DNA from: Desulfobacterales bacterium
Lineage (GTDB): Bacteria > Desulfobacterota > Desulfobacteria > Desulfobacterales > UBA11574
NCBI GenBank assembly: GCA_022340885.1
Contig: JAJDND010000080.1
Location: 1 to 64,000, forward strand
Reading direction: 5' to 3'
Length of the DNA stretch: 64,000 nucleotides
Below the pieces are notes generated by a model. The model made no database searches. It was not told the origin of the DNA and saw only the letters and a program-made list of their open reading frames with translations. This document shows positions 1-64,000 of the stretch, in pieces. The first letter of the stretch is position 1. Each line of letters opens with the position of its first letter. Made by a program: the position numbers and the translations under genes.

Positions 1-144
1 GATAAGAGAATACAAAACCATGGAAACCAAGCTTTTTTAAAAATGTATCATACTTCAGGGGAACTAAAATGGCGCCGATCAGGTGAATAGTATCGTGAGG
101 GGAGCATTTCTTTTTGCGCATTGCATTGTAGAGGTTGATTACTG
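1..144. other. Window edge, no assignable gene
   Basis: The first 90 bases are open in forward frame 1 and would encode the last 29 residues of a basic peptide ending in TAG at 88-90. I cannot tie this to a family, so it may be the 3' end of a gene that starts outside the window or chance. Nothing else is visible before the stop of the acyl-CoA synthetase. Confidence 0.2.
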
Positions 145-1791
145 TTAACCGTACTGACTTCGAAGAGCTTTCTTATTGATTTTGCCCACGCTGGTCTTCG
201 CAATGGCGTCGACCACGATGACTTTGTCCGGAACGCCGAATTTCGGAATCATCCCGCTTTTAACAAACTGTTCGTAAAAGCGTTTCAAATCTTCTCCGGT
301 GACCTTATTCTTGAATTCATCTTTTAGCACCACCAGTGCGATGGGTCTTTCCACCCACTTATCATCGGCAATACCGATCACGGCGGCTTCGCTGACCGCC
401 TCATGTTGGCTGATGATATCTTCCAGCGCCAGAGATGAAATCCATTCTCCGCCGGTTTTGATGACATCTTTGAGGCGATCTGTGATCTGGAGATAGCCGT
501 ATTGGTCGATAAAACCGATATCACCGGTATGGAGCCACCCTCCGGACCATAATTCTTCACTCTTTTCCGGATCTTTCAGATAGCCATTGGCCGACCAGGG
601 CGCTTTCACAACCACTTCGCCTGTGGTTTTCCCATCATGGGGCAACGGCTTCCCATCCGAGTCGATAATTTCGAGATACACGCTGGGAAGGGGCAGCCCG
701 GTTCTGCAACGTATGCCGATTTGTTCGTCCATATCCCATTCGAGCATGGGCGGCTTGAGATTGGCCAATGTCAGGACCGGGCAGGTTTCGGACATACCGT
801 AACTGGCATAGACATTGATGCCCAGATCAAGCGCAGATTTGCACAGCCCGCGGGATAAGGCAGAACCACCGGTAATCAGCTTCCATCCGGACAAATCGAT
901 ATCGTTAACGGCCGGGCTGTTGATCAACATGTGCAAGATGGTCGGCACACCGTGTGAAAATGTCACCTTTTCTGCTGCGACCAGCTTCAAAATCATATCC
1001 GGATCGTATTTACCCGGATAGACCTGCTTTGCGCCGAGAAACGTCATCAGATACGGTATTCCCCAGGCATGAACATGGAACATCGGAGTCATGGGCATGT
1101 AAACATCACCGGAATTCATGGAAGCCTGGGACTTGTACGAACAAAATGCGGACATGATGCCGTAAGTGTGAAGCACGATTTGGCGATGGGTAAAGAACAC
1201 GCCCTTCGGGTAACCGGTGGTGCCGGTCGTATAGAAGGTCGTTGCGACGGTATTTTCATCGAAATCGGGAAATTCGAAATTGTTAGCGGCAATGGAGAGC
1301 AAGTCTTCATATTCTCCGTGAACAGCCAAAGACGTTTCGATGCTATCCTGCTCATCTGGCATCAGAATAATTTTTTTGGGTGTCTCGAACTGATCTTTTA
1401 AAGATTCAAGCAATGGGAGAAAATCCGAATGCACCAGGATAACATCATCTTGTGCGTGATTGATCGTATAAATAAGCTGATCCGGCGACAGCCGGATATT
1501 GATGGTATGGAGCACCGCGCCCATCATGGGTACGGCAAAGAAACATTCCAGATAGCGGTGGCTGTCCCAGTCCATGACCGCTACGGTGTCTCCGGGTTCG
1601 ACCCCGAGATCTTTCAACGCATTGGCCAATCGGTGGATTCTCTTGCCGAAGTCGGCATAAGTATATCGCACCCTGTCCCGATAGACAATTTCCTGGTCAG
1701 GTGAATAGATCAGCGGCGTCCGGAGAAAGTGTTTAATCAGAAGCCTATAGTCGTAGGCCGATGGTGTGGGTTCGATGATTTTGGCTGTCAT
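145..1791 (-). CDS. AMP-forming acyl-CoA synthetase
   Basis: Member of the ANL adenylating superfamily, 548 residues, the usual length for medium/long-chain fatty acyl-CoA ligases. It activates a carboxylic acid with ATP and then transfers it to CoA. The phosphate-binding motif TTGTTGYPKG is at residues 188-197, the GWLHTGD motif near 415, the hinge DRLKDVIKTGGEW near 440, and the C-terminal catalytic Lys lies in TSVGKINKKAL near 538. The ATG start has an AAGGA site upstream. It stands alone, so the substrate cannot be told from context. AlkK-like fatty acyl-CoA ligase is my best guess; specificity is unknown. Confidence 0.85.
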   Translation of the reverse strand: MTAKIIEPTPSAYDYRLLIKHFLRTPLIYSPDQEIVYRDRVRYTYADFGKRIHRLANALKDLGVEPGDTVAVMDWDSHRYLECFFAVPMMGAVLHTINIRLSPDQLIYTINHAQDDVILVHSDFLPLLESLKDQFETPKKIILMPDEQDSIETSLAVHGEYEDLLSIAANNFEFPDFDENTVATTFYTTGTTGYPKGVFFTHRQIVLHTYGIMSAFCSYKSQASMNSGDVYMPMTPMFHVHAWGIPYLMTFLGAKQVYPGKYDPDMILKLVAAEKVTFSHGVPTILHMLINSPAVNDIDLSGWKLITGGSALSRGLCKSALDLGINVYASYGMSETCPVLTLANLKPPMLEWDMDEQIGIRCRTGLPLPSVYLEIIDSDGKPLPHDGKTTGEVVVKAPWSANGYLKDPEKSEELWSGGWLHTGDIGFIDQYGYLQITDRLKDVIKTGGEWISSLALEDIISQHEAVSEAAVIGIADDKWVERPIALVVLKDEFKNKVTGEDLKRFYEQFVKSGMIPKFGVPDKVIVVDAIAKTSVGKINKKALRSQYG

Positions 1792-2143
1792 GCTGAATCC
1801 TTATATTCAATATATTAAGACTTCAATCTGGCATTTTTTGCTCAAACTGCATAATCTATCAGAAACAAATTAAAATTCAAGGAGATAAAACAACGGGCAA
1901 TAAAATCTTAAAAAAGTGAATGACGGTAAACAGATGGCTTTTAGCGGGGGAGCTTAAACCCCATAGAAGGTTTTGAAACCACTTCTGACCAAAATTTGTG
2001 CGGTGCGAAGGCGCGAGGGTCGGAAACGATCATCGGTTTTCTGGTTTTTGAAGGAAAACTTAATTGTTGTCAGGCGCTTAATATTTGATAGAGAAATCGA
2101 GCGGCGCGTACTTTAAAAAGGCTTGGATCGATCGGCTTTGAAC
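1792..2143. other. Intergenic region with one repeat remnant
   Basis: This 352-base stretch separates the acyl-CoA synthetase from the ferredoxin gene. It is AT-rich and holds only the 34-bp end of the larger MITE-like repeat at 1953-1986. A sigma-54-like string near 1841 has the wrong GG-GC spacing. I see no convincing terminator or coding sequence. Confidence 0.5.
1953..1986. repeat. Remnant of MITE-A repeat (right end only)
   Basis: The last ~34 bp match the right end of the full-length copies at 6253, 57481 and 62496, including the terminal string GGTTTTGAAACCACTTCT. The rest of the element and the closing TA are missing (TG follows instead). It reads as a decayed or truncated copy. Confidence 0.65.
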
Positions 2144-2893
2144 CTACATTGACCTGATCTGATCCAGGACCTTGCCCCGGGTGCTGATGACGATATCTTC
2201 CATGAGAATGGTTTGTCCGGATGCCTCGAGCCCTTTTTTCACGATCATCGGCAGGCCGGAGCAGCACGGAACTTCCATGTAGACTGTGGTAATGCTGTTG
2301 ATCCCAGCGGTTTTAAAAATCTCAGTAAATTTGTCGATGTAGGACTGGGCGTCATCGAACTTGGGACATCCCATCATCACGACCTTGCCTTTCATCAAAC
2401 CTTGGTGCAAATTGGCATAGGCAACGGAAACACAGTCCGCCAGCACCAGCAGGTCGGCCCCTTTAAGAAACGGCGCTTTGGGAGGGATGAGCCGTATCTG
2501 AACCGGCCAGTGGGAAAGGACCGATTCGCTTTTCGCGCCGTCTGACCGTGAAATATGGCTTTCCGGATGAGATTCGATGGGGGCAAATGTCTGTATTTGG
2601 GTGGACGGGCATCCGCAGGCGATGCCTTGTTTTTCTTCGGCAGCCTCCTTTTGGGCCAGAAATGCTTCAACGGCTTCCTCATCGAATTCATCGGCCTCGC
2701 GTTCGATGATGCGGAGGGCTCCGGATGGACATTCTCCCAAACAGGCTCCGAGCCCGTCGCACATTTTGTCGGCGATAACCTTGGCTTTACCGTTCACAAT
2801 TTCAAGGGCTCCTTCGGCACAGGAAGGCACACACTGGCCGCACCCGTCGCACAATTCTTCGTCGATTTCGATTATTTTTCGCGATACCTTCAT
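2144..2893 (-). CDS. 4Fe-4S ferredoxin-like protein downstream of hcp (FrdX-like)
   Basis: A 249-residue iron-sulfur protein. The N-terminus carries a CxxCxxCxxxC cluster motif (Cys 15, 18, 21, 25) and a second, modified motif (Cys 45, 51, 55) in which the usual second Cys is absent. The C-terminal ~120 residues contain further Cys (ADC, GCP, PCC) and may bind another cofactor. It is the last gene of the hcp / HD / ferredoxin run on this strand. Ferredoxins next to hcp are common in anaerobes and are thought to supply electrons to the hybrid cluster protein; that role here is inference. The ATG has an AGAGGA site upstream. Confidence 0.8.
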   Translation of the reverse strand: MKVSRKIIEIDEELCDGCGQCVPSCAEGALEIVNGKAKVIADKMCDGLGACLGECPSGALRIIEREADEFDEEAVEAFLAQKEAAEEKQGIACGCPSTQIQTFAPIESHPESHISRSDGAKSESVLSHWPVQIRLIPPKAPFLKGADLLVLADCVSVAYANLHQGLMKGKVVMMGCPKFDDAQSYIDKFTEIFKTAGINSITTVYMEVPCCSGLPMIVKKGLEASGQTILMEDIVISTRGKVLDQIRSM

Positions 2894-2963
2894 GATGGTT
2901 CCTCTATATCTGGTTTTTTTGATAAAATCTTGTACCCGGGACTTTTTTTGGCGATAAAACCCA

Positions 2964-3692
2964 TTAATTCAATAACACCTTTCTTGCTTCCTTGCGACCG
3001 CCGTCGGTTAAAATAGATTTATCGATAATACGATGGATCTTGTCCGTATCCATGGGATTTTCTTTTTGTTTTTCTTCAAGGTTGGTAATGAGATCCGCAT
3101 CGTAAAGCACCTTGAAGTTCAGTGTTTCTTCGGATCGGGGATGATGGTGATGCCCGATGATATCACAAACCTCTTCGATCAACTCTTCTTTGGCGCCCAG
3201 CTTGATCATGATCGATTTTGCAATGGGCGGTCCTTCCTGCTCCTGGTATTTTGCGGCCGTATTGTTGTACTTTTTTTCCGCTTCATGGATGCCGATGTCA
3301 TGCAAATATGCCGCCGCCAGGATCACCGCCAGATTGCCTCTTTCATCTTTTCCGATCCGTTCAGCATATCGCGCCACCCGGGTGGCATGCCCGATCCGCT
3401 TGAAATCGCGCTTGAAATATCGCTTCATCTCTATGGCGATGCGGTCTTTTAAGAGGTCTTCTTTTTGAGCCAGAAGTTCCGGCGGAAGATCTCCGATGCA
3501 CTCTTTTGCATACTGGCAGTATGACGCACATCCAAAATCCATATTCGGATTGGCGAACTTATGACCGCAGTGAACACATTTCCGGGTGGTATCGTCCTTG
3601 AAAAACTCGACCGAATGGTCGCATTGGGGACATTTTACTTCGAAAATAGCGCCCGGTTTCCAATATCGGCTGTCTTGTCCCGGACATTTCAT
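2964..3692 (-). CDS. HD-domain phosphohydrolase with N-terminal zinc ribbon
   Basis: A 242-residue protein. The N-terminus has two CxxC pairs (CPQC 21-24, CVHC 39-42), so probably a zinc ribbon. The middle holds an HD metal-dependent phosphohydrolase domain with the YLHDIG core near residue 130 and an HHHHP string near 180. Substrate is unknown; nucleotides or phosphorylated signals are usual for the superfamily. It lies between hcp and the ferredoxin gene, so it may share the response to nitrosative stress. The start is fixed by a strong AGGAGG site 7 bases before the ATG. Confidence 0.8.
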   Translation of the reverse strand: MKCPGQDSRYWKPGAIFEVKCPQCDHSVEFFKDDTTRKCVHCGHKFANPNMDFGCASYCQYAKECIGDLPPELLAQKEDLLKDRIAIEMKRYFKRDFKRIGHATRVARYAERIGKDERGNLAVILAAAYLHDIGIHEAEKKYNNTAAKYQEQEGPPIAKSIMIKLGAKEELIEEVCDIIGHHHHPRSEETLNFKVLYDADLITNLEEKQKENPMDTDKIHRIIDKSILTDGGRKEARKVLLN

Positions 3693-3724
3693 GTTTTTCC
3701 TCCTATGGTCGACCCCTTCTGACG

Positions 3725-3761
3725 GGATTCACAGGATATAATGTAATCACCCTGTGAATCC
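3725..3761. repeat. Inverted repeat between hcp and the HD gene
   Basis: GGATTCACAGG (3725-3735) and CCTGTGAATCC (3751-3761) form a perfect 11-bp stem with a 15-base loop, just after the hcp stop. It has no T-run on either strand. It could fold in the hcp-HD transcript as a processing or stability element, or be a small dispersed repeat. Confidence 0.5.
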
Positions 3762-3775
3762 TGTCCATAAAAAGA

Positions 3776-5404
3776 TTATCCCAAAATGGCCTTGAGATCC
3801 TCATCCGGGGAGCTAATGGGCATGATATTGAATTTATCCACCAGCACATTGAGAATATTCGGGGAAACAAATGCCGGCAGACTCGGTCCCAGCCGAATAT
3901 CCTTGATGCCCAGGTACAATAGGCTCAGCAGGATGGCGCATGCTTTTTGCTCGTACCATGAGAGCACCATGGACAAGGGCAGGTCGTTTACTCCGCAGTC
4001 GAAAGCGCCGGCCAATGCAGATGCAATCTGAATCGCGGAATAGGCGTCGTTGCACTGGCCCACATCAAGAAGCCTCGGAATACCCCCGATATCTCCCAGA
4101 TCCTTGTCGAAAAAGCGGAACTTGCCGCAGGCAAGGGTCAGCACCACGCAGTCCTCCGGAACTTTTTCCACAAATTCCGTGTAGTAATTTCGTCCGGCCT
4201 TGGCGCCGTCGCAGCCGCCCACCAGGAAAAAATGACGGATGGCCTTGTTCTTTACCGCTTCGATCACTTTGCCCGCAACACCCATAACCGCATTTCTGGC
4301 AAATCCCACCATTACCGATTTTCCTTGAATATCTTCAGTATATCCGGGCAATTCCAGCGCCCTTTCGATAACCGGCGCAAAATTTTTATCGTCGATGTGG
4401 GTGACGCCGGGCCAACCCACCAGTCCGGTGGTAAAAATATTTTCTTTGTAGGAGTCATTGGGCTTTTGAATACAGTTGGTGGTCATGAGAATGGCGCCCG
4501 GAAATGCGGCGAATTCTTTGGCCTGATTCTGCCAGGCGGTCCCGTAATGCCCGTAAAAATGATCGTATTTTTTCAGCTCCGGATACCCGTGGCATGGGAG
4601 CATTTCGCCGTGGGTATAGACGTAGATGCCTTTGTCCCGGGTTTGTTTCAGGATCTCTTCCAAATCTTTTAAATCGTGACCCGAGACCAGAATCGCCTTT
4701 CCTTTCTTGGCACCCAGGGGAACGGAAGTGGGAACCGGATGTCCGTAGGCCTCGGTGTTGGCGGCGTCCAGAAGCTCCATTGCCCGGATGTTGATTTCTC
4801 CGCATTTAAACACAAGACCCACCAGATCATCGGCGCTGAGGTCCTTGTTCAAGGTGGCGGCCATGGCATCGTAAATAAAATCAAAAACTTTGGTATCGGT
4901 TTTTCCCAAAATTGCCGCATGGTCCGCATAGGCGGCCACGCCTTTGATGCCGTATATCAAAAGCTGCTGCAGGGAAAGAATGTCGGCATCGATATCCGGG
5001 TCGGATTTAACCCCGACCTTTTCCCCTTGTTCCACAAGGGCTTCCCGGCCGGCTGCCGGCGTGAAATCGGCGGGTCCCCTGTCAAAGTCTGTTTTTCCGC
5101 CGGCTGCAGAGACGTTTGCCTTGAGTTCATCTCTGTATTTGACGGTATTATGGATGAGCTCCACGAATCGATCCGGGTCGAAATCGACGTTGGTCAGCGT
5201 GGAAAAAATGGCTTCACAGGTAAAATGGTCCACGGATGTATCCCTGATGCCGACGTTTCGAGCCTCTGCCGCCACTTGGGCCAGCCCCTTTACCGCATAA
5301 ATCAAAAGATCCTGAAGGGCGGCGACATCCGGCTGTTTTCCGCAGACACCGATTTTCGTACACCCCTCGCCTTTTGCCGTTTGTTCACATTGAAAACAAA
5401 ACAT
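3776..5404 (-). CDS. hcp: Hybrid cluster protein / hydroxylamine reductase
   Basis: A 542-residue hybrid cluster protein. The N-terminal cluster motif is C3-x2-C6-x8-C15-x5-C21, the spacing known for the class found in strict anaerobes. Hcp reduces nitric oxide or hydroxylamine and protects against nitrosative stress in the cytoplasm. Length and the later Cys-containing stretches (TLACGKF, GGCDGAK, DVGQCND) fit a full-length enzyme. It has a strong AAAGGAGG site before the ATG. It is divergent from the Crp/Fnr regulator, with an HcpR-type operator between them. The HD and ferredoxin genes follow on the same strand. Confidence 0.95.
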   Translation of the reverse strand: MFCFQCEQTAKGEGCTKIGVCGKQPDVAALQDLLIYAVKGLAQVAAEARNVGIRDTSVDHFTCEAIFSTLTNVDFDPDRFVELIHNTVKYRDELKANVSAAGGKTDFDRGPADFTPAAGREALVEQGEKVGVKSDPDIDADILSLQQLLIYGIKGVAAYADHAAILGKTDTKVFDFIYDAMAATLNKDLSADDLVGLVFKCGEINIRAMELLDAANTEAYGHPVPTSVPLGAKKGKAILVSGHDLKDLEEILKQTRDKGIYVYTHGEMLPCHGYPELKKYDHFYGHYGTAWQNQAKEFAAFPGAILMTTNCIQKPNDSYKENIFTTGLVGWPGVTHIDDKNFAPVIERALELPGYTEDIQGKSVMVGFARNAVMGVAGKVIEAVKNKAIRHFFLVGGCDGAKAGRNYYTEFVEKVPEDCVVLTLACGKFRFFDKDLGDIGGIPRLLDVGQCNDAYSAIQIASALAGAFDCGVNDLPLSMVLSWYEQKACAILLSLLYLGIKDIRLGPSLPAFVSPNILNVLVDKFNIMPISSPDEDLKAILG

Positions 5405-5519
5405 AGTTGGCCTCCTTTATTTTATTTGAATGGTTTTAAAAAAGTGTGCATGGTAACCATGTAGACATTATTTCGTCGTCTTTTGAATCCCATCTTATAC
5501 AAAGGACAGATCGAGTGCC

Positions 5520-5533
5520 TTGACTTAAGTCAA
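5520..5533. promoter_or_regulatory. Probable HcpR operator
   Basis: TTGACTTAAGTCAA is a perfect 14-bp palindrome of the form TTGAC-N4-GTCAA, the type described for HcpR in sulfate reducers. It lies between hcp and the regulator gene, 36 bases before the regulator's ATG, so it can serve both directions. Confidence 0.75.
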
Positions 5534-5568
5534 AAAACCGTGATATTTTTTAAAAAAAGAAAAAAACA

Positions 5569-6255
5569 ATGGACAAAATTCTTCAGATTATTTCAGATGC
5601 GCCTCTCTTCAATGGTTTGCCGGATGAGCAGTTGAACGACGTCAGACAGATTGCGGTGGATCGGTTCTACGACAAGGGCAGAACGATTTTTTTAGAAGGC
5701 GATCCCTGCGACGGTTTTTATATCATTGCCGACGGCAGGCTAAAAATCTATAAACTCTCATTTGACGGTAAAGAACAAATTCTTCATATCTATGGACCCG
5801 GCAATCCTTTTGGCGAAGTGCCTGTTTTTGCCGGCAAAAAATTTCCAGCCAATGCCCAGACCCTTCTCAAGAGCCACCTTCTTTTTTTCCCAAGGACGGC
5901 GTTTATCGACCTGATATCCAGAAATCCCTCCCTTGCGCTGAACATGCTGGCCGTACTTTCCATGCGACTGCGGCAGTTCACCGTGCAAATCGAAAATTTA
6001 TCCTTAAAAGAAGTTCCGGGACGCCTGGCCTCTTACCTGCTTTATCTGGCAAAAGAACAGGGTCGAACCGATACGGTGGCATTAACGATTTCAAAGGGCC
6101 AACTGGCCAGCCTTCTGGGTACCATCCCCGAAACCCTCTCGCGAATTCTGGCTAAAATGGCGAAGCAGGGATTGGTCGAAACCAGCGGCCGGAATCTAAA
6201 ACTATTGGATATCGACGGGCTGGAAGATTTGGCCGCACAAGGGAAACTTCAGTAG
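5569..6255 (+). CDS. hcpR: Crp/Fnr-family regulator, HcpR type
   Basis: A 228-residue Crp/Fnr regulator: cyclic-nucleotide-binding-like beta roll over residues ~10-125, dimer helix, then a C-terminal winged HTH from ~165 containing the recognition region TIPETLSRILAKMAKQGLV. It has no N-terminal Cys set of the Fnr 4Fe-4S type. The HcpR name rests on the divergent hcp gene and the TTGAC-N4-GTCAA site between them. The known family role is NO/nitrite-responsive control of hcp and sometimes of sulfate-reduction genes. The TAG stop (6253-6255) is also the first three bases of a MITE-like repeat, so the original C-terminus may have been slightly different. Confidence 0.85.
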   Translation: MDKILQIISDAPLFNGLPDEQLNDVRQIAVDRFYDKGRTIFLEGDPCDGFYIIADGRLKIYKLSFDGKEQILHIYGPGNPFGEVPVFAGKKFPANAQTLLKSHLLFFPRTAFIDLISRNPSLALNMLAVLSMRLRQFTVQIENLSLKEVPGRLASYLLYLAKEQGRTDTVALTISKGQLASLLGTIPETLSRILAKMAKQGLVETSGRNLKLLDIDGLEDLAAQGKLQ

Positions 6256-6400
6256 AAGTAGTTTCAAAACCTCCCCTCTGGCTTAATTTCTGTGTTAGAC
6301 TGAGACGGTCAATCCTCGAAATATTCCCGATATTCCTGCAGTTAACCGCCTCAGTCCGCCTTGACCCTAAACCCGATTGAAGGTTTTGAAACCACTTCTA
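6253..6400. repeat. MITE-A copy 1, forward
   Basis: A 148-bp element bounded by TAGAAG and CTTCTA. Terminal inverted repeats are about 19 bp (TAGAAGTAGTTTCAAAACC against GGTTTTGAAACCACTTCTA). The interior is itself an imperfect palindrome (GACTGAGACGGTCAA against TTAACCGCCTCAGTC), so the whole element can fold into a long hairpin. It contains no ORF. Near-identical copies are at 57481 (reverse) and 62496 (same orientation). Its left TAG is the hcpR stop codon. Confidence 0.9.
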
Positions 6401-6423
6401 ATCAACCACCATGGACTTTGCGG

Positions 6424-6759
6424 TCAGGATTTGTCCCCATATTTTTCGGACTGTTTGCGGAGTACTTCGTTGGCCCACCCCATAGCAGCAATCATGTTCG
6501 GAAATCCGGTGGTGGTCAAGGACAATAAGACCACATGGATGATTTCTTCGGGGGTTGCGCCGGACGCCAGTGCTTTTCTGATGGACGACATGACAGCGCC
6601 TCTGGAGTTGGCGCCGATGGCAATACCCAGTTTAACCAGGTCCTGGCATTTTTCGTTTAAGGGCCCTTCTTTCCGGCATGATTTGCCCAGTTGCTGATAA
6701 TCTTCAAATATTTTTGGGAATTTTTTTTTGAAGTCTTCATAGGTTTTCGGTAAATACAT
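6424..6759 (-). CDS. Carboxymuconolactone decarboxylase / AhpD-like protein
   Basis: A 111-residue all-helical protein of the CMD/AhpD fold; the segment ALASGATPEEIIHVVLL is typical. The redox CxxC found in AhpD peroxidase partners is absent: the equivalent place reads NSRGAVMSS. Cys occurs only near residues 28 and 38. A thiol-peroxidase role is therefore unlikely, and the true activity is unknown. AAGGAGG precedes the ATG. It is followed upstream on the same strand by the 6782-7291 gene with a short gap, so the two are probably co-transcribed. Confidence 0.75.
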   Translation of the reverse strand: MYLPKTYEDFKKKFPKIFEDYQQLGKSCRKEGPLNEKCQDLVKLGIAIGANSRGAVMSSIRKALASGATPEEIIHVVLLSLTTTGFPNMIAAMGWANEVLRKQSEKYGDKS

Positions 6760-6781
6760 AAGGCCTCCTTATCTTCAATCA

Positions 6782-7291
6782 TCAATCTAAAAAGAATCGC
6801 CATTTGCAGAACATATCCTGCGGATGCGGGTCCGGCGGCGCAAAGAGACATTCCACACGGATCCGGTCATCGATCACGCGGGCAAAGCTTGTAAATTCTT
6901 TTCGATGCATTTCCTTGCACACGTATTCACCCAAACCTCGCTTGAGTCTGGCTTCCTGGGTGGGGCAGGAAGGAACGGAGATGATCACCTCATGGTCGGA
7001 TGTTTGAATCCGGTATCCTACGAGAATGCACCAGGGGAATAGTTTCTGGGCACGGACAAATCCTTTGAGCCCCTTGTCGCGAATCTGAAATTTTTCCGCC
7101 AAGTCCTTTGCCGCCATCGCCGAGACACGATCCCAGACCTTTTCGTTGATGCGTTCGGCCGTCTTTCGGTCAAATTCTTCGGTGATGTAGATAAACCAGA
7201 ATGCATCCACAACGCGGTAGTGCCAAAGAAGAAATTCCAGATATTTTTTCAGTTCCGCTTTCGTCATTTTTTCAAAAATTTCCGTGTCCAC
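6782..7291 (-). CDS. Conserved hypothetical cytosolic protein (DUF6125-like)
   Basis: A soluble ~169-residue protein without signal or membrane segments. It resembles the strict-anaerobe family I know as DUF6125; that assignment is from memory of the sequence style ([19 protein letters not shown] near the N-terminus, [14 protein letters not shown] and the Cys pattern in the C-terminal half). I chose the GTG at 7291 because GGAG lies 7 bases before it; a TTG at 7297 would sit almost on the ribosome site. Function is unknown. Probably in one transcript with the AhpD-like gene. Confidence 0.6.
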
Positions 7292-7358
7292 ATCCAATCT
7301 CCTTTCTTTAGCGCTCGTTTAAATTAAATTTTAAATCCGTAACGTTGAGATCGTATTT

Positions 7359-7817
7359 TTACATGGCGGACCAGATTTTCTCCTCTCTATCATCTGTAAA
7401 GATCAGATTCGGTTGGCCGTCTTCATCAAAATCGATCAATGCGCTTCCTTTAGGACCGATCAGTTTCAATGCCGGAGTGTTTTTCAATACATCGAGCCGT
7501 ACACAGGGGCTTTGATCTTCATTAAAGACCGTCACCAAGGCGTTGGCGGTGCCTGTCGAAATCGAAACACGCTGCCTTCCCTGATCGTCGATGAGGCTGA
7601 AAGATTGAACGATCACTTCTTTCGCATTCACTCTGGCGGAACGGAGTTCATATTCCAATTGTCTGATGCGTGCGACAACAACGCCCGCGCCGATGATAAT
7701 CGCCAGGGGCAACGCCATCGTCCTTGTTTCGACGCTCAGCTTTTCATAATAACCACCCGCCAATACCAATAACAACACGAGTATAAAAGGCTTTTTCCAG
7801 TCTTTTTTTCGGGCCAT
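7359..7817 (-). CDS. Hypothetical small membrane protein
   Basis: A 152-residue protein with a basic N-terminus, then two close hydrophobic segments (about 10-25 and 34-50), followed by a soluble domain of short beta repeats (e.g. ALKLIGPKGSALIDFDEDG). The soluble part looks like a small beta-propeller or repeat fold that could face either side. I do not recognise a named family. AGGAGG precedes the ATG. It is followed by a 67-base gap to the DUF6125-like gene on the same strand. Confidence 0.65.
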   Translation of the reverse strand: MARKKDWKKPFILVLLLVLAGGYYEKLSVETRTMALPLAIIIGAGVVVARIRQLEYELRSARVNAKEVIVQSFSLIDDQGRQRVSISTGTANALVTVFNEDQSPCVRLDVLKNTPALKLIGPKGSALIDFDEDGQPNLIFTDDREEKIWSAM

Positions 7818-8128
7818 GAAAAATTATCCTCCTTTTTGTTTCTGTTTTCAGGTAAAGTAGAGAAACAGGTGATCGCAACAATTTGAATAGATAAGCAATG
7901 TTACTTTATATGGAATATAGAGTCAAATTTATTGGATTTGAAATAAGGACAATCAGGTTTTCCGGTTGGAATTGTTTTACAGATACTCCAAAATGATGTA
8001 CGCTGATGAGATGTGAATTTCCCGGATGTGCTTCGAATACGTAATGGAAATGACCGGACATTTCGGCAAACATGTGAAACAGGGGATCATATCAGGGTAC
8101 AACCCTTCTGTTTGTTCGGAAGGAAGAC
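7818..8128. other. Divergent intergenic region before the modE-like gene
   Basis: This 311-base stretch lies between the membrane-protein gene (reverse) and the modE-like gene (forward). It must hold both promoters, but I find no clear -35/-10 pair, sigma-54 site or palindrome. The region around 7905-7925 is AT-rich and could be the modE promoter. No ORF is convincing. Confidence 0.4.
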
Positions 8129-8464
8129 ATGGTTAAATTAAAACTCAAATCGAGCCAGTGGATTGTCGATGAAAATGACAATATGATCATCGGTGAAGGG
8201 AGAATGAAAATTCTCGAGCATGTCGAAAATACAGGTTCCATCAATCAGGCTGCAAAAATGATGAAAATGTCCTACAAAGCGGTTTGGAGCAAGATAAAGT
8301 ACACGGAAAAACATTTAAATACCAAAATCGTTCATTCGGACAGGAAAATGGGAACCCGGCTGACCGGAGAAGGTAAAAATTTACTGGAAAAGTATAGAGC
8401 CCTAAAGAAAAAATGCCTGATGGCGGATGATAAGATATTTAAAGATATTTTTACCCAAACATGA
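8129..8464 (+). CDS. ModE-type winged-helix regulator (DNA-binding domain only)
   Basis: A 111-residue protein matching the N-terminal LysR-like winged HTH of ModE: GRMKILEHVENTGSINQAA near residue 28 and SYKAVWSKIK near 50. The molybdate-binding MOP/TOBE domains of full ModE are absent, so this is the short form common in anaerobes. It probably regulates molybdenum or tungsten cofactor genes; how it would sense the metal is unclear. Its TGA overlaps the ATG of mobB (ATGA), so the two are translationally coupled. Confidence 0.8.
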   Translation: MVKLKLKSSQWIVDENDNMIIGEGRMKILEHVENTGSINQAAKMMKMSYKAVWSKIKYTEKHLNTKIVHSDRKMGTRLTGEGKNLLEKYRALKKKCLMADDKIFKDIFTQT

Positions 8465-8994
8465 TGAAAAAACCAGAAAAAAAAACAACCCCGCCGGTGG
8501 TCGCGGTCATCGGCCATTCAGGGTCCGGTAAAACGACGTTTTTAGAAAAATTAATCCCCGAACTGACGCTCCGGGGATTAAAGGTCGGCAGCATCAAACA
8601 TGATGTTCACGGTTTCGAGATGGACAAACCCGGAAAAGACAGTTGGCGCCATAAACACGCCGGCACATCGACCACCATTATTTCATCACCCTATCAAATC
8701 GGTATAGTAATGGATGTTGAATACGATCACCAGCCGGATGAATTGTTACCCCTTTTTAACGGGGTGGATATTATCTTGACCGAAGGGTATAAGCGAAGCA
8801 GCATACCGAAACTGGAAATTTTTAGAGTCGAGACGACGCCGGAACCTTTGTGCAAAAACGATGAGAATCTGATGGCGCTCATCACCGATGCGAATATCGA
8901 TTTCAATGTTCCTGTATTTTCCACGAAGGCCGTTAAAAAGGTGGCTGATTTCTTGATCAAACAGTTCAACCTTCTCCCTGCCGCGACAATATAA
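8461..8994 (+). CDS. mobB: Molybdopterin-guanine dinucleotide biosynthesis protein MobB
   Basis: A 177-residue GTP-binding protein. The Walker A motif GHSGSGKTTF is at about residues 18-27, followed by KVGSIKHDVHGFEMD and the LTEGYK motif typical of MobB. It assists conversion of molybdopterin to the guanine dinucleotide form used by DMSO-reductase-family enzymes such as formate dehydrogenase. Overlap with the modE-like gene indicates one operon. The RACo gene follows after 75 bases on the same strand. Confidence 0.9.
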   Translation: MMKKPEKKTTPPVVAVIGHSGSGKTTFLEKLIPELTLRGLKVGSIKHDVHGFEMDKPGKDSWRHKHAGTSTTIISSPYQIGIVMDVEYDHQPDELLPLFNGVDIILTEGYKRSSIPKLEIFRVETTPEPLCKNDENLMALITDANIDFNVPVFSTKAVKKVADFLIKQFNLLPAATI

Positions 8995-9069
8995 AAAATA
9001 CCTGGATTGCTCAAATATATCAGCCTGTTGTTATATAATTTTTTTATTGAAAGGTGGTGTCATAGGCAA

Positions 9070-11055
9070 ATGGAAAAACACCATGTATTGTTTCTGCCTC
9101 ACAACGTTGAGATCCTTGTTGAAAAAGGTGAAAACCTGATCCGCGCGGCCATCCAGGCAGGGGTGCATATAAATGCATCCTGCGGCGGAGAAGGGGTGTG
9201 CGGGAAGTGTCGCGTGATTATCGAAGATGGAAATGTTGACGGCGGCGTCACGGAAAAATTGGATAGAGAAGACATTGAAAAAGGATATCGACAGGCCTGT
9301 CTCTCCAGTGTTTTAACTGATCTTGTGGTTCGCATCCCCATCGAGTCGGAAGTAGATGCCGGCGTGCTCAATTTACAGCAAATGCCGCGAAAAACAGCCC
9401 GCATATGGGAGATGAATCTCGACGACCTTAAAGATAAAGGCCTGTTCATGCCTCCGGTGGAAAAGAAATATCTTGAGCTTCCGGAACCGACCGCCCAAGA
9501 CAACCTTCCAGATGTCACCCGGCTGGTTTCTTTTTTAAAAGCGACACACGATGAGCATCGTCTGGTGGTTGAGCTTCCGGTGATCCGGAAAATTTCAGAT
9601 GTATTAAGACAGAGCCATTTCACAGTAACGGCCACGCTTGCCCGGCCGGTGCAATCCGGAAGAAAGACGCAGATCATACACATCCAGCCGGGAGATACCA
9701 CCAGCCGCAACTATGCCATTGCCGTGGATATCGGGACGACAACCGTTTATGCGCAAGTGATCGATCTTATAACGGGAGATGTTTTGGCTCAGTTCGGAGA
9801 CTATAACGGACAAATCAGTTATGGCGAAGATGTCATCAGCAGAATTATCTATACCGGCAAACCGGGCGGTCTTGACAAGCTTCATGAAGTGGTCATCGCC
9901 ACCATCAACAAACTCATAAAAAAAGTGGTCAAAAAGGCACGAATCGATCCCGACGAAATTTCCGCAATCACCATGGCCGGAAACACAACCATGACACAAC
10001 TTGCGCTGAAGGTGAATCCCAAGTACATACGGCTTTCACCGTATGTGCCTGCTTCAACACTCTATCCGCCGATAAAAGCGGTCGATCTGGGCCTTTCTCT
10101 GGGGGACCACGTCACCGCCCTGGTGTATCCGGCGATTTCCAGTTATGTGGGTGGCGATATCGTAGCCGGTGTCATGGGATCCGGAATGTATCGAGCCGAA
10201 GAGTTGACGCTTTTTATGGATATCGGTACCAATGCCGAAATTGTCATCGGTAACAAAGATTGGTTGGCCTGTGCCTCCTGCTCAGCAGGCCCTGCATTTG
10301 AAGGCGGGGGGATTAAGTTCGGGATGCGGGCCGCCAAAGGGGCCATTGAGGATTTTTCATTGGATCCCGTGTCGTTGGAGCCCATGAATATTACCATCGG
10401 CAATGTCAGACCCAAAGGGATTTGCGGTTCCGGGCTCATCACCATTGCGGCCACCATGTTTGAAATGGGGGTCATTGATAACCAAGGAAAATTCAACCGC
10501 GACTTAAATACATCCCGCATCCGGGAAACCGACGGCATTTACGAATATGTTCTGGCATGGAAACATGAGACGCAAATCGATCGAGACATTGCCCTTACGG
10601 AGCCGGACCTTGATAATCTCATAAGAGCCAAAGGGGCCATCTTCAGCGGTTGTGTGACCCTGCTCGAAGAAGTGGGGCTGCGGATGCAGGACATCGACCG
10701 GATTTTTCTGGCAGGCGGGTTCGGCAGTTACGTGGATCTGGAAAAAGCGATGGTCATCGGTCTTTTACCGGAAATTGATCCACACCGGGTTCGTTTTATC
10801 GGCAATGGATCGTTAATGGGGGCAAAGATGAGTTGTCTGACTAACCGGATCAGAAAGGACGTTGTGGCGGTCACCAAACGAATGACGAATTTCGAACTAT
10901 CGGAAACCCGCTCTTTTATGGCTAATTATGTGGCCGCTCTTTTTCTGCCGCATACTGATATGGATCAGTTCCCGAAGTTAAAAGCGCGCCTGGAAAACCG
11001 AAGCAATATGCAAAAAGTCCTTGGGAAAAACGGACATGCACCCCCGACCCGATAA
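9070..11055 (+). CDS. Corrinoid activation protein, RACo-like (ferredoxin + ASKHA)
   Basis: About 661 residues. The N-terminal ~95 residues form a plant-type [2Fe-2S] ferredoxin domain (NASCGGEGVCGKCRV, with the last Cys in RQACLS). The rest is the DUF4445/ASKHA ATPase domain, with DIGTTTV as phosphate-binding loop, DIGTNAE and AGGFGSY. The family reduces inactive Co(II) corrinoid proteins back to Co(I) using ATP, in methyltransferase systems. No corrinoid protein or methyltransferase is adjacent. I chose the ATG at 9070, 12 bases after AAGGTGG; translation from the earlier start at 9007 would add a non-conserved hydrophobic leader. Confidence 0.85.
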   Translation: MEKHHVLFLPHNVEILVEKGENLIRAAIQAGVHINASCGGEGVCGKCRVIIEDGNVDGGVTEKLDREDIEKGYRQACLSSVLTDLVVRIPIESEVDAGVLNLQQMPRKTARIWEMNLDDLKDKGLFMPPVEKKYLELPEPTAQDNLPDVTRLVSFLKATHDEHRLVVELPVIRKISDVLRQSHFTVTATLARPVQSGRKTQIIHIQPGDTTSRNYAIAVDIGTTTVYAQVIDLITGDVLAQFGDYNGQISYGEDVISRIIYTGKPGGLDKLHEVVIATINKLIKKVVKKARIDPDEISAITMAGNTTMTQLALKVNPKYIRLSPYVPASTLYPPIKAVDLGLSLGDHVTALVYPAISSYVGGDIVAGVMGSGMYRAEELTLFMDIGTNAEIVIGNKDWLACASCSAGPAFEGGGIKFGMRAAKGAIEDFSLDPVSLEPMNITIGNVRPKGICGSGLITIAATMFEMGVIDNQGKFNRDLNTSRIRETDGIYEYVLAWKHETQIDRDIALTEPDLDNLIRAKGAIFSGCVTLLEEVGLRMQDIDRIFLAGGFGSYVDLEKAMVIGLLPEIDPHRVRFIGNGSLMGAKMSCLTNRIRKDVVAVTKRMTNFELSETRSFMANYVAALFLPHTDMDQFPKLKARLENRSNMQKVLGKNGHAPPTR

Positions 11056-11109
11056 GTCCGTTCATACTTGGAGAACTTTTTCAAAGCGCTCACGGAAGAC
11101 AAACGATGC

Positions 11110-12060
11110 CTACCGGTAAACCAGCTTGGGCGTTTCCATGATGACCCGGGTATCTTGAGGCACCGATTGGGTAATCCAGACATTTCCGCCAATGACGGAA
11201 CGTGCGCCGATGACGGTATCGCCCCCCAGAATCGTTGCGCCCGAGTAGACAATGACATCATCCTCGATGGTGGGATGACGCTTCTTTCCCCTCAGCCGTT
11301 CCCCGGCATCTTTTGGGAGCGATAGGGCACCGAGGGTTACCCCTTGATAGATTCGGACGTTTTTACCGATAACGGTGGTTTCGCCGATGACCACGCCGGT
11401 CCCATGATCGATCACAAAACTTTCTCCGATATCGGCTCCGGGATGGATGTCGATACCGGTCAAGCTATGTGCATGTTCCGTCATGATTCGGGGCAAGAGC
11501 GGAACCTTGAGTTTAAAGAGTTGATGCGCTGCCCGGAATACACTCATGGCAAAGATGCCGGGATAGCTGAAAATGATTTCATCGTAACTTTTGGCTGCGG
11601 GATCACCTTCATATACCGCCCGAACATCCGTTGCCAGCGTTTTTCGAATGGAAGGAATCGATTCGAGGAACGTTAGGGCCATCTTTTGTCCTTGTTCATC
11701 ACATTCGGTGCAGGGTAGATCGTATCTGAAACAATCGTGCCGAATGCTGTGGGCGATTTGAACCGACAGCATATCAAATAAAACCGAAACCGCCTGTCCC
11801 ATGTAATATTTTAGATTGACCGGATCGATTTTTTCACGCGCAAAATAGCCCGGGAAAAGGATTTCCCTCATTTTATGTATGATATCGACAACATAACCTT
11901 CGGAAGGGATCGGTTCGTAGTCGATATGAGTGAAACTTTCTTCATCGTAGCAACTGCCGATAATGCTTTCCGCAACATCGGGAAGCTGCTGTTTAAACCG
12001 GCTTAAAGATTCCGCATCGATTCGGCAGGATGGATCTTGTTTTTTGATATCGTATTTCAT
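11110..12060 (-). CDS. cysE: Serine O-acetyltransferase
   Basis: A 316-residue serine acetyltransferase with an extended N-terminus, like the EpsC/plant-type enzymes. It makes O-acetylserine, the substrate of cysteine synthase, in the cytoplasm. The C-terminal left-handed beta helix is clear: [11 protein letters not shown], the HGTGVVIGE active-site stretch and [11 protein letters not shown]. Its partner cysK lies 42 kb away in this window. Both promoters carry the same TTGACA-N5-TACCAC operator, suggesting joint control. Its 3' end faces the RACo gene. Confidence 0.9.
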
Positions 12061-12192
12061 CGGACGTTCTCCAAACTGGCGCGTTGTGATTGTTATACCG
12101 GCCCGTTGGCGCCGGGACGGCGCTTGAGGGCAAAGACTGTTCGGGTCGTTTTCGGATGAAACATAAAAGTGTTTCGCAAATATTTACTTGTT

Positions 12193-12218
12193 TACTACGA
12201 TGTGGTATTGTTTGTCAA
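12193..12218 (-). promoter_or_regulatory. cysE promoter with shared 15-bp operator
   Basis: Read on the reverse strand: TTGACA (12218-12213), 5 bases, then TACCACATCGTAGTA (12207-12193), a near-palindrome TACyAC-N3-GTrGTA. The same layout occurs before the genes at 42246 and 49069. The operator fills most of the -35/-10 spacer, as expected for a repressor. The -10 is weak and not pinned down. Confidence 0.6.
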
Positions 12219-12282
12219 CGCAAGAAAAGAGCCCGCGGACTGAAAATGAATCTCACCATCACCGTATGAACGCAAAAAGAAC

Positions 12283-12309
12283 TTGACGTCATCATTCGTT
12301 GTGTATAAT
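12283..12309 (+). promoter_or_regulatory. Candidate sigma-70 promoter of the amidotransferase gene
   Basis: TTGACG (12283-12288) and a perfect TATAAT (12304-12309) with a 15-base spacer, slightly short of the optimum, 48 bases before the ATG. Confidence 0.5.
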
Positions 12310-12356
12310 AGGCTCAGATTTTTAAGTTGAACATATTAATTTAAAAGGAAACGAAT

Positions 12357-13115
12357 ATGCAGTTGCATTATTTCCAGCATGTACCCTTTGAAGGTCTCGG
12401 GAGCATCGAACCGTGGGCCATAGATATGGCCCATGAAATCACTTCGACGCGGCTTTTTGCCGGAGACCCTTTTCCGAATTTGGACGATATCGACATGCTT
12501 ATTGTCATGGGGGGGCCCATGGGCATTTATGATGAAGATAAATATCCATGGCTTTTTAAGGAAAAAAAATATATCGACGAGGCCATTGTAAACGGAAAGA
12601 TCGTGCTTGGAATTTGCCTCGGTGCTCAATTGGTTGCTGATGTGCTTGGCGCCAAGGTATACCCCAACACATACAAAGAAATCGGATGGTTTCCGATCCA
12701 AAAAACTTCTGATACCGCCAAAACGCGGATTGCGGATTTTCTTCCCGAACGAATCGAAGCGTTTCACTGGCACGGGGATATGTTCGATATCCCTTTGGGT
12801 GCGGTCCATATCGCAAAAAGCGCTGCTTGTGAGAATCAAGGATTTATCTATGACGACCAGGTTATTGCATTGCAGTTTCACCTGGAAACCTTAGAACAAA
12901 GCGCGAAAGATTTAATCGCCCATTGTGGAGACGACCTTACCGAAGGTCCTTTCATCCAATCACCGGAAGCGATGTTGACGGAACCGTCGCGCTTTAGAAA
13001 AATCAATGCGTTAATGGTCGAACTCCTCAATCACTTGGCTTATATATCTTCAACATCTGTCTCTGGCGACAGCTTTGGAATTCGAACCTTGGAGCAAGTC
13101 CGGCGACTGAAATAG
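12357..13115 (+). CDS. Type 1 glutamine amidotransferase-like protein
   Basis: A 252-residue class I glutamine amidotransferase-like protein of the free-standing GMP-synthase-like type. It has MGGPMGIYDED, the nucleophile elbow GICLGAQL (Cys near 87) and QFHLE with the catalytic His and Glu. The usual reaction is hydrolysis of glutamine or a gamma-glutamyl bond; the acceptor is unknown because no synthase domain is fused or adjacent. AAAAGGAAA precedes the ATG. Its stop is 7 bases from that of the convergent DedA-like gene. Confidence 0.85.
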   Translation: MQLHYFQHVPFEGLGSIEPWAIDMAHEITSTRLFAGDPFPNLDDIDMLIVMGGPMGIYDEDKYPWLFKEKKYIDEAIVNGKIVLGICLGAQLVADVLGAKVYPNTYKEIGWFPIQKTSDTAKTRIADFLPERIEAFHWHGDMFDIPLGAVHIAKSAACENQGFIYDDQVIALQFHLETLEQSAKDLIAHCGDDLTEGPFIQSPEAMLTEPSRFRKINALMVELLNHLAYISSTSVSGDSFGIRTLEQVRRLK

Positions 13116-13122
13116 AATCATC

Positions 13123-13704
13123 TCATAACAGATACTTAACGATCAAAAATCCGGCTACCAGAAGCACCGTGAATGCCGTGGCGAGAATGTTGAAGTATTT
13201 GTCGATAAAGGCTTGAATGCTCGGGCCGAAAATGTAAATAAGCCCGCCGACAATAAAAAAACGCGCGGATCGAGACACCAAAGAAGCCAGGACAAATACG
13301 GAAAAGTTAATTTTAAAAGCCCCTGCGGCGATGGTAAAGACTTTGTAGGGTATCGGCGTAAAACCCGCTATGCCGACGGCCCATGCGTCGTATCTATTAT
13401 AAAGAACTTCAATATATGCAACCTTTTGGGTGAGGCCGTAAAAATCGACGATGCGAGTGCCGAGGGACGTCATAAACTGCCATCCGATAAAATAGCCGAA
13501 ACATCCCCCCAAGACAGATCCCGCGGAACAGATCAAGGCATATTTCAGAGACTTTTTTGGGATGGAAACAGCCAATGCGATGAGAAGAATATCCGGGGGT
13601 ATGGGGAAAAAAGAGGCTTCGCTGAAAGCCAAAATAAACAACGCCCATGCCCCGTAAGGCGTTTCAGCCCAGTGCAGTACCCAGTCGTATAATCGCCTTA
13701 ACAT
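13123..13704 (-). CDS. DedA/YqaA-family membrane protein
   Basis: A 193-residue SNARE-associated/VTT-domain protein with about four membrane segments (PIPPDILLIALAV near the N-terminus, SVLGGCFGYFIG, FTPIPYKVFTIAAGAF, and a C-terminal segment). Members of this family move lipids such as polyprenyl phosphates across the inner membrane; the precise cargo here is unknown. It follows pcm on the same strand with a 3-base gap, so the two are one operon. Confidence 0.8.
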   Translation of the reverse strand: MLRRLYDWVLHWAETPYGAWALFILAFSEASFFPIPPDILLIALAVSIPKKSLKYALICSAGSVLGGCFGYFIGWQFMTSLGTRIVDFYGLTQKVAYIEVLYNRYDAWAVGIAGFTPIPYKVFTIAAGAFKINFSVFVLASLVSRSARFFIVGGLIYIFGPSIQAFIDKYFNILATAFTVLLVAGFLIVKYLL

Positions 13705-13707
13705 GAT

Positions 13708-14364
13708 TTAGCTTCTCCATCCATATTCACCCACAAGTTTGACAAATCTGCACCCTCCTAAATTCGTTTTATGAATGCCATTCTCATCCTTGTAAAGTTT
13801 TATAAGTTCTTGGGAGTATTGATCCCCCACGGGGATGACCAAACGCCCGCCGACAGCCAGTTGCCTGACCAGAGGCGTGGGAATACTCGGAGAACCGGCC
13901 GTCACAATGATCCCGTCAAATGGGCTTTCATCCTTCCATCCCGAAGTGCCGTCTGAATATTTCGTGACGATATTGTGATACTGGAGCTTGTCAAAAAGCT
14001 TTCGGGTTTTGATATAAAGCGGGTATATTTTTTCAATGGTATAAACGCGAAATACAATTTCCGCTAAAATGGCAGCCTGGTATCCGGATCCTGTTCCGAT
14101 TTCAAGAATCCTGTCGTCTTTTCCGGGTTGCAGCGCCTGGGTCATCTCTGCCACGATATAGGGCTGGGAGATGGTCTGCTGTTCGCCGATGGGAAGCGGA
14201 AAATCGCCGTATGCCTGATCTCTTAAGGCGTCGCCGACAAAGAGATGCCGGGGAACCTTGAGCATGGCAGCCAGAACGTAAGGGTCTGTGACACCGCGAG
14301 CTTCAATCTGTCTTCTGACCATTTCTTCTCGTTGGCGGGTGTATTTAATGGCGTTTTCGTTCAA
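13708..14364 (-). CDS. pcm: Protein-L-isoaspartate O-methyltransferase
   Basis: A 218-residue SAM-dependent repair enzyme that methylates isoaspartyl residues in aged proteins. It shows QTISQPYIVAEM, the SAM loop ILEIGTGSGYQAAIL, and DGIIVTAG. The start is TTG at 14364, supported by AAAGGA 8 bases upstream and by the conserved N-terminal stretch TRQREEMVRRQIEARGV. An internal ATG at 14322 is a less likely alternative. In one operon with the DedA-like gene. Confidence 0.9.
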   Translation of the reverse strand: MNENAIKYTRQREEMVRRQIEARGVTDPYVLAAMLKVPRHLFVGDALRDQAYGDFPLPIGEQQTISQPYIVAEMTQALQPGKDDRILEIGTGSGYQAAILAEIVFRVYTIEKIYPLYIKTRKLFDKLQYHNIVTKYSDGTSGWKDESPFDGIIVTAGSPSIPTPLVRQLAVGGRLVIPVGDQYSQELIKLYKDENGIHKTNLGGCRFVKLVGEYGWRS

Positions 14365-14799
14365 ACGCTTTATCCTTTAACCGGGTGAAATGAATTGAAA
14401 ATCGGGGGAGTGTTCTGCGCATTAAAATTTGTTCCAAAATCGTAAACAATAAAAAGGTTTCAACTGCCCGTTAACGCGTATATTCATCCAGTGTGATAAT
14501 ATACGGATTTTCTATCAAAACAGAATAGTTACGTCAAGAAATTAGAATTCAAAAGCAATGTTTTATGAAATATCCGTTTTTTTATGCTCGGTTGTATTAT
14601 CGGATATTTAAAAGTATTCATTAACACTTGAATAATATTGCTCAAATAAAGAACTTGATTTTTTATCTTCATATAACATAATCTGATTCATTCGCGTATG
14701 TGCCTATATTGATCAATGCGCTATAAAATTTAAGATGTTAGCGCTGAATAATGACATTTTACCCGTATTCAGAATCGGCAGATAGGATCAAATTTCCCC
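14365..14799. other. AT-rich divergent intergenic region with an inverted repeat
   Basis: This 435-base stretch lies between pcm (reverse) and the K+ channel gene (forward). It is strongly AT-rich. The only structure I can name is AAATATCCG (14568-14576) and its exact reverse complement CGGATATTT (14601-14609), separated by 24 bases. That is a possible two-site operator or stem-loop. No coding sequence is convincing. Confidence 0.45.
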
Positions 14800-15801
14800 A
14801 TGGAAAGTGTCCGACGTTTGAAATTGTGCGTGTTGCTTCTGCTGTTCCTTATTGCGCTCGGTGTAACAGGGTATATGGCCATTGAACAGTGGGATTTTTT
14901 AGACGCCCTGTACATGACCGTAACAACGCTCACCACCGTCGGATATGGTGAAGTTCATAAATTGAGCGACAGCGGTCGGGTATTCACGATATTCTTTATT
15001 ATTATCGGCGTAATCTATTTTTTGTATATTGCCGGTGCAATTGTCCAGTTTATGGTGGAAGGCCAAATCAGGGCCATTTTGGGGAGGAGAAGCTTGGATA
15101 AAAAAATCAGTCGATTAAAAAATCACTACATTGTTTGCGGCTATGGTCGAATCGGAAGAATTCTTTGTAAAATGTTGGCGAGAAAGCCGGTTGACGTTGT
15201 TGTCATCGAGAATGACGCTGAGCTGATTCCGCTCATGAATGACGAAAAAATTCTCTATGTGTCCGGCGACGCCTCGGATGAAGCCAACTTGATAAAAGCC
15301 GGTATCAAACGTGCGAGCGGACTGGTGGCCGCCCTGGCCAGGGATGCGGATAATGTATTTTTGGTGCTGACCGCCAGACAACTCAATCCGGATATTTTTA
15401 TTATGGCCAGAACGACACAAAACGAATCAAAGCCCAAATTAATGGCGGCAGGCGCCAACAGGGTGGAATCACCCTATGATATGGGGGCGGTCAGTATGGC
15501 CCAGCGGATTGTTCGTCCGACCGTGACCTACTTTCTGGATCAAGCGCTTGCATATGAGCCGGAGAGCATACAAATGGAAGAAATTCCGGTATCGCCATCT
15601 TCCAGCCTGATCAATGTGATGTTGAGAGATTCGGGAATCCGGCAGCAGTTTAATCTGATCATTGTTGCGATCAAAAAATCGGATGGCAGCATGTTGTTTA
15701 ATCCGTCCTTTGAGACGGTCATCGAAAGCGGTGATACGGTGATTGCCGTGGGAATGGCGAAAAATCTTCAGAAACTGGAAAAGGTACTGAATTCGGCATA
15801 A
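14800..15801 (+). CDS. Two-TM potassium channel with RCK domain
   Basis: A 333-residue MthK/Kch-like channel subunit. Two membrane helices (residues ~8-26 and ~65-90) flank the pore with the selectivity filter TTVGYGE near 47-53. The cytoplasmic RCK/TrkA-N domain begins with IVCGYGRIGR near 110, a dinucleotide-binding Rossmann loop, and a TrkA-C domain completes the C-terminus (~250-333). It should form a ligand-gated K+ channel in the inner membrane. Monocistronic; the 5-FCL gene faces it. Confidence 0.9.
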   Translation: MESVRRLKLCVLLLLFLIALGVTGYMAIEQWDFLDALYMTVTTLTTVGYGEVHKLSDSGRVFTIFFIIIGVIYFLYIAGAIVQFMVEGQIRAILGRRSLDKKISRLKNHYIVCGYGRIGRILCKMLARKPVDVVVIENDAELIPLMNDEKILYVSGDASDEANLIKAGIKRASGLVAALARDADNVFLVLTARQLNPDIFIMARTTQNESKPKLMAAGANRVESPYDMGAVSMAQRIVRPTVTYFLDQALAYEPESIQMEEIPVSPSSSLINVMLRDSGIRQQFNLIIVAIKKSDGSMLFNPSFETVIESGDTVIAVGMAKNLQKLEKVLNSA

Positions 15802-15861
15802 GGATGGCCATATCCGTAATTAATCTTTGAAAAAAATACCAGTAACGGAAAATGAATAATA

Positions 15862-15887
15862 CCGCATCGAGCTTTAATGGGATGCGG
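15862..15887. terminator. Weak hairpin between the K+ channel and 5-FCL genes
   Basis: CCGCATC (15862-15868) pairs with GATGCGG (15881-15887) and is followed by GTTATATTTTG on the forward strand. It lies between two convergent stops, so it may terminate the channel transcript. The T-run is interrupted, so this is tentative. Confidence 0.4.
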
Positions 15888-15888
15888 G

Positions 15889-16476
15889 TTATATTTTGTA
15901 TATGATTCTTTTTTCAGTAATGATGATATCCACATACTTGTCATGCGCCTCCATTTGCACCTGAGGCAGGATTTGTTCTTCAAACGTCAGCGCGACCTTT
16001 CTTGCGGTAATCGGCAGAGTTGGAATAAGCCGGTCGTAATTTCCACTCCCGGAACCGATCCTTCCTCCTTTTTCATCAAACGCAAATCCAGGAATGATGG
16101 CAATATCGATGCATTCAATGGGAACAACGTTGCAGCGGCCCGGGTCCGGTTCTAAAAAATGTCCGGCGGCCGGCTTTAAGTCCGTCTCAAGATTATCCAG
16201 TTTAAACAGTGTTGCTTCGTTTTTTGTTGTATCAAAGGAAGGAAGAATAACGATTTTTTTGAAACTTAAACATTTTTTGATGATGTTCATGCTATTCACT
16301 TCGCAGTCTCGATTCAAATAAAGCAAAACAATGTTCGCTTCCAAAAAATTAGCGAATTCGAAGAGTCGTTTTTCAATTTTATGAGTTTTCTGTCTGATCT
16401 CTTTTTCAGATAGCGCGGCCAGTGCTTTTGAAATGCTGCGACGAACCTCATCTTTTGTTTGCCGGGTTTCTTCCAT
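15889..16476 (-). CDS. 5-formyltetrahydrofolate cyclo-ligase
   Basis: A 195-residue enzyme that converts 5-formyl-THF to 5,10-methenyl-THF with ATP. It has the N-terminal RRSISKALAALS stretch, the substrate region VLLYLNRDCEVN, and the ATP motif KGGRIGSGSGNYDR near residue 134. A GGAGAG site precedes the ATG. The gene is monocistronic and divergent from serS. In gamma-proteobacteria this gene neighbours 6S RNA; I see no such structure here. Confidence 0.9.
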   Translation of the reverse strand: MEETRQTKDEVRRSISKALAALSEKEIRQKTHKIEKRLFEFANFLEANIVLLYLNRDCEVNSMNIIKKCLSFKKIVILPSFDTTKNEATLFKLDNLETDLKPAAGHFLEPDPGRCNVVPIECIDIAIIPGFAFDEKGGRIGSGSGNYDRLIPTLPITARKVALTFEEQILPQVQMEAHDKYVDIIITEKRIIYKI

Positions 16477-16722
16477 ATATATTCTCTCCTGCGAAAATAT
16501 TTTGAAATAAATTTATAATATACAATATTGACGGATAATGTCAACTCGCAATAATCATTGACTATATGGCATGTGAATGGTACCATCCCAACACTTTTTA
16601 AAGCATGGGTAATGGCTTAAAAAAAAAATTGAGAATGAGATGCAAACCGAAAACTTTTTTCGCGGCTAAAACCCGAATTCTATCTGAGAATATCATGTTT
16701 TTTAAAAGAATTAGGGGCTGAT

Positions 16723-17997
16723 ATGTTGGAAATCAAATTTGTAAGACAACATTTAGACGAGATTGAAAAAGCACTTGAAAACAGAGGAGATTCAATAAAT
16801 CTGGAAACGTTTAAACGTTATGATGACGAACGAAAATCTTTGCTGCTTGAGATAGAGGCGTTGAGGCATCAAAGAAATGTCGTTTCCGAACAGATTGCGG
16901 CCATGAAAAAAAATAAAGAAAATGCAGACGATCTTATGGCCCAGATGCGTGATGTCGGCGGCAGAATCAAAACCCTGGATCGCGATTTGACCGAAAACGA
17001 AGAAAAGATCGATCATATCCTCTTTGAGATACCCAACCTGCCCCATCCGTCGGTTCCCGTCGGCAAAGACAGCTCTGAAAATCCCATCATCAAAAAGGTA
17101 GGCGATCCCCCTGCCTTTGATTTTGACCCGGCGCCGCACTGGACGATTGGGGAAAACTTGAAAGTTTTGGATTTTGAAACCGCGGCTAAAATTACCGGCG
17201 CGCGATTTCCCCTCTATTTGGGCGCCGGCGCGCGGTTAGAGAGAGCGCTCATTAATTTTATGCTTGATATTCACACGACGCGGCATGGTTATAAAGAAAT
17301 CCTTCCCCCTTTCATCGTAAACCGGAACAGTATGACCGGTACCGGCCAGCTGCCCAAATTCGAGGAAGATCTTTTTAAGCTTCAAGGATGGGATTATTTT
17401 TTGGTGCCCACGGCCGAAGTCCCCGTAACCAACATTCATAAGGGGGAAATTCTGGACGAAGACGTTCTGCCGATTTACTATACGGCCTATACGCCGTGTT
17501 TTCGTTCGGAAGCGGGTTCTTATGGAAAAGATACCCGGGGCTTGATCAGACAGCACCAGTTTAACAAGGTCGAACTGGTTAAATTTGCCAAGCCCGAGGC
17601 CTCTTATGATGAACTCGAATCTTTGTTAACCCATGCGGAAGCGATTTTAAAGCTCCTCGGGCTTCCTTACCAGGTGGTCATTCTATGTACCGGAGATCTT
17701 GGCTTTTCAGCGGCAAAAACCTACGATATCGAAGTGTGGATGCCGGCCCAGGGCGTTTACAGAGAGATTTCATCCTGCAGCAATTTTGAAAGTTTTCAGG
17801 CAAGACGCGCCAATATCAGATTCAAGAGAAAGGGGAAAAAAGGGACGGAACTGGTGCACACCCTCAATGGGTCCGGGCTCGCAGTCGGGCGAACCGTGGC
17901 CGCATTGCTCGAAAATTACCAGCAGGCCGATGGATCTGTTCTTATTCCTGAAGCATTAGGACCCTATATGGGTGGATTGGAGAAAATAACCGCATGA
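16723..17997 (+). CDS. serS: Seryl-tRNA synthetase
   Basis: A 424-residue class II synthetase. The N-terminal ~100 residues form the tRNA-binding coiled coil. Class II motif 2 is [22 protein letters not shown] (partly quoted) and motif 3 is [10 protein letters not shown] near 390. It charges tRNA-Ser and tRNA-Sec. It is the first gene of a run in which each stop overlaps the next start: the thrC ATG begins 4 bases before its end. Confidence 0.97.
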
Positions 17998-19505
17998 AAC
18001 CCCAAGATTTCCCAAAGGAAATAAAACCCTTTATACTTCCGAGCCACGACAGTGATTTGATGTATCGATGCCTTGGATGCGGCCACTGGTTCGGCATTAA
18101 TAAATTATTGTACACCTGCCCGGATTGCGGACAGGTGCTTTTGATTTATGACAACAATTTTGAGCAGCTAAAAAAAACGCCTGCAGATGTATGGCGAAAA
18201 ACCTTTGATTATCGAAAGATGCTAACGATCCCGGCGATCGAGGGGATATATCTTTATCATGAATTCATCGGACCAGTGATTCCGCTGGACAGCATTGTAT
18301 ATTTGGGAGAAGGTCATACCCCAGTTGTTGAAGCAAACCTGTTTTTGCAAAAAAAAGCGGGTCTCAAATTCTATTTTAAAAATGACGGTCAAAATCCCTC
18401 CGCTTCCTTTAAAGACCGGGGAATGGCCAGTGCGTTGAGCTACATCAACTATTTGGTTCAAGAAGGTCATATTTCAGATGTATTGGCCGTATGTGCCTCC
18501 ACCGGAGACACTTCTGCTTCCGCTGCCTTATATGCCGCCTTTTTGCAGCCGAAGGTCAAATCAGCGGTACTGCTTCCCCACAAAAAAGTAACGCCTCAGC
18601 AACTTGCGCAACCTTTGGGAAGCGGGGCATCTGTGTTTGAGATCCCGGGTGTTTTTGATGACTGTATGAAAGTGGTTGAAGCGCTCTCCGAAAATTATAA
18701 TGTCGCACTGCTCAATTCTAAAAATGCATGGCGGATACTGGGACAGGAGTCTTATTCATATGAGATTGCGCAGGCGTTCGAATATGACATGGAAAATCGG
18801 GTGGTCGTTGTCCCCATTGGCAATGCGGGAAATATTACCGCTGTAATGAGCGGGTTTTTAAAATTTTATGAAACCGGCATCATCACCTGTTTGCCAAAAA
18901 TCCTGGGGGTTCAATCGGAGCATGCCAACCCGGTCTACCGGTATTATCTTGAGCCGGATGCAGCAAAACGAAAATTTACGCCCGTCGTTGTCAAACCCAG
19001 TGTTGCGCAAGCAGCGATGATTGGAAACCCGGTTTCAATGCCGAGGGTGATCCACTTGGTTGACTTGTATAACCGCATGTCCGGGAAGCAGAATGTTTTC
19101 TTTATTGAAGTCACCGAACAATCGATTATGGACTGGGAGCTTTTGGCCAACAGAAACGGACATATTGCATGCACGCACGGTGGTGAATCTCTTGCAGGTT
19201 TGGTTGCGGCCCGAAAACAAAAAATTGTCGAGGAAAAAGATATCGCCGTGGTTGATTCGACGGCCCATGCTATCAAGTTTTCAGGGTTTCAGGAAAAATA
19301 TTTTGAGAACAATTTTGAAGCGGAATTCGAAGTTTCTCCGGATCCTGCATTGATCAACGCGCCATTTTATGTTCATCCAGAGGGCTTGGCCAAGGTTCCT
19401 TCACCGGGCAAACCGCTGGATGGCGAAGATTTCGATCGGTTCGTAAACGAGACATCCAGGGATATCGCAAAACGTCTGGGGCTTAAAAAGGTTTTTAAGG
19501 CATGA
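17994..19505 (+). CDS. thrC: Threonine synthase
   Basis: A 503-residue PLP enzyme that makes threonine from O-phosphohomoserine. It has an N-terminal zinc-ribbon-like segment (CLGCGHWF and CPDCG, residues ~24-45), then the PLP Lys in [13 protein letters not shown] near 139 and the phosphate-binding PIGNAGN near 275. The length matches the longer, class I-like form. It overlaps serS by 4 bases (ATGA) and the next gene likewise, so this is tight translational coupling. Confidence 0.92.
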
Positions 19506-21289
19506 AAACGCGAAGGTCATTTCGGGCATTTATTTTTTTTATATGGATCACTTTGATATTTTTAATGGCCTGTTCCCCGGCTTCCGCGGCATTTTACTAT
19601 AAGAGCTACGTGGTGCGGTACGACCGCGGGTGGAATATATTGTGCGAACCGTATATCGTCCAAAAAGACGACTGGGTTTTCAAACTCTTTCGACAAAAAG
19701 GCGAAATTTCCCACAGCGATTTTCCGGAATTTTTGAGGATATTTGCACGATTAAATCCACACATACAAAACATAGACCACATCCGACCCGGCCAGCACAT
19801 CCTCATTCCCTTGAAGAAAGTCGATGAAGACATCCTTTCAGAGGAATCTTCAGGCGTTGTTACGATTCCATATTTCAGCGCCAAAGACTTACCTGAAACA
19901 AACCCAAAAGAGGCAACAAGCTATCGCATTAAAAGCGGAGATTGCGTATCGGTCCTGATAGCCAATAGATATGGAAAATACGGCACGGAATCCTATCAGG
20001 CCGGCGAAGAATTGTTCAGAAAACTGAATCCGCAAATTAAAAATCTGAATCTTATTTATGCCGGGCAAAAGATCCGATTACCGAACCCGCATACAGACAT
20101 CCCCTCCCCGTCGCGGTCTTCCGACGACAGTGCCGTACCCCATGAAACTCCGGCAAGTGAGGGCAGCGTCGCGGTATCCGATACAAAAACATCACCGGCT
20201 TCCGTGCAGAAAGTCGGCGAGAAACCGACGGATTCTACGCTGTCCGATGTTGCATCGATATTGGATGCAGAGCTTTTTAATAAAGGTGACTATTACCTTC
20301 CCAGACACGGGCAGGAAGATTTTAAGATTGATCTTTCCCGGACCCCCTTCATAAAGCTTGATAACGACACACGAATCTTTTTTTTCAAGAACGATGATAA
20401 TCCGGAACCCGCGATGAAAACGATCAAAACCTTTTGGAAAGATGCGCGCGTCGTAACCATCGCTCCCGGTGATTCAACGGGAAAGATTTTAGCAGCGGTT
20501 TTTGGAAAATTTGAATCGGGCGTTTTAAAACGCAGGCTTAATTTTTCGGATCATGGCGTGGATGTTGAGGTCCGGGGAAAATGGATCATAGAAAAATCCC
20601 GTGCAATGGGAGAACCTGAACGGTACCTTTGCATCAGCCTTATTCATAATGGTGAAGAACAAACACCAGAGCCCATCGTTCGGTATCTGGATCAAAACAA
20701 CATCGTCATCAAAGATATCATCATGGGCAAAAACCACGGCCCACCGAAAGAAAAGGCCTTCCCGCTCATCAATGTCGGCGGGCCTCTGGACGTCGTGGTC
20801 AATGCCGATCGCAAGACATTTGTAAAGAATCTTCTCGTTGCCGTGGGATGTCGATATATACCCGATAAGCCGATCACATTTCAATATGCGGGTGTCCAAA
20901 TCCAAGGGGCGTCAAATCTGGTTTCCGGCAAAGACGGAAAGACATTTTTAATCGATTTCGGAGATTTTTACGGGGATGCGGTTCAGGCCATCGAAAAGAG
21001 CGGCTATTCCATTATACAGATAAAAGACAATGACACTTTAGACGATATCATACAAAAGCTATTCAGCGCCATGAATGTTTCCTATACAAAAAATCCCGCG
21101 TTTTTGGCAGCAAAAAGACCTGCTGCCGATAATACAAAACTGACCATCCAGGGTTTTTTAACGGAGCACCAGGATACACCGGCAACGTTGATCTCGCTTG
21201 CACCGCTAAATCACGAGGTCATTCGATATTTGACCGATAACAATATCAGAATCATTCGAATCAAATTTCAAGGGAAAAAAAATGAGTAG
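19502..21289 (+). CDS. LysM-domain envelope protein
   Basis: A 595-residue exported protein with a signal peptide (residues ~1-30, with MACSPASAAF at the end). Two LysM modules follow: one around 40-100 (INPHIQ-type sequence LNPHIQNIDHIRPGQ) and one around 143-195 (YRIKSGD to YAGQKIRLP). They should bind peptidoglycan glycan chains. The C-terminal ~350 residues are a domain I do not recognise. It overlaps thrC (4 bases) and the TPR gene (8 bases). The proximity to the pil cluster hints at a role in envelope assembly, but nothing proves it. Confidence 0.7.
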   Translation: MKTRRSFRAFIFFIWITLIFLMACSPASAAFYYKSYVVRYDRGWNILCEPYIVQKDDWVFKLFRQKGEISHSDFPEFLRIFARLNPHIQNIDHIRPGQHILIPLKKVDEDILSEESSGVVTIPYFSAKDLPETNPKEATSYRIKSGDCVSVLIANRYGKYGTESYQAGEELFRKLNPQIKNLNLIYAGQKIRLPNPHTDIPSPSRSSDDSAVPHETPASEGSVAVSDTKTSPASVQKVGEKPTDSTLSDVASILDAELFNKGDYYLPRHGQEDFKIDLSRTPFIKLDNDTRIFFFKNDDNPEPAMKTIKTFWKDARVVTIAPGDSTGKILAAVFGKFESGVLKRRLNFSDHGVDVEVRGKWIIEKSRAMGEPERYLCISLIHNGEEQTPEPIVRYLDQNNIVIKDIIMGKNHGPPKEKAFPLINVGGPLDVVVNADRKTFVKNLLVAVGCRYIPDKPITFQYAGVQIQGASNLVSGKDGKTFLIDFGDFYGDAVQAIEKSGYSIIQIKDNDTLDDIIQKLFSAMNVSYTKNPAFLAAKRPAADNTKLTIQGFLTEHQDTPATLISLAPLNHEVIRYLTDNNIRIIRIKFQGKKNE

Positions 21290-22049
21290 ACATTTGTTGG
21301 CGCGGGCTATTTTAGTCGTTGCGCTGTTGGGCATTTGGTCGTGTGCGCCGAATCTCGCGGTTCAAAAAAAACAGGAAGAGGCTTCCAGAAATCTCGGGGA
21401 AGCATATTATCAGCGCGGAAATTATACTGCGGCGTTGAGAGAGTTTCTAAAGGCCGAGTCCCTTTACGCGGACGATCCTTTTCTTCAAAACGATCTCGGG
21501 CTGGCTTATAAAGCCAAAAAACAACCGGATCTTGCCATCAAGCATTTTAACAAGGCCCTTAAGCTCAAGCCGGATTATGCACCGGCTATAAATAATTTGG
21601 GGACGGCCTATCTTGAAAAAGGCGACTGGGATACCGCCATAACGTATTTCAAATCGGTTTCAAAAAACCTGCTCTACACCACGCCACATTTGCCCCTGGC
21701 CAATCTGGGATGGGCGTACTACAATAAAAAAGAATATCATCTTGCGGTAAAATACTACCGTGAAGCCCTTGATTTAAAACCTAAATTTATCGTCGCCATG
21801 CGCGGTCTCGGCCTGACGTATATGGCCATGGGAAAGCTCGATGCCGCTGCCGAAATACTCGAAAGCGCCGTGAAGGATTATCCGGATGCCGACCTTTTAT
21901 ATATAGATCTCGGCAAGCTCTACACTGAATCAGGCGAAGAAGAAAAAGCGCTGGCAGCCTATCAAAAAGTGATCGAACTCGCACCCGGCAGTGAATTGGC
22001 CGCAAAGGCGAGCCAGGCGATTCAAGACATAAAAAGGTACCGTTATTGA
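21282..22049 (+). CDS. TPR lipoprotein, PilF-like
   Basis: A 255-residue protein with a signal peptide and probable lipobox Cys near residue 21 (LGIWSC), followed by about six tetratricopeptide repeats (e.g. YYQRGNYTAALREF, NNLGTAYLEKGDWDTAI). TPR lipoproteins of this kind (PilF/PilW) are pilotins for the PilQ secretin. Here pilQ is the convergent neighbour, with the two stops overlapping by 7 bases, which supports a pilotin role. That role is inference; generic TPR scaffolding is possible. Confidence 0.75.
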   Translation: MSRHLLARAILVVALLGIWSCAPNLAVQKKQEEASRNLGEAYYQRGNYTAALREFLKAESLYADDPFLQNDLGLAYKAKKQPDLAIKHFNKALKLKPDYAPAINNLGTAYLEKGDWDTAITYFKSVSKNLLYTTPHLPLANLGWAYYNKKEYHLAVKYYREALDLKPKFIVAMRGLGLTYMAMGKLDAAAEILESAVKDYPDADLLYIDLGKLYTESGEEEKALAAYQKVIELAPGSELAAKASQAIQDIKRYRY

Positions 22050-24364
22050 CCGGCGCCAGCAGGTGAGTGCGAACTGACAAGATCGGCCTGTTGGAGCTGA
22101 ACCACCCTGGGTGTGATAAATATCAACAGTTCATCGGTCTGGTTTTCTTTGGAGTCTGTTTTAAAGAGCCAACCGAGAACCGGGATTTTTCTTAAATACG
22201 GAAGCCCTTTTTCGTTTAAATCCTTCCTTGTTTTTCGAATTCCGCCGATCACAATGGTATCGCCGTCATTCACCAGCAGTTCGGTGTAGGCTTCCTTGGT
22301 GGTGAAGGATATCTGATTATTGATAACAGCGCCGATTTCGTTGTTTTTGACAACGACTTTCATGGTTACCCGGTCATCGGGGGTAATATGGGGTGTCACT
22401 TCCAGTTCAAGGGCGATGTCTTTGAACTCGGTGGTGGTATTTCCGTCCGCATCCAGCTTGTTGTACGGATAGGCCAAACCCTGTTTGATTTTGGCCGGTT
22501 TGTTGTCGAGGGTTAAGATTTTCGGAGCGGAAATGATTTTGACGTTTCCTTCGGATTCCGATGCTGACAGCTTTGCATCGATGATCTTGAATGTATTCCC
22601 CGCCACCCGCGAAAATGAAATTCCGATGGCGCCGAGGCTGCTGGACGGCGGGTTTGTTGCACTCATATCATATCCCAGGGTTCCTCCCAAACTGCCATCT
22701 GTTCGGGTTCCGGTGATTGACCATTGGGTGCCGATTTCCCTGGAAAAGGTATCCGTGGCTTCAACGATCCGGGCTTCGATCATGACCTGGGGTGTCACCT
22801 TGTCGATCTTTTTGACGATTTGCTTGGCTTCCCTAATTTTTTCCGGAATGTCCGTTATGATAATTTGGTTGTTTCGGGCATCGACGGTGACATTGCCCCG
22901 TCCTTTGGTCACGGTGATATGGGGTAACACGTCACTTTTTGCGTTGGCATAATTGATGGGTATGTATGCCGTTGTCATCGGTTCAAGGGTTTTTTTCTGT
23001 TGTTCCAGCTTTTGCTTTGCGGCGAGGGTCGCCTGTCTTTCCTCTTGTTCGGCTCTTAGTGTTTTAAGGGTGGCGATTCGGATGATATCGCCTTCGTAAA
23101 CCATTCCGAGTCCATTCATTCTCAAAACCAGATCAAGCACTTGATCCCATGGAACCGGCTTTTCAAAGCTTAACGTCACTTTTCCGGTTACGTCTTTGTC
23201 GATGGCGAAGTTCTTTCCGCTGACATCCATTAAAATACGAAATACGTTTTTGATGTCTGTTTCGTAAAAATTGAGAGCGATTTTTTCGCCGGAAAATTTT
23301 CCGGTTTTGACAAACATTTTTTTCTGTTCAACGGTTTCCGCCCCTTCTAAGGGCTTTGCTTCTGTAATCGTCCGGGACAGCACTTTTTCCCATGGCGGAA
23401 GGTTGGCTTTATCTAAAGGTTTTGGCGGAATCGTGGATGCGGCAAAATGGAACAGGATCAGATTGTCGGTATGTTCGATATAATATGGGACCGACTGTCG
23501 GAGCTCGATAATAAATCCCGCCTTGTCCTTCATGGCGGATGTCTGAAACGGTATGATTCGGTTGATGGCGCTTCGAAAGCGCGTTGTGATCAAGGGCCGC
23601 TGCCGGTAATCTGGAAGCTTTGAATGATAAAGATAAAGCAACAATTTTTTGTCATTGATTTTTTCAAGTTTGTATTTTGCGGGAATGGTGGTTCCGATAA
23701 TAATGGTCGATTTACCGCCTTTTTCGCTGGAAAAGTCAATACGGTTCACCCACCCCGATTTATCGCCGCCGGCCTGTAATTGAGAGGACGCGGTGGGTGA
23801 TGATTTGACCGGCAAGCTCTTATTTTCGGAAGAAACCGACGACGTTGGATTGCTTTGCATTTTGGCACTTGAGTTTTGGGCAATTTTCAGTGCCGGTTGG
23901 TCAACATCGGGTTTTTTAAAAGATACAACAAGGCCCTCATCGTTGCGATTCACTTCATACGAAACATCTTTTTTCAATAAAATTTCGACACGGCTGGTCT
24001 CTTTTTTGGTTTTTAATGCGGATGTATGAATTGAAGCGATAATATCACTTTCAGGACGATAGTTTTCGTCGATGTCACCAATGGCTGTTTCGGGGAAATA
24101 GAGCATCACACCCGGCGGAGATGGCTGCTTGACGGACGTATAGGTCAGCATTTGATTCCCGCTGATCCGCACGACGCTTGCATTCGGATCCTCGCTCGTG
24201 CTGATTTGGGTGATAAGTTTTGGCTGGGAAGATTCAACAGCAGGTTCCTTAACTTCTTTAACGGACTTGGTGTTGGATGCGCACCCGGTAAACATGAGCA
24301 ACAGTATCACCCCAAAAAGCGTGACGGCGTTCATTTTTAACAGTGTATTGATCTTACGATTCAT
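22043..24364 (-). CDS. pilQ: Type IV pilus secretin PilQ
   Basis: A 773-residue outer-membrane secretin that forms the exit pore for type IV pili. After a lipoprotein-like signal (FTGCAS near 28) come AMIN-type domains, an STN/N0 domain (~360-430), an N1 domain (~470-540) and the C-terminal secretin barrel with IKQGLAYPY, VNDGDTIVIGG and RKIPVLGWLFK. It is the last gene of the xre-pilMNOPQ operon. Two bases separate its ATG from the pilP stop. Confidence 0.95.
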   Translation of the reverse strand: MNRKINTLLKMNAVTLFGVILLLMFTGCASNTKSVKEVKEPAVESSQPKLITQISTSEDPNASVVRISGNQMLTYTSVKQPSPPGVMLYFPETAIGDIDENYRPESDIIASIHTSALKTKKETSRVEILLKKDVSYEVNRNDEGLVVSFKKPDVDQPALKIAQNSSAKMQSNPTSSVSSENKSLPVKSSPTASSQLQAGGDKSGWVNRIDFSSEKGGKSTIIIGTTIPAKYKLEKINDKKLLLYLYHSKLPDYRQRPLITTRFRSAINRIIPFQTSAMKDKAGFIIELRQSVPYYIEHTDNLILFHFAASTIPPKPLDKANLPPWEKVLSRTITEAKPLEGAETVEQKKMFVKTGKFSGEKIALNFYETDIKNVFRILMDVSGKNFAIDKDVTGKVTLSFEKPVPWDQVLDLVLRMNGLGMVYEGDIIRIATLKTLRAEQEERQATLAAKQKLEQQKKTLEPMTTAYIPINYANAKSDVLPHITVTKGRGNVTVDARNNQIIITDIPEKIREAKQIVKKIDKVTPQVMIEARIVEATDTFSREIGTQWSITGTRTDGSLGGTLGYDMSATNPPSSSLGAIGISFSRVAGNTFKIIDAKLSASESEGNVKIISAPKILTLDNKPAKIKQGLAYPYNKLDADGNTTTEFKDIALELEVTPHITPDDRVTMKVVVKNNEIGAVINNQISFTTKEAYTELLVNDGDTIVIGGIRKTRKDLNEKGLPYLRKIPVLGWLFKTDSKENQTDELLIFITPRVVQLQQADLVSSHSPAGAGQ

Positions 24365-24365
24365 A

Positions 24366-24974
24366 CTATTCTCCAGGAGGTTTCTGAAGTTTAAGTGTTT
24401 TCTTTATGGTGACAGCTTTGCCGTAAATATCTTCGCTCTTTTCTTCGATAATGATCCTGTCATCTAATATACGTTCGACTTTACCGGATTGTGTTCCGAT
24501 ATAGGTCCCTTTTTTAACAATATATCCTTTCCCCGACGCTTCCTGGACCAAAGCACGGTTTCCGCTCGGTGCGCGTATGATGCCCACGAGCGTCAACTGG
24601 CTGAGATTCAGCTTTTCAAGCGGTGTAAGGGGTTTTCGTCGCTTTATTTTCGTTTTTGAGGTAACCGAGACGTTTTCTTTTTTGAAAAGGGGTTCAAAAG
24701 GATCCAGCTGCCCTTCGGGATTATATAAGGGGATCGTTTCAAATGGCTGCGCATTGACCGACACTGAAGCTTTGGCGGCTTGTTTTGAAAGATCGGCTCT
24801 TTTTTGTAGTTTGGGTACAGGGGGTTTTATGGGGGCTTTTTTTTCTGCAGTGGTGATTTTTTTTGTAATTTGTTTTGAGGCTGTTGGGGGTTCGGATTTT
24901 TTGCATCCGCCCATCAAAAGCAATGATAAGATAATACAAAGGATGCCGCGGCTAAATATAAGATGTTTATTCAT
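24366..24974 (-). CDS. pilP: Type IV pilus lipoprotein PilP
   Basis: An inner-membrane lipoprotein that links PilNO to PilQ. I prefer the ATG at 24974 because it places a short lipoprotein signal with lipobox LLMGGC directly at the N-terminus. An upstream ATG at 25007 adds 11 residues and cannot be excluded; neither has a strong ribosome site. A Pro/Lys-rich linker precedes the conserved beta domain (LTLVGIIRAPSGNRALVQ to EDIYGKAVTI). About 202 residues, normal for PilP. Confidence 0.88.
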   Translation of the reverse strand: MNKHLIFSRGILCIILSLLLMGGCKKSEPPTASKQITKKITTAEKKAPIKPPVPKLQKRADLSKQAAKASVSVNAQPFETIPLYNPEGQLDPFEPLFKKENVSVTSKTKIKRRKPLTPLEKLNLSQLTLVGIIRAPSGNRALVQEASGKGYIVKKGTYIGTQSGKVERILDDRIIIEEKSEDIYGKAVTIKKTLKLQKPPGE

Positions 24975-25012
24975 GATCCAAGGTTTTGATTGAATGTCTT
25001 TAATCATGAAGC

Positions 25013-25645
25013 TTATTTACGCTTCTTTTGCTTTGTTTGTTTTTTGGGCTTTGCTTCAATGAACCGGTACGTAATGGCTGTACAGGATGTCGTTAATTCT
25101 TCGGCCCCTTTTGCGGCGCGCATTTTGATATCGTCTATATTTACGATTCTGTTCAACCGTGACACTTTATCGAAAAACAGGGCAACATTTTGATAGCTTC
25201 CTTTCACCGTGATCGATACGGGAATTTCAGCATAAAAGTCTTTGTCGCGTTCGGGCAACGGCCTGAACAGTAAAATGTCCAGTCCGGCGTCCCGTCCGGA
25301 TTGTGAAATACTGGACAGTAAAGAGGGAATTTCTTGTTTTTCAGGCAGCTTTTTCGTAACAACTTTAAATTCCAATTTGGCATTTTCCAGTTTTTCCTGA
25401 TACGATTTAAGCTGGCTGGCTTTCTGCTGTGCCACACTCAATTTCTTTTCCAACGAATTGCTTTGCTTCTTCAGCGAATCGATTTGACTGAGTTTCGGTA
25501 AAAAGGAAAAATAAAGGAAAGGCCCCACAAGCAATACAAAGACTCCCAAGCACAATAAAATCCGGTAAAGTTTGGATAGCTTTCCGATCTTATCGGTGGT
25601 TTGAAAAATCCAGTTTGATATTTTTGATGTATCGATTTTATCCAT
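25013..25645 (-). CDS. pilO: Type IV pilus assembly protein PilO
   Basis: A 210-residue bitopic inner-membrane protein: short cytoplasmic N-terminus, membrane helix ~28-48, a periplasmic coiled coil (SLKKQSNSLEKKLSVAQQ), and a ferredoxin-like domain (SSISQSGRDAGLDILLFRPLPE). It pairs with PilN in the alignment complex. The ATG shares its last base with the pilN stop. It ends in a Lys-rich tail. Confidence 0.93.
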   Translation of the reverse strand: MDKIDTSKISNWIFQTTDKIGKLSKLYRILLCLGVFVLLVGPFLYFSFLPKLSQIDSLKKQSNSLEKKLSVAQQKASQLKSYQEKLENAKLEFKVVTKKLPEKQEIPSLLSSISQSGRDAGLDILLFRPLPERDKDFYAEIPVSITVKGSYQNVALFFDKVSRLNRIVNIDDIKMRAAKGAEELTTSCTAITYRFIEAKPKKQTKQKKRK

Positions 25646-26292
25646 TATATCTTGCCCGGTTTTTTGCCGGCATCATTTTTATCCTTTGATTCGTTCAAAG
25701 AAACCCTGTTACATCCGATATCAAAGTTTTTGAGGTTGAGGTGATTGACAATTTGTTGTTTTATGTTTTTTAGGGTCACATTTTGGTATAGTTTGGAATC
25801 TTCCAGCCGGCTCATAAAATCAGCAATGGTTTTATTATCCAAGGCAATCCCGTGGATACTGATATTGTCGCCATTGGCCTCAAAACTGGTGAACCACAAC
25901 CGTTTAACCGGCTTGTTTTCGCTGCTTGCCGATGCTCCTGACGGTGAACCGGGAGTCTTTTCGGCCACTAGTTTCGACATATTTTCAAGAAGCATTACCG
26001 AAGCCCTTCGATTTTTTTCGATGTTCCGGATCACTTCTGTTTTTTGCTTTAATTTTTCGAGGGCCTTTTTTATTTGATCCACTTTTTTGGATTTTGTTTC
26101 AGCCTGGGCCAATAATGTTTTTGTATTTTTTATTTTGGTATTTAGGGTCGTAACTGTATGGGAGAATCGGACATTAATCACAATCAAAATCGCCAAAACC
26201 ACAAAAAACACAAAAAGAAAAACATTGATCTGTCTGAGAATATTTTCTTTTTTCCGTTCTTCACGGTAAGGCAGCAGATTGATTCGTATCAT
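25645..26292 (-). CDS. pilN: Type IV pilus assembly protein PilN
   Basis: A 215-residue bitopic protein. The N-terminal INLLPYREERK motif, which docks onto PilM, is at residues 4-14, followed by a membrane helix (~23-43), a coiled coil and a periplasmic domain. Its ATG overlaps the pilM TGA by 4 bases. Confidence 0.93.
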   Translation of the reverse strand: MIRINLLPYREERKKENILRQINVFLFVFFVVLAILIVINVRFSHTVTTLNTKIKNTKTLLAQAETKSKKVDQIKKALEKLKQKTEVIRNIEKNRRASVMLLENMSKLVAEKTPGSPSGASASSENKPVKRLWFTSFEANGDNISIHGIALDNKTIADFMSRLEDSKLYQNVTLKNIKQQIVNHLNLKNFDIGCNRVSLNESKDKNDAGKKPGKI

Positions 26293-27347
26293 TTGTCACC
26301 CAATTTTCGTGTTGCAAGTCCCATACAGATCGCGGATTGAGGACCGATTTTTTCAAGATATGCAGCATCAAACCGCTGGCTGTCGATTTCAATTGCTTGA
26401 AACGGATTAACAACTTCGACTTCGGCGGATGTTTCGGCAGCCAGAAGTTTCCTGAATGCTTTAATTTTGGCTCCGCCACCGCTGAGCACAATCCTGGTTA
26501 TTTGTTCTGCAGGATAGGTCGATAAAAAAAAGTCGAGGGCGCGTTTGATTTCGACACACCAATCCGACACCACAGTTGAAACGATATCTTTTAAATCATC
26601 GGCAGACATTGCATCTGATACGCGACCCAGCTTGATCGCTTCCGATTCCTCAATTGTGCAACCGATGGTGGACGCGATTTTATCATTAATCTGATCGCAT
26701 CCCAAAGAAACATCGCGCATAAATTCGCTGATATTATTTTTTAAAATATTTAAAGAGGTTTTGCTGGCCCCGATGTCTATCAAGGCAATGTTTTCGTTTT
26801 CAGAAGTGGAGTACGACTCAAAAATATTTTGGAGCGCAAAGGCATCGACATCGATGATTCGTGGCCGGAGTTTCGCCGATTGCACGAGATCGATATATTC
26901 GTTAATCATCTCCTTTTTGGCGGCGACCAGAAGCACATTCATCTGATTGGGGTTGTGTTCGCTTTCTCCAAGTATCTGGAAGTCCAGATTAACTTCGCTG
27001 ATGTCGAACGGGATATATTGTTCTGCTTCAAAATGGATGGATTCCTGCAATTCATCTTCCGTCATGGTCTGGACATTGATTTTTTTAACGATAACCGAAT
27101 ACCCGCCTATGGAGATCGCAACATTTTTTTCTTTGAGTTTTGAAGTTTTGAAAAGTTCGCGGATGTAACCGGCTACGGTCTCGGGTTCTTTGATAGAGCC
27201 TTCTTCAATAAGACCGGGTTCAATGTTGACGGTGTTGAAGGTTTTTAGGGCCAATCCGGATTTCCCGTCGATAATTTCGGCGAGTTTTATGGTTCTGGAT
27301 CCGATGTCAAGGCCGGCCGGCCGGCTCTTTTTCGAAAACAAGTTCAT
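26289..27347 (-). CDS. pilM: Type IV pilus assembly protein PilM
   Basis: A 352-residue cytoplasmic actin-like ATPase of the FtsA/PilM fold. It has GLDIGSRTIKLAEI at the N-terminus (phosphate 1), ALIDIGASKTSLNI (phosphate 2) and VLSGGGAKIKAF (adenosine motif). It binds the PilN N-terminus and anchors the assembly platform. Five bases separate it from the upstream HTH gene. Confidence 0.95.
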   Translation of the reverse strand: MNLFSKKSRPAGLDIGSRTIKLAEIIDGKSGLALKTFNTVNIEPGLIEEGSIKEPETVAGYIRELFKTSKLKEKNVAISIGGYSVIVKKINVQTMTEDELQESIHFEAEQYIPFDISEVNLDFQILGESEHNPNQMNVLLVAAKKEMINEYIDLVQSAKLRPRIIDVDAFALQNIFESYSTSENENIALIDIGASKTSLNILKNNISEFMRDVSLGCDQINDKIASTIGCTIEESEAIKLGRVSDAMSADDLKDIVSTVVSDWCVEIKRALDFFLSTYPAEQITRIVLSGGGAKIKAFRKLLAAETSAEVEVVNPFQAIEIDSQRFDAAYLEKIGPQSAICMGLATRKLGDK

Positions 27348-27352
27348 TCGTT

Positions 27353-27550
27353 TTAATCACCAAAAATCTTGTTCTTGTCAGCAAGATCGAACCCGAGCGC
27401 CAGAATTATTTTTCGCTGAGTTTCCAGGCGGCAGGGCATTCCTTTTTCAATGCGCGCAATCGTGATAGGAGACACGTTGGCTTTTCTTGCAAGTTCGGTT
27501 TTGCTCATCAGCAAAGACTCTCTGATTTTTTTCAGGCGGTTGCCTTTCAT
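27353..27550 (-). CDS. Small XRE-family HTH protein leading the pil operon
   Basis: A 65-residue single-domain Cro/C1-type HTH protein: LRESLLMSKTELARKANVSP is its helix 2-turn-helix 3 region (partly quoted), followed by TIARIEKGMPCR. It starts with ATG at 27550 and ends 5 bases before pilM, so it is most likely the first gene of the pilMNOPQ transcript. It probably regulates its own operon. A perfect 18-bp palindrome about 180 bases upstream is the best candidate operator. Confidence 0.8.
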   Translation of the reverse strand: MKGNRLKKIRESLLMSKTELARKANVSPITIARIEKGMPCRLETQRKIILALGFDLADKNKIFGD

Positions 27551-27729
27551 CCAGAATCCTTATTTATCCCGCAGGCAGAAATACCGTTATCATCAATGAA
27601 TGAATAAAGAAAGCGTTATTTACAGTGTGATTGCTATTGTACCTTATATTATCAACGAGCTCAAGAGTTTTATGCATAATTATAGACAAATTTTAATTAA
27701 TTACTTTATTTGGTAATATTTCTAATAAA

Positions 27730-27747
27730 AATACCATATATGGTATT
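27730..27747. promoter_or_regulatory. Perfect 18-bp palindrome, candidate XRE operator
   Basis: AATACCATATATGGTATT is its own reverse complement. A related half, TTTGGTAATATTT, lies about 20 bases to its left. It is placed to control the xre-pil operon, or the divergent sensor kinase, or both. Confidence 0.55.
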
Positions 27748-27859
27748 GTATGATCAACGGTTCCATAAGCACCAAAAAATAAATCCACCGCGACTTTTCG
27801 CTAACGCCCTCTACCGCTGAAATGGAGCATTCCGGTGCCCGTGAAAATAAAGCATTACC

Positions 27860-27889
27860 TTGACTTTAAATGCCGATTTAACGTATATG
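27860..27889 (+). promoter_or_regulatory. Candidate sigma-70 promoter for the sensor kinase operon
   Basis: TTGACT (27860-27865) and TATATG (27884-27889) with an 18-base spacer, about 105 bases before the kinase ATG. Confidence 0.4.
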
Positions 27890-27993
27890 ATTAAAGGTCA
27901 ATCGCTTAATTTCAATTTGTTATTCGTTTTACTTTTGGGATGAACGATATATACCCTATCGGCATCACCCCATCGGAACTTTAACCGAAGTTT

Positions 27994-29418
27994 ATGAAAC
28001 ACCACGCCACAGAAGAAAAGGTAAAGCCGTTCAGGTTGGTCAAATACTTTACCTTTACGAGCCTGATCCTCATATTTATCGGCACGTTGATTTTTTCTTT
28101 GCTCAACACGCACTGGGCAAAGACCATGCAGGAAAAAAAAAGCGAAGAGTACGCCCGCGTTCTGATCGAAAATCTCAACCATCAGGTGTTCTTACAGTTC
28201 ATCATACCGGTTGCGTTAAAATTTGGAAAGATTCAACTGAGCAACGAAAATCAGTTTGAACGGATGGATAAAGTCGTTAAAAGCACGCTTCACAGTTTTA
28301 AGATCGATATGGTCAATATCTACGACATGGACAACACGATTTCATACAGCTTCAACCATTCGATTATCGGCAAAGAAAATGCCGGGGGCAAAGGATATAC
28401 AGATGCGCTTAAGGGGAAGTACACATCAACTCTCATACAAAACGGCAATTGGTTTGAGATTTTGCTCGGATTCCCCCAAGACAGCAGATTAGTTACATTC
28501 GCCCCTTTGCGCGCGGAGCAGCCGCTATCCCGGATTTCCGGTCCGGTTCTCGGAGTGGTAGAAATTGTGCAGGACTTGACCCAGGATTATAAAGAAATTT
28601 TCGATTTTCAGATTCGGGTTATCATTACCGCTTCGGTTGTAATGGGCGGCCTTTTTTTGGTGCTGCTTTTAGTGGTGAAACGGGGGGAAGGCATCATTGA
28701 AAAGCGGGCTCAGGAGAGACTCAAACTCATCGAGCGGTTAAACCGCGCCGAGCACTTATCCACATTGGGTGAAATGGTGGCGGGAATTTCCCATGAAATT
28801 CGAAATCCGTTGGGTATCATAAAAAGCTCGTCCGAACTGTTAAAGAAAAAAATGGTCAAATTCGATCCTTCCAATTCCATTCCGGATATCATTATTGAAG
28901 AATCCATTAGACTGAATAATATTATTACCGATTTTTTAAATTTTGCAAAACCCAAAAGTCCGAACCTTTCAGCCTGTAAGATAGAGGACATTCTTGAAAA
29001 AAACATCACTTTTTTGACATCGCAGATCAAACAGGAAGGGTACTCCGTCGAGAAGCATTATGATGAAAATCTTCCGGAAATTGCCGCCGATGCGGATATG
29101 CTTTACCAGGCGTTTTTGAACATCCTGATCAACGCAATGCAGGCAATGCCGGGCGGCGGCATCATTCAGGTAAGCATTCATTCGGCTGATCATACTGTAA
29201 AGATCGTCATTGAAGACGAAGGTGAAGGCATTCCTAAAGATCTGCTGGAAAAGATATGGGACCCTTTTTTTACAACAAAAGCCAAAGGAACCGGCCTGGG
29301 GCTGGGCATCGTGAAAAACATTATTGAATCCCATGAGGGAAAAGTCAGCATCATCAATAAACCGAATGCCGGATCCCGCGTCACGATCGCTTTGCCGGTC
29401 AATCAAAGAGCATCGTAA
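27994..29418 (+). CDS. Membrane sensor histidine kinase (NtrB/PilS/ZraS-like)
   Basis: A 474-residue kinase. Membrane helix 1 spans ~16-38, a periplasmic sensor domain follows to ~205, and helix 2 lies at ~208-230. The HisKA domain has the phospho-acceptor His in GISHEIRNPLG near 264, and the HATPase has DEGEGIP and GTGLGLGIV. The sensor domain has no family I recognise. The gene overlaps the downstream sigma-54 response regulator (TAATG), so they are partners. The adjacent palindromes, sigma-54 promoter and small RNA are the likely output. The signal is unknown. Confidence 0.9.
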   Translation: MKHHATEEKVKPFRLVKYFTFTSLILIFIGTLIFSLLNTHWAKTMQEKKSEEYARVLIENLNHQVFLQFIIPVALKFGKIQLSNENQFERMDKVVKSTLHSFKIDMVNIYDMDNTISYSFNHSIIGKENAGGKGYTDALKGKYTSTLIQNGNWFEILLGFPQDSRLVTFAPLRAEQPLSRISGPVLGVVEIVQDLTQDYKEIFDFQIRVIITASVVMGGLFLVLLLVVKRGEGIIEKRAQERLKLIERLNRAEHLSTLGEMVAGISHEIRNPLGIIKSSSELLKKKMVKFDPSNSIPDIIIEESIRLNNIITDFLNFAKPKSPNLSACKIEDILEKNITFLTSQIKQEGYSVEKHYDENLPEIAADADMLYQAFLNILINAMQAMPGGGIIQVSIHSADHTVKIVIEDEGEGIPKDLLEKIWDPFFTTKAKGTGLGLGIVKNIIESHEGKVSIINKPNAGSRVTIALPVNQRAS

Positions 29419-30800
29419 TGGAAACCATCCTGATCGTAGATGATGAAAAAAATTATCCGTTGATATTAAGCGCGATCCTCGAAGAGGAAGGATTCGAAAC
29501 ATTCACCGCGAACAGTGGCGGTGAAGCGCTTGATATTCTTTCAAATACAGATATCGACCTGGTGCTGACCGATATGAAGATGCCGTCCATGGACGGTATC
29601 GAACTTTTAGAAAAAATCAAGGCCAAAGATCATGATCTCCCCGTCATTATGATGACCGCCCACGGCACGGTGGATAAGGCTGTTGAAGCCATGCAAAAAG
29701 GAGCTTACAGCTATATTCTCAAGCCTTTTGATAATGATCGACTGATTATATATGTCAACAAGGCGGTGGGTATGTATCGGGTTGTCAAAGAGAACCGACA
29801 GCTTAGGGATGCCGTGGAGTCGAAATACCGTCTCGGAAATATCATCGGAAAAAGTAAGGTGATGCAGGATGTCTTTGAGACCATAAAAAAAGTTGCAACC
29901 GCCAGCGCCACGGTGTTGATCGAAGGCGAAAGCGGCACCGGCAAGGAATTGGTCGCAAAATCAATTCATTTTAACAGCTCGCGACGTGATAAACCGTTTG
30001 TTGCGGTGAACTGCAGCGCGCTCGCCGAAAATTTGCTTGAAAGCGAACTCTTCGGTCATGAAAAAGGCGCGTTTACCGGCGCTGTAACCATGAAAAAAGG
30101 CCGATTTGAGTTGGCGGACAGCGGAACGCTTTTTCTGGACGAAATCGGCGAACTTTCACCCAATCTTCAGGTCAAGCTTTTAAGGGTACTCCAAGACAAA
30201 ATTATTGAAAGAGTCGGTGGCGTTAAGCCGATGTCGGTGGATATTAGAATTATTGCCGCTACCAATAAACGGCTCAAAGATGAAATGCTGAACGGACGGT
30301 TCAGAGAAGACCTTTTTTATCGTTTGAACGTGGTGCACATCGTTCTGCCGGTATTAAAAGAACGCAAAGAAGATTTAGGCCTTTTGGTCGATCATTTTAT
30401 CGGAAAATATAAAGATGAACGAAAGTCCGATATTTTGATTAGCGGTATCGATCCGGAAGTCAAACGTCTGTTTTACGCATACAATTGGCCCGGGAATGTC
30501 CGTGAGCTGGAAAACGTTATCGAAAGGGCGATGGTACTGTGCCAGGGCAGCACGATAAAAGTGTCGGATCTTCCGAAAGAATTTAAAAACAGTATTGATA
30601 ATTCTCTGGATGTTGAAAGTATTCCCGCAGATGCAAAACTGGATGAAACGCTGGCGATGATAGAAAAAATGATGCTCGAAAGAGCGCTGAAGTTAACAAA
30701 CAATGTGCAATCCCAGGCAGCGGAATTGCTGGGAATCGGAAAAAGCGGGCTGAACTGGAAAATAAAAAAATTCAAACTGGAGATTGGTTCAAAAACTTGA
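29418..30800 (+). CDS. Sigma-54-dependent response regulator (NtrC family)
   Basis: A 460-residue regulator: receiver domain (phospho-acceptor Asp 52 in [11 protein letters not shown]), AAA+ domain with Walker A GESGTGKE near 175, the sigma-54-contacting loop GAFTGA intact near 218, and a C-terminal Fis-type HTH ([19 protein letters not shown]). It activates sigma-54 promoters from upstream enhancers. Directly after its stop come two identical palindromes and a sigma-54 promoter, which I take as its own target site. Translationally coupled to the kinase gene. Confidence 0.95.
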
Positions 30801-30865
30801 ACGATAATAGTGGCGGAATCATAGTTAATTATTTCGGATGGTTGTGTTGCTAATTGGGGGTGAGG

Positions 30866-30881
30866 GTTCAAAATTTTGAAC
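30866..30881. promoter_or_regulatory. Palindrome 1, candidate enhancer site
   Basis: GTTCAAAATTTTGAAC is a perfect 16-bp palindrome, identical to the one at 30945. It lies about 240 bases before the predicted sigma-54 start, a normal position for an NtrC-type activator. Confidence 0.65.
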
Positions 30882-30944
30882 AGGATGGAACAGATGCCAA
30901 ATATTAGCAAAATGAATATGTTATGTCATTTGGCCAGGGACGGC

Positions 30945-30960
30945 GTTCAAAATTTTGAAC
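30945..30960. promoter_or_regulatory. Palindrome 2, candidate enhancer site
   Basis: A second exact copy of GTTCAAAATTTTGAAC, 79 bases centre to centre from the first. A half site TTTTGAAC follows at 30963-30970. The T-run directly after it means it could also act as a weak terminator for the regulator mRNA. Confidence 0.65.
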
Positions 30961-31089
30961 TTTTTTGAACTCGGCGTCAAAAATCCCGGAGGAAATAGAA
31001 AGAAACCATTTTCGGGGTATATGTTTTATCTCTCTATAATTACAGAAAATATGAATTGATAAAAAAAATATCAGAACCCGTTAAGGTTT

Positions 31090-31107
31090 TTGGCAAGAAA
31101 ATTGCAT
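31090..31107 (+). promoter_or_regulatory. Canonical sigma-54 promoter
   Basis: TTGGCAAGAAAATTGCAT (31090-31107) has GG at 31092-31093 and GC at 31104-31105 with exactly 10 bases between, and the conserved TGGCA and TTGCA blocks. The predicted start is about 31117. It points to the small RNA, as the next gene is on the opposite strand. Confidence 0.8.
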
Positions 31108-31116
31108 AAAACATTT

Positions 31117-31189
31117 TCAAACCTAATAATTTCTTTATCTGTTTTCCTCCTTAATGACCAATGACAAAAGTTCATTGGTCATTTTTTTT
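31117..31189 (+). ncRNA. Candidate sigma-54-dependent small RNA (~70 nt)
   Basis: The predicted transcript begins about 12 bases after the sigma-54 GC element and ends in the T-run of a strong terminator. The 5' part is unstructured and U/C-rich, with UUUUCCUCCUU at 31142-31152. This is complementary to Shine-Dalgarno sequences and sits just before the terminator stem. The 3' part is the terminator hairpin. The layout (two-component pair, enhancer sites, sigma-54 promoter, short terminated RNA) recalls GlmY/GlmZ regulation by GlrKR in enterobacteria, but I see no sequence similarity to them. Exact ends are estimates. Confidence 0.65.
31153..31189 (+). terminator. Strong Rho-independent terminator
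   Basis: AATGACCAATGA (31153-31164) pairs perfectly over 12 bp with TCATTGGTCATT (31172-31183), with a 7-base loop and a run of eight T (31182-31189). The T-run is on the forward strand only, so it ends forward transcripts. The nearest forward gene stops 350 bases earlier, which is why a separate small transcript is likely. Confidence 0.85.
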
Positions 31190-31213
31190 GATTTTTTTCA
31201 GACATCCGGACAA

Positions 31214-31912
31214 CTACGAAATTTTCGCTAGTTTTTCCCTGACAATCTCGGTATATATCGACTCGGGGTAATCGGATAAAATTTTCTTGAATGCAGTAAT
31301 GCTTTTTTCTTTATTTCCAGCAGCGGCATACATCTCGCCCAGATTGAAAAGGGCTTCGTCTTTGACTGGGTAATCCTGAGACGTGGCCACCATTTCAAAA
31401 TAACCCGAAGCGGTGTTGTAATCTTTTTTGGCTTCATAACAATACCCCAGGCCGTTTAAAACGAGATTTTTCAGAAACGGTTCATCGGTAAACTTTGCAA
31501 GCAGCTGATTATAAAGAGTTATTGCTTTATCATAATCCTTGGCGGCATAACACATATCGGCATAATAAAGACGTGCCAGAATGCCTCCCTGCCTTTGTGA
31601 GTAGTTATTGATAATCCGTTCAAAATCCTTTTCGGTGCCTTTTAACGCTTTTTCCGGGCCATCGGCTTTCAGTAATGCCTGATATTTGACGATGCCTTCT
31701 TGAAGCATTGAAAAAGCCTTGTTTTCGGATTTTTTCTGATAATAAAAAAAACCGGCCCCGATAATCAGCAGTATCAAAAAAGCGCCAACGGCACATGAAA
31801 CCTGCACCTTATGAGCTGTGACAAACTCAAAAAGCTTTGTCCAAAATGAGATGAATTCGTCGGGGTTGTTGAGGTCTCTTTTTCGAGACCGGGATACCGA
31901 TTTTCGCGCCAT
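31214..31912 (-). CDS. Membrane-anchored TPR protein (YfgM-like)
   Basis: A 232-residue protein: basic cytoplasmic N-terminus, one membrane helix (~36-56), then TPR-type repeats (ARLYYADMCYAAKDYDKAI, LFNLGEMYAAAGNKEKSI). The layout matches YfgM/ancillary SecYEG translocon proteins, which hold periplasmic chaperone partners. That function is inference. Its ATG overlaps the adenosine kinase stop by one base, so the two are co-transcribed. It ends 24 bases from the small RNA terminator, which faces it. Confidence 0.75.
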   Translation of the reverse strand: MARKSVSRSRKRDLNNPDEFISFWTKLFEFVTAHKVQVSCAVGAFLILLIIGAGFFYYQKKSENKAFSMLQEGIVKYQALLKADGPEKALKGTEKDFERIINNYSQRQGGILARLYYADMCYAAKDYDKAITLYNQLLAKFTDEPFLKNLVLNGLGYCYEAKKDYNTASGYFEMVATSQDYPVKDEALFNLGEMYAAAGNKEKSITAFKKILSDYPESIYTEIVREKLAKIS

Positions 31913-32910
31913 TATTCCTCCAGTAATATTTTAATTCTCTCCCAGCCCGCTTCCGGAATGTTCGCCCCCGTTACCCGGGTCACTTCATAGCCGCAAGCCG
32001 AGCCGAGTTTTCCGCATTTTTCAAAACTATATCCGTTTACCAGTCCAAATAAAAAGCCGGATGCCCACAGGTCGCCTGCTCCCGTGGTGTCCTTAACATC
32101 TCCTTCCCCAATGGGTTCTATTTTTAATGTGCTTCCATTATGGGAAATATAGCTTCCCCTTTTTCCGACCTTCAGGGCGGCAATCGTCGTGTTTTGAGCC
32201 ATGGCTGTGATGGCTTTGACGTCATCGGAATAGCCGGTGAATGCCTGCGCTTCATCCTCGTTGGCGATCAAAATATCGACAAAATCATTGACGATGCCGT
32301 CAAGAATTTTTTTCGACGCCTCGACCACCGTAAAACTGGCAAGATCAAGGGATACCAATGCGCCTGCGGATTTTGCCGCTTTTAATGCCGCCATAATAAG
32401 CGCCTCATTAAAGAGAAGATACCCTTCGATATGGACAATGGCGGCATCTTCAAAACATTTCTCCGTTATTTCATGTGGTTGTGCTTCCGACGACGCGCCG
32501 AGGAATGTAAACATGGAACGCTGGGCGTCGGGTGTAATAATGGACAAGACCCTTCCGGTGGGTGATGATGATTTTAACAGGGCCGGATCGACATTGTTTT
32601 TTTTAAGATCGGTTTCAAACAACCGGGCCATATCACCACAGCCGCTTTTTCCGACAAATCGTGCCGGTCCCCCGAGTTTGCCGATACCCACAACGGTATT
32701 GCAGGCCGATCCCCCCGGAACGAGGACGGGTTGTTGGGTGGTAAATGACAAGGTCTGTTCGATGAACTCCCTGTCAACGTACTTCATTCCACCTTTCACG
32801 GCACCGGTTTTTTCCAAAAATTCTTCATTCTCATAAGCCAGGATGTCGATCAAAGGAGAACCGATACCGGTTATCAATTTTTTCTTCCGGTCGATTTGTT
32901 CAAATTTCAT
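31912..32910 (-). CDS. PfkB-family sugar kinase, probably adenosine kinase
   Basis: A 332-residue PfkB/ribokinase-fold enzyme. It has the N-terminal GGSACNTVVGIGKLGG signature, a lid region, and the C-terminal DTTGAGDLWASGFLFG motif carrying the catalytic Asp. Proteins of this type in sulfate reducers are usually annotated adenosine kinase, salvaging adenosine (for example from S-adenosylhomocysteine) to AMP. Other sugar substrates cannot be ruled out. Operon with the TPR gene. Confidence 0.85.
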   Translation of the reverse strand: MKFEQIDRKKKLITGIGSPLIDILAYENEEFLEKTGAVKGGMKYVDREFIEQTLSFTTQQPVLVPGGSACNTVVGIGKLGGPARFVGKSGCGDMARLFETDLKKNNVDPALLKSSSPTGRVLSIITPDAQRSMFTFLGASSEAQPHEITEKCFEDAAIVHIEGYLLFNEALIMAALKAAKSAGALVSLDLASFTVVEASKKILDGIVNDFVDILIANEDEAQAFTGYSDDVKAITAMAQNTTIAALKVGKRGSYISHNGSTLKIEPIGEGDVKDTTGAGDLWASGFLFGLVNGYSFEKCGKLGSACGYEVTRVTGANIPEAGWERIKILLEE

Positions 32911-32974
32911 CGTTTACCACACGAGGGACGCATGTAGACATCCGCTGTTAATTATCAGAAAAAGTATTATGTTG

Positions 32975-33910
32975 TCAAAATACCATAAAACGGCGTCTTC
33001 GTCTATCGAGCCGTTTTATCCCTTCTTCTTCTGCTGCCTGCAGCGCGGTTTCAAAATCCGTGTTCGACGGATGGACAGAGAGCGCTTTGATCTCACCGGC
33101 CCGGCCGCAGGGTCGGTACTGCGGCATGATGTTGACATAGGTGTTTTTGGAAACCCGTCGGGCGATAAATCTCATAATTTCCCTGGTTCCCGAAAGCCCG
33201 GAAGGCAGCACCAAATGCCGGAGCAATATGCCGCGTTGCGCAATTCCCGTATCATCCATGACCAAATCACCCGTTTGCCGGTGCATCTCCAGCAGGGCCT
33301 GTTGGGCCACTTCAGGGTAGTTTTCGGCGTTACAGGTTGCCTTTGCAATCGCCGGATCCCAGAATTTAAAATCCGGCATATAGATGTCGAATACGCCATC
33401 GAGAAGCTTCAGTGTGTCAACTGAATCATATCCGCCGGTGTTGTAAACCAAGGGAAGCGAGAGTCCCTTGGGAACGGCAACCGCCAGGGCGGAAAGGATC
33501 TGGGGCACCACATGGGACGGGGTAACAAAATTAATGTTGTGACATCGTTTGTTTTGCAGCCAAAGCATGATGTCGGCCAGTTGTTCGTCGGATATTTCCT
33601 CGCCTTGACCCAGATGACTGATGTCATAGTTCTGACAGAAAATGCACCTGAGGTTGCAGTGGGTAAAAAAAATCGTTCCCGACCCATAGGTTCCGACCAG
33701 TGGGTCTTCTTCTCCGAAGTGCGCGTTAAAGCTTGAAACATAAGCCCTTTCACCGGTTTTGCACAAACCGGTCTCACCGGATGTTCGGTCCACCTTGCAC
33801 TGCCTGGGGCAAAGGGTGCAGCATTTTATGATTTCGCGGGCCTGTTGGATTTTTGGGGCGAGAAATCCTTTTTTAAACGTTTCAATATATGCGGGTTCAA
33901 AATTTGCCAT
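32975..33910 (-). CDS. Radical SAM protein, PflA-like
   Basis: A 311-residue radical SAM protein. The cluster motif CNLRCIFC (C-x3-C-x2-C) is near residues 87-94 and is preceded by a Cys-rich segment (CTLCPRQCKV near 32-41) typical of pyruvate-formate-lyase-activase-like proteins. It reductively cleaves SAM to modify a partner, but no glycyl-radical enzyme is adjacent. Function is unassigned. It is separated from the kinase gene by 64 bases and from feoB by 61. Confidence 0.85.
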   Translation of the reverse strand: MANFEPAYIETFKKGFLAPKIQQAREIIKCCTLCPRQCKVDRTSGETGLCKTGERAYVSSFNAHFGEEDPLVGTYGSGTIFFTHCNLRCIFCQNYDISHLGQGEEISDEQLADIMLWLQNKRCHNINFVTPSHVVPQILSALAVAVPKGLSLPLVYNTGGYDSVDTLKLLDGVFDIYMPDFKFWDPAIAKATCNAENYPEVAQQALLEMHRQTGDLVMDDTGIAQRGILLRHLVLPSGLSGTREIMRFIARRVSKNTYVNIMPQYRPCGRAGEIKALSVHPSNTDFETALQAAEEEGIKRLDRRRRRFMVF

Positions 33911-33971
33911 GCTATTGATATTTAAACTTAAGGTTCACTGTCAGGTTTGAAAAGCTATTTCACACGGAATA

Positions 33972-36152
33972 TCAGGCGCCGATTATATTTCCCCCCTGAT
34001 ATACCAGAAAAGCCATTATCCATGCAAGCATCGTACTGTAGGAAATGCTGAAAATCATCCATTTCAAAGAAGCCGTCTCCCGCCGGATGGCAGACAATGT
34101 CGCAAGACACGGCATGTACAACAAGACAAAAACCATCATGGCCAGTGCTGCAATCGATGTCATGCCGGAAGAGACAAGCGCGTTTTCAAGGGCTTTCGAA
34201 TCCTTCTTCTGGTCGGCGGCATAAAGAATTCCCATGGTGCTCACGACGATCTCCTTGGCGACAAAACCGGTCAAGAGGGCCACGCTGCCACGCCAGTCGA
34301 TGCCGATGGGCGCAAAAACAGGTTCGATAATCTTGCCGATGCGGCCCATATACGATTTTTCAGCCCTTTCAGCCGCTTGTGATCTTATAATCCTGTCAAC
34401 GGCCAGATCCATCTTCTGTTGCAGGACACTTTTTTCGGCATCCGTGGCGGCAATCATCTGCGCGTGATAGGATCTTTGGACCTGTTCGATTTCCGATGCA
34501 TAATCCTTGGAATATGATATATGCAGCGGAAATGCCGAAAGCGTCCAAACCACGATGGAACCGATAAGAATATAACCGCCCATTTTTTTTAAAAAGATTT
34601 TGCTTCGATCCCACATGTGTATCATCAGGCTTTTGATCATGGGGATTCGGTATGGCGGCAATTCCATGACAAAGGGGGCATCAGCGCCCCTTAAAAGGGT
34701 TGATCTGAAAAGCCGGCCGGTGATGATGGAAAGCACGATGCCCAACAGGTAGATGCAAAAGATCACGGTTCCGGCTTTGGCGCCGAAAAAAGCCCCCGCC
34801 AGAATAATGTAAACCGGAAGCCGGGCCGAACAGGACATAAAGGGCGTAATGAGAATGGTCAGGGTTCGATCTTTTTCGCTCTCCAAAGTCCGGCTGGCCA
34901 TAATGGCCGGAACATTGCACCCGAACCCCATCAACATGGGGATAAAAGATTTGCCGTGAAGACCGATCAGGTGCATGATCTTGTCCATCAGAAATGCGGC
35001 TCTGGCCATATAGCCCGTATCTTCAAACAAAGCGATGCAAAAGAAAAGAATCAGAATATTCGGCAAAAAGATAATGACGCTTCCGACGCCTGCGATCACG
35101 CCCTGGATCAGAAAGTCCTTGAATATATTGTTGGGAAGCGCCTGGGCTAAAAATGACGAAAGGAGTTTTATTCCACTGTCGATCCAGTTCATTGGATAGG
35201 CGCCCAGGGAAAACGTCAATTGGAACATGGCCCAGATAAAAAATATAAAAATCGGAAACCCGACAAACCGGTTGGTCAGGACAAGATCGATGTTTCGAGA
35301 TATATCGACGCGTTGTTTTGTGGAGCTGGCCAGGACCTCCATGATGATCCCGGCGATAAAACCATACCGCTCGTCGGTCATGACGATTTCCGGATCATCA
35401 TCAAACCGATCGATGAGAAAATTACGTTGATTATCGATATCTTCAAGAATTTTTTCGCCGATGTTGCCGGTCTTTTCCAGGATGCGGCTTGTTACGATTT
35501 TATCGTTTTCAAGAAGTTTGATGGCTGTCCAACGAATGTTGTATGGGATGACGCCGGCGTTGTGGTTGCCGATGATCTTTTCAACTTTCGAGATGGCATC
35601 CTCGATGTCTTTACTGTACTTTACCTTTCGTTTTTGGACAGCAGATCGGTCCGACTCTGCCAATGCAATGGCCTGCTCCAAAAGCGTTTCCATGCCCTTG
35701 TTTTTATTGCCGACGGTAAAGACAACGGGCACGGCCAAAAGTTCGGAAAGCTTTCGGTCGTCGATTTTGAGGCCCCGGCTTCGGGCAACATCGGCCATGT
35801 TCAGAGCGAACAATACGCTGCAATCGATTTCCCTTAACTGCGTTGCCAGATAAAGGCTTCGCTCGAGATTGGATGCATCGATGATGTCGATCACCACATC
35901 CGGCCGTTCTTCCAGGATATAATCCCGGGCAACGATTTCTTCTATGGAAAAGGGGGTTAAGCTGTATGTTCCGGGGAGATCGACGATTTTCAGATCGTAA
36001 CCGGCGTGTTTGACGTTACCTTCCTTTTTTTCAACCGTAACGCCGGGCCAGTTTCCGACCTTCTGGCGCGTTCCGGTCAAGTTGTTGAATATGGTGGTTT
36101 TGCCTGAATTCGGGTTGCCTGCGAGGGCTATGGTAAGTTGTTTCGGGGTCAT
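33972..36152 (-). CDS. feoB: Ferrous iron transporter FeoB
   Basis: A 726-residue inner-membrane Fe(II) transporter. The N-terminal G domain has G1 GNPNSGKTTIFN, G3 DLPGTYSL and G4 NMAD; a helical domain (~165-270) follows, then the polytopic membrane region with Gate motifs including MGFGCNVPAIMASRTL. Its ATG overlaps the feoA TGA by 4 bases. Confidence 0.97.
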   Translation of the reverse strand: MTPKQLTIALAGNPNSGKTTIFNNLTGTRQKVGNWPGVTVEKKEGNVKHAGYDLKIVDLPGTYSLTPFSIEEIVARDYILEERPDVVIDIIDASNLERSLYLATQLREIDCSVLFALNMADVARSRGLKIDDRKLSELLAVPVVFTVGNKNKGMETLLEQAIALAESDRSAVQKRKVKYSKDIEDAISKVEKIIGNHNAGVIPYNIRWTAIKLLENDKIVTSRILEKTGNIGEKILEDIDNQRNFLIDRFDDDPEIVMTDERYGFIAGIIMEVLASSTKQRVDISRNIDLVLTNRFVGFPIFIFFIWAMFQLTFSLGAYPMNWIDSGIKLLSSFLAQALPNNIFKDFLIQGVIAGVGSVIIFLPNILILFFCIALFEDTGYMARAAFLMDKIMHLIGLHGKSFIPMLMGFGCNVPAIMASRTLESEKDRTLTILITPFMSCSARLPVYIILAGAFFGAKAGTVIFCIYLLGIVLSIITGRLFRSTLLRGADAPFVMELPPYRIPMIKSLMIHMWDRSKIFLKKMGGYILIGSIVVWTLSAFPLHISYSKDYASEIEQVQRSYHAQMIAATDAEKSVLQQKMDLAVDRIIRSQAAERAEKSYMGRIGKIIEPVFAPIGIDWRGSVALLTGFVAKEIVVSTMGILYAADQKKDSKALENALVSSGMTSIAALAMMVFVLLYMPCLATLSAIRRETASLKWMIFSISYSTMLAWIMAFLVYQGGNIIGA

Positions 36153-36370
36153 ATTTCTACGGTTATTTGCGCGGCTTCTTCAACGCGGAGTGATACATGA
36201 TAGCCCTTGACGATCAATTCCACGGGATCTTTTAACGGCGCATACTTTTCAACATAAATTTTGGTTCCTTTTAAAATGCCCATTTCGAGGATCCTTCTTC
36301 GGATCGCCCCATTTCCGCCCACACGAACGACGGTCGCCGTTTGCTTTTCTTTCATTTCACTCAACAACAT
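36149..36370 (-). CDS. feoA: Ferrous iron transport protein FeoA
   Basis: A 73-residue SH3-like FeoA protein (LSEMKEKQTATVVRVGGNG, RRRILEMGILKGTKI). It interacts with the cytoplasmic side of FeoB. It sits between fur-feoA and feoB with a 16-base gap upstream and a 4-base overlap downstream, so all three are one operon. Confidence 0.95.
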   Translation of the reverse strand: MLLSEMKEKQTATVVRVGGNGAIRRRILEMGILKGTKIYVEKYAPLKDPVELIVKGYHVSLRVEEAAQITVEI

Positions 36371-36386
36371 CCGCTTATCTCCGTAT

Positions 36387-37067
36387 TCAGGTTCTCACCG
36401 GTTCAACCAATATTTTCTCCGCGAGTCCGCGTCCCAGAACATAGCGATTGTAATCCGCGGCGATGACCATTTGTCCTTTATGGAGGTTGGTCACAATGTC
36501 GATTCGGTCTCCGATCCTCAGCCCCATGGACAAAAGCCGCATACGGGCGCTGGCGCCCCCGGTAAACTCCCTGATTTCCACCTGTTCTCCCTGTTTGGCA
36601 TGAATCAGGGGCATGGGACGAATGTGATCTTTGAGGCAATTGGAACAGATGCCGTAGATTTCCATTTTGTGCTGAAGCATATGAAAATTATGGGCCGCGG
36701 CGATTCGGCCCTGCATTTTTTCGATATGTTCGTCTTTGAACTCATAAATGTTTCGACATTTCGTACAGATCATGTGATCGTGATGATGACCCAAATGCCG
36801 GTGCTCGTAACGCACTTCTCCATTGTCGAATCTGTTTTTCCGGGCAAACCCGAAGCGACACATCAGCTTCAAGGTGTCCCTGACAAAATCGGCCGATAAT
36901 AAGTATCCGTTATCACTAAGGAGTAGAACCAGTTCGCTCACGGTAATGTGACGTTCGGTTTGAAGAAAAACTTCAAGGATCTTGAATCGATCTTCGAATT
37001 CATCGATATTTTCCTGCTGGAACAGTTTTTGAAATTGTTCTTTTTCCCGATGATGAACGCGTTTCAT
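36387..37067 (-). CDS. Fur-family repressor fused to a FeoA domain
   Basis: A 226-residue two-domain protein. Residues ~25-150 are a Fur-type winged HTH and dimerisation domain with the metal-binding HLGHHHDHMIC stretch (91-101), CTKC (101-104) and CSNC (141-144). Residues ~158-222 are a FeoA/SH3-like domain (ARMRLLSMGLRIGDRIDI). This combination is more familiar in DtxR/IdeR regulators than in Fur. It leads feoA-feoB, so it should regulate iron uptake. I chose the ATG at 37067. An open frame continues to 37229 but runs through a MITE-like repeat and is not conserved-looking. Confidence 0.85.
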   Translation of the reverse strand: MKRVHHREKEQFQKLFQQENIDEFEDRFKILEVFLQTERHITVSELVLLLSDNGYLLSADFVRDTLKLMCRFGFARKNRFDNGEVRYEHRHLGHHHDHMICTKCRNIYEFKDEHIEKMQGRIAAAHNFHMLQHKMEIYGICSNCLKDHIRPMPLIHAKQGEQVEIREFTGGASARMRLLSMGLRIGDRIDIVTNLHKGQMVIAADYNRYVLGRGLAEKILVEPVRT

Positions 37068-37108
37068 TTTGATTCCCGTAAAAAGCGACTCGATAAAAAT
37101 ACTTTTAT

Positions 37109-37194
37109 TAGAAGCTATCTCAAAATAATCTTTTGGCCCAAACTCGGCTTCGCCTTGATTTTGAACCAAAATCTTTATTTTGAGATGGCTTCTA
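37109..37194. repeat. MITE-B copy 1 (86 bp)
   Basis: Bounded by TAGAAGCTATCTCAAAAT and ATTTTGAGATGGCTTCTA, a near-perfect 18-bp terminal inverted repeat with TA at both ends. No ORF. It sits 42 bases upstream of the fur-feoA ATG. The longer copy is at 42903. Its ends share TAGAAG and the TTTGA...CTTCTA layout with MITE-A. Confidence 0.8.
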
Positions 37195-37292
37195 GAGCCT
37201 TTAAAAATTACCGCAAGCACCCATGACATTAATGCCTGATCAAAGCGTTGTCAATAAAGGCGAATGCGGAAACGAAACACATAACGCAATAT

Positions 37293-40073
37293 TTAATGCC
37301 GTGTCAAGCTGCCGTAAATACGCAATAACTTATCCGGAAGTTCGCGAACATCGGATATGACATTGTAATGAACGTTTCCGTAAAGATCATCCAGATTGGG
37401 ATCGCCGGCAAAATTGACGGTAATGGCATGGGTGAATATATCTTTTGAACGGGCTTCCTGTATGGATTTTCTTGTATCTTCAATGGCGTATTGATGTTTG
37501 TAGTCCACATCATTCGGAAATCCGTCACTGAGTACGATCAGCAACCGGACCTTTGAAGGGACCGCCTCCAATTGGCACGCGGCATGCCGAATGGCGGCGC
37601 CGATGCGGGTATTCCGTTTGGGTGACAACGCATTGATACGCTGTTTCACCGCATCGTTTATGTTTTCCCCGAAGTCTTTGATTCTGAAATAATCAACCCC
37701 CAACCGCCCGGTACTGGAAAAACCCGCGACGGCAAATTCATCCCCCACGACCTGAAGCGCTTCGCAAAATAGTACGATGGCTTCTTTTTCAACCTCAAGT
37801 ATGGTTGCTTTGGAGTTGTAAACCGCGTTGGCGGTAGACCGGGAGAGGTCCACCAGCAACAAGGCCGTCACGTCTCTTGTCTGTTTGATATGTTTGATAT
37901 ACAGTCGATCGGAAGGTATTTTGCCTGCTTTTTTGTCCAATACAAAATCCAAAAGCGCCCGATAATCAAACGCGTCCCCCTCCACCCACTGTCTCAATCG
38001 CATCAGCCCTTCGGGCTTTAACAATTCGAATGCATAACGAATGCGCTGAACAAGCCCTATATGCTTTTTCAATGTTCGGATATAAAAGTCGCCCGAAGAT
38101 GAAGGAATGGATCGATCCACCACCCTGACATGAGAAAAGAGATAATCCATAAGATGGCAATCCCATTCTTTATACCAGAAAACAGATCCGATATCGTTGT
38201 CGCCGTATGCCGGCATAAGCGCCCTGTTATCCTTCAAATGCGATAGATCAAGCCATGATAAGTCCACGGTGGTTTCATCGATGGTCCTGTGCGCACGGTT
38301 TTTGTTTCGCTCCCTGAGAAGTATCGAGTGAATATCGTCATGGGAAATCATCCCTTTGTTCGAGATCAATTTCCGGCGAATGTCCGACTTGTATACCTTG
38401 TACCCTTTGACCGTCAATTGAGCCGTCAATGTTGACGCAGTTTTTTCAATACTGCGGTGGGTCATATAAAACAGATCGGGGCGCAACCTTCTTGCAAACG
38501 GGGTCCGTAGTGGTTTGTAGGTTATTTTCGCGCCGTTGTGATGTTTGGAAATTGGAGACAGCGCATCGAACAGCGGATAGGCCGTATTTACCAGCCCGGC
38601 ACAGGCCTCAACGCTGCTGTCGGCGGCCATTGCGGTTTTGAATTGTCTTTCGATTTTAATGAGAGCAGAGGAAATGGTTTCATCAACGTGATCGGATTGA
38701 TCCATACCAAGGCCTATATGAAGGTATAACCGGAAAACAGCATCCGGACGCACCTTCGAGGCTGTCATATGTAAAGCTTCCTGGTGCAGTAAAGGGAGCG
38801 ACCGGCGGATAAGGCCCGGGTAGCGCGTTTCGAGCAATAACCGGATGCGGCCGTGTTCAAATACGGTAAAAAGATCGGCTGCCAAATCCGGCGTCGGAAA
38901 TGTCAGGAAAAACCGTTCGAGGTCGGACATTTCGTCCGGATCGAAGCCGGCACCGGTTTCGATATGCCGATCGCGGATATGGGTTGAAAACGGATATTTT
39001 TGCTGCGCCTTTTCCAGGTCGAAATCGAACGTGCCGAATTCAAAGTGCCCGGCTTCAAGTCTGGTCAAGCATTTAAACAGTTTTGCGTTTTCGCTTTTTG
39101 AGTCGAATCGATTGATTTCGTCGGCCAGATAAATGGTTTCTCCGTCCGAACAAATAAATGTTTTTCCATCATTCCGGTTCACCACCGAATCCGGCAAATC
39201 AGACAGCGACCGTATGGATATGGGAAGGCCCGTTCGGGCGCGAAGATAGCGGTTTAACGGGTGACGAATCTCGGAGAGCCCGACCGCCACCTGCATATCT
39301 GCGTATACATCGAGGCCGAGCTTCGATTCCAGCGATAAAAATTTTGAAGCGAACTTGATGTTTCGCTTTGCTTTGTCCAGGGCTAAAGATACAAAATCCG
39401 CCAAAGCGTCTTGGGAAAGCAGGTGCAGACCTTTTTCCATGCCGCTTAAAAAATGATCGAACAGATGATAATCGGCCTTTATCACCCGATGAAGCTGTTT
39501 GATTTGCCAGGTTCGCTTTGAAACGGCAAAGGATCGTACGGCACGCGGGAGATCATGGGCGAACATCTGGCACTGAACATATGACATGTCCTCGGCGAAA
39601 GTTGCACTTAAAAGATCCAAATAAGCGTTTGCGGCGTCAAGGTCCTTTTCGTTCAATATGCCGGAAAGTCCTGCAATAGGATCCTTTAGGGTATAGATCC
39701 CTTTTTTCAGCATGATCTTTAGTGTTTGTAAAAAACGCTCTAACAACCCGTCGTCGCCGTGCATGAATACCGGTACAAGATGTTCGGCGATAATTCTCCC
39801 CAGCGTCGGCCCTTGCGTCCCAAAAGAACGGACGAGTTCCCGGTAGCGATGGAAATCTCTGGAACAAACTTCTCCGATAAGGTTCGCATACCCTCTGGCC
39901 ACGGAATGAGCAAAGGATCTCTCCAGGGATAATGCCCAAAGGGTTTCTTCTACCAAAACAGCCACATCTTCTTTAAACACGTCAACGCCCCTGTTCTCCA
40001 GCGAGGTGTTCACTGCGGCAAAAAGATCCGGATCCTCCCTTTTAAGGGATATAATCAGCTCTCTGTAGTTCAT
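37293..40073 (-). CDS. Large VWA-domain protein, NorD-like
   Basis: A 926-residue cytoplasmic protein with a C-terminal von Willebrand A domain whose MIDAS motif DLSRS lies near residue 736, with LIVLSDGFPNDVDY further on. The N-terminal ~600 residues are helical and unrecognised. NorD/CbbO-type proteins work with a MoxR/NorQ AAA+ ATPase to insert metal or remodel an enzyme. No such ATPase is next to it. Start ATG at 40073. Confidence 0.8.
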   Translation of the reverse strand: MNYRELIISLKREDPDLFAAVNTSLENRGVDVFKEDVAVLVEETLWALSLERSFAHSVARGYANLIGEVCSRDFHRYRELVRSFGTQGPTLGRIIAEHLVPVFMHGDDGLLERFLQTLKIMLKKGIYTLKDPIAGLSGILNEKDLDAANAYLDLLSATFAEDMSYVQCQMFAHDLPRAVRSFAVSKRTWQIKQLHRVIKADYHLFDHFLSGMEKGLHLLSQDALADFVSLALDKAKRNIKFASKFLSLESKLGLDVYADMQVAVGLSEIRHPLNRYLRARTGLPISIRSLSDLPDSVVNRNDGKTFICSDGETIYLADEINRFDSKSENAKLFKCLTRLEAGHFEFGTFDFDLEKAQQKYPFSTHIRDRHIETGAGFDPDEMSDLERFFLTFPTPDLAADLFTVFEHGRIRLLLETRYPGLIRRSLPLLHQEALHMTASKVRPDAVFRLYLHIGLGMDQSDHVDETISSALIKIERQFKTAMAADSSVEACAGLVNTAYPLFDALSPISKHHNGAKITYKPLRTPFARRLRPDLFYMTHRSIEKTASTLTAQLTVKGYKVYKSDIRRKLISNKGMISHDDIHSILLRERNKNRAHRTIDETTVDLSWLDLSHLKDNRALMPAYGDNDIGSVFWYKEWDCHLMDYLFSHVRVVDRSIPSSSGDFYIRTLKKHIGLVQRIRYAFELLKPEGLMRLRQWVEGDAFDYRALLDFVLDKKAGKIPSDRLYIKHIKQTRDVTALLLVDLSRSTANAVYNSKATILEVEKEAIVLFCEALQVVGDEFAVAGFSSTGRLGVDYFRIKDFGENINDAVKQRINALSPKRNTRIGAAIRHAACQLEAVPSKVRLLIVLSDGFPNDVDYKHQYAIEDTRKSIQEARSKDIFTHAITVNFAGDPNLDDLYGNVHYNVISDVRELPDKLLRIYGSLTRH

Positions 40074-40281
40074 GATTCGATTTTTCCATCATCACATGGG
40101 ACATAAATCGTCAATTTGCTGATTTATAAACAGCATGTTACAATAGTCTTTTTTGAAGAGATTGTAAACAATCGACATTTTTAGTCTGGATTGTCAGCGA
40201 AAAAAATGATAAGGGAAAAACGATCATTTCCTATAGACACCAATGAATAACCGTATCGGTGATAAAGGAGGATCTGCCGCC

Positions 40282-42075
40282 ATGATGAAGTATCAAAACA
40301 TTCTTCTTATTTATCCGAAAGTTCCGAGCAATACCTACTGGAGTTTCAAACATACACTGAAAATCATCCGAAAAAAAAGCGCCATGCCGCCGCTGGGATT
40401 GATGACCATTGCCGCTCTTTTCCCGGACACTTATCATCTCAAGCTGGTCGATATGAATATTACGTCCTTAAGCGACAACGACATCGCGTGGGCGGATGCC
40501 GTGTTTATTTCCGCAATGATCGTTCAGCAAGGCTCCATGGAGGACGTGATTCGACGCTGCCGGCAATTCGGCAAAACCATTGTCGCTGGCGGCCCCTTCC
40601 CCACATCAAATCACGAGGACATTGCGGGAGTGGACCATTTTCTCACCGGAGAGGTGGATCAAACCTTGACGCATTTTTTACAGGACCTGGAAAAAGGGGT
40701 GGCGAAACCGGTCTATGCCAAACCGCCATACCCGGATATTTCCAATTTGCCGGTTCCGAGATTTGATCTTCTGGATATCACCGCCTATGGTTCCATGGCC
40801 ATTCAGTATTCCAGGGGATGTCCCTTCCACTGCGAATTCTGCGATATTTGGTCTATTTACGGCAACAAACCCCGGTTGAAATCTGTCGGCACAATTTTGC
40901 AGGAACTGGATACCCTGTTTGATCTGGGATGGCGAGGACCGGTGTTTATGGTTGACGATAATTTCATCGGGAACAAGAGAAAGGTCAAAGCCGACCTTCT
41001 GCCGGCACTGAAAGCCTGGCAAGCCGCGCATGATTATCCATTTCATTTTTTTACCGAAGCCAGCATCAATATGGCCTCTGATGAAGACCTGCTGGCGGCC
41101 ATGCGGGAGGCCGGATTCAATCAGGTGTTTATCGGGATTGAAACGCCCGATCCCGAAGGTCTCAAAGAAACCGGCAAGATTCAGAACTTAAATTCGGATA
41201 TGGAGGCGTCGATTCGGACAATTCAGCGACACGGAATGGAAGTGATGGCAGGGTTCATCCTCGGGTTTGATAATGACAAAGAAGATATTTTCGACCGTCA
41301 GATTGCTTTTATCCAGCGAAATGCCATTCCCAAGGCCATGATCGGTTTCTTGAACGCGCTTCCCGGGACCCGTCTTTACCGGCGGCTGATGGCCGAAGGG
41401 AGAATTTTAAAGGCTTCCATCGGCAACAACACCCACAACATGACCATCAATTTCAAAACCATCATGGACCCGGGGCGCTTAAAGGAAGGATATAAAAAAA
41501 TTCTGAGCAGCATTTATGATTTCAATCTGAAAAATTATTTTGACCGTTGCAGCCGTTTTCTGGACACGATTGAGCATACCGACTATTTTCAGCGAAAAAT
41601 TTATTTCAATGAAATAAAAATGTTATTCAGGTCGATTTGCCTGCAGCTGTTTACCCGATATGGTTTTCAGTATTTTAAGTTTATTTCCCGGAACATGGTC
41701 AAACATCCCCGTATTTTTGCCGAAGCCGTCTCTTTGAGCATTTCCGGACACCATTTTTACACCATTACGCAACAAACCCTGAAAACCGAAAAAATCGCCT
41801 CGATTCTCGATGAGAAATACCGTTATTTTTGCGACCTGGTGAATGAATATTCCGAAGCCATGAGGATGAATTCAAAAAAACACTTTCAATATATGACAAA
41901 GCTCTGGAAAGAACGGGTAAAAATACTCAAGCAGATGCGACATACCATCAATCACATCCATGGGGATTATCGTTATGAACTCAGTCAAAAATATTTTGAG
42001 ATCTCAAAAAAAATGCGTGAGAAACTGGCGAATTTCGAAACCCTGGTGATGGGAACCGCCGCACTGTCCCGGTAA
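40282..42075 (+). CDS. B12-binding radical SAM protein (DUF4070 type)
   Basis: About 597 residues. The N-terminal cobalamin-binding-like domain (~1-150) includes MPPLGLMTIAALFPDTY. The radical SAM cluster CPFHCEFC (C-x3-C-x2-C) is near residue 187, followed by a DUF4070-like C-terminal region. The family includes HpnP-like methylases and other enzymes that methylate or rearrange unactivated carbons; the substrate is unknown. Start: ATG at 40282, 10 bases after AAAGGAGG. The longer frame from 40243 lacks a site. A second ATG follows immediately. Confidence 0.85.
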   Translation: MMKYQNILLIYPKVPSNTYWSFKHTLKIIRKKSAMPPLGLMTIAALFPDTYHLKLVDMNITSLSDNDIAWADAVFISAMIVQQGSMEDVIRRCRQFGKTIVAGGPFPTSNHEDIAGVDHFLTGEVDQTLTHFLQDLEKGVAKPVYAKPPYPDISNLPVPRFDLLDITAYGSMAIQYSRGCPFHCEFCDIWSIYGNKPRLKSVGTILQELDTLFDLGWRGPVFMVDDNFIGNKRKVKADLLPALKAWQAAHDYPFHFFTEASINMASDEDLLAAMREAGFNQVFIGIETPDPEGLKETGKIQNLNSDMEASIRTIQRHGMEVMAGFILGFDNDKEDIFDRQIAFIQRNAIPKAMIGFLNALPGTRLYRRLMAEGRILKASIGNNTHNMTINFKTIMDPGRLKEGYKKILSSIYDFNLKNYFDRCSRFLDTIEHTDYFQRKIYFNEIKMLFRSICLQLFTRYGFQYFKFISRNMVKHPRIFAEAVSLSISGHHFYTITQQTLKTEKIASILDEKYRYFCDLVNEYSEAMRMNSKKHFQYMTKLWKERVKILKQMRHTINHIHGDYRYELSQKYFEISKKMREKLANFETLVMGTAALSR

Positions 42076-42163
42076 TAAGCGAAAACCCATGGAAACAGCC
42101 GCATCGGCGGATCACTGCGAGGGTCCCCAAGGTGTTTTTAATGAAAAAATAGAATGTTTTTTA

Positions 42164-42196
42164 TTGACAGATCCTACCACGTTGTGCCAGATATTG
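42164..42196 (+). promoter_or_regulatory. Promoter of the HTH/two-CW gene with shared operator
   Basis: TTGACA (42164-42169), 5 bases, then TACCACGTTGTGCCA (42175-42189) and ATATTG (42191-42196). The spacing and the 15-mer match the cysE and hdrC promoters. Confidence 0.65.
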
Positions 42197-42245
42197 CACG
42201 GGTGATTTTGTTGATACCGGTCCCATGAAAAAGAGGGGGGAATTT

Positions 42246-42638
42246 ATGGATTGCAAGGAATTTGCGAAATTTCGGAAAAATCTGAACAAAACCCAAAAAG
42301 AAATGGCGCAGCTATTGGGGGTATCCATCAAGGCCATACACAGCTATGAGCAGGGTTGGCGAACCGTGCCGCCTCATGTTGAAAGACAGATGTTTTTTTT
42401 GACTGCCAGAAAAAGAAGCAACAACAACAACAAACAAAAACCTTGCTGGAGAATTAAAAAATGTCCTCCCAAACAGAAAAAAGAATGTCCTGCATGGGAG
42501 TTTCAAGCAGGCAAGTTTTGCTGGTTCATCAACGGAACCATTTGCTGTGGAACAGCCCAAGAAAAATGGAAAGAAAAAATGGCGCTATGCCGTTCCTGCG
42601 AAGTTCTGGCGTCGCTCACGGAAACTGAGCCGGGTTAA
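42246..42638 (+). CDS. XRE-type HTH protein with C-terminal two-CW (Cys-rich) domain
   Basis: A 130-residue protein. Residues ~5-55 form a Cro/C1-type HTH (TQKEMAQLLGVSIKAIHSYE). A poly-Asn/Lys linker leads to a Cys-rich domain with Cys 67, 73, 81, 92, 100, 101, 115 and 118, including the two CW pairs at 67-68 and 92-93. This resembles the 'two-CW' domain of bacterial signalling proteins, probably a metal or redox centre. ATG at 42246 follows AGAGGGGGG; the frame from 42225 is an alternative. Its promoter has the same operator as cysE and hdrCBA, so it may be the autoregulated regulator of that set (inference). Confidence 0.75.
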   Translation: MDCKEFAKFRKNLNKTQKEMAQLLGVSIKAIHSYEQGWRTVPPHVERQMFFLTARKRSNNNNKQKPCWRIKKCPPKQKKECPAWEFQAGKFCWFINGTICCGTAQEKWKEKMALCRSCEVLASLTETEPG

Positions 42639-42881
42639 AGGCTGCCGGAAATTGCAAATCGTTATGTAGAAAAAATCCACAATTTCATATATTGCTGATT
42701 ATATAGGTTAAAATAAAGATCGACCCTCTCATTAACGGCCGATGTTGACGCCGCACTGTAGTATATTCCCGCATCTGACTTTGGTGATTAAATCCCAATT
42801 CCCAATCCGCTCTCAAGTTTTTTTCATAAATTAACAACGATATTGGGAAGATAGACTTTTCCCCCTTACATGATCAGGTTT

Positions 42882-42898
42882 CTGGCATGCGCCTTGCT
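42882..42898 (+). promoter_or_regulatory. Sigma-54 promoter of the GcvH-like genes
   Basis: CTGGCATGCGCCTTGCT has GG at 42884-42885 and GC at 42896-42897, exactly 10 bases apart, with TGGCA and TTGC blocks. The predicted start, about 42909, falls inside the MITE-B element that begins at 42903. Confidence 0.75.
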
Positions 42899-42902
42899 CT
42901 AT

Positions 42903-43048
42903 TAGAAGCCATCTCAAAAAAGTCTTTTCGTCCGATATCGGCGTTGAGCCCTCGTCTCAAGCCCTCGACATACTTGAGTATGCCTGCGGGTTGATCCTCG
43001 GCCTCGTCTTGATCTCGACCGAAAATCCTAATTTTGAGATGGCTTCTA
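42903..43048. repeat. MITE-B copy 2 (146 bp)
   Basis: Bounded by TAGAAGCCATCTCAAA and TTTGAGATGGCTTCTA, a perfect 16-bp terminal inverted repeat. The interior is longer than copy 1 at 37109. It forms most of the leader of the sigma-54 transcript, ending 36 bases before the ATG of the first GcvH-like gene. Confidence 0.85.
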
Positions 43049-43084
43049 GTGTTCAAAAAAATGTTAAGGAAAGGAGCAAGGGAA

Positions 43085-44083
43085 ATGGCTGAGAAAATGA
43101 TAAAAAATCAGAAAAAACGGTTTGGATATGGAGGATCATACAGAAGGGGCAGCCGGGAAGATCTCGGCGAAAAATCTGAAATCGGGGCGGTCTTCGGCGG
43201 ACAGGTCTGGATGTTTACGCCCGAAAAGACGGCTGATGTAAAAAATCCTTGTATTTGGATGCAAGCCGGTGTTGTCACCCATAAAGATTGTAACAATTTT
43301 TATGACTGCAACACCTGCAAATACGATCTTGGGATGAAAAAACAGGTCGAAAGGAACAATCAGATCAGCTGGCAGGATGCGATGCGGAAAAGACCGGGGA
43401 AAGAACGAACGTGCAGACACAGCCTCACACGCCGGATCGAGAACAGAATCTGCGGTCTCAATTATAATTGTTCCAAGTGCGATTTCGATCAGTTTTTTGA
43501 GGATGTTTGGACCCCGAAAACCGGAAATATTCCCTTTGACATGCAGCAGGTCAAAGGTTTCGATATTCCTATGGAGTATTTTTTTCATAACGGACACACA
43601 TGGGCTCGTATTGAAAGCGGCGGATGCATTCGAATCGGCTTGGATGATTTTGCGCTCAAACTTTTCGGCAGAGCCGATACCCTGGATCTCCCCCTCACTG
43701 GAAAAGAGCTGGACAAGAATACCGTTGGCTGGGGACTTCGTCGAAACGGCAATCCGGCGGACATTCTTTCACCGGTAGGCGGCGTCATTGTCGAAGTGAA
43801 TTCAAAAGTTCGAGAAAATCCGGAAATTGCCAATGAATCCCCGTATGGCGATGGCTGGCTTTTCATGGTGCGGACTCCGGATGTCAAAAAAACGTTCAAA
43901 CACCTTATGACGTCTGCCCAAAGCCTTGACTGGCTCAATAATGAAATCCATACGCTGGAAGAAATGATAGAGGCCCTTTCCGGTCCGTCTGCATCCGACG
44001 GCGGTTACCTGCAAAAGGATATTTATGGGACCCTGCCGGATTTGGGTTGGGATAACTTAACGAAAACCTTTCTCAAAACATAA
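43085..44083 (+). CDS. GcvH-like protein with two Cys-repeat modules (1)
   Basis: A 332-residue protein of unknown function. Two copies of C-x12-C-x5-C-x2-C occur at Cys 56/69/75/78 and 110/123/129/132, probably metal or Fe-S sites. Residues ~165-265 align with glycine cleavage H protein (GHTWARIESGG, IGLDDFALKLFG, SPVGGVIVEVN, SPYGDGWLF). The lipoyl-carrying Lys of the ESVKA motif is missing; the equivalent place is near Gly 222. It should therefore not carry lipoate unless elsewhere. ATG at 43085 follows AAGGAGCAAGG. Controlled by the sigma-54 promoter at 42882; paralogue of the next gene. Confidence 0.75.
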   Translation: MAEKMIKNQKKRFGYGGSYRRGSREDLGEKSEIGAVFGGQVWMFTPEKTADVKNPCIWMQAGVVTHKDCNNFYDCNTCKYDLGMKKQVERNNQISWQDAMRKRPGKERTCRHSLTRRIENRICGLNYNCSKCDFDQFFEDVWTPKTGNIPFDMQQVKGFDIPMEYFFHNGHTWARIESGGCIRIGLDDFALKLFGRADTLDLPLTGKELDKNTVGWGLRRNGNPADILSPVGGVIVEVNSKVRENPEIANESPYGDGWLFMVRTPDVKKTFKHLMTSAQSLDWLNNEIHTLEEMIEALSGPSASDGGYLQKDIYGTLPDLGWDNLTKTFLKT

Positions 44084-44143
44084 CGCTTCATTTTCGAACA
44101 TCGAGAATAGATTCAGTGAAACGATTTAGAAAGGCAGGTTGTA

Positions 44144-45070
44144 ATGGAAGTGATTTCTTTGGAACGCCGTATAAAGGAAAAATACCGCCCGTGCATTTGG
44201 ATGCAGGCGGAAGTCGTTCGGCGCAAAGATTGTTTGAGCAATTATAATTGCCATGCTTGTTCTTTTGACCGAGCACTCAGACGTGTTTGCGATGAAAATG
44301 CCGAACGTATCAAACAGGGTAAAACCCCCGAGGGAAAACACGGTCAAATTTCATTTTGGAAAGACCGGTTAAAAAAAAGGCCGCCGTCAAACCGGCCGTG
44401 CCTGCATCATATGAAAGGGCGCATCGATTTTAAAGTATGCAGCAGAGACTACAGGTGCGAAGATTGCGAATTCGATCAATATTTCGATGATCAATACACC
44501 GTTCATGCCGTGGTTAAGCCGATCGACTGCATCGATATCGAAGGCATCAAGATTCCACACGGGTTTTATTTTCACAAAGGACATACGTGGGTTAAAGTGG
44601 AGGAAGGTTCCGATGTACGCATCGGTTTGGATGATTTCATTCTCCGGATTCTGGGTCCATTGGATCACATCGAGGCACCCCTGATCGGAAAGGCTTTAGT
44701 GCGGAATTCCGTCGATATTCTTTTGAACCGGGGGGAAAACAGGGCCGGAGTCCTCTCTCCCATCAGCGGTGTGGTAACCGCAGTCAACACCAATGTAAGA
44801 CATAAGGGACGCCTGGCCAACCAGGATCCTTACGCCGACGGCTGGATTTTGAGAGCACACGCAAAAAATCTTCGGAAGGACTTGTTAACGCTGCTGATCG
44901 GCAGCGAAACAAAAGATTTTTATAAAAAAGAAATGAATCGCCTCTATCATTTCATCGAAAACGAAGCAGGACCGCTGGCAGCCGACGGCGGTCAGTTGGG
45001 GAACGACGTTTATGGAAACATTCCCCGGATTGACTGGGATCGCCTGGTCAGGCGCTTTCTTCACACGTAG
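44144..45070 (+). CDS. GcvH-like protein with two Cys-repeat modules (2)
   Basis: A 308-residue paralogue of the previous gene, 60 bases downstream. Again two C-x12-C-x5-C-x2-C modules at Cys 17/30/36/39 and 86/99/105/108, each followed by [SE]FD. The H-protein-like domain spans ~140-240 (GHTWVKVEEGSDVRIGLDD, SPISGVVTAVN, DPYADGWIL). The lipoyl Lys position is near Glu 198. Function unknown; the tandem duplication beside Hdr genes and a sigma-54 regulator suggests a redox-related carrier or sensor (inference). Confidence 0.75.
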   Translation: MEVISLERRIKEKYRPCIWMQAEVVRRKDCLSNYNCHACSFDRALRRVCDENAERIKQGKTPEGKHGQISFWKDRLKKRPPSNRPCLHHMKGRIDFKVCSRDYRCEDCEFDQYFDDQYTVHAVVKPIDCIDIEGIKIPHGFYFHKGHTWVKVEEGSDVRIGLDDFILRILGPLDHIEAPLIGKALVRNSVDILLNRGENRAGVLSPISGVVTAVNTNVRHKGRLANQDPYADGWILRAHAKNLRKDLLTLLIGSETKDFYKKEMNRLYHFIENEAGPLAADGGQLGNDVYGNIPRIDWDRLVRRFLHT

Positions 45071-45117
45071 GTTATTGAAGCGGTTCCGGGTTCAACGCTA
45101 TAGGCCTTCAATGATCT

Positions 45118-45690
45118 TCAGATTTTTGACATGCTTTTCATTTCGTCTTCCAATAGCACCTTGCAGTAACGACAAAGATGGTGGGTTTTTCGATCGACAT
45201 CTTTAATGGTTCGGCAATAATGCATGCAACAGTTATGATCTTTACAATGGCGGAGATTGAACGTGTGACCCAGTTCGTGAATCGCCTCCTTTACAACCCG
45301 CCGGATAAATATATCCGACCGCGCCGTCCCAAGACCTTCGCTTAGACGATGGGTTGAGATGATGCATGCTTTTCCGCCCAATTGTGCTTCGCCATAGACA
45401 AACGTCAATATGGGTATAAAAAGATCTACGCTGCAGATGGCAAGTATTTTAACCGCTCCGGGGGGGGCAGCGTCCGCCAGTTTTTCCAGAATCGGAGTGG
45501 AACAATGCTGGTCTCGGCTTGGTTCAAAGGCAAAATCAACGTCTTGAAGTACTGATGCCGCCAACGCGTCGTAACCTGTAATCCGATGGACTTCCTGCAC
45601 GACCTGCCGAATCAGATGGGGATCCAAATGCCCAATGGGAGAAATAATGATATGTTCCTGCACGTTTTTTACGTTTCGGTTTCCGGGCAT
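45118..45690 (-). CDS. amzA: Archaemetzincin-family zinc metalloprotease
   Basis: About 190 residues. The C-terminus carries HELGHTFNLRHC followed by a Cys-rich tail (CMHYC ... CRYC), the pattern HExxHxxxxxHCx4CxMx17CxxC known from archaemetzincins: one catalytic and one structural zinc. I chose the ATG at 45690, close to the conserved EHIIISPIG start of the fold. A TTG at 45771 would extend it and overlap the upstream regulator gene. Neither start has a strong ribosome site. It probably belongs to the transcript of the kinase and regulator genes. Its substrate is unknown. Confidence 0.8.
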   Translation of the reverse strand: MPGNRNVKNVQEHIIISPIGHLDPHLIRQVVQEVHRITGYDALAASVLQDVDFAFEPSRDQHCSTPILEKLADAAPPGAVKILAICSVDLFIPILTFVYGEAQLGGKACIISTHRLSEGLGTARSDIFIRRVVKEAIHELGHTFNLRHCKDHNCCMHYCRTIKDVDRKTHHLCRYCKVLLEDEMKSMSKI

Positions 45691-45754
45691 TGGATATGTA
45701 AGAACAGATTTCCCACCATTTATAAATTTTTGTGACTGAAAAGGTCCAAAAATA

Positions 45755-47098
45755 TTATGTCGGCTTCTCAAGGTTATACCGTTTAATCTTGCTGTAAAGC
45801 GTGGAGCGATCTATACTCAAAATCTGGGCGCTTTTCGATATATTCCACCCGCATTCACGGAGTATGTCGAAGATATGCGCTTTTTCAACTTCACTGAGAG
45901 ATCGATGCCTGCTATGTTGAACGTTTTCATGGCAGAAAATCGGTAAATCTTGCGGCATAATGGAGGGACCCTTTCCGACCACCACGGCCCGTTCAACGGC
46001 ATTTTCCAGCTCTCTGACATTCCCCGGCCATTCATAAAGCATCATATCGTCTATGGCCTCGCGAGTGATCATTTTTACCGGCTTGTTGGTTTCTTGAGAA
46101 AAACGATGGAGAAAATGTTCGGCAAGAAGCGGAATATCCTCTTTTCGTTCTCTCAGCGCCGGCATCCGGAAAGAAACGACATTCAGCCGGTAATAGAGAT
46201 CTTCTCGAAGTACTCCTTGTTTGACGGCGTCTTCGACGTTTCTGTTGGTGGCGGCAATAACCCTGAAATAAGCTTCATGGGGTTGTGTACCGCCGACACG
46301 GTAAAAAACGCGATCCTCCAGCACATGCAGTAAATCGATTTGCATTCTCATGCTGATTTCACCGATCTCATCCAAAAACAACGTGCCGCCGTGCGCCATT
46401 TCCAAACGGCCCTTCTTGGTCTCTTTTGCGTCCGTAAACGCGCCTTTCTGATGACCGAACAGCTCGCTTTCCATAATATGACCTGGAATGGCGCCGCAGT
46501 TCACGGCAACAAAAGGACCGCCGGATCGGGAACTCTTGGTATGGATGGCCTTTGCGGCCAATCCCTTGCCGGTACCGGTTTCACCGGATATCAAGACCGT
46601 AGATTCCATGGGCCCCACGTCTTCGATCATGTCAAAAATTTTCTGCATGGCGATGGATTGGCCGATCATGCTCTCGAATCGGGTGCGTTCCTGGTATTGT
46701 TCCCGTAGAAAGATGTTTTCCCTGGCCTGGGCCTGATGTTCGGTGATTTTGTCGATCAGCACACCCAACGCATCGGGATCAAAGGGTTTAAGCAGGTAAT
46801 CATAAGCGCCTTTTTTCATGGCCTCGACGGCTGTTGAAATTGATCCGTATGCCGTGATCATGACCACGGCCACATCCGGATCGCTTTCCTTGACCAGCCT
46901 GAGAACGTCAAGACCACTCATTCCCTCCATCTTTATATCGACCAGAAGGATATCGAAACGGGAGTTTTTCAACATTCGCATGGCATCTTCACCGCTGGCG
47001 GCCGAAACAACTACATGGCCGTCTCGTTTCAGCCAGCCGGACAAAGACTCTCTCATAATCAGCTCATCATCGACGATAAGGATCTTGGTCTTATCCAT
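45755..47098 (-). CDS. Sigma-54-dependent response regulator with GAFTDA loop
   Basis: A 447-residue NtrC-type regulator: receiver domain with phospho-acceptor Asp 54 in LLVDIKMEGMSG, AAA+ domain with GETGTGKG Walker A near 170, and a C-terminal Fis-type HTH (KSAQILSIDRSTLYSKIKR). The sigma-54-contacting loop reads GAFTDA instead of GAFTGA. This variant occurs in natural enhancer-binding proteins, but may affect sigma-54 contact. Overlaps the kinase gene by 8 bases, so they are partners. The sigma-54 promoter at 42882 is a candidate target. Confidence 0.92.
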   Translation of the reverse strand: MDKTKILIVDDELIMRESLSGWLKRDGHVVVSAASGEDAMRMLKNSRFDILLVDIKMEGMSGLDVLRLVKESDPDVAVVMITAYGSISTAVEAMKKGAYDYLLKPFDPDALGVLIDKITEHQAQARENIFLREQYQERTRFESMIGQSIAMQKIFDMIEDVGPMESTVLISGETGTGKGLAAKAIHTKSSRSGGPFVAVNCGAIPGHIMESELFGHQKGAFTDAKETKKGRLEMAHGGTLFLDEIGEISMRMQIDLLHVLEDRVFYRVGGTQPHEAYFRVIAATNRNVEDAVKQGVLREDLYYRLNVVSFRMPALRERKEDIPLLAEHFLHRFSQETNKPVKMITREAIDDMMLYEWPGNVRELENAVERAVVVGKGPSIMPQDLPIFCHENVQHSRHRSLSEVEKAHIFDILRECGWNISKSAQILSIDRSTLYSKIKRYNLEKPT

Positions 47099-48665
47099 AA
47101 AATCCTCCGCGTTGATCGGGGGTTAGGGCGGGTTGTTTCAAGGGAAGCCGTATGGTAAATATATTGCCTTTTTCTTCACCGGGTTTCACATAGATGGTGC
47201 CGTTATGATCTCTGATCAATCCGTAGGCCACCGACAGTCCGAGCCCGACACCTTTTCCTTTCTTCTTGGTGGTAAAAAAAGGTTCGAAAATTTTGGAAAC
47301 ATCCGCTTTGGGAATCGCAACGCCGGTGTCTTCAAAACTGATGGAAACCTTGTTGGATGTTTTCAGGAATCGGGTTTTCACGCTCAAAATACCGCTTTTA
47401 TCCGCCTCGATATTTTCAGCGGCATTGGAAATGATATTCATAAAAACCTGTTGAAGACAATCTTCAGAACCGATGATATCAGGCAGATCCGTATAATAAC
47501 ATTTTTCAATCTTAACGCCGTTCAGCTTAAGAAGGTTTGCATTTAAAAACAGCGTCTTATCGATCAGCCGGTTGATGTCCACCTTTTTGAACTCCATCTT
47601 GGATTCTCGGGAAAATGCGAGCAGGTTGGTAACGATTCGGCTGATACGCCGGGTTTCCGCTTCCATGAGCGTCAAATAGTGAAGAAATGTTTCAATATCT
47701 TTCTTTCGTCCGATCGATTCTTCTCCAATAATCCGCTTCATGAGCATTGTCAGGTTCAAAATGCCCGCGATGGGATTGTTGATTTCGTGAACAACGGAAG
47801 CAGATAACTTTCCCAAAGAAGACATTTTATCCTGATGAAGAAGTTTGTCATGGGTTTCTTTTAACTGTCGCGTTCGTTCTTCTACCATGTGCTCGAGTCG
47901 GCGGGTAATTTCTTCTTCTTCCAGTTTTTGTTGGGTAATATCCCGGCTGATGTGAATAAACTTGGAAATTTTGCCGTCTTTTTCCCATACAGGATAGACG
48001 CTGACCTCTATGTGAAGCGGATCCCCGTCGGGATCGACCCGGGTCCGGACTTGACGGCAGGGTCTTTTGTTTCGGATGACATCGCCCAGCGGGCAATCGT
48101 ATTCGGATTCATCACAGGGATAGATCAATTGCTGATAGATTTCATGGCACTTGCGACCGATAACGTCTTTGCGCGAATATCTCATCTTGTTCAAGTAGGC
48201 ATCATTGACCTCTATGATATCCATGCCGGGCGAAATGACCATAATATAATCTTGAATGCCGTTTAAAATGGTTTCAATTTCTTCATTTCGCTTTCTTAAC
48301 TTGTTCTCTTCAGCGTGAAGTGCCTTCCAGAAGACATTAAAGACATTGAATGCCATAATCCGGATTCGAGTCGGCCGGGTTGCGAGGATGTCTTCCAATA
48401 TCGTCTCGTCGGGAGTCAGAAGGATAATCAGATGTATGTTGTAGCGGCGATCGTAAAGATCGTGATAGTCACTGAATGTGAGCAGGCCGAATTCTTCCGC
48501 CTGACGCATTCCCGGAGAAGAGGAATCGGGGTCTGCCACAGCCAGGACAGGGGCGTTGACACTATCATGGGTCAAATCAAACGTCGTCTTTTTCAGAACT
48601 TCCCTGCAAATATTTCCCCCGCCGACCAGGGCAATGTTCACGACCGAAGGTTTTCTGTCCGGCAT
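47091..48665 (-). CDS. Cytoplasmic histidine kinase with Rossmann-like N-terminus and PAS
   Basis: A 524-residue kinase without membrane segments. Residues ~1-105 look like a nucleotide-binding Rossmann fold of the Gfo/Idh type (NIALVGGGNICREVL, VLAVADPDSSSPGM, HLIILLTPDETI). Then comes a PAS domain (~128-240) with a CDESEYDCPLGD string, the HisKA with phospho-acceptor His in VHEINNPIAGI near 295, and HATPase motifs DTGVAIP and GVGLGLSV. It may sense a dinucleotide or metabolite plus a redox signal (inference). Pairs with the GAFTDA regulator. Confidence 0.9.
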   Translation of the reverse strand: MPDRKPSVVNIALVGGGNICREVLKKTTFDLTHDSVNAPVLAVADPDSSSPGMRQAEEFGLLTFSDYHDLYDRRYNIHLIILLTPDETILEDILATRPTRIRIMAFNVFNVFWKALHAEENKLRKRNEEIETILNGIQDYIMVISPGMDIIEVNDAYLNKMRYSRKDVIGRKCHEIYQQLIYPCDESEYDCPLGDVIRNKRPCRQVRTRVDPDGDPLHIEVSVYPVWEKDGKISKFIHISRDITQQKLEEEEITRRLEHMVEERTRQLKETHDKLLHQDKMSSLGKLSASVVHEINNPIAGILNLTMLMKRIIGEESIGRKKDIETFLHYLTLMEAETRRISRIVTNLLAFSRESKMEFKKVDINRLIDKTLFLNANLLKLNGVKIEKCYYTDLPDIIGSEDCLQQVFMNIISNAAENIEADKSGILSVKTRFLKTSNKVSISFEDTGVAIPKADVSKIFEPFFTTKKKGKGVGLGLSVAYGLIRDHNGTIYVKPGEEKGNIFTIRLPLKQPALTPDQRGGFYG

Positions 48666-49068
48666 TGATTTGAGTCCTTAACATAAGTTGTTAAAGATTT
48701 AAATTATCACAAGGTTTTGGAAGATGCAACCATCATGTCACATTGTGTCATCATCAGCAGATTTGGAGGATTATGAAATGCTGATGCGATCATATACAAA
48801 ATATTTTTGCACATAATGAGGTTTTACAATATATTTTAACGGGGATTAAAACGCTTGCTGACGTGATGGCTTCGAGGGGTTTTTATTTGTTGACAGAAAA
48901 TACCACGATGTGGCATATTGATCTCTGGTGCTCGAATGGTACGGAAAAATTTCAAGGCGAATATTTCATGAAAGATCGGGGCAGTTTTACGGGGGTGGGT
49001 GAAAACTGATGAGACATAAAGATACTTGTCAATTTTCATGCGCGGTCAAGGTCTGATAAGGAAAAACA
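48666..49068. other. Divergent control region, kinase / hdrCBA
   Basis: This 403-base stretch lies between the kinase gene (reverse) and hdrC (forward). It holds the hdr promoter with the shared operator at 48890-48920. I find no sigma-54 site here with correct spacing in either direction. Confidence 0.5.
48890..48920 (+). promoter_or_regulatory. hdrCBA-cysK promoter with shared operator
   Basis: TTGACA (48890-48895), 5 bases, then TACCACGATGTGGCA (48901-48915), overlapping a possible -10 CATATT (48914-48919) at an 18-base spacer. Same layout as before cysE and the HTH/two-CW gene. About 150 bases before the hdrC ATG. Confidence 0.7.
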
Positions 49069-49704
49069 ATGAATACCACGGTGATGGATCATAACATGTC
49101 ATCTGAACGCCGACCCGGAGAAGAAAGAAAGTTCATCGGCGACAGGGGGGATTATTTTCTGAACAGAATCCAAGGGGAAACCAATGGGAATGTTTCGGCG
49201 TGCTATCAATGCGAACGCTGCACCAATGCCTGTCCGGTCAGTCATTTCATGGACATCAAGCCTCACCAGGTTATCCGTTACGTTCAATTGGGATGGCGGG
49301 AAGACCTGTTGAGATCGTCCACCATATGGGTATGTTTGTCCTGTGAGATGTGCACCACTTACTGTCCCAATGAAGTGAGGGTTGCGGAAATCATCAATCA
49401 TTTGAGAAACATTGCAGCGCACTCATCCATTGCACCCAAAGAAAAACAATTGGCTGTGTTTCACCGGACATTTCTGGAGGTTCTGAGTAAATCCGGCAGG
49501 GTCAACGAATTTCGGTTGATGAAAGCGTTTTATTCAAAACCGCATATTTTGAGCGAAAAAATTAAAAGCGGGAATTTGAAAGAAGAACTCTTGTTGGGCC
49601 TGGCCCTGTTGAAAAAAGGAAGGTTGAAACCGTTCTCAACCAGATCGAAGCTTACAAAGGACATTCGAAAAGCCTATATTCAGTCCCGAGGAGAAATCGT
49701 TTGA
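49069..49704 (+). CDS. hdrC: Heterodisulfide reductase-like subunit C
   Basis: A 211-residue iron-sulfur protein with two classic CxxCxxCxxxC [4Fe-4S] motifs at Cys 45/48/51/55 and 89/92/95/99. It should pass electrons between HdrA and HdrB. The N-terminal ~40 residues are an extension rather than part of the ferredoxin fold. The stop overlaps the next ATG by one base (TGATG), so the two are coupled. Confidence 0.92.
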   Translation: MNTTVMDHNMSSERRPGEERKFIGDRGDYFLNRIQGETNGNVSACYQCERCTNACPVSHFMDIKPHQVIRYVQLGWREDLLRSSTIWVCLSCEMCTTYCPNEVRVAEIINHLRNIAAHSSIAPKEKQLAVFHRTFLEVLSKSGRVNEFRLMKAFYSKPHILSEKIKSGNLKEELLLGLALLKKGRLKPFSTRSKLTKDIRKAYIQSRGEIV

Positions 49705-50537
49705 TGAAGCTGTCTTTTTATCCCGGCTGTTCTTTGGAAGGCATGGCCGCCGATTATGCGCGATCCATCGATGCGGTCTTTAAAGCGTTGGATATCGATC
49801 TGGTGGAAATCGACGACTGGTCCTGTTGCGGAGCGACGGCCGCCCACAGTCTCAGCGAGGCCATGTCGGTGATATTGCCGGCAAGGAACCTGTCTGCCGC
49901 AGAACAAATGGGTCTTGATATTGTCGCGCCCTGTGCCAACTGTTTCAACCGCCTTCGGTTTTCCCAACAAATGATACAAAAAAAGGTGCTGGATATCCCG
50001 TGGCCGGTAACCGGCGACCTAAAGATTCATGATATGACGCGTTTTCTGGCCCAGCCGGCCATGATCAAACAGATCAAGAAACGGGTGTTGAAGCCTTTAA
50101 ACGGTCTGAAACTGGTTTGCTATTATGGCTGTCAGATGGTGCGCCCGCCGAGAATTACCGGTTATACGGACTATGAGAACCCCCAGACATTGGATCGCAT
50201 TGCAGATGCCGTCGGCGCCCGGGTGATCGACTGGTCTTATAAAGCCACCTGTTGCGGCGCCAGCATCGGCATCGGGCGCCGGGAAATTGGAAATTCGTTG
50301 ACAAAAAGACTTTTGGATAAAGCGCGGCAAGCCGGTGCCGAAGCAGTTGTCGTATCCTGTCCGTTGTGTCAGTCGAATTTGGATATGATTCAGAAAGATG
50401 GGTTAGAACAACCGGTTCCGGTATTTTATTTTACGGAGCTTATCCGTTTGTGTTTCAGCGAGAGAAGGGATCCGAAATGGTTTAAAATGCATTTTGCCGA
50501 TCCGGTCCCGCTGTTGAGCAAAATCAATGCGATCTGA
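49704..50537 (+). CDS. hdrB: Heterodisulfide reductase-like subunit B
   Basis: A 277-residue protein with two CCG domains: SCCGATAAH with APCANC, and TCCGASIGIG with SCPLCQSN. CCG domains bind the noncubane [4Fe-4S] clusters that cleave disulfides in methanogen HdrB. In sulfate reducers the substrate is not CoM-S-S-CoB; a small thiol or protein disulfide is likely but unknown. The ATG at 49704 follows GAGGAG; a TTG at 49701 is possible. Confidence 0.92.
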   Translation: MKLSFYPGCSLEGMAADYARSIDAVFKALDIDLVEIDDWSCCGATAAHSLSEAMSVILPARNLSAAEQMGLDIVAPCANCFNRLRFSQQMIQKKVLDIPWPVTGDLKIHDMTRFLAQPAMIKQIKKRVLKPLNGLKLVCYYGCQMVRPPRITGYTDYENPQTLDRIADAVGARVIDWSYKATCCGASIGIGRREIGNSLTKRLLDKARQAGAEAVVVSCPLCQSNLDMIQKDGLEQPVPVFYFTELIRLCFSERRDPKWFKMHFADPVPLLSKINAI

Positions 50538-50564
50538 TCATAAAATCGTGAAACGATTTTATGA
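50538..50564 (+). other. Stem-loop between hdrB and hdrA
   Basis: TCATAAAATCGT (50538-50549) pairs perfectly with ACGATTTTATGA (50553-50564) around a GAA loop, starting next to the hdrB stop. No T-run follows, so it is more likely an mRNA processing or stability element than a terminator. Confidence 0.6.
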
Positions 50565-50632
50565 GAAGCGATGATAACGCGAAGTTCCGCTAAAGGCTAA
50601 GTATTTTAGAAAACAGATGGATTATCATTATA

Positions 50633-53600
50633 ATGGCCGTTGATCTTAAAAGTCCGGTGGGAAAAGTGATCGTTGTCGGCGGCGGCATCGGAGGGATCCA
50701 GTGCGCCCTCGATCTGGCGGATACCGGCTTTTATGTCTATCTTGTCGAGAAATCGTCCACCCTGGGCGGCACAATGGCCCGTCTGGACAAGACATTCCCC
50801 ACCAATGACTGTTCTACCTGCATGTTTTCTCCCAAACTGGTCCAGGTGGCCGGACATGAGAACATCGAAATTATGACCCGAAGCCGCATCCTCGGTTTAA
50901 AAGGAAATCCGGGCCGATTCACCGCGACGGTTCAAAAACGGCCCCGGTACATCAACGAGGAAAAATGTATTGCCTGCGGCCAATGTGCCGAAAAATGCCC
51001 CAAAAAAGTGCCCGACCCGTTTAACGGCTCGCTGGGGATGCGGAAAGCAGCCTTTTTAACCTTTCCCCAGGCCGTTCCGTTAAAGTATGCGATCGATGCC
51101 GAACACTGCCTTTACTTGACCAAAGGAAAATGCGGGATTTGCCGAAAAATCTGCCCGGCTGGTGCCGTGGACTACGATCAGAAGCCCGAAACCCTGCAAA
51201 TCGATGCCGGCGCGCTGGTGATTTCCACCGGTTTCGAACCGGCGTTGACAGCCAGTGAAGGAGAGTTCGGCTACGGAAGATATCAAAATGTGGTGACATC
51301 CCTGCAGTATGAACGGATGCTGTCGGCCACCGGCCCCTATGAAGGGCATATCCGGCGGCCTTCCGACGGGAAAGTCCCCCACAGTGTCGCGTGGATACAG
51401 TGCGTCATGTCCCGGGACCCTTCCAGAAACCGCCCCTTTTGCTCTTCGGTCTGCTGTATGCATGCCGCCAAACAGGCGATTTTGACCCGTACCCATGAAC
51501 CGGATACCCGGGCCGCCATTTACTTCATGGACGTTCGGGCCCAAGGCAAAGGCTTTGACGACTACGTGGACCGCGCACGTTTCAACTACGGCGTGCAGTA
51601 CCTGAGGTCCATGATTTCCCAAGTCTATCTGAACCCTGAAAACGAGAATCTGATCATCGAAACATTTGATCACCACCTTAACCGGAAAAAAGAAGAAGAG
51701 TACGATCTGGTGGTTTTATCCACCGGCTTCAAACCGTCTCAGGGGTTTTCCGACCTCGCGGCAACATTGGGTTTGGCTGCGAACCCCTATGGATTTCTGA
51801 CCACGGAATTCGACGAACCGGTGTCTACGTCCCGGCCGGGTATATTTGTCTGTGGCGGCATCGAAGCGCCGAAAGACATTCCCGAAACGGTCATCCAAGC
51901 CGGCGCCGCCGCAGCCGAAGCCGCCATCCTGGTCAGCGAGGCCAGATATACCGAAACGGCCACCCGAGAGACGGTGCCGGAAAAACCCATTGAAGCCGAT
52001 CCCAGAGTGGGTGTTTTTGTGTGTCATTGCGGGACTAATATCGCCGGCGTCGTCGATATTGAAAACGTGGTGGCGGCGGTGAAAAAACTGCCCCACGTGG
52101 TGTTCGCCACCGACTTTATGTTTACCTGTTCCACGGAAACCCAGCAGAACATTGTCGATCTCATAAAAGAACACCGGTTAAACCGCGTGGTGGTGGCGGC
52201 ATGTTCGCCGAAAACCCATGAGCCGCTCTTTCAGGAAACCCTGAAAGAGGCGGGATTGAACCCTTATCTGTTTGAACTGGCCAGTATCCGGGACCAGTGT
52301 TCCTGGGTTCACGGCAATAATCCTGCGAAAGCCACCCAAAAATCCAAGGAACTGATTCGATCCAGCGTGTCCCGGGCGGTTCAACTCGAACCGCTGTATG
52401 ACAATTCATATGCGGTGGTGAATAAGGGACTGGTCATCGGCGGAGGTCTGGCCGGCATGACTGCTGCATTGACCATTGCGGATCAGGGATTTCATGTTTA
52501 CCTGGTGGAAAGAAGCGACCGGCTGGGGGGCTTTGCGCAAAATCTTCCCTTCACGCTGGAAGGACATTCCCCGGCGCGCTTGATCCGTTATCTCATAGAA
52601 AGGGTCAACCATCATCCGAATATTTCCGTTTATCTGGAAAGCAAACTGGATTCCCATCGCGGACATTTAGGTGCATTTAATGGGTCGGTTCAAAAAAATG
52701 ACGAGCGCGTGGATATTCAATACGGCGCCTTGGTCGTGGCCACCGGCGGCCGTCCCTATGAACCCAAAGAGTATCTTTACGGACAGGATGACCGGATTGT
52801 CACTCAGGTTCAATTCTCCAAACGTCTTGTCGATGATCCTTCATGGGCCCGCCGGCTCAAAAGAATTGTTATGATTCAATGCGTGGGGTCCCGGGAGCCG
52901 GACTTTCCCTTTTGCAGCAGGGTGTGTTGTTCGGCTGCCGTGAAAAACAGCATTGCGCTAAAAGAAATGAACCCCGGCGCACAGGTGGTGGTGTTGTATC
53001 GAGATGTCAGAACTTTTGGATTCAAAGAATTATATTACCAGAAAGCCCGGGAAAAAGGCGTCCTGTTTTTTCGGTACATTCCTGAAGAAAAACCGGCGGT
53101 ATATGATGACGCCGGTCAATTGATGGTGGATTTCACGGATCGCAGTTCTCATCGCGATTTTCGCGTTTCGCCCGACCTGGTGGTATTGAGCGCCGGTATC
53201 CGGCCCGGTGAAGGCGCCATGCAAATTGCCCGGCTGTTAAAACTGCCCGTTGCCGAAACGGGGTTTTTCCTGGAAGCGCATGTCAAATTAAGACCGGTTG
53301 AATTTGCCGCTTCGGGTATTTTCCTGGCGGGTCTTGCCCATAGCCCCCGCTTTATGGAAGAGAGCGTCACCATGGCCAAAAGCGCCGGGCAGCAGGCCAT
53401 GAAAATTTTGTGCAAAGAGCGGATGAAGACGTCCGCAGCCGTGGCCGAAGTCGATCCTGAAAAATGCGCGGCATGTTTGGCCTGCGTGCGTGTGTGCCCG
53501 TTCAATGCGCCGTTTATCAATGGAGACGGGGTGTCCGAAATTCTGCCGTCGGCCTGCATGGGATGCGGCATCTGCGCGTCGGAATGTCCCGCCAAAGCCA

Positions 53601-53671
53601 TCCAGTTGAAACACAGTACCGACGATCAGGTCCTGGCCAAGATCGATGCATTGCTGGCGTCGGCCCTTTGA
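50633..53671 (+). CDS. hdrA: Heterodisulfide reductase-like subunit A, double-FAD form
   Basis: A 1012-residue HdrA with two FAD modules. The first starts with VVGGGIGGIQCALDLAD near 14, with the Cys-rich TNDCSTCMFSPKL, two 4Fe-4S motifs (CIACGQCAEKCP near 109; CGICRKICP near 164). A linker domain has VFVCHCGTNIAG near 461. The second FAD module starts with VIGGGLAGMTAALTIAD near 602, and the C-terminus is a two-cluster ferredoxin (CAACLACVRVCP, CMGCGICASECP). Such enzymes bifurcate electrons from a donor to ferredoxin and HdrBC. No MvhD, FlxABCD or hydrogenase is adjacent, so the donor is unknown. Confidence 0.93.
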   Translation: MAVDLKSPVGKVIVVGGGIGGIQCALDLADTGFYVYLVEKSSTLGGTMARLDKTFPTNDCSTCMFSPKLVQVAGHENIEIMTRSRILGLKGNPGRFTATVQKRPRYINEEKCIACGQCAEKCPKKVPDPFNGSLGMRKAAFLTFPQAVPLKYAIDAEHCLYLTKGKCGICRKICPAGAVDYDQKPETLQIDAGALVISTGFEPALTASEGEFGYGRYQNVVTSLQYERMLSATGPYEGHIRRPSDGKVPHSVAWIQCVMSRDPSRNRPFCSSVCCMHAAKQAILTRTHEPDTRAAIYFMDVRAQGKGFDDYVDRARFNYGVQYLRSMISQVYLNPENENLIIETFDHHLNRKKEEEYDLVVLSTGFKPSQGFSDLAATLGLAANPYGFLTTEFDEPVSTSRPGIFVCGGIEAPKDIPETVIQAGAAAAEAAILVSEARYTETATRETVPEKPIEADPRVGVFVCHCGTNIAGVVDIENVVAAVKKLPHVVFATDFMFTCSTETQQNIVDLIKEHRLNRVVVAACSPKTHEPLFQETLKEAGLNPYLFELASIRDQCSWVHGNNPAKATQKSKELIRSSVSRAVQLEPLYDNSYAVVNKGLVIGGGLAGMTAALTIADQGFHVYLVERSDRLGGFAQNLPFTLEGHSPARLIRYLIERVNHHPNISVYLESKLDSHRGHLGAFNGSVQKNDERVDIQYGALVVATGGRPYEPKEYLYGQDDRIVTQVQFSKRLVDDPSWARRLKRIVMIQCVGSREPDFPFCSRVCCSAAVKNSIALKEMNPGAQVVVLYRDVRTFGFKELYYQKAREKGVLFFRYIPEEKPAVYDDAGQLMVDFTDRSSHRDFRVSPDLVVLSAGIRPGEGAMQIARLLKLPVAETGFFLEAHVKLRPVEFAASGIFLAGLAHSPRFMEESVTMAKSAGQQAMKILCKERMKTSAAVAEVDPEKCAACLACVRVCPFNAPFINGDGVSEILPSACMGCGICASECPAKAIQLKHSTDDQVLAKIDALLASAL

Positions 53672-53797
53672 CATTGACAATTCGGCAGCCATAAGGCGCC
53701 GTCGGCTTGTTAGACCAATTCCGGCAGGCGAATCATCCTGACTGTCCTTCCCGAAGCATCTTGGGACGCATCTTTTCGTATAAACATGGAGGGAATT

Positions 53798-54718
53798 ATG
53801 AACGTATTCAAAGATATCAATTCTACCGTTGGATCGACGCCGCTGGTGCGTCTCAATACCATTGCCGATGGGCTCGGCGCCGGAGTTATCGCCAAGCTCG
53901 AGTTTTTCAATCCATTGGGAAGCGTCAAGGATAGAATCGGCATTTCCATGATCGAATCGGCTGAGGCCAAAGGACTGATAAACCCGCAGACCACTATTGT
54001 CGAGCCTACCAGCGGCAACACCGGCATTGCCCTGGCGTTTGTCTGCGCCGTCAAAAAGTATCCTTTGGTGTTGACCATGCCCGAAACCATGAGCGTCGAG
54101 CGGCAAAAGCTTTTAAAGCATCTGGGCGCAAAGCTTGTCTTGACGCCGGGAACAGAGGGAATGAAAGGGTCCATCGCAAAAGCCGGCGAAATTTTGAAGC
54201 ATACCGCCAATGCATATATGCCCGACCAGTTTTCAAATCCCGCCAACCCGGAAGCGCACCGCAAGACCACCGCCGAAGAAATATGGCGAGGTACGGAAGG
54301 CAACGTGGATATCTTTGTTTCAGGGGTCGGAACCGGCGGCACCATTACCGGCGTATCCGAAGTGATCAAGGCCCGGAACCCATCGTTCAAATCGGTGGCG
54401 GTGGAGCCGGCGGATTCGCCCGTTCTCTCCGGCGGAAAGCCCGGGCCGCACAAAATTCAGGGCATCGGCGCCGGCTTTGTTCCGGACGTGCTGAATACAG
54501 GCATCATCGACGATATCGTGACGGTGACCAATGATCAGGCCTTTGAAACCGCCCGAAAGCTGGCGGCGCTGGAAGGGATATTGTGCGGCATATCATCCGG
54601 CGCTGCTGTTTGGGCCGCTCTGGAGCTCGCAAGGCGGACCGAAAATAAAGGAAAACAGATCGTGGTGGTTTTGCCGAGCACCGGTGAAAGATATTTAAGC
54701 ACGGATTTGTTTTTATAA
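53798..54718 (+). CDS. cysK: Cysteine synthase A
   Basis: A 306-residue PLP enzyme that makes cysteine from O-acetylserine and sulfide. It has [13 protein letters not shown], the PLP Lys in [11 protein letters not shown] near 41, TSGNTG near 72 and [12 protein letters not shown]. The ATG at 53798 follows GGAGGG by 6 bases; an ATG at 53786 is also in frame. It follows hdrA after ~125 bases on the same strand without a clear terminator, and may be read through from the hdr promoter. cysE, its partner, shares the operator. Confidence 0.95.
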
Positions 54719-54866
54719 TCCCGGAGCCATCATATATCCGCCTGATGACCGGATGGGTTTAATATGCCGGCAATGGATTTGCCCCATTTTACGCTGCCGA
54801 TTAAAAGCGCCTTATATTATCTTTGAAATATCTATGGCAAAAATAGGGGCGAGAAAGGTGTGGAAT

Positions 54867-55424
54867 ATGGAAATCACGCGGTTGGAACCATCACAAAAAA
54901 AGGGACTGATTGTGGTCATTACCGGTCACGGAAAAGGAAAAACCACCACAGCGCTCGGTATTGCAGTCAGGGCTTGCGGACACGATATGCGGACCAGTAT
55001 CATCCAATATATGAAGGGCGACATCTATGCCGGGGAATGGGACGGCATCAAGAAGATGGGCTGCACGGTGGAGCTGGTTTCCACTGGAAAGGGCTTTTGC
55101 GGAATTCAGGGAAATCCTTATCCTTTTAAAGAACACCGGGAAAATGCACAGGAAGCGATCCAGTTGACCCGGGAGAAGATGGCGTCGGGTATGTGGGATA
55201 TTCTTATTTTAGATGAGATCAACAATGCGTTGCACCTGGGACTGGTCGATTTGGAACAGGTGCTGGAAATCATCCGCAACAAGCCGGAACAAATGCATCT
55301 GGTTTTCACAGGAAGAGATGCCCATCCCCAGGTGGTGGAACTGGCGGATACCGTCAGCGAAGTTGTTGAAGTGAAGCATGCCTATCGAAAGGACATCGAG
55401 CCCCAGCCCGGAATAGATTATTAG
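54867..55424 (+). CDS. cobO: Corrinoid adenosyltransferase, CobO/BtuR type
   Basis: About 185 residues. P-loop GHGKGKTTTALG near residues 18-29, QYMKGDIYAGEWDG and LDEINNAL are typical of ATP:cob(I)alamin adenosyltransferases of the CobA/CobO/BtuR family, which make adenosylcobalamin. I chose the ATG at 54867 (AAAGGTG 6 bases upstream); longer frames from 54753 or 54834 add a non-conserved leader. It is 148 bases after cysK. Confidence 0.9.
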   Translation: MEITRLEPSQKKGLIVVITGHGKGKTTTALGIAVRACGHDMRTSIIQYMKGDIYAGEWDGIKKMGCTVELVSTGKGFCGIQGNPYPFKEHRENAQEAIQLTREKMASGMWDILILDEINNALHLGLVDLEQVLEIIRNKPEQMHLVFTGRDAHPQVVELADTVSEVVEVKHAYRKDIEPQPGIDY

Positions 55425-55432
55425 ACGTTGTT

Positions 55433-56596
55433 CTAGAATTTTATTTTTTCAAGGTTCGCTTTCAATTGATCCAGGGAATAATAGGTTCCCCGCCAGGTAA
55501 TGCCTCTGTTTTTTAAGGTCGTGACAACGGCTTTGAGTATGACATATATGTAGATGTAAGGTGAGACAATGGACCAGACAAAATACCGGGGATCGATTCC
55601 CATATTTGAAAGTCCGACGGCAAATGACACCAGGCGGACAATGACCGCCGACCCGAAGAGGATTTGGGTGATTCCGGAAGTAAACCAGAGGGCCCAAAAC
55701 GGCAGTATGTTCATCAGCACAACGAGAGCGACGCTCGACAGCGCTTTGGCCGCATTGAAATGATAAAATGCAAAAGTATTCTTCATTAAGCCATTGATGA
55801 ACTCGCGGACAGTGTCATACCATTTAACTTTTATGAAATGATGGCCAAGAAGGCACTCCTGTGAAAAACCGGCGTTTTTAATCACCTTTCCGAGCATCAT
55901 ATCGTCGATGGGATGCATGGCAATGGTTTTGTGGCCGCCGACGGCTTTGTAGATATCGGATTTAACGAGATTGAACGCGCCGATTCCCATATATCGCTTA
56001 CTGTTCGGGTCTTTAGCCTTCCAAGGTTTGAGCAGCAGCATAAGCCCGCCCCCGGCATCCAGAATCAACGCATTCAATAGTCCGCTCGAGACGATGCTTT
56101 TAAAAAACAGGCTCAAGTGGTCCAGCCTGTTTTCAAGCATATGACGCATGGCCCTTGAAAGGGTCGATTTTTCCATGATGATATCGGCATCGGTAAACAG
56201 AAGATATTCCCCCAGAGCCCGGTCCGCGCCATACTGCAGTGCATGATTCTTTCCGAGCCAGCCTTCGGGCAGCTCTGTGATGTTCCAGATTTTTAAGGCA
56301 GGGTTTTTTTTTTGAATTTGCTTGAGTACGCCGAGGGTCTGGTCGGCAGAGCGATCGTTAATGGCAATGACCTCAATATCAACATAATCCAGAGACAATA
56401 TGGAGGTCAATGCCGGCTCAATGGTGGTTGCCTCGTTGCATGCCGGAATAATCACGGAGACCTTGGGAACATTATCCCGCTTGATCGGCGAAACAGAGTC
56501 GAGGATTGCGATTCGGCGCATTCCCAAAGCGACTTCCAGTGTACAAACGGCCGTCATCAGAAGCGAAATTATCGCAAGCCCTAAAAGAACAAGCAT
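55433..56596 (-). CDS. Membrane glycosyltransferase, family 2
   Basis: A 387-residue GT-A glycosyltransferase. It has an N-terminal membrane helix, VSVIIPACNEATTI near 48, the metal-binding DADI near 133, a Q-x-x-x-like acceptor region, and C-terminal membrane helices (~285-360). It transfers a sugar to a membrane-linked acceptor. It recalls the HpnI/HpnB-like GT2 proteins, but nothing in the context fixes the acceptor. The C-terminus lies 8 bases from the convergent cobO stop. Confidence 0.8.
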   Translation of the reverse strand: MLVLLGLAIISLLMTAVCTLEVALGMRRIAILDSVSPIKRDNVPKVSVIIPACNEATTIEPALTSILSLDYVDIEVIAINDRSADQTLGVLKQIQKKNPALKIWNITELPEGWLGKNHALQYGADRALGEYLLFTDADIIMEKSTLSRAMRHMLENRLDHLSLFFKSIVSSGLLNALILDAGGGLMLLLKPWKAKDPNSKRYMGIGAFNLVKSDIYKAVGGHKTIAMHPIDDMMLGKVIKNAGFSQECLLGHHFIKVKWYDTVREFINGLMKNTFAFYHFNAAKALSSVALVVLMNILPFWALWFTSGITQILFGSAVIVRLVSFAVGLSNMGIDPRYFVWSIVSPYIYIYVILKAVVTTLKNRGITWRGTYYSLDQLKANLEKIKF

Positions 56597-56654
56597 CTTC
56601 CAATCCTTGATATGTCATCAAATTTCTTCTTTCGTTTACTGGGTGCCGATCCTT

Positions 56655-56981
56655 TCACATTCCTTCGATGAGTTTGTAATACTCCTTGAGCGTGCGAATG
56701 GATTCCATTGTGGTTTTGAACAAGAGCCAACTGAGAATAAGTATTCCGATTGTGAGCCCGATTTTCCATGCCAGCGTCGTTTGCGGGCGCCACCAGATCA
56801 GGGGCAATGCCAGCGGTCCAACACACAAGACAGCGATGACAATAAAGGATTTTCGAAAATACCAGGGAACATTTTCTTCTTGAAAACGCGGGTCCTTGGA
56901 GGGGGCCAAAAATTCACCGCAGTGTTTACACTTTATGGCTTCGTCTTGAATTTCTTCAGCGCAGAAAGGGCATTTTTTCAT
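56655..56981 (-). CDS. Zinc-ribbon small membrane protein
   Basis: A 108-residue protein: N-terminal zinc ribbon (CPFC 4-7, CKHC 18-21), a linker and two membrane helices (about 45-65 and 72-92), with a short C-terminal tail. Such zinc-ribbon/TM proteins are common and of unknown function. Start ATG at 56981. It lies between the glycosyltransferase and DUF4019 genes on the same strand. Confidence 0.7.
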
Positions 56982-57003
56982 TTTGATCCATTTGTTGTCA
57001 GCT

Positions 57004-57426
57004 TTATTTTATATAGTATCCCGATACTCGCCAGACCCCGTCTTTCCCCAACATGGGGGTGACGGTTTCCACTACCGTTTTCTTATGTTCAAAGGATGAC
57101 TTGAACTCGATGACGACATATTGACCGTCCGGAGCACCGGGCAAAGTGGTCTTATAAACTTCGCTTTTCACCTTCCTTGAAATAAGTTTACCCAGCGGTT
57201 TCCGCAATGCTTTCAAGGATGCCACCCATAAATCAGATTGAACCATATGTCTAAACAAATCGGCAGCTTCTTTCCAGCTTTCGGCATATTTTTCTTTGTC
57301 GACCAACGCGAGCCATTTATTTGCTGCAAAAAGAGCTGGCGCCAGCTTTTTGGAATCGGACGCCGATACGGCCGCACTCGAAAACATCATTCCGATAACG
57401 ACCAGCCATGCGATTTTTCGAATCAT
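57004..57426 (-). CDS. DUF4019-type exported protein
   Basis: About 140 residues with a signal peptide (residues 1-22, ending SAAVSAS) and a DUF4019-like domain ([18 protein letters not shown] near the start, [16 protein letters not shown] in the middle). Function unknown; probably periplasmic. The ATG at 57426 follows GGAG by 9 bases; the TTG at 57441 is in frame but lies on the ribosome site. Confidence 0.75.
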
Positions 57427-57480
57427 CAATCGTTGCTCCAAATTTTTAAGCTCTATCCTTTATTCCCGGTTGCGTTTGTT

Positions 57481-57629
57481 TAGAAGTGGTTTCAAAAACT
57501 TCAATCGGGCTCAAGGTCAAGGCGGACTGAAACGGCCAACCGCAGGAATATCCGGGAATATTTCGAGGATTGGACGTCTCAGTCCAACACAGAGATTGAG
57601 CCCGAGAGGGGGTTTTGAAACCACTTCTA
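57481..57629. repeat. MITE-A copy 2, reverse
   Basis: 149 bp, inverted relative to copies 1 and 3. The ends are TAGAAGTGGTTTCAAAA and TTTTGAAACCACTTCTA, a perfect 17-bp inverted repeat. Its right-hand CTA is the reverse complement of the DinB gene stop codon. Confidence 0.9.
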
Positions 57630-58127
57630 TGGCATTTTTGTCAGATAAGCATTTTTTGTCAGCCAGAGCTCCTCCATTCGGTACATATGCCAGTAATCAT
57701 GCATCAGGGTGTGGCGGGTCAGAATGTAAAGGGAATAGTTTTCGTATTCCGGGTGTGTGGCCGTCTTTTTCCAGGTAATTTCCTGAGCGCTTTCAAGGAG
57801 CAGGAGCTGATTTTTCCGGCAGTGTGCGAACTGGTCGAGGGCGGCATTCATGTTCATTCGCGGCGGGGTATCGGGTTCGTCCGCGCCGTTGCCGGGAATG
57901 TACGGAACAAATTCCGGGTGATCTTCATTTATGAACCGCTCAAAACGGTCCAGCAACATGGGCTGCACCTGAGCCAGGTGGCTGACGTGCTCTGCGACCG
58001 TCCAGAACCCCTCGCCCCTTCTCAAGTCTATTTTGTTTTCGGGAACGGCCAATACGAATTCAGACAATATATTCGGCGTTCGTCTCATTCCTTCCAACAA
58101 GTCTTCGATGTCACGCATTTTTTTCAT
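57627..58127 (-). CDS. DinB-superfamily protein
   Basis: A 166-residue four-helix DinB/YfiT-like protein (EHVSHLAQVQPM with a metal-ligand His, TRHTLMHDYWHMYRMEE near the C-terminus). These are metal-binding, often thiol- or stress-linked hydrolase/transferase folds; the substrate is unknown. Its TAG stop (57629-57627) is provided by the end of MITE-A copy 2. Confidence 0.75.
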   Translation of the reverse strand: MKKMRDIEDLLEGMRRTPNILSEFVLAVPENKIDLRRGEGFWTVAEHVSHLAQVQPMLLDRFERFINEDHPEFVPYIPGNGADEPDTPPRMNMNAALDQFAHCRKNQLLLLESAQEITWKKTATHPEYENYSLYILTRHTLMHDYWHMYRMEELWLTKNAYLTKMP

Positions 58128-58360
58128 CCTTTGGGTCTGATCATGAACGTGTGCTTTGCATTTTTATGGATCGGTTCCGGGCTCCCTTATTCAACCTTAA
58201 AAAAGTTTTGGCCGCTCCATAGCCCTCGGGCGTCAGAAATGCGACGGTTTTTAGCTTGTTCATATCCACTTATAAACGTCCAAAACATACATTTTGCATC
58301 TCCTGATGAGACTTTAGAATAAGCCGCCAATCGAAATCAAGCCTTTAATGTTTATTTCTA

Positions 58361-58864
58361 TTAAACGCCTCCAAGCTCTGCTTTCATTTCTTGTTCGATC
58401 GCCCTTATACGGCGCGTGATATTTAGCATGACATTTTGAGAAGATTCGCCAAGCTTCTGCATGGCAATCTGTTGCTTGTTGATATACAACTGGCCGAGTT
58501 CAGATTCAAAAAAGTGTATCAAGGATCTCAATTCTTCATCGGAATATATTGATTCGATAATTTTCAAATGGTTTCCTTTGATTTTTTCCCAGCTCAATTC
58601 CTCCATCAAAATATTGGTCATCTTGTTGGTATATTTTTCAATGAGTTTTCGTTGATTTTCATCCCAGTTATTCGCTTTGGAAAGTCTATTCATTTGCTGC
58701 GACATCAGTGTTTTTAGCATATCGAGTAATTTGCTGTTTTGTTCCTTTTGCCGGGTAACAATCAAAAACTTTTCTGCGAGGGTGTCCGATTTATCTTGAT
58801 TTGCATCGGAACTCACGGGAACAAACAAAAAAAACAGAATCAGAATCATCACGAATTTTTTCAT
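58361..58864 (-). CDS. DUF2059-type exported protein
   Basis: About 167 residues with a signal peptide (1-21, ending VPVSSDA) and a helical DUF2059-like domain (EELSWEKIKGNHLKIIESIYSDEELRSLIHFF, partly quoted). Periplasmic, function unknown. The ATG at 58864 follows AAAGGGGA; the frame from 58891 adds 9 non-signal residues. Confidence 0.75.
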   Translation of the reverse strand: MKKFVMILILFFLFVPVSSDANQDKSDTLAEKFLIVTRQKEQNSKLLDMLKTLMSQQMNRLSKANNWDENQRKLIEKYTNKMTNILMEELSWEKIKGNHLKIIESIYSDEELRSLIHFFESELGQLYINKQQIAMQKLGESSQNVMLNITRRIRAIEQEMKAELGGV

Positions 58865-58891
58865 AGATTCCCCTTTATAGATTGGATACAT

Positions 58892-59056
58892 TCACTCCGC
58901 TGAAAGCGGCTTCCCGCTGTTAATATTCCGGACAATATATTTCAAATGTTCAACACTGATACTGCAGCAGCCGAGTATTTTTACACCATATTTTTTAATC
59001 ACGGCTGCTTCCATTAAAATGAAATCATGATTATTGAGAATCTTTTGTATGTCCAT
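58892..59056 (-). pseudogene. Internally deleted remnant of a homocysteine S-methyltransferase
   Basis: An intact 54-residue frame whose first half (NNHDFILMEAAVI) resembles the N-terminus, and second half (YGVKILGCCS, EHLKYIVRNI) the zinc-binding C-terminus, of homocysteine S-methyltransferases. These are ~300 residues long, so about 240 residues are missing between them. One Gly of the usual GGCC motif is also lost. The ATG directly follows the HNH gene stop. I read it as an in-frame internal deletion; expression is possible but activity is not. Confidence 0.6.
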
Positions 59057-59446
59057 CTAATATTTTTTGTCTTTCAGCAAATCCTTGAGGATCGCGAACG
59101 GTTTGTTGTCGTGATGAGACGCCCCTTGTGCACCAGCCGGCGTTGTTTCATCATACCATTGGGCAACTTCATCCCGCGAATGTTCGTTGTCGTGACAGTA
59201 GATGCACAAGAGCTCCCAGTTGCTGCCGTCCGGCGGATTGTTATCGTGGTTGTGATCCTTATGATGAACCGTGAGTTCTCTAACCCTCTTGCCAGAAAAT
59301 TCGCGCCCGCACCGTGCACAAATCCATGGAAACATCTTGAGCGCCCGCCCTCGATAGGTCTTTTCCTGACGCTCCCGATCTCGCCGAATATCGGCGATCA
59401 TTTGATCGCGCCGGTCTGACTCGCTCCCTGTTTTATTCGATGACAT
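59057..59446 (-). CDS. yajD: YajD-family HNH nuclease
   Basis: A 129-residue HNH protein: CARCGREF and CIYCHD form the zinc knuckles, and LTVHHKDHNHDNNPPDG the catalytic HNH (residues ~65-100). The family resembles E. coli YajD, of unknown biological role. ATG at 59446 follows AAGGGAA. Confidence 0.85.
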   Translation of the reverse strand: MSSNKTGSESDRRDQMIADIRRDRERQEKTYRGRALKMFPWICARCGREFSGKRVRELTVHHKDHNHDNNPPDGSNWELLCIYCHDNEHSRDEVAQWYDETTPAGAQGASHHDNKPFAILKDLLKDKKY

Positions 59447-59543
59447 GTGAATTCCCTTCTGTGTTGATCTTTTCTCGTTGAAAAGCCAGTCTAAAAACCT
59501 TTTCTTTCATCCGTTTAAATTCGAAGCTCGGCCTTTGTCGGAC

Positions 59544-60023
59544 TTATTTGATTTGCAACACCTTGCGGATGTCGTCTTCATGGATATCAACATGCTCGTA
59601 AGCCCAGGTAATGAATCGTTCAAGTTTGCCATGGCCATGAAATGGATGCCGTCCTTCACGAATAAAATCCTGTTTTGTCATCCCTTTCACGATATCAATG
59701 GTGTCGCCACGAACGGATTTGAATTGTTCAAGGAGTTCTTTCAGAGTCAGCCCGTCCAGCTTTTTGGGCTGGGTAAGGTTAAATCGATCCACATCAAAAT
59801 CTTCGGGTGAGCCCGGACCGCCGGATAGAATGTTTTTAAACAATTTCTGCATGGAACGTTCGATGGTAATGAAATGCGCCAGAATTTGTTTAACGGTCCA
59901 TTTTGCGCCGTCGGCATAAACTTTAGTTCGAAGTTGGTCATCGGATAACGAACTGAAAAACGATAGGGTATTTTTCAAATTGTTTTCGAGTTGATCGATG
60001 ATTTCAGTACGTCGGTCGGTCAT
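59544..60023 (-). CDS. DinB-superfamily protein
   Basis: A 159-residue DinB-like four-helix protein (WTVKQILAHFITIERSM with the first metal-ligand His; HGHGKLERFITWAYEHVDIHEDDIR near the C-terminus, partly quoted). Distinct from the DinB gene at 57627. Function unknown. Confidence 0.75.
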   Translation of the reverse strand: MTDRRTEIIDQLENNLKNTLSFFSSLSDDQLRTKVYADGAKWTVKQILAHFITIERSMQKLFKNILSGGPGSPEDFDVDRFNLTQPKKLDGLTLKELLEQFKSVRGDTIDIVKGMTKQDFIREGRHPFHGHGKLERFITWAYEHVDIHEDDIRKVLQIK

Positions 60024-60156
60024 AAAATCTCCTCATGCAAGATGTTCGGTGTCGTATAATTCTTTGAACGGGGGTATTATGTACCATTTAATCTTTTCTT
60101 ATTTCCAGGGTTTTTTTGATATCCTGCAACTTATTCAATAATGTGGATGTCGTGAA

Positions 60157-61179
60157 TCAAGAATGCCCCAACACGGTATGCGGCTTGTAGGACGAGCCGA
60201 GGCGTTCAACTTCGTCTTCGCTGAGCTTGACCTGGGTGGCTGCCACCGCCTCCTCGATGTGCGCGATCTTGCTGGCGCCGACAATGGGTGCCGCCAATCC
60301 CGGCTGATGAAGCAGCCAGGCGTATGCGATTTTGGCGTTGCTTTCACCGCGTTGGGAGGCCAGTTCGCTGAGGTGGTTCACCACGGCGAAGTCTTCTTCC
60401 CGATAGTAAAGTTTTTGAGCGAAATCGTCGGTCTTGGCACGGGTCGTGCGGCCTGCCGAGGTATCGTCCGGTGCTCGGTTGCCGGCCAAAAACCCTCTGG
60501 CCAGCGGACTCCAGGGGATCAAGGCCACGCCCATATCACGGCAAAGCGGAATCATTTCCCGCTCTTCTTCCCGATAAATCAGGTTGTAATGATTCTGCAT
60601 CGATACGAACCGCACCATCCCTTTGGAGCGGGCAATGTGCTGGGCCTTGGCAAACTGCCAGGCATACATGCTAGACGCCCCGATATAGCGGACCTTTCCC
60701 GATTTGACGACATCGTGCAGGGCCTCCATGGTTTCCCCGATGGGGGTTTCATAATCCCAGCGATGGATCTGATACAGGTCGATGAAATCGATCCCCAGAC
60801 GCTTGAGGGACGCATCTACCGCCGCAAAGATGTGCTTGCGCGACAATCCGGCGGTGTTCGGCGGAGGGGGCGCGGATTCTGCCTGGCCCCCCTGAAAGGC
60901 TTTGTCGACCGGGAAAAATACTTTGGTGGCAATCACGACTTCGTCCCTTCGGGTAAACTCCCGTAGAAACTTGCCGGTCAGTTCTTCTGATGCGCCGGAT
61001 GAATACATATCGGCGGTATCGAAAAAGTTGACGCCCAGCTCAATGGCGCGCTTTACGATGGGGCGTGCATCCGCTTCATCGAGTACCCACGGCCGCCATT
61101 TCGAAGTTCCGTAAGTCATCATCCCAAGGCAAATACGCGATACCTTGAGACCGGTTTGTCCTAAATTAACATACTCCAT
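60157..61179 (-). CDS. Aldo/keto reductase
   Basis: A 340-residue (alpha/beta)8 NADPH-dependent oxidoreductase of the YajO/potassium-channel-beta-like AKR group. It has GVNFFDTADMYSSGASEE (catalytic Asp and Tyr), the Lys in VIATKVFFP near 84, and the His in LYQIHRWD near 140. Substrates of these enzymes are broad. ATG at 61179 follows GGAGG. Monocistronic or last in a run with the remnant and the dehydrogenase gene. Confidence 0.9.
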   Translation of the reverse strand: MEYVNLGQTGLKVSRICLGMMTYGTSKWRPWVLDEADARPIVKRAIELGVNFFDTADMYSSGASEELTGKFLREFTRRDEVVIATKVFFPVDKAFQGGQAESAPPPPNTAGLSRKHIFAAVDASLKRLGIDFIDLYQIHRWDYETPIGETMEALHDVVKSGKVRYIGASSMYAWQFAKAQHIARSKGMVRFVSMQNHYNLIYREEEREMIPLCRDMGVALIPWSPLARGFLAGNRAPDDTSAGRTTRAKTDDFAQKLYYREEDFAVVNHLSELASQRGESNAKIAYAWLLHQPGLAAPIVGASKIAHIEEAVAATQVKLSEDEVERLGSSYKPHTVLGHS

Positions 61180-61208
61180 AGGGTCCTCCCTGTTTTAGGC
61201 TTATCGTT

Positions 61209-61457
61209 TCAATTTTTTCTTTTGTCTTTTAAATAGATGTCTTTTGAGGGACCGTCGCCGACAGCGCTTTCCTGGATTTGAAATAGATTTGTCGCCGATA
61301 CAAGTTCCCCCAGCTTTTTGTCACCATAGTTTCTCGGATCGAATTCCGGGGTCTGCTTGGCAATGTAACTCCCCACGGATGCGAGATGTGCCCAGCCGGA
61401 ATCGTCCGAAGATGCCTGAACAGCGTTTTTTAATAAATCAACGAATCTTGTGTCCTT
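61209..61457 (-). pseudogene. C-terminal remnant of a NYN/LOTUS-domain protein
   Basis: An open frame of 82 residues without a start codon, between the dehydrogenase stop and the aldo/keto reductase. It reads FVDLLKNAVQASSD, HLASVGSYIAKQTPEFDPR, NYGDKKLGELVSATN and VGDGPSKDIY. This is an OST-HTH/LOTUS RNA-binding domain, as at the C-terminus of LabA/NYN-type RNA-binding proteins. An in-frame TAA stands just before it, so the NYN nuclease part has been lost. Confidence 0.65.
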
Positions 61458-61468
61458 TTAAGGGCCGG

Positions 61469-62482
61469 CTAGTGCTTTATGCAGATCTTGCCGAAATGTT
61501 TTCCGGAGGACAGATAGTCAAGGGCAATGCGCAAGCCCTCGAATTCGAATACGCTATCGATGACCGGCGTAATTTTGTGCTGCGTCATTGCCGAGGCCAT
61601 TTGGGTAAAATCATCCCGGTTGCCGACAGTGATTCCCTGCAGCCGAACGTGTCGCGTTACGATAGGTCCCAACGGCAAATCCATGTTGCCGCCCGCCAGT
61701 ACACCAATCAAACTTATGGTGCCCCCGGCCCGAACAGCACGAAGCGATTGCGGAAGCGTGCCTTGACCGCCGACCTCTATAATGTGATCAATACCTTCGC
61801 CACCCGCAATCTCACGTGCACGTTTACCCCATTCCGGAACCTTGCGATAGTTGATGGTTTCGTCAGCACCCATCCTGCGTACGCGGGCCAACTTGTCATC
61901 ACTGGAGGATGTGACGATGACAACGGCATCGAGCATCTTTGCGAACTGCAAGGCAAAGAGCGAAACACCGCCCGTGCCCTGGACTAATATTTTGTCCCCT
62001 GGCGCGATAGCGCCCTCCGTAACCAATGCACGCCAGGCCGTCACCGCTGCAGTGCCAAGGGAACCTGCTTCCATGTCGTCCAGCTCAGCGGGTGCATGCG
62101 CCACGCCATGCTCGGGAAGCACCATGTATTCCGCCATGGTTCCATCGAGCTCAGACCCCAGGCTCAGAGACAATCTTTTTTTATTGGGCGGGCCGTTTGT
62201 CCAACTCTGAAAGAATAGCGGGCAAACCCTGTCTCCGATTTCAAAGTGTGTTACGCCGGCTCCCACCGATTCCACGATTCCCAAACCGTCACTGAGCATA
62301 ATCAGCGGCAACGCCTTCATCCTGGATCCATAGCCGCGTATCGGCACAAGAAGATCTCGATAATTGACGGCGGATGCCTTCATTCTAATTCGCACCTGTC
62401 CGTCTCCCGCTTGAGGATCCGGCCGGGTGTTGATGCGCACATTGTCCATTGACCAGTCGCCTTCGACTTGAAAGACTCTCAT
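61469..62482 (-). CDS. Zinc-type/quinone-oxidoreductase-like alcohol dehydrogenase
   Basis: A 337-residue MDR-superfamily enzyme. It has a GroES-like N-terminal half and a Rossmann half (LVQGTGGVSLFALQFAKML). The catalytic-zinc ligands of classic alcohol dehydrogenases are not evident, so a quinone-oxidoreductase-like NAD(P)H activity is more likely. ATG at 62482 follows AGGAGG. MITE-A copy 3 abuts this ribosome site. Confidence 0.85.
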   Translation of the reverse strand: MRVFQVEGDWSMDNVRINTRPDPQAGDGQVRIRMKASAVNYRDLLVPIRGYGSRMKALPLIMLSDGLGIVESVGAGVTHFEIGDRVCPLFFQSWTNGPPNKKRLSLSLGSELDGTMAEYMVLPEHGVAHAPAELDDMEAGSLGTAAVTAWRALVTEGAIAPGDKILVQGTGGVSLFALQFAKMLDAVVIVTSSSDDKLARVRRMGADETINYRKVPEWGKRAREIAGGEGIDHIIEVGGQGTLPQSLRAVRAGGTISLIGVLAGGNMDLPLGPIVTRHVRLQGITVGNRDDFTQMASAMTQHKITPVIDSVFEFEGLRIALDYLSSGKHFGKICIKH

Positions 62483-62495
62483 GTGTCGTTCCTCC

Positions 62496-62643
62496 TATAA
62501 GTGGTTTCAAAACCTCCCCTCGGGCTCAATCTCCGTGTTGGACTGAGACGGTCAATGCTCGAAATATTCCCGATATTCCTGCGGTTGACCGCCTCAGTCC
62601 GCCTTGACCTTAAACCCGATTGAAGATTCTGAAATCACTTCTA
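62496..62643. repeat. MITE-A copy 3, forward
   Basis: 148 bp, same orientation as copy 1. The left end is slightly diverged (TATAAGTGGTTTCAAAACC). Its right end CTTCTA overlaps the stop codon of the membrane-protein gene; its left end lies next to the AGGAGG of the dehydrogenase gene. Confidence 0.88.
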
Positions 62644-63216
62644 ATCCTTTTTATACCAAGCGTCGATCAGGTTTGCCAAATTCGTATCCAAGTCAGTGCG
62701 TTTCCTGGAACCGGCAAACCAGAGTACAATTGAAATAATAACGGTGATGCATGCAATCGTATATGACAGATGTTTACCCTGCCAAAGTCCAACAAACCAT
62801 TCCCTGAATTCTGCGGCCAGGATGTTGCCTTTGCCGCCAAAAAGTTCTAATTCTCTCAAGAATAGTTTGGTGTTCATAGGATTATAGCCAAAGGGATGTT
62901 CCGCCGGAGGCCCAGCCGTAAAGTAGATAACTGCCGAGATTAACATGCCTGCACCGAAAGTTACATAAGAAATCAAACGTAATAGACCAGGATTAAAGTA
63001 ATGCGGTCGATGTGTCGGTTTGGATTTCAAGCGAAAAAAGGCTTCGATGTTCGACAGATCATCGTCTGATAATTTGAATCCGCGACGCCGAAGCTCCGTG
63101 ATAGCCAATTGGACGGCCTCTATTTTGTAGCATGAATAACGGGTTATATAGTTAAACAGCTCATCATCGGAAAGGGTCGGGATTCTTGAGTAAAAGGTGT
63201 CATGCTTTGGATTCAT
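62641..63216 (-). CDS. Hypothetical membrane protein
   Basis: About 191 residues. The N-terminal third is soluble (LSDDELFNYITRYSCYKIEA; FKLSDDDLSNIEAFF), followed by two membrane helices (~85-105 and ~150-165 counting from the ATG). No family recognised. I chose the ATG at 63216; a TTG at 63258 is in frame. Its TAG stop is supplied by MITE-A copy 3. Confidence 0.6.
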   Translation of the reverse strand: MNPKHDTFYSRIPTLSDDELFNYITRYSCYKIEAVQLAITELRRRGFKLSDDDLSNIEAFFRLKSKPTHRPHYFNPGLLRLISYVTFGAGMLISAVIYFTAGPPAEHPFGYNPMNTKLFLRELELFGGKGNILAAEFREWFVGLWQGKHLSYTIACITVIISIVLWFAGSRKRTDLDTNLANLIDAWYKKD

Positions 63217-63304
63217 AGTGTGTTGCGCCCCAACGAAATGTTGAGGGATCGGGAACAAAACCCTCTCGCGGATTTACAAAGATCAAATCGATTAACATCC
63301 ATTG

Positions 63305-64000
63305 TTAAAAATTCATGAGGCGTCTTTCATAGACGACCAAAGGTTCGTAGCCGAAGATGGCATTCAGATGATGCAAAAACGCGTGGCGCCCTTCTTGCCG
63401 CCACTGCGCTTCAATGACTTCATTCACTTTCCGGTAGTTCTCCTGCAGGTCGTCGAGATTGGAGAGGTCGCTTTCTTTGATCTTTTCCTTCGAGACCGCG
63501 TCGATAAGGTTCACCCACATTCGGCTCACACCCATAATGTAAAAAGGCCAGGTCCTTTTTATTTCCGGCGACCAGTGGGGGTCGCTCGTGGCCCCCAAAT
63601 CAGTCAGCAGATCGTCGGTTGTGTCGTCATAAATCGTGTCCACCACCAGATGCGCAGCAATGAGTTGATCGAGAAGCCGGCTTGACCGGATGGCGTCATA
63701 AATCTCTTGCGCTGTTTCCCTGGAGGCATAGAATATAAAGCTGAATTGATGGCCGGTCTGATCTTTCAACGCCCGGCGATGGAACCGCCAGAGAGGGATC
63801 TCCTTTTGATATTGATCGAGCACGGGTAAGACGACCCTGTGGGCCAGTATGAGGTCCATGTACCACGCGGGATCTTTGTCCTGCGGCCAATCCATGCGAA
63901 ACCGGGCATACCACCAACCCTTTTCGGCAACTCCCGCCTTTTGCCCAACCGATTCGGGCTCAACCGGTTTTACCTTTTTAACGTTGCCAGTCCATGCACA
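63305..64000 (-). CDS. Hypothetical protein, 5' end outside the window
   Basis: The frame stays open for 35 codons upstream of the ATG at 63895 to the window edge and looks coding (KGWWYARFRMDWPQ). The first codon visible is a Cys, compatible with a lipobox (C-AWTGN), so this may be a lipoprotein cut just after its signal. The visible ~231 residues are mostly alpha-helical, rich in charged residues and lack motifs I know. Function unknown. Confidence 0.6.
   Translation of the reverse strand, partial: CAWTGNVKKVKPVEPESVGQKAGVAEKGWWYARFRMDWPQDKDPAWYMDLILAHRVVLPVLDQYQKEIPLWRFHRRALKDQTGHQFSFIFYASRETAQEIYDAIRSSRLLDQLIAAHLVVDTIYDDTTDDLLTDLGATSDPHWSPEIKRTWPFYIMGVSRMWVNLIDAVSKEKIKESDLSNLDDLQENYRKVNEVIEAQWRQEGRHAFLHHLNAIFGYEPLVVYERRLMNF

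Follow-up and report, generated by a model that had tools for sequence, protein, structure and literature searches.

Introduction

Small RNAs of the sigma-E response take part in the control of the cell envelope, pairing with mRNAs for outer-membrane proteins in their 5′ region (PMC1804206, PMC2628432). Other regulatory RNAs are made from sigma-54 promoters: in Vibrio, the NtrC-type regulator LuxO and sigma-54 drive the Qrr RNAs, which are small, repressive and sometimes multicopy (PMC10162802), and GlmY and GlmZ stand under GlrKR (QseEF), combining sigma-54 with an adjacent two-component system (PMC8745638). In Desulfovibrio vulgaris, DAP-chip placed a target of two sigma-54 response regulators at an RNA just downstream of each regulator gene, Dv_sRNA2 behind DVU0679 and a noncoding RNA behind DVU0653, with the function of these pairs reported as unknown (PMC3333781, PMC4641369).

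Here we describe a locus that joins features of these systems, found in a 64,000-nucleotide stretch of DNA from a Desulfobacterales genome (hereafter the window). In our reading, which we hold with high confidence on comparative evidence throughout, a small RNA produced under a two-component system of the sigma-54/NtrC type would block the translation of porin mRNAs. Like MicA and RybB, and like VrrA of Vibrio cholerae, all under sigma-E, the predicted product is a short trans-acting RNA with a terminator that pairs with the 5′ portion of outer-membrane protein mRNAs; the sigma-E porin RNAs differ in their promoter, which here is replaced by a sigma-54 promoter and an enhancer-binding two-component regulator. 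There is no sequence relation to VrrA (RF01456; 24.5 bits, the cut-off being 50). The combination of an NtrC-type response regulator and a sigma-54 promoter ahead of a small RNA, here read from sequence, recalls Qrr, the target there being instead a regulator mRNA (LitR/HapR/LuxR), and the regulator reaches 390.7 bits against the 800 demanded by the LuxO profile, with no Rfam match to Qrr for the RNA. The parallel with GlmY/GlmZ and GlrKR drawn in a preliminary description of this DNA survives as an analogy of layout and fails as a family assignment: the RNA matches neither family in Rfam, at the gathering threshold or at E≤10, the regulator scores 369 bits against the GlrR cut-off of 763, and the RNA has a single terminator stem, another architecture and another target.

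The D. vulgaris pairs share with this locus a regulator-RNA layout at the level of the phylum, and it is by layout alone that we liken them. A further lead of the same kind, likewise of layout alone, is Pxr of Myxococcus xanthus, a sigma-54-dependent small RNA that adjoins an NtrC-type regulator gene; it serves developmental control, where porin control is proposed here. The LhrC1-5 RNAs carry C/U-rich anti-Shine-Dalgarno seeds and differ in their Gram-positive host, their targets and, to our knowledge, in not being sigma-54 dependent. Pxr controls fruiting-body development, its direct targets being unknown (PMC11928866), and LhrC1-5 of Listeria are two-component-controlled, multicopy RNAs of envelope stress (PMC4132741). 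The RNA would work like the enterobacterial porin RNAs and is built like Qrr; by the Rfam and regulator-profile tests it belongs to neither group. For sulfate reducers and their relatives, a large group of environmental importance, this would provide a concrete post-transcriptional control of outer-membrane permeability, with the pathway, the RNA and the target named, and it suggests a function for the unexplained sigma-54 response-regulator/RNA pairs of Desulfovibrio.

Results and discussion

A predicted small RNA behind a two-component system

The features of the locus are collected in Table 1. The preliminary description had placed a canonical sigma-54 promoter, about 73 noncoding bases and a perfect 12-bp terminator directly behind a kinase and a sigma-54 regulator, with the next gene on the opposite strand, and each of these elements held up on closer analysis. 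Only three TGGCA-N6/7-TTGCW sites occur in the 64 kb, the promoter being one; the other two sigma-54-like sites lie at 42883 (+) and 44253 (−). The RNA sequence begins with UCAAACCUAAUAAUUUCUUUAUCUGUUUUCCUCCUUAAU, 12 bases past the promoter GC. On folding, its 5′ 36 nt are unstructured and are followed by the 12-bp stem (31153-31183) and the T run, with a fold energy at z = −4.5 relative to shuffled sequences, none of which (0/200) was as stable. The best explanation for 31117-31190 is that it encodes a trans-acting, base-pairing small RNA. The U run at the predicted 3′ end would fit a dependence on Hfq, and nothing beyond that.

Table 1. Coordinates of the features of the locus within the window
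Feature	Position	Strand	Basis or remark
Histidine kinase with N-terminal membrane sensor, the regulator's partner	27994..29418	+	HisKA + HATPase_c
NtrC-type response regulator, presumed activator of the RNA	29418..30800	+	Pfam: REC, sigma-54 AAA+, Fis HTH
Degenerate activator site TTCAAAAACTTGAA, putative, overlapping the regulator 3′ end	30788..30801	.	sequence; preferred position near −300 in relatives
Palindromic activator site GTTCAAAATTTTGAAC, putative, about −224 from the −24 element	30866..30881	.	sequence; motif enriched in relatives
Palindromic activator site GTTCAAAATTTTGAAC, putative, about −145	30945..30960	.	sequence; motif enriched in relatives
Sigma-54 promoter TTGGCAAGAAAATTGCAT	31090..31107	+	GG-N10-GC at 31092-31105 (sequence reading: GG 31092-31093, GC 31104-31105, N10 spacer)
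Small RNA, ~74 nt, predicted	31117..31190	+	conserved family, model R1; 5′ end predicted (~31117, ±2)
5′ pairing module AACCUAAUAAUUUC	31120..31133	+	complementary to GAAAUUAUUAGG boxes of porin leaders
Pairing module UUUCUUUAUCUGUUUUCCUCCUUAAU	31130..31155	+	complementary to porin mRNAs at SD, AUG and first codons
Intrinsic terminator, 12-bp stem + T run	31153..31189	+	compensatory changes across relatives
Convergent TPR-protein gene, conserved neighbour outside the unit	31214..31912	−	window genes + related loci

The element lies about 320 nt behind the 3′ end of the regulator gene and might be taken for a mere terminator or 3′ untranslated region of the kinase-regulator operon, or else, from a Shine-Dalgarno sequence and ATG on the reverse strand in most relatives (SD + MKKLLG), for a small gene running the other way. 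We regard these readings as hardly credible. In many genomes the promoter-RNA-terminator unit is not located near the regulator, on which ground we rejected the first; we also rejected the second, as the reverse frame stops after ~6-8 codons in the homologues read and the window and three relatives have lost its ATG (GATAAAG).

By eye, the two-component system also adjoins type IV pilus assembly genes (PilQ secretin and PilP/O/N/M-like; 22043-27347, −). Elsewhere in the window, again by eye only, a gene for a protein with a Fur-type N-terminus and a FeoA-like C-terminus (36387-37229, −) stands upstream of a FeoB-like transporter (33972-36152).

The RNA family in Desulfobacterales

A 121-base stretch around the element matched 34 of 60 related genomes by BLAST, a few of these matches being porin starts and not the RNA gene. 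Among 30 aligned RNAs, the 5′ 36 bases are nearly invariant; the hairpin varies in sequence with its pairing kept, two-sided changes occurring in 11 of the 13 stem pairs with 97% of cells paired, a degree of covariation that none of 500 shuffles reached. R1, a covariance model that covers only the RNA and leaves out the promoter, found the family in 183 of 291 genomes assigned to the order Desulfobacterales by their record titles. At all 36 of these loci that were examined, a TGGCA/TTGCW promoter was present 23-36 bases upstream of the model match, so that the −24/−12 element keeps its distance from the RNA, as befits a sigma-54-dependent small RNA. The promoter-RNA layout first noticed in the window is thus conserved among relatives.

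A pattern scan of named genomes returned 106 stretches, nearly all titled Desulfobacterales, its genera or Deltaproteobacteria, and including Desulfonema magnum, Desulfospira joergensenii, Desulfobacula, Desulfotignum and Desulfatitalea. One copy lies on a contig titled ‘Bacteroidia bacterium’ (JAIOYZ010000004.1), probably a misassigned bin. In several genomes the RNA is present as two or three copies in tandem, Desulfonema magnum having two; at three loci (L124, L015 and G202:C1:56210-57419) we observed the whole promoter-RNA-terminator unit doubled or tripled in tandem with near-identical seeds. In two genomes of one genus (G007 and G016) the seed is altered to CUUCAUCAGUUUUCC, which can fold back on the 5′ AAAACUGAG, possibly as a self-inhibited form; a target matching this altered seed was looked for and none was found.

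Rfam held no family match for the RNA, at the gathering threshold or at a permissive E≤10, and a search of open-access papers found none on this RNA, on porin control by it or on any porin small RNA of Desulfobacterales. The family is absent from Rfam and previously uncatalogued.

Complementarity to the start of porin mRNAs

The reverse complement of the conserved RNA 5′ end, AAGGAGGAAAACAGATGAAGAAATTATTAGGTT, contains a Shine-Dalgarno sequence, a start codon and first codons, and reads AAGGAGGAAAACAG-AUG-AAG-AAA-UUAUUAGGUU, as in outer-membrane porin mRNAs; the complementarity covers these three elements over ~33 nt. Beyond the RNA loci themselves, nearly all matches of the RNA locus in relatives are porin starts (one each in the window's own genome, G000, and in G008, G047, G031 and G013, and two in G012), and the weaker matches are gene starts of exported barrel proteins, Porin_4 or near it. 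G000 has a single Porin_4 gene above the cut-off, the same gene that matches the RNA, and its AlphaFold model is a barrel resembling DcaP, OmpT, OmpF and PorB. Its start forms a duplex of −32.5 kcal/mol with the RNA over a 33-nt stretch.

In a wider ranking in G008, which spans 2.0 of 3.4 Mb (the first 0.8 Mb picked to contain the porin and the later 1.2 Mb target-blind), the porin came first among 2146 genes at −37.2 kcal/mol (mean −11.8, sd 4.0); the best value from 50 shuffled seeds over the first 848 of these genes was −31.0 kcal/mol. Fits were weaker in two other paired genomes (G037, −22.0; G019, −27.5). The RNA is therefore complementary to the 5′ part of outer-membrane protein mRNAs to a degree above background, here and in a second clade described below. 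Porins diverge fast, and Pfam Porin_4 proved too insensitive as a porin finder (4/25), so we used profile A3 instead, which detected porins in 19 of 60 genomes; some RNA-bearing genomes showed no porin of these families.

The preliminary description had read the RNA as a general anti-Shine-Dalgarno repressor that damps many mRNAs through CCUCCUU. The seed does contain this motif, and any strong Shine-Dalgarno sequence pairs with it to some extent (background means of −11.8 to −13.4 kcal/mol). Two further genes also score well, a FadL-type outer-membrane gene of G000 (Toluene_X; −30.1 kcal/mol) and, at rank 2 in G008, a gene for a TrpB-like enzyme (−33.3 kcal/mol); given the latter, the RNA is not strictly specific for envelope genes. 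Against such a general role, the stretch that is conserved and complementary spans ~33 nt, past the Shine-Dalgarno sequence, and the 12 other G000 genes that combine a Shine-Dalgarno sequence with ATGAARAAA reach only −14 to −22.5 kcal/mol, well short of the porin and the FadL-type gene. The HD gene named earlier as an example has a real match (3695-3704), yet its duplex of −18.9 kcal/mol is ordinary among 59 window genes (mean −13.4, sd 3.7). The 5′ tip of the RNA, moreover, matches boxes in the porin leader and not Shine-Dalgarno sequences. We therefore keep pairing with ribosome-binding sites from the earlier reading and consider its general action on many mRNAs improbable, as the long complementarity singles out porins, plus the FadL-type gene.

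Boxes in the porin leader and co-variation with the RNA

The porin leaders of relatives share a layout in which AAAGGAGGTG, ~105 bases upstream, is followed by one to three GAAATTATTAGG boxes and then by CATTAAGGAGGAAAA...ATGAAGAAA. The boxes are complementary to the 5′ tip of the RNA (−17.1 kcal/mol in G000), and G000 contains three copies of the 12-mer GAAATTATTAGG, of which one lies in the RNA gene, one in the porin leader and the third elsewhere. Where the tip changes, the leader can change with it: G031 has CCUGAUAAU in the RNA and ATTATCAGG in the porin leader, both sides altered together, and G030 and G050 have GCC in the RNA and AGGC in the leader. The energies of own and foreign seeds gave no clean separation within the order, because the seeds there are nearly identical.

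With up to three boxes plus the match at the ribosome-binding site, the leaders look sponge-like, and abundant porin mRNA might titrate an RNA whose main target lies elsewhere, or pairing might activate or stabilise it. Pairing directly over the Shine-Dalgarno sequence and AUG would normally block initiation, and no better target than the porin was found among the 2146 G008 genes, so that we judge this very improbable and retain repression of the porin as the preferred reading.

As a separate observation, a conserved, perfect extended Shine-Dalgarno sequence (AAAGGAGGTGA) stands in porin leaders (L326 and others) ~105 nt before the start, far from any start codon; it resembles the 5′ ‘STAB-SD’ stabilisers of mRNAs and might offer the RNA a second contact.

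Activator sites and the regulator

Upstream of the promoter, the window has two perfect copies of the GTTCAAAATTTTGAAC palindrome and a degenerate third, spaced 79 bases apart at distances of about 145, 224 and 303 bp. In relatives the palindrome recurs with similar spacing, near −145, −223 and −300 relative to the promoter. It is 136-fold enriched upstream of the RNA (67 occurrences in 36.8 kb versus 10 in 745 kb elsewhere). Some of the 80 named loci keep the order kinase, regulator, RNA and TPR gene, so that in these the kinase adjoins both the regulator and the RNA, and others have the RNA in unrelated neighbourhoods; many of the copies far from kinase and regulator retain the upstream palindromes. 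Among the 23 genomes whose RNA does not adjoin the regulator, 22 encode a regulator orthologue elsewhere (62-79% identical, paralogues reaching 49% or less).

Enhancer-like sites and an NtrC-type activator, as a sigma-54-dependent small RNA would need, thus accompany the RNA even where the genes are unlinked. From this co-occurrence of palindromes at unlinked copies with a regulator kept elsewhere, we infer that the RNA is driven in trans by this regulator through binding to the palindromes. The tie to the adjacent two-component system proposed earlier is supported.

In two Desulfobacula-type contigs (L170 and L175), ~150 bp ahead of the promoter, the activator palindrome forms part of longer perfect palindromes (48 and 50 bp), which are possibly real or an assembly effect.

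A model for porin control

In the sequence of events that we infer, some signal would trigger the sensor kinase and lead to phosphorylation of the NtrC-type regulator, which would then bind the GTTCAAAATTTTGAAC sites at 30788-30960 and cause the sigma-54 promoter to fire. The 5′ half of the resulting ~74-nt RNA would be single-stranded and antisense to the mRNAs of outer-membrane porins: part of it would pair over the Shine-Dalgarno sequence, the start codon and the first codons, and the 5′ tip could pair with GAAAUUAUUAGG boxes higher in the same leader. Ribosome binding would be blocked and porin synthesis would fall, probably along with that of the FadL-type outer-membrane protein. Transcription of the element, its activation by this particular regulator, the direction of the effect, the signal and any need for Hfq are the conjectural steps of this model.

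The proposed circuit outside the order

A phylum-wide search with R1 gave four weak matches outside the order, three of which (G303, G340 and G404) are probably real, given their position directly behind a regulator orthologue. Regulator orthologues elsewhere in the phylum are 54-61% identical, and behind many of them come a sigma-54 promoter, a short anti-Shine-Dalgarno RNA rich in pyrimidines and a hairpin. These neighbouring RNAs carry different seeds, which is UUUUCUCCCUCCUC in one group of six genomes. Perfect 14-base matches to the complement of UUUUCUCCCUCCUC in these six genomes fell in five RNA genes and at the starts of two other genes, each for a porin-like protein (MKKYWMWVLAATLIVAMAMPALADVNVSGSYRLRG...). 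Among the matches with one mismatch were two more members of the same porin family and, in two genomes, a BBP2 porin, as well as a multihaem cytochrome and many unrelated places; totals for a reversed-pattern control were comparable, and we place weight only on perfect matches and gene-start positions. With the RNA of their own genome, the starts of this porin family reach −34.7 to −41.9 kcal/mol.

Between these distant groups, then, the seed tracks its target. Since RNAs outside the order with another seed again match porins, the circuit seems older than its present seed. This coevolution of seed and target rests on few independent clades, and we lean towards a porin circuit of two-component system, sigma-54 and small RNA spread across the phylum Desulfobacterota, in which the regulator, its sites and the layout would be old and the seed would be rewritten in each clade to follow the porin ribosome-binding sites. 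If true, it would form an independent counterpart of the enterobacterial sigma-E/OmpR porin RNAs, and the joint change of seed and target across distant groups would offer a rare natural test of the coevolution of small RNAs with their targets.

In one genome outside the order (L417; G366:C4:44203), the ribosome-binding site of a multihaem, MtrC-like cytochrome gene is nearly complementary to the RNA of the same genome (−32.0 kcal/mol), hinting at RNA targets in extracellular electron transfer.
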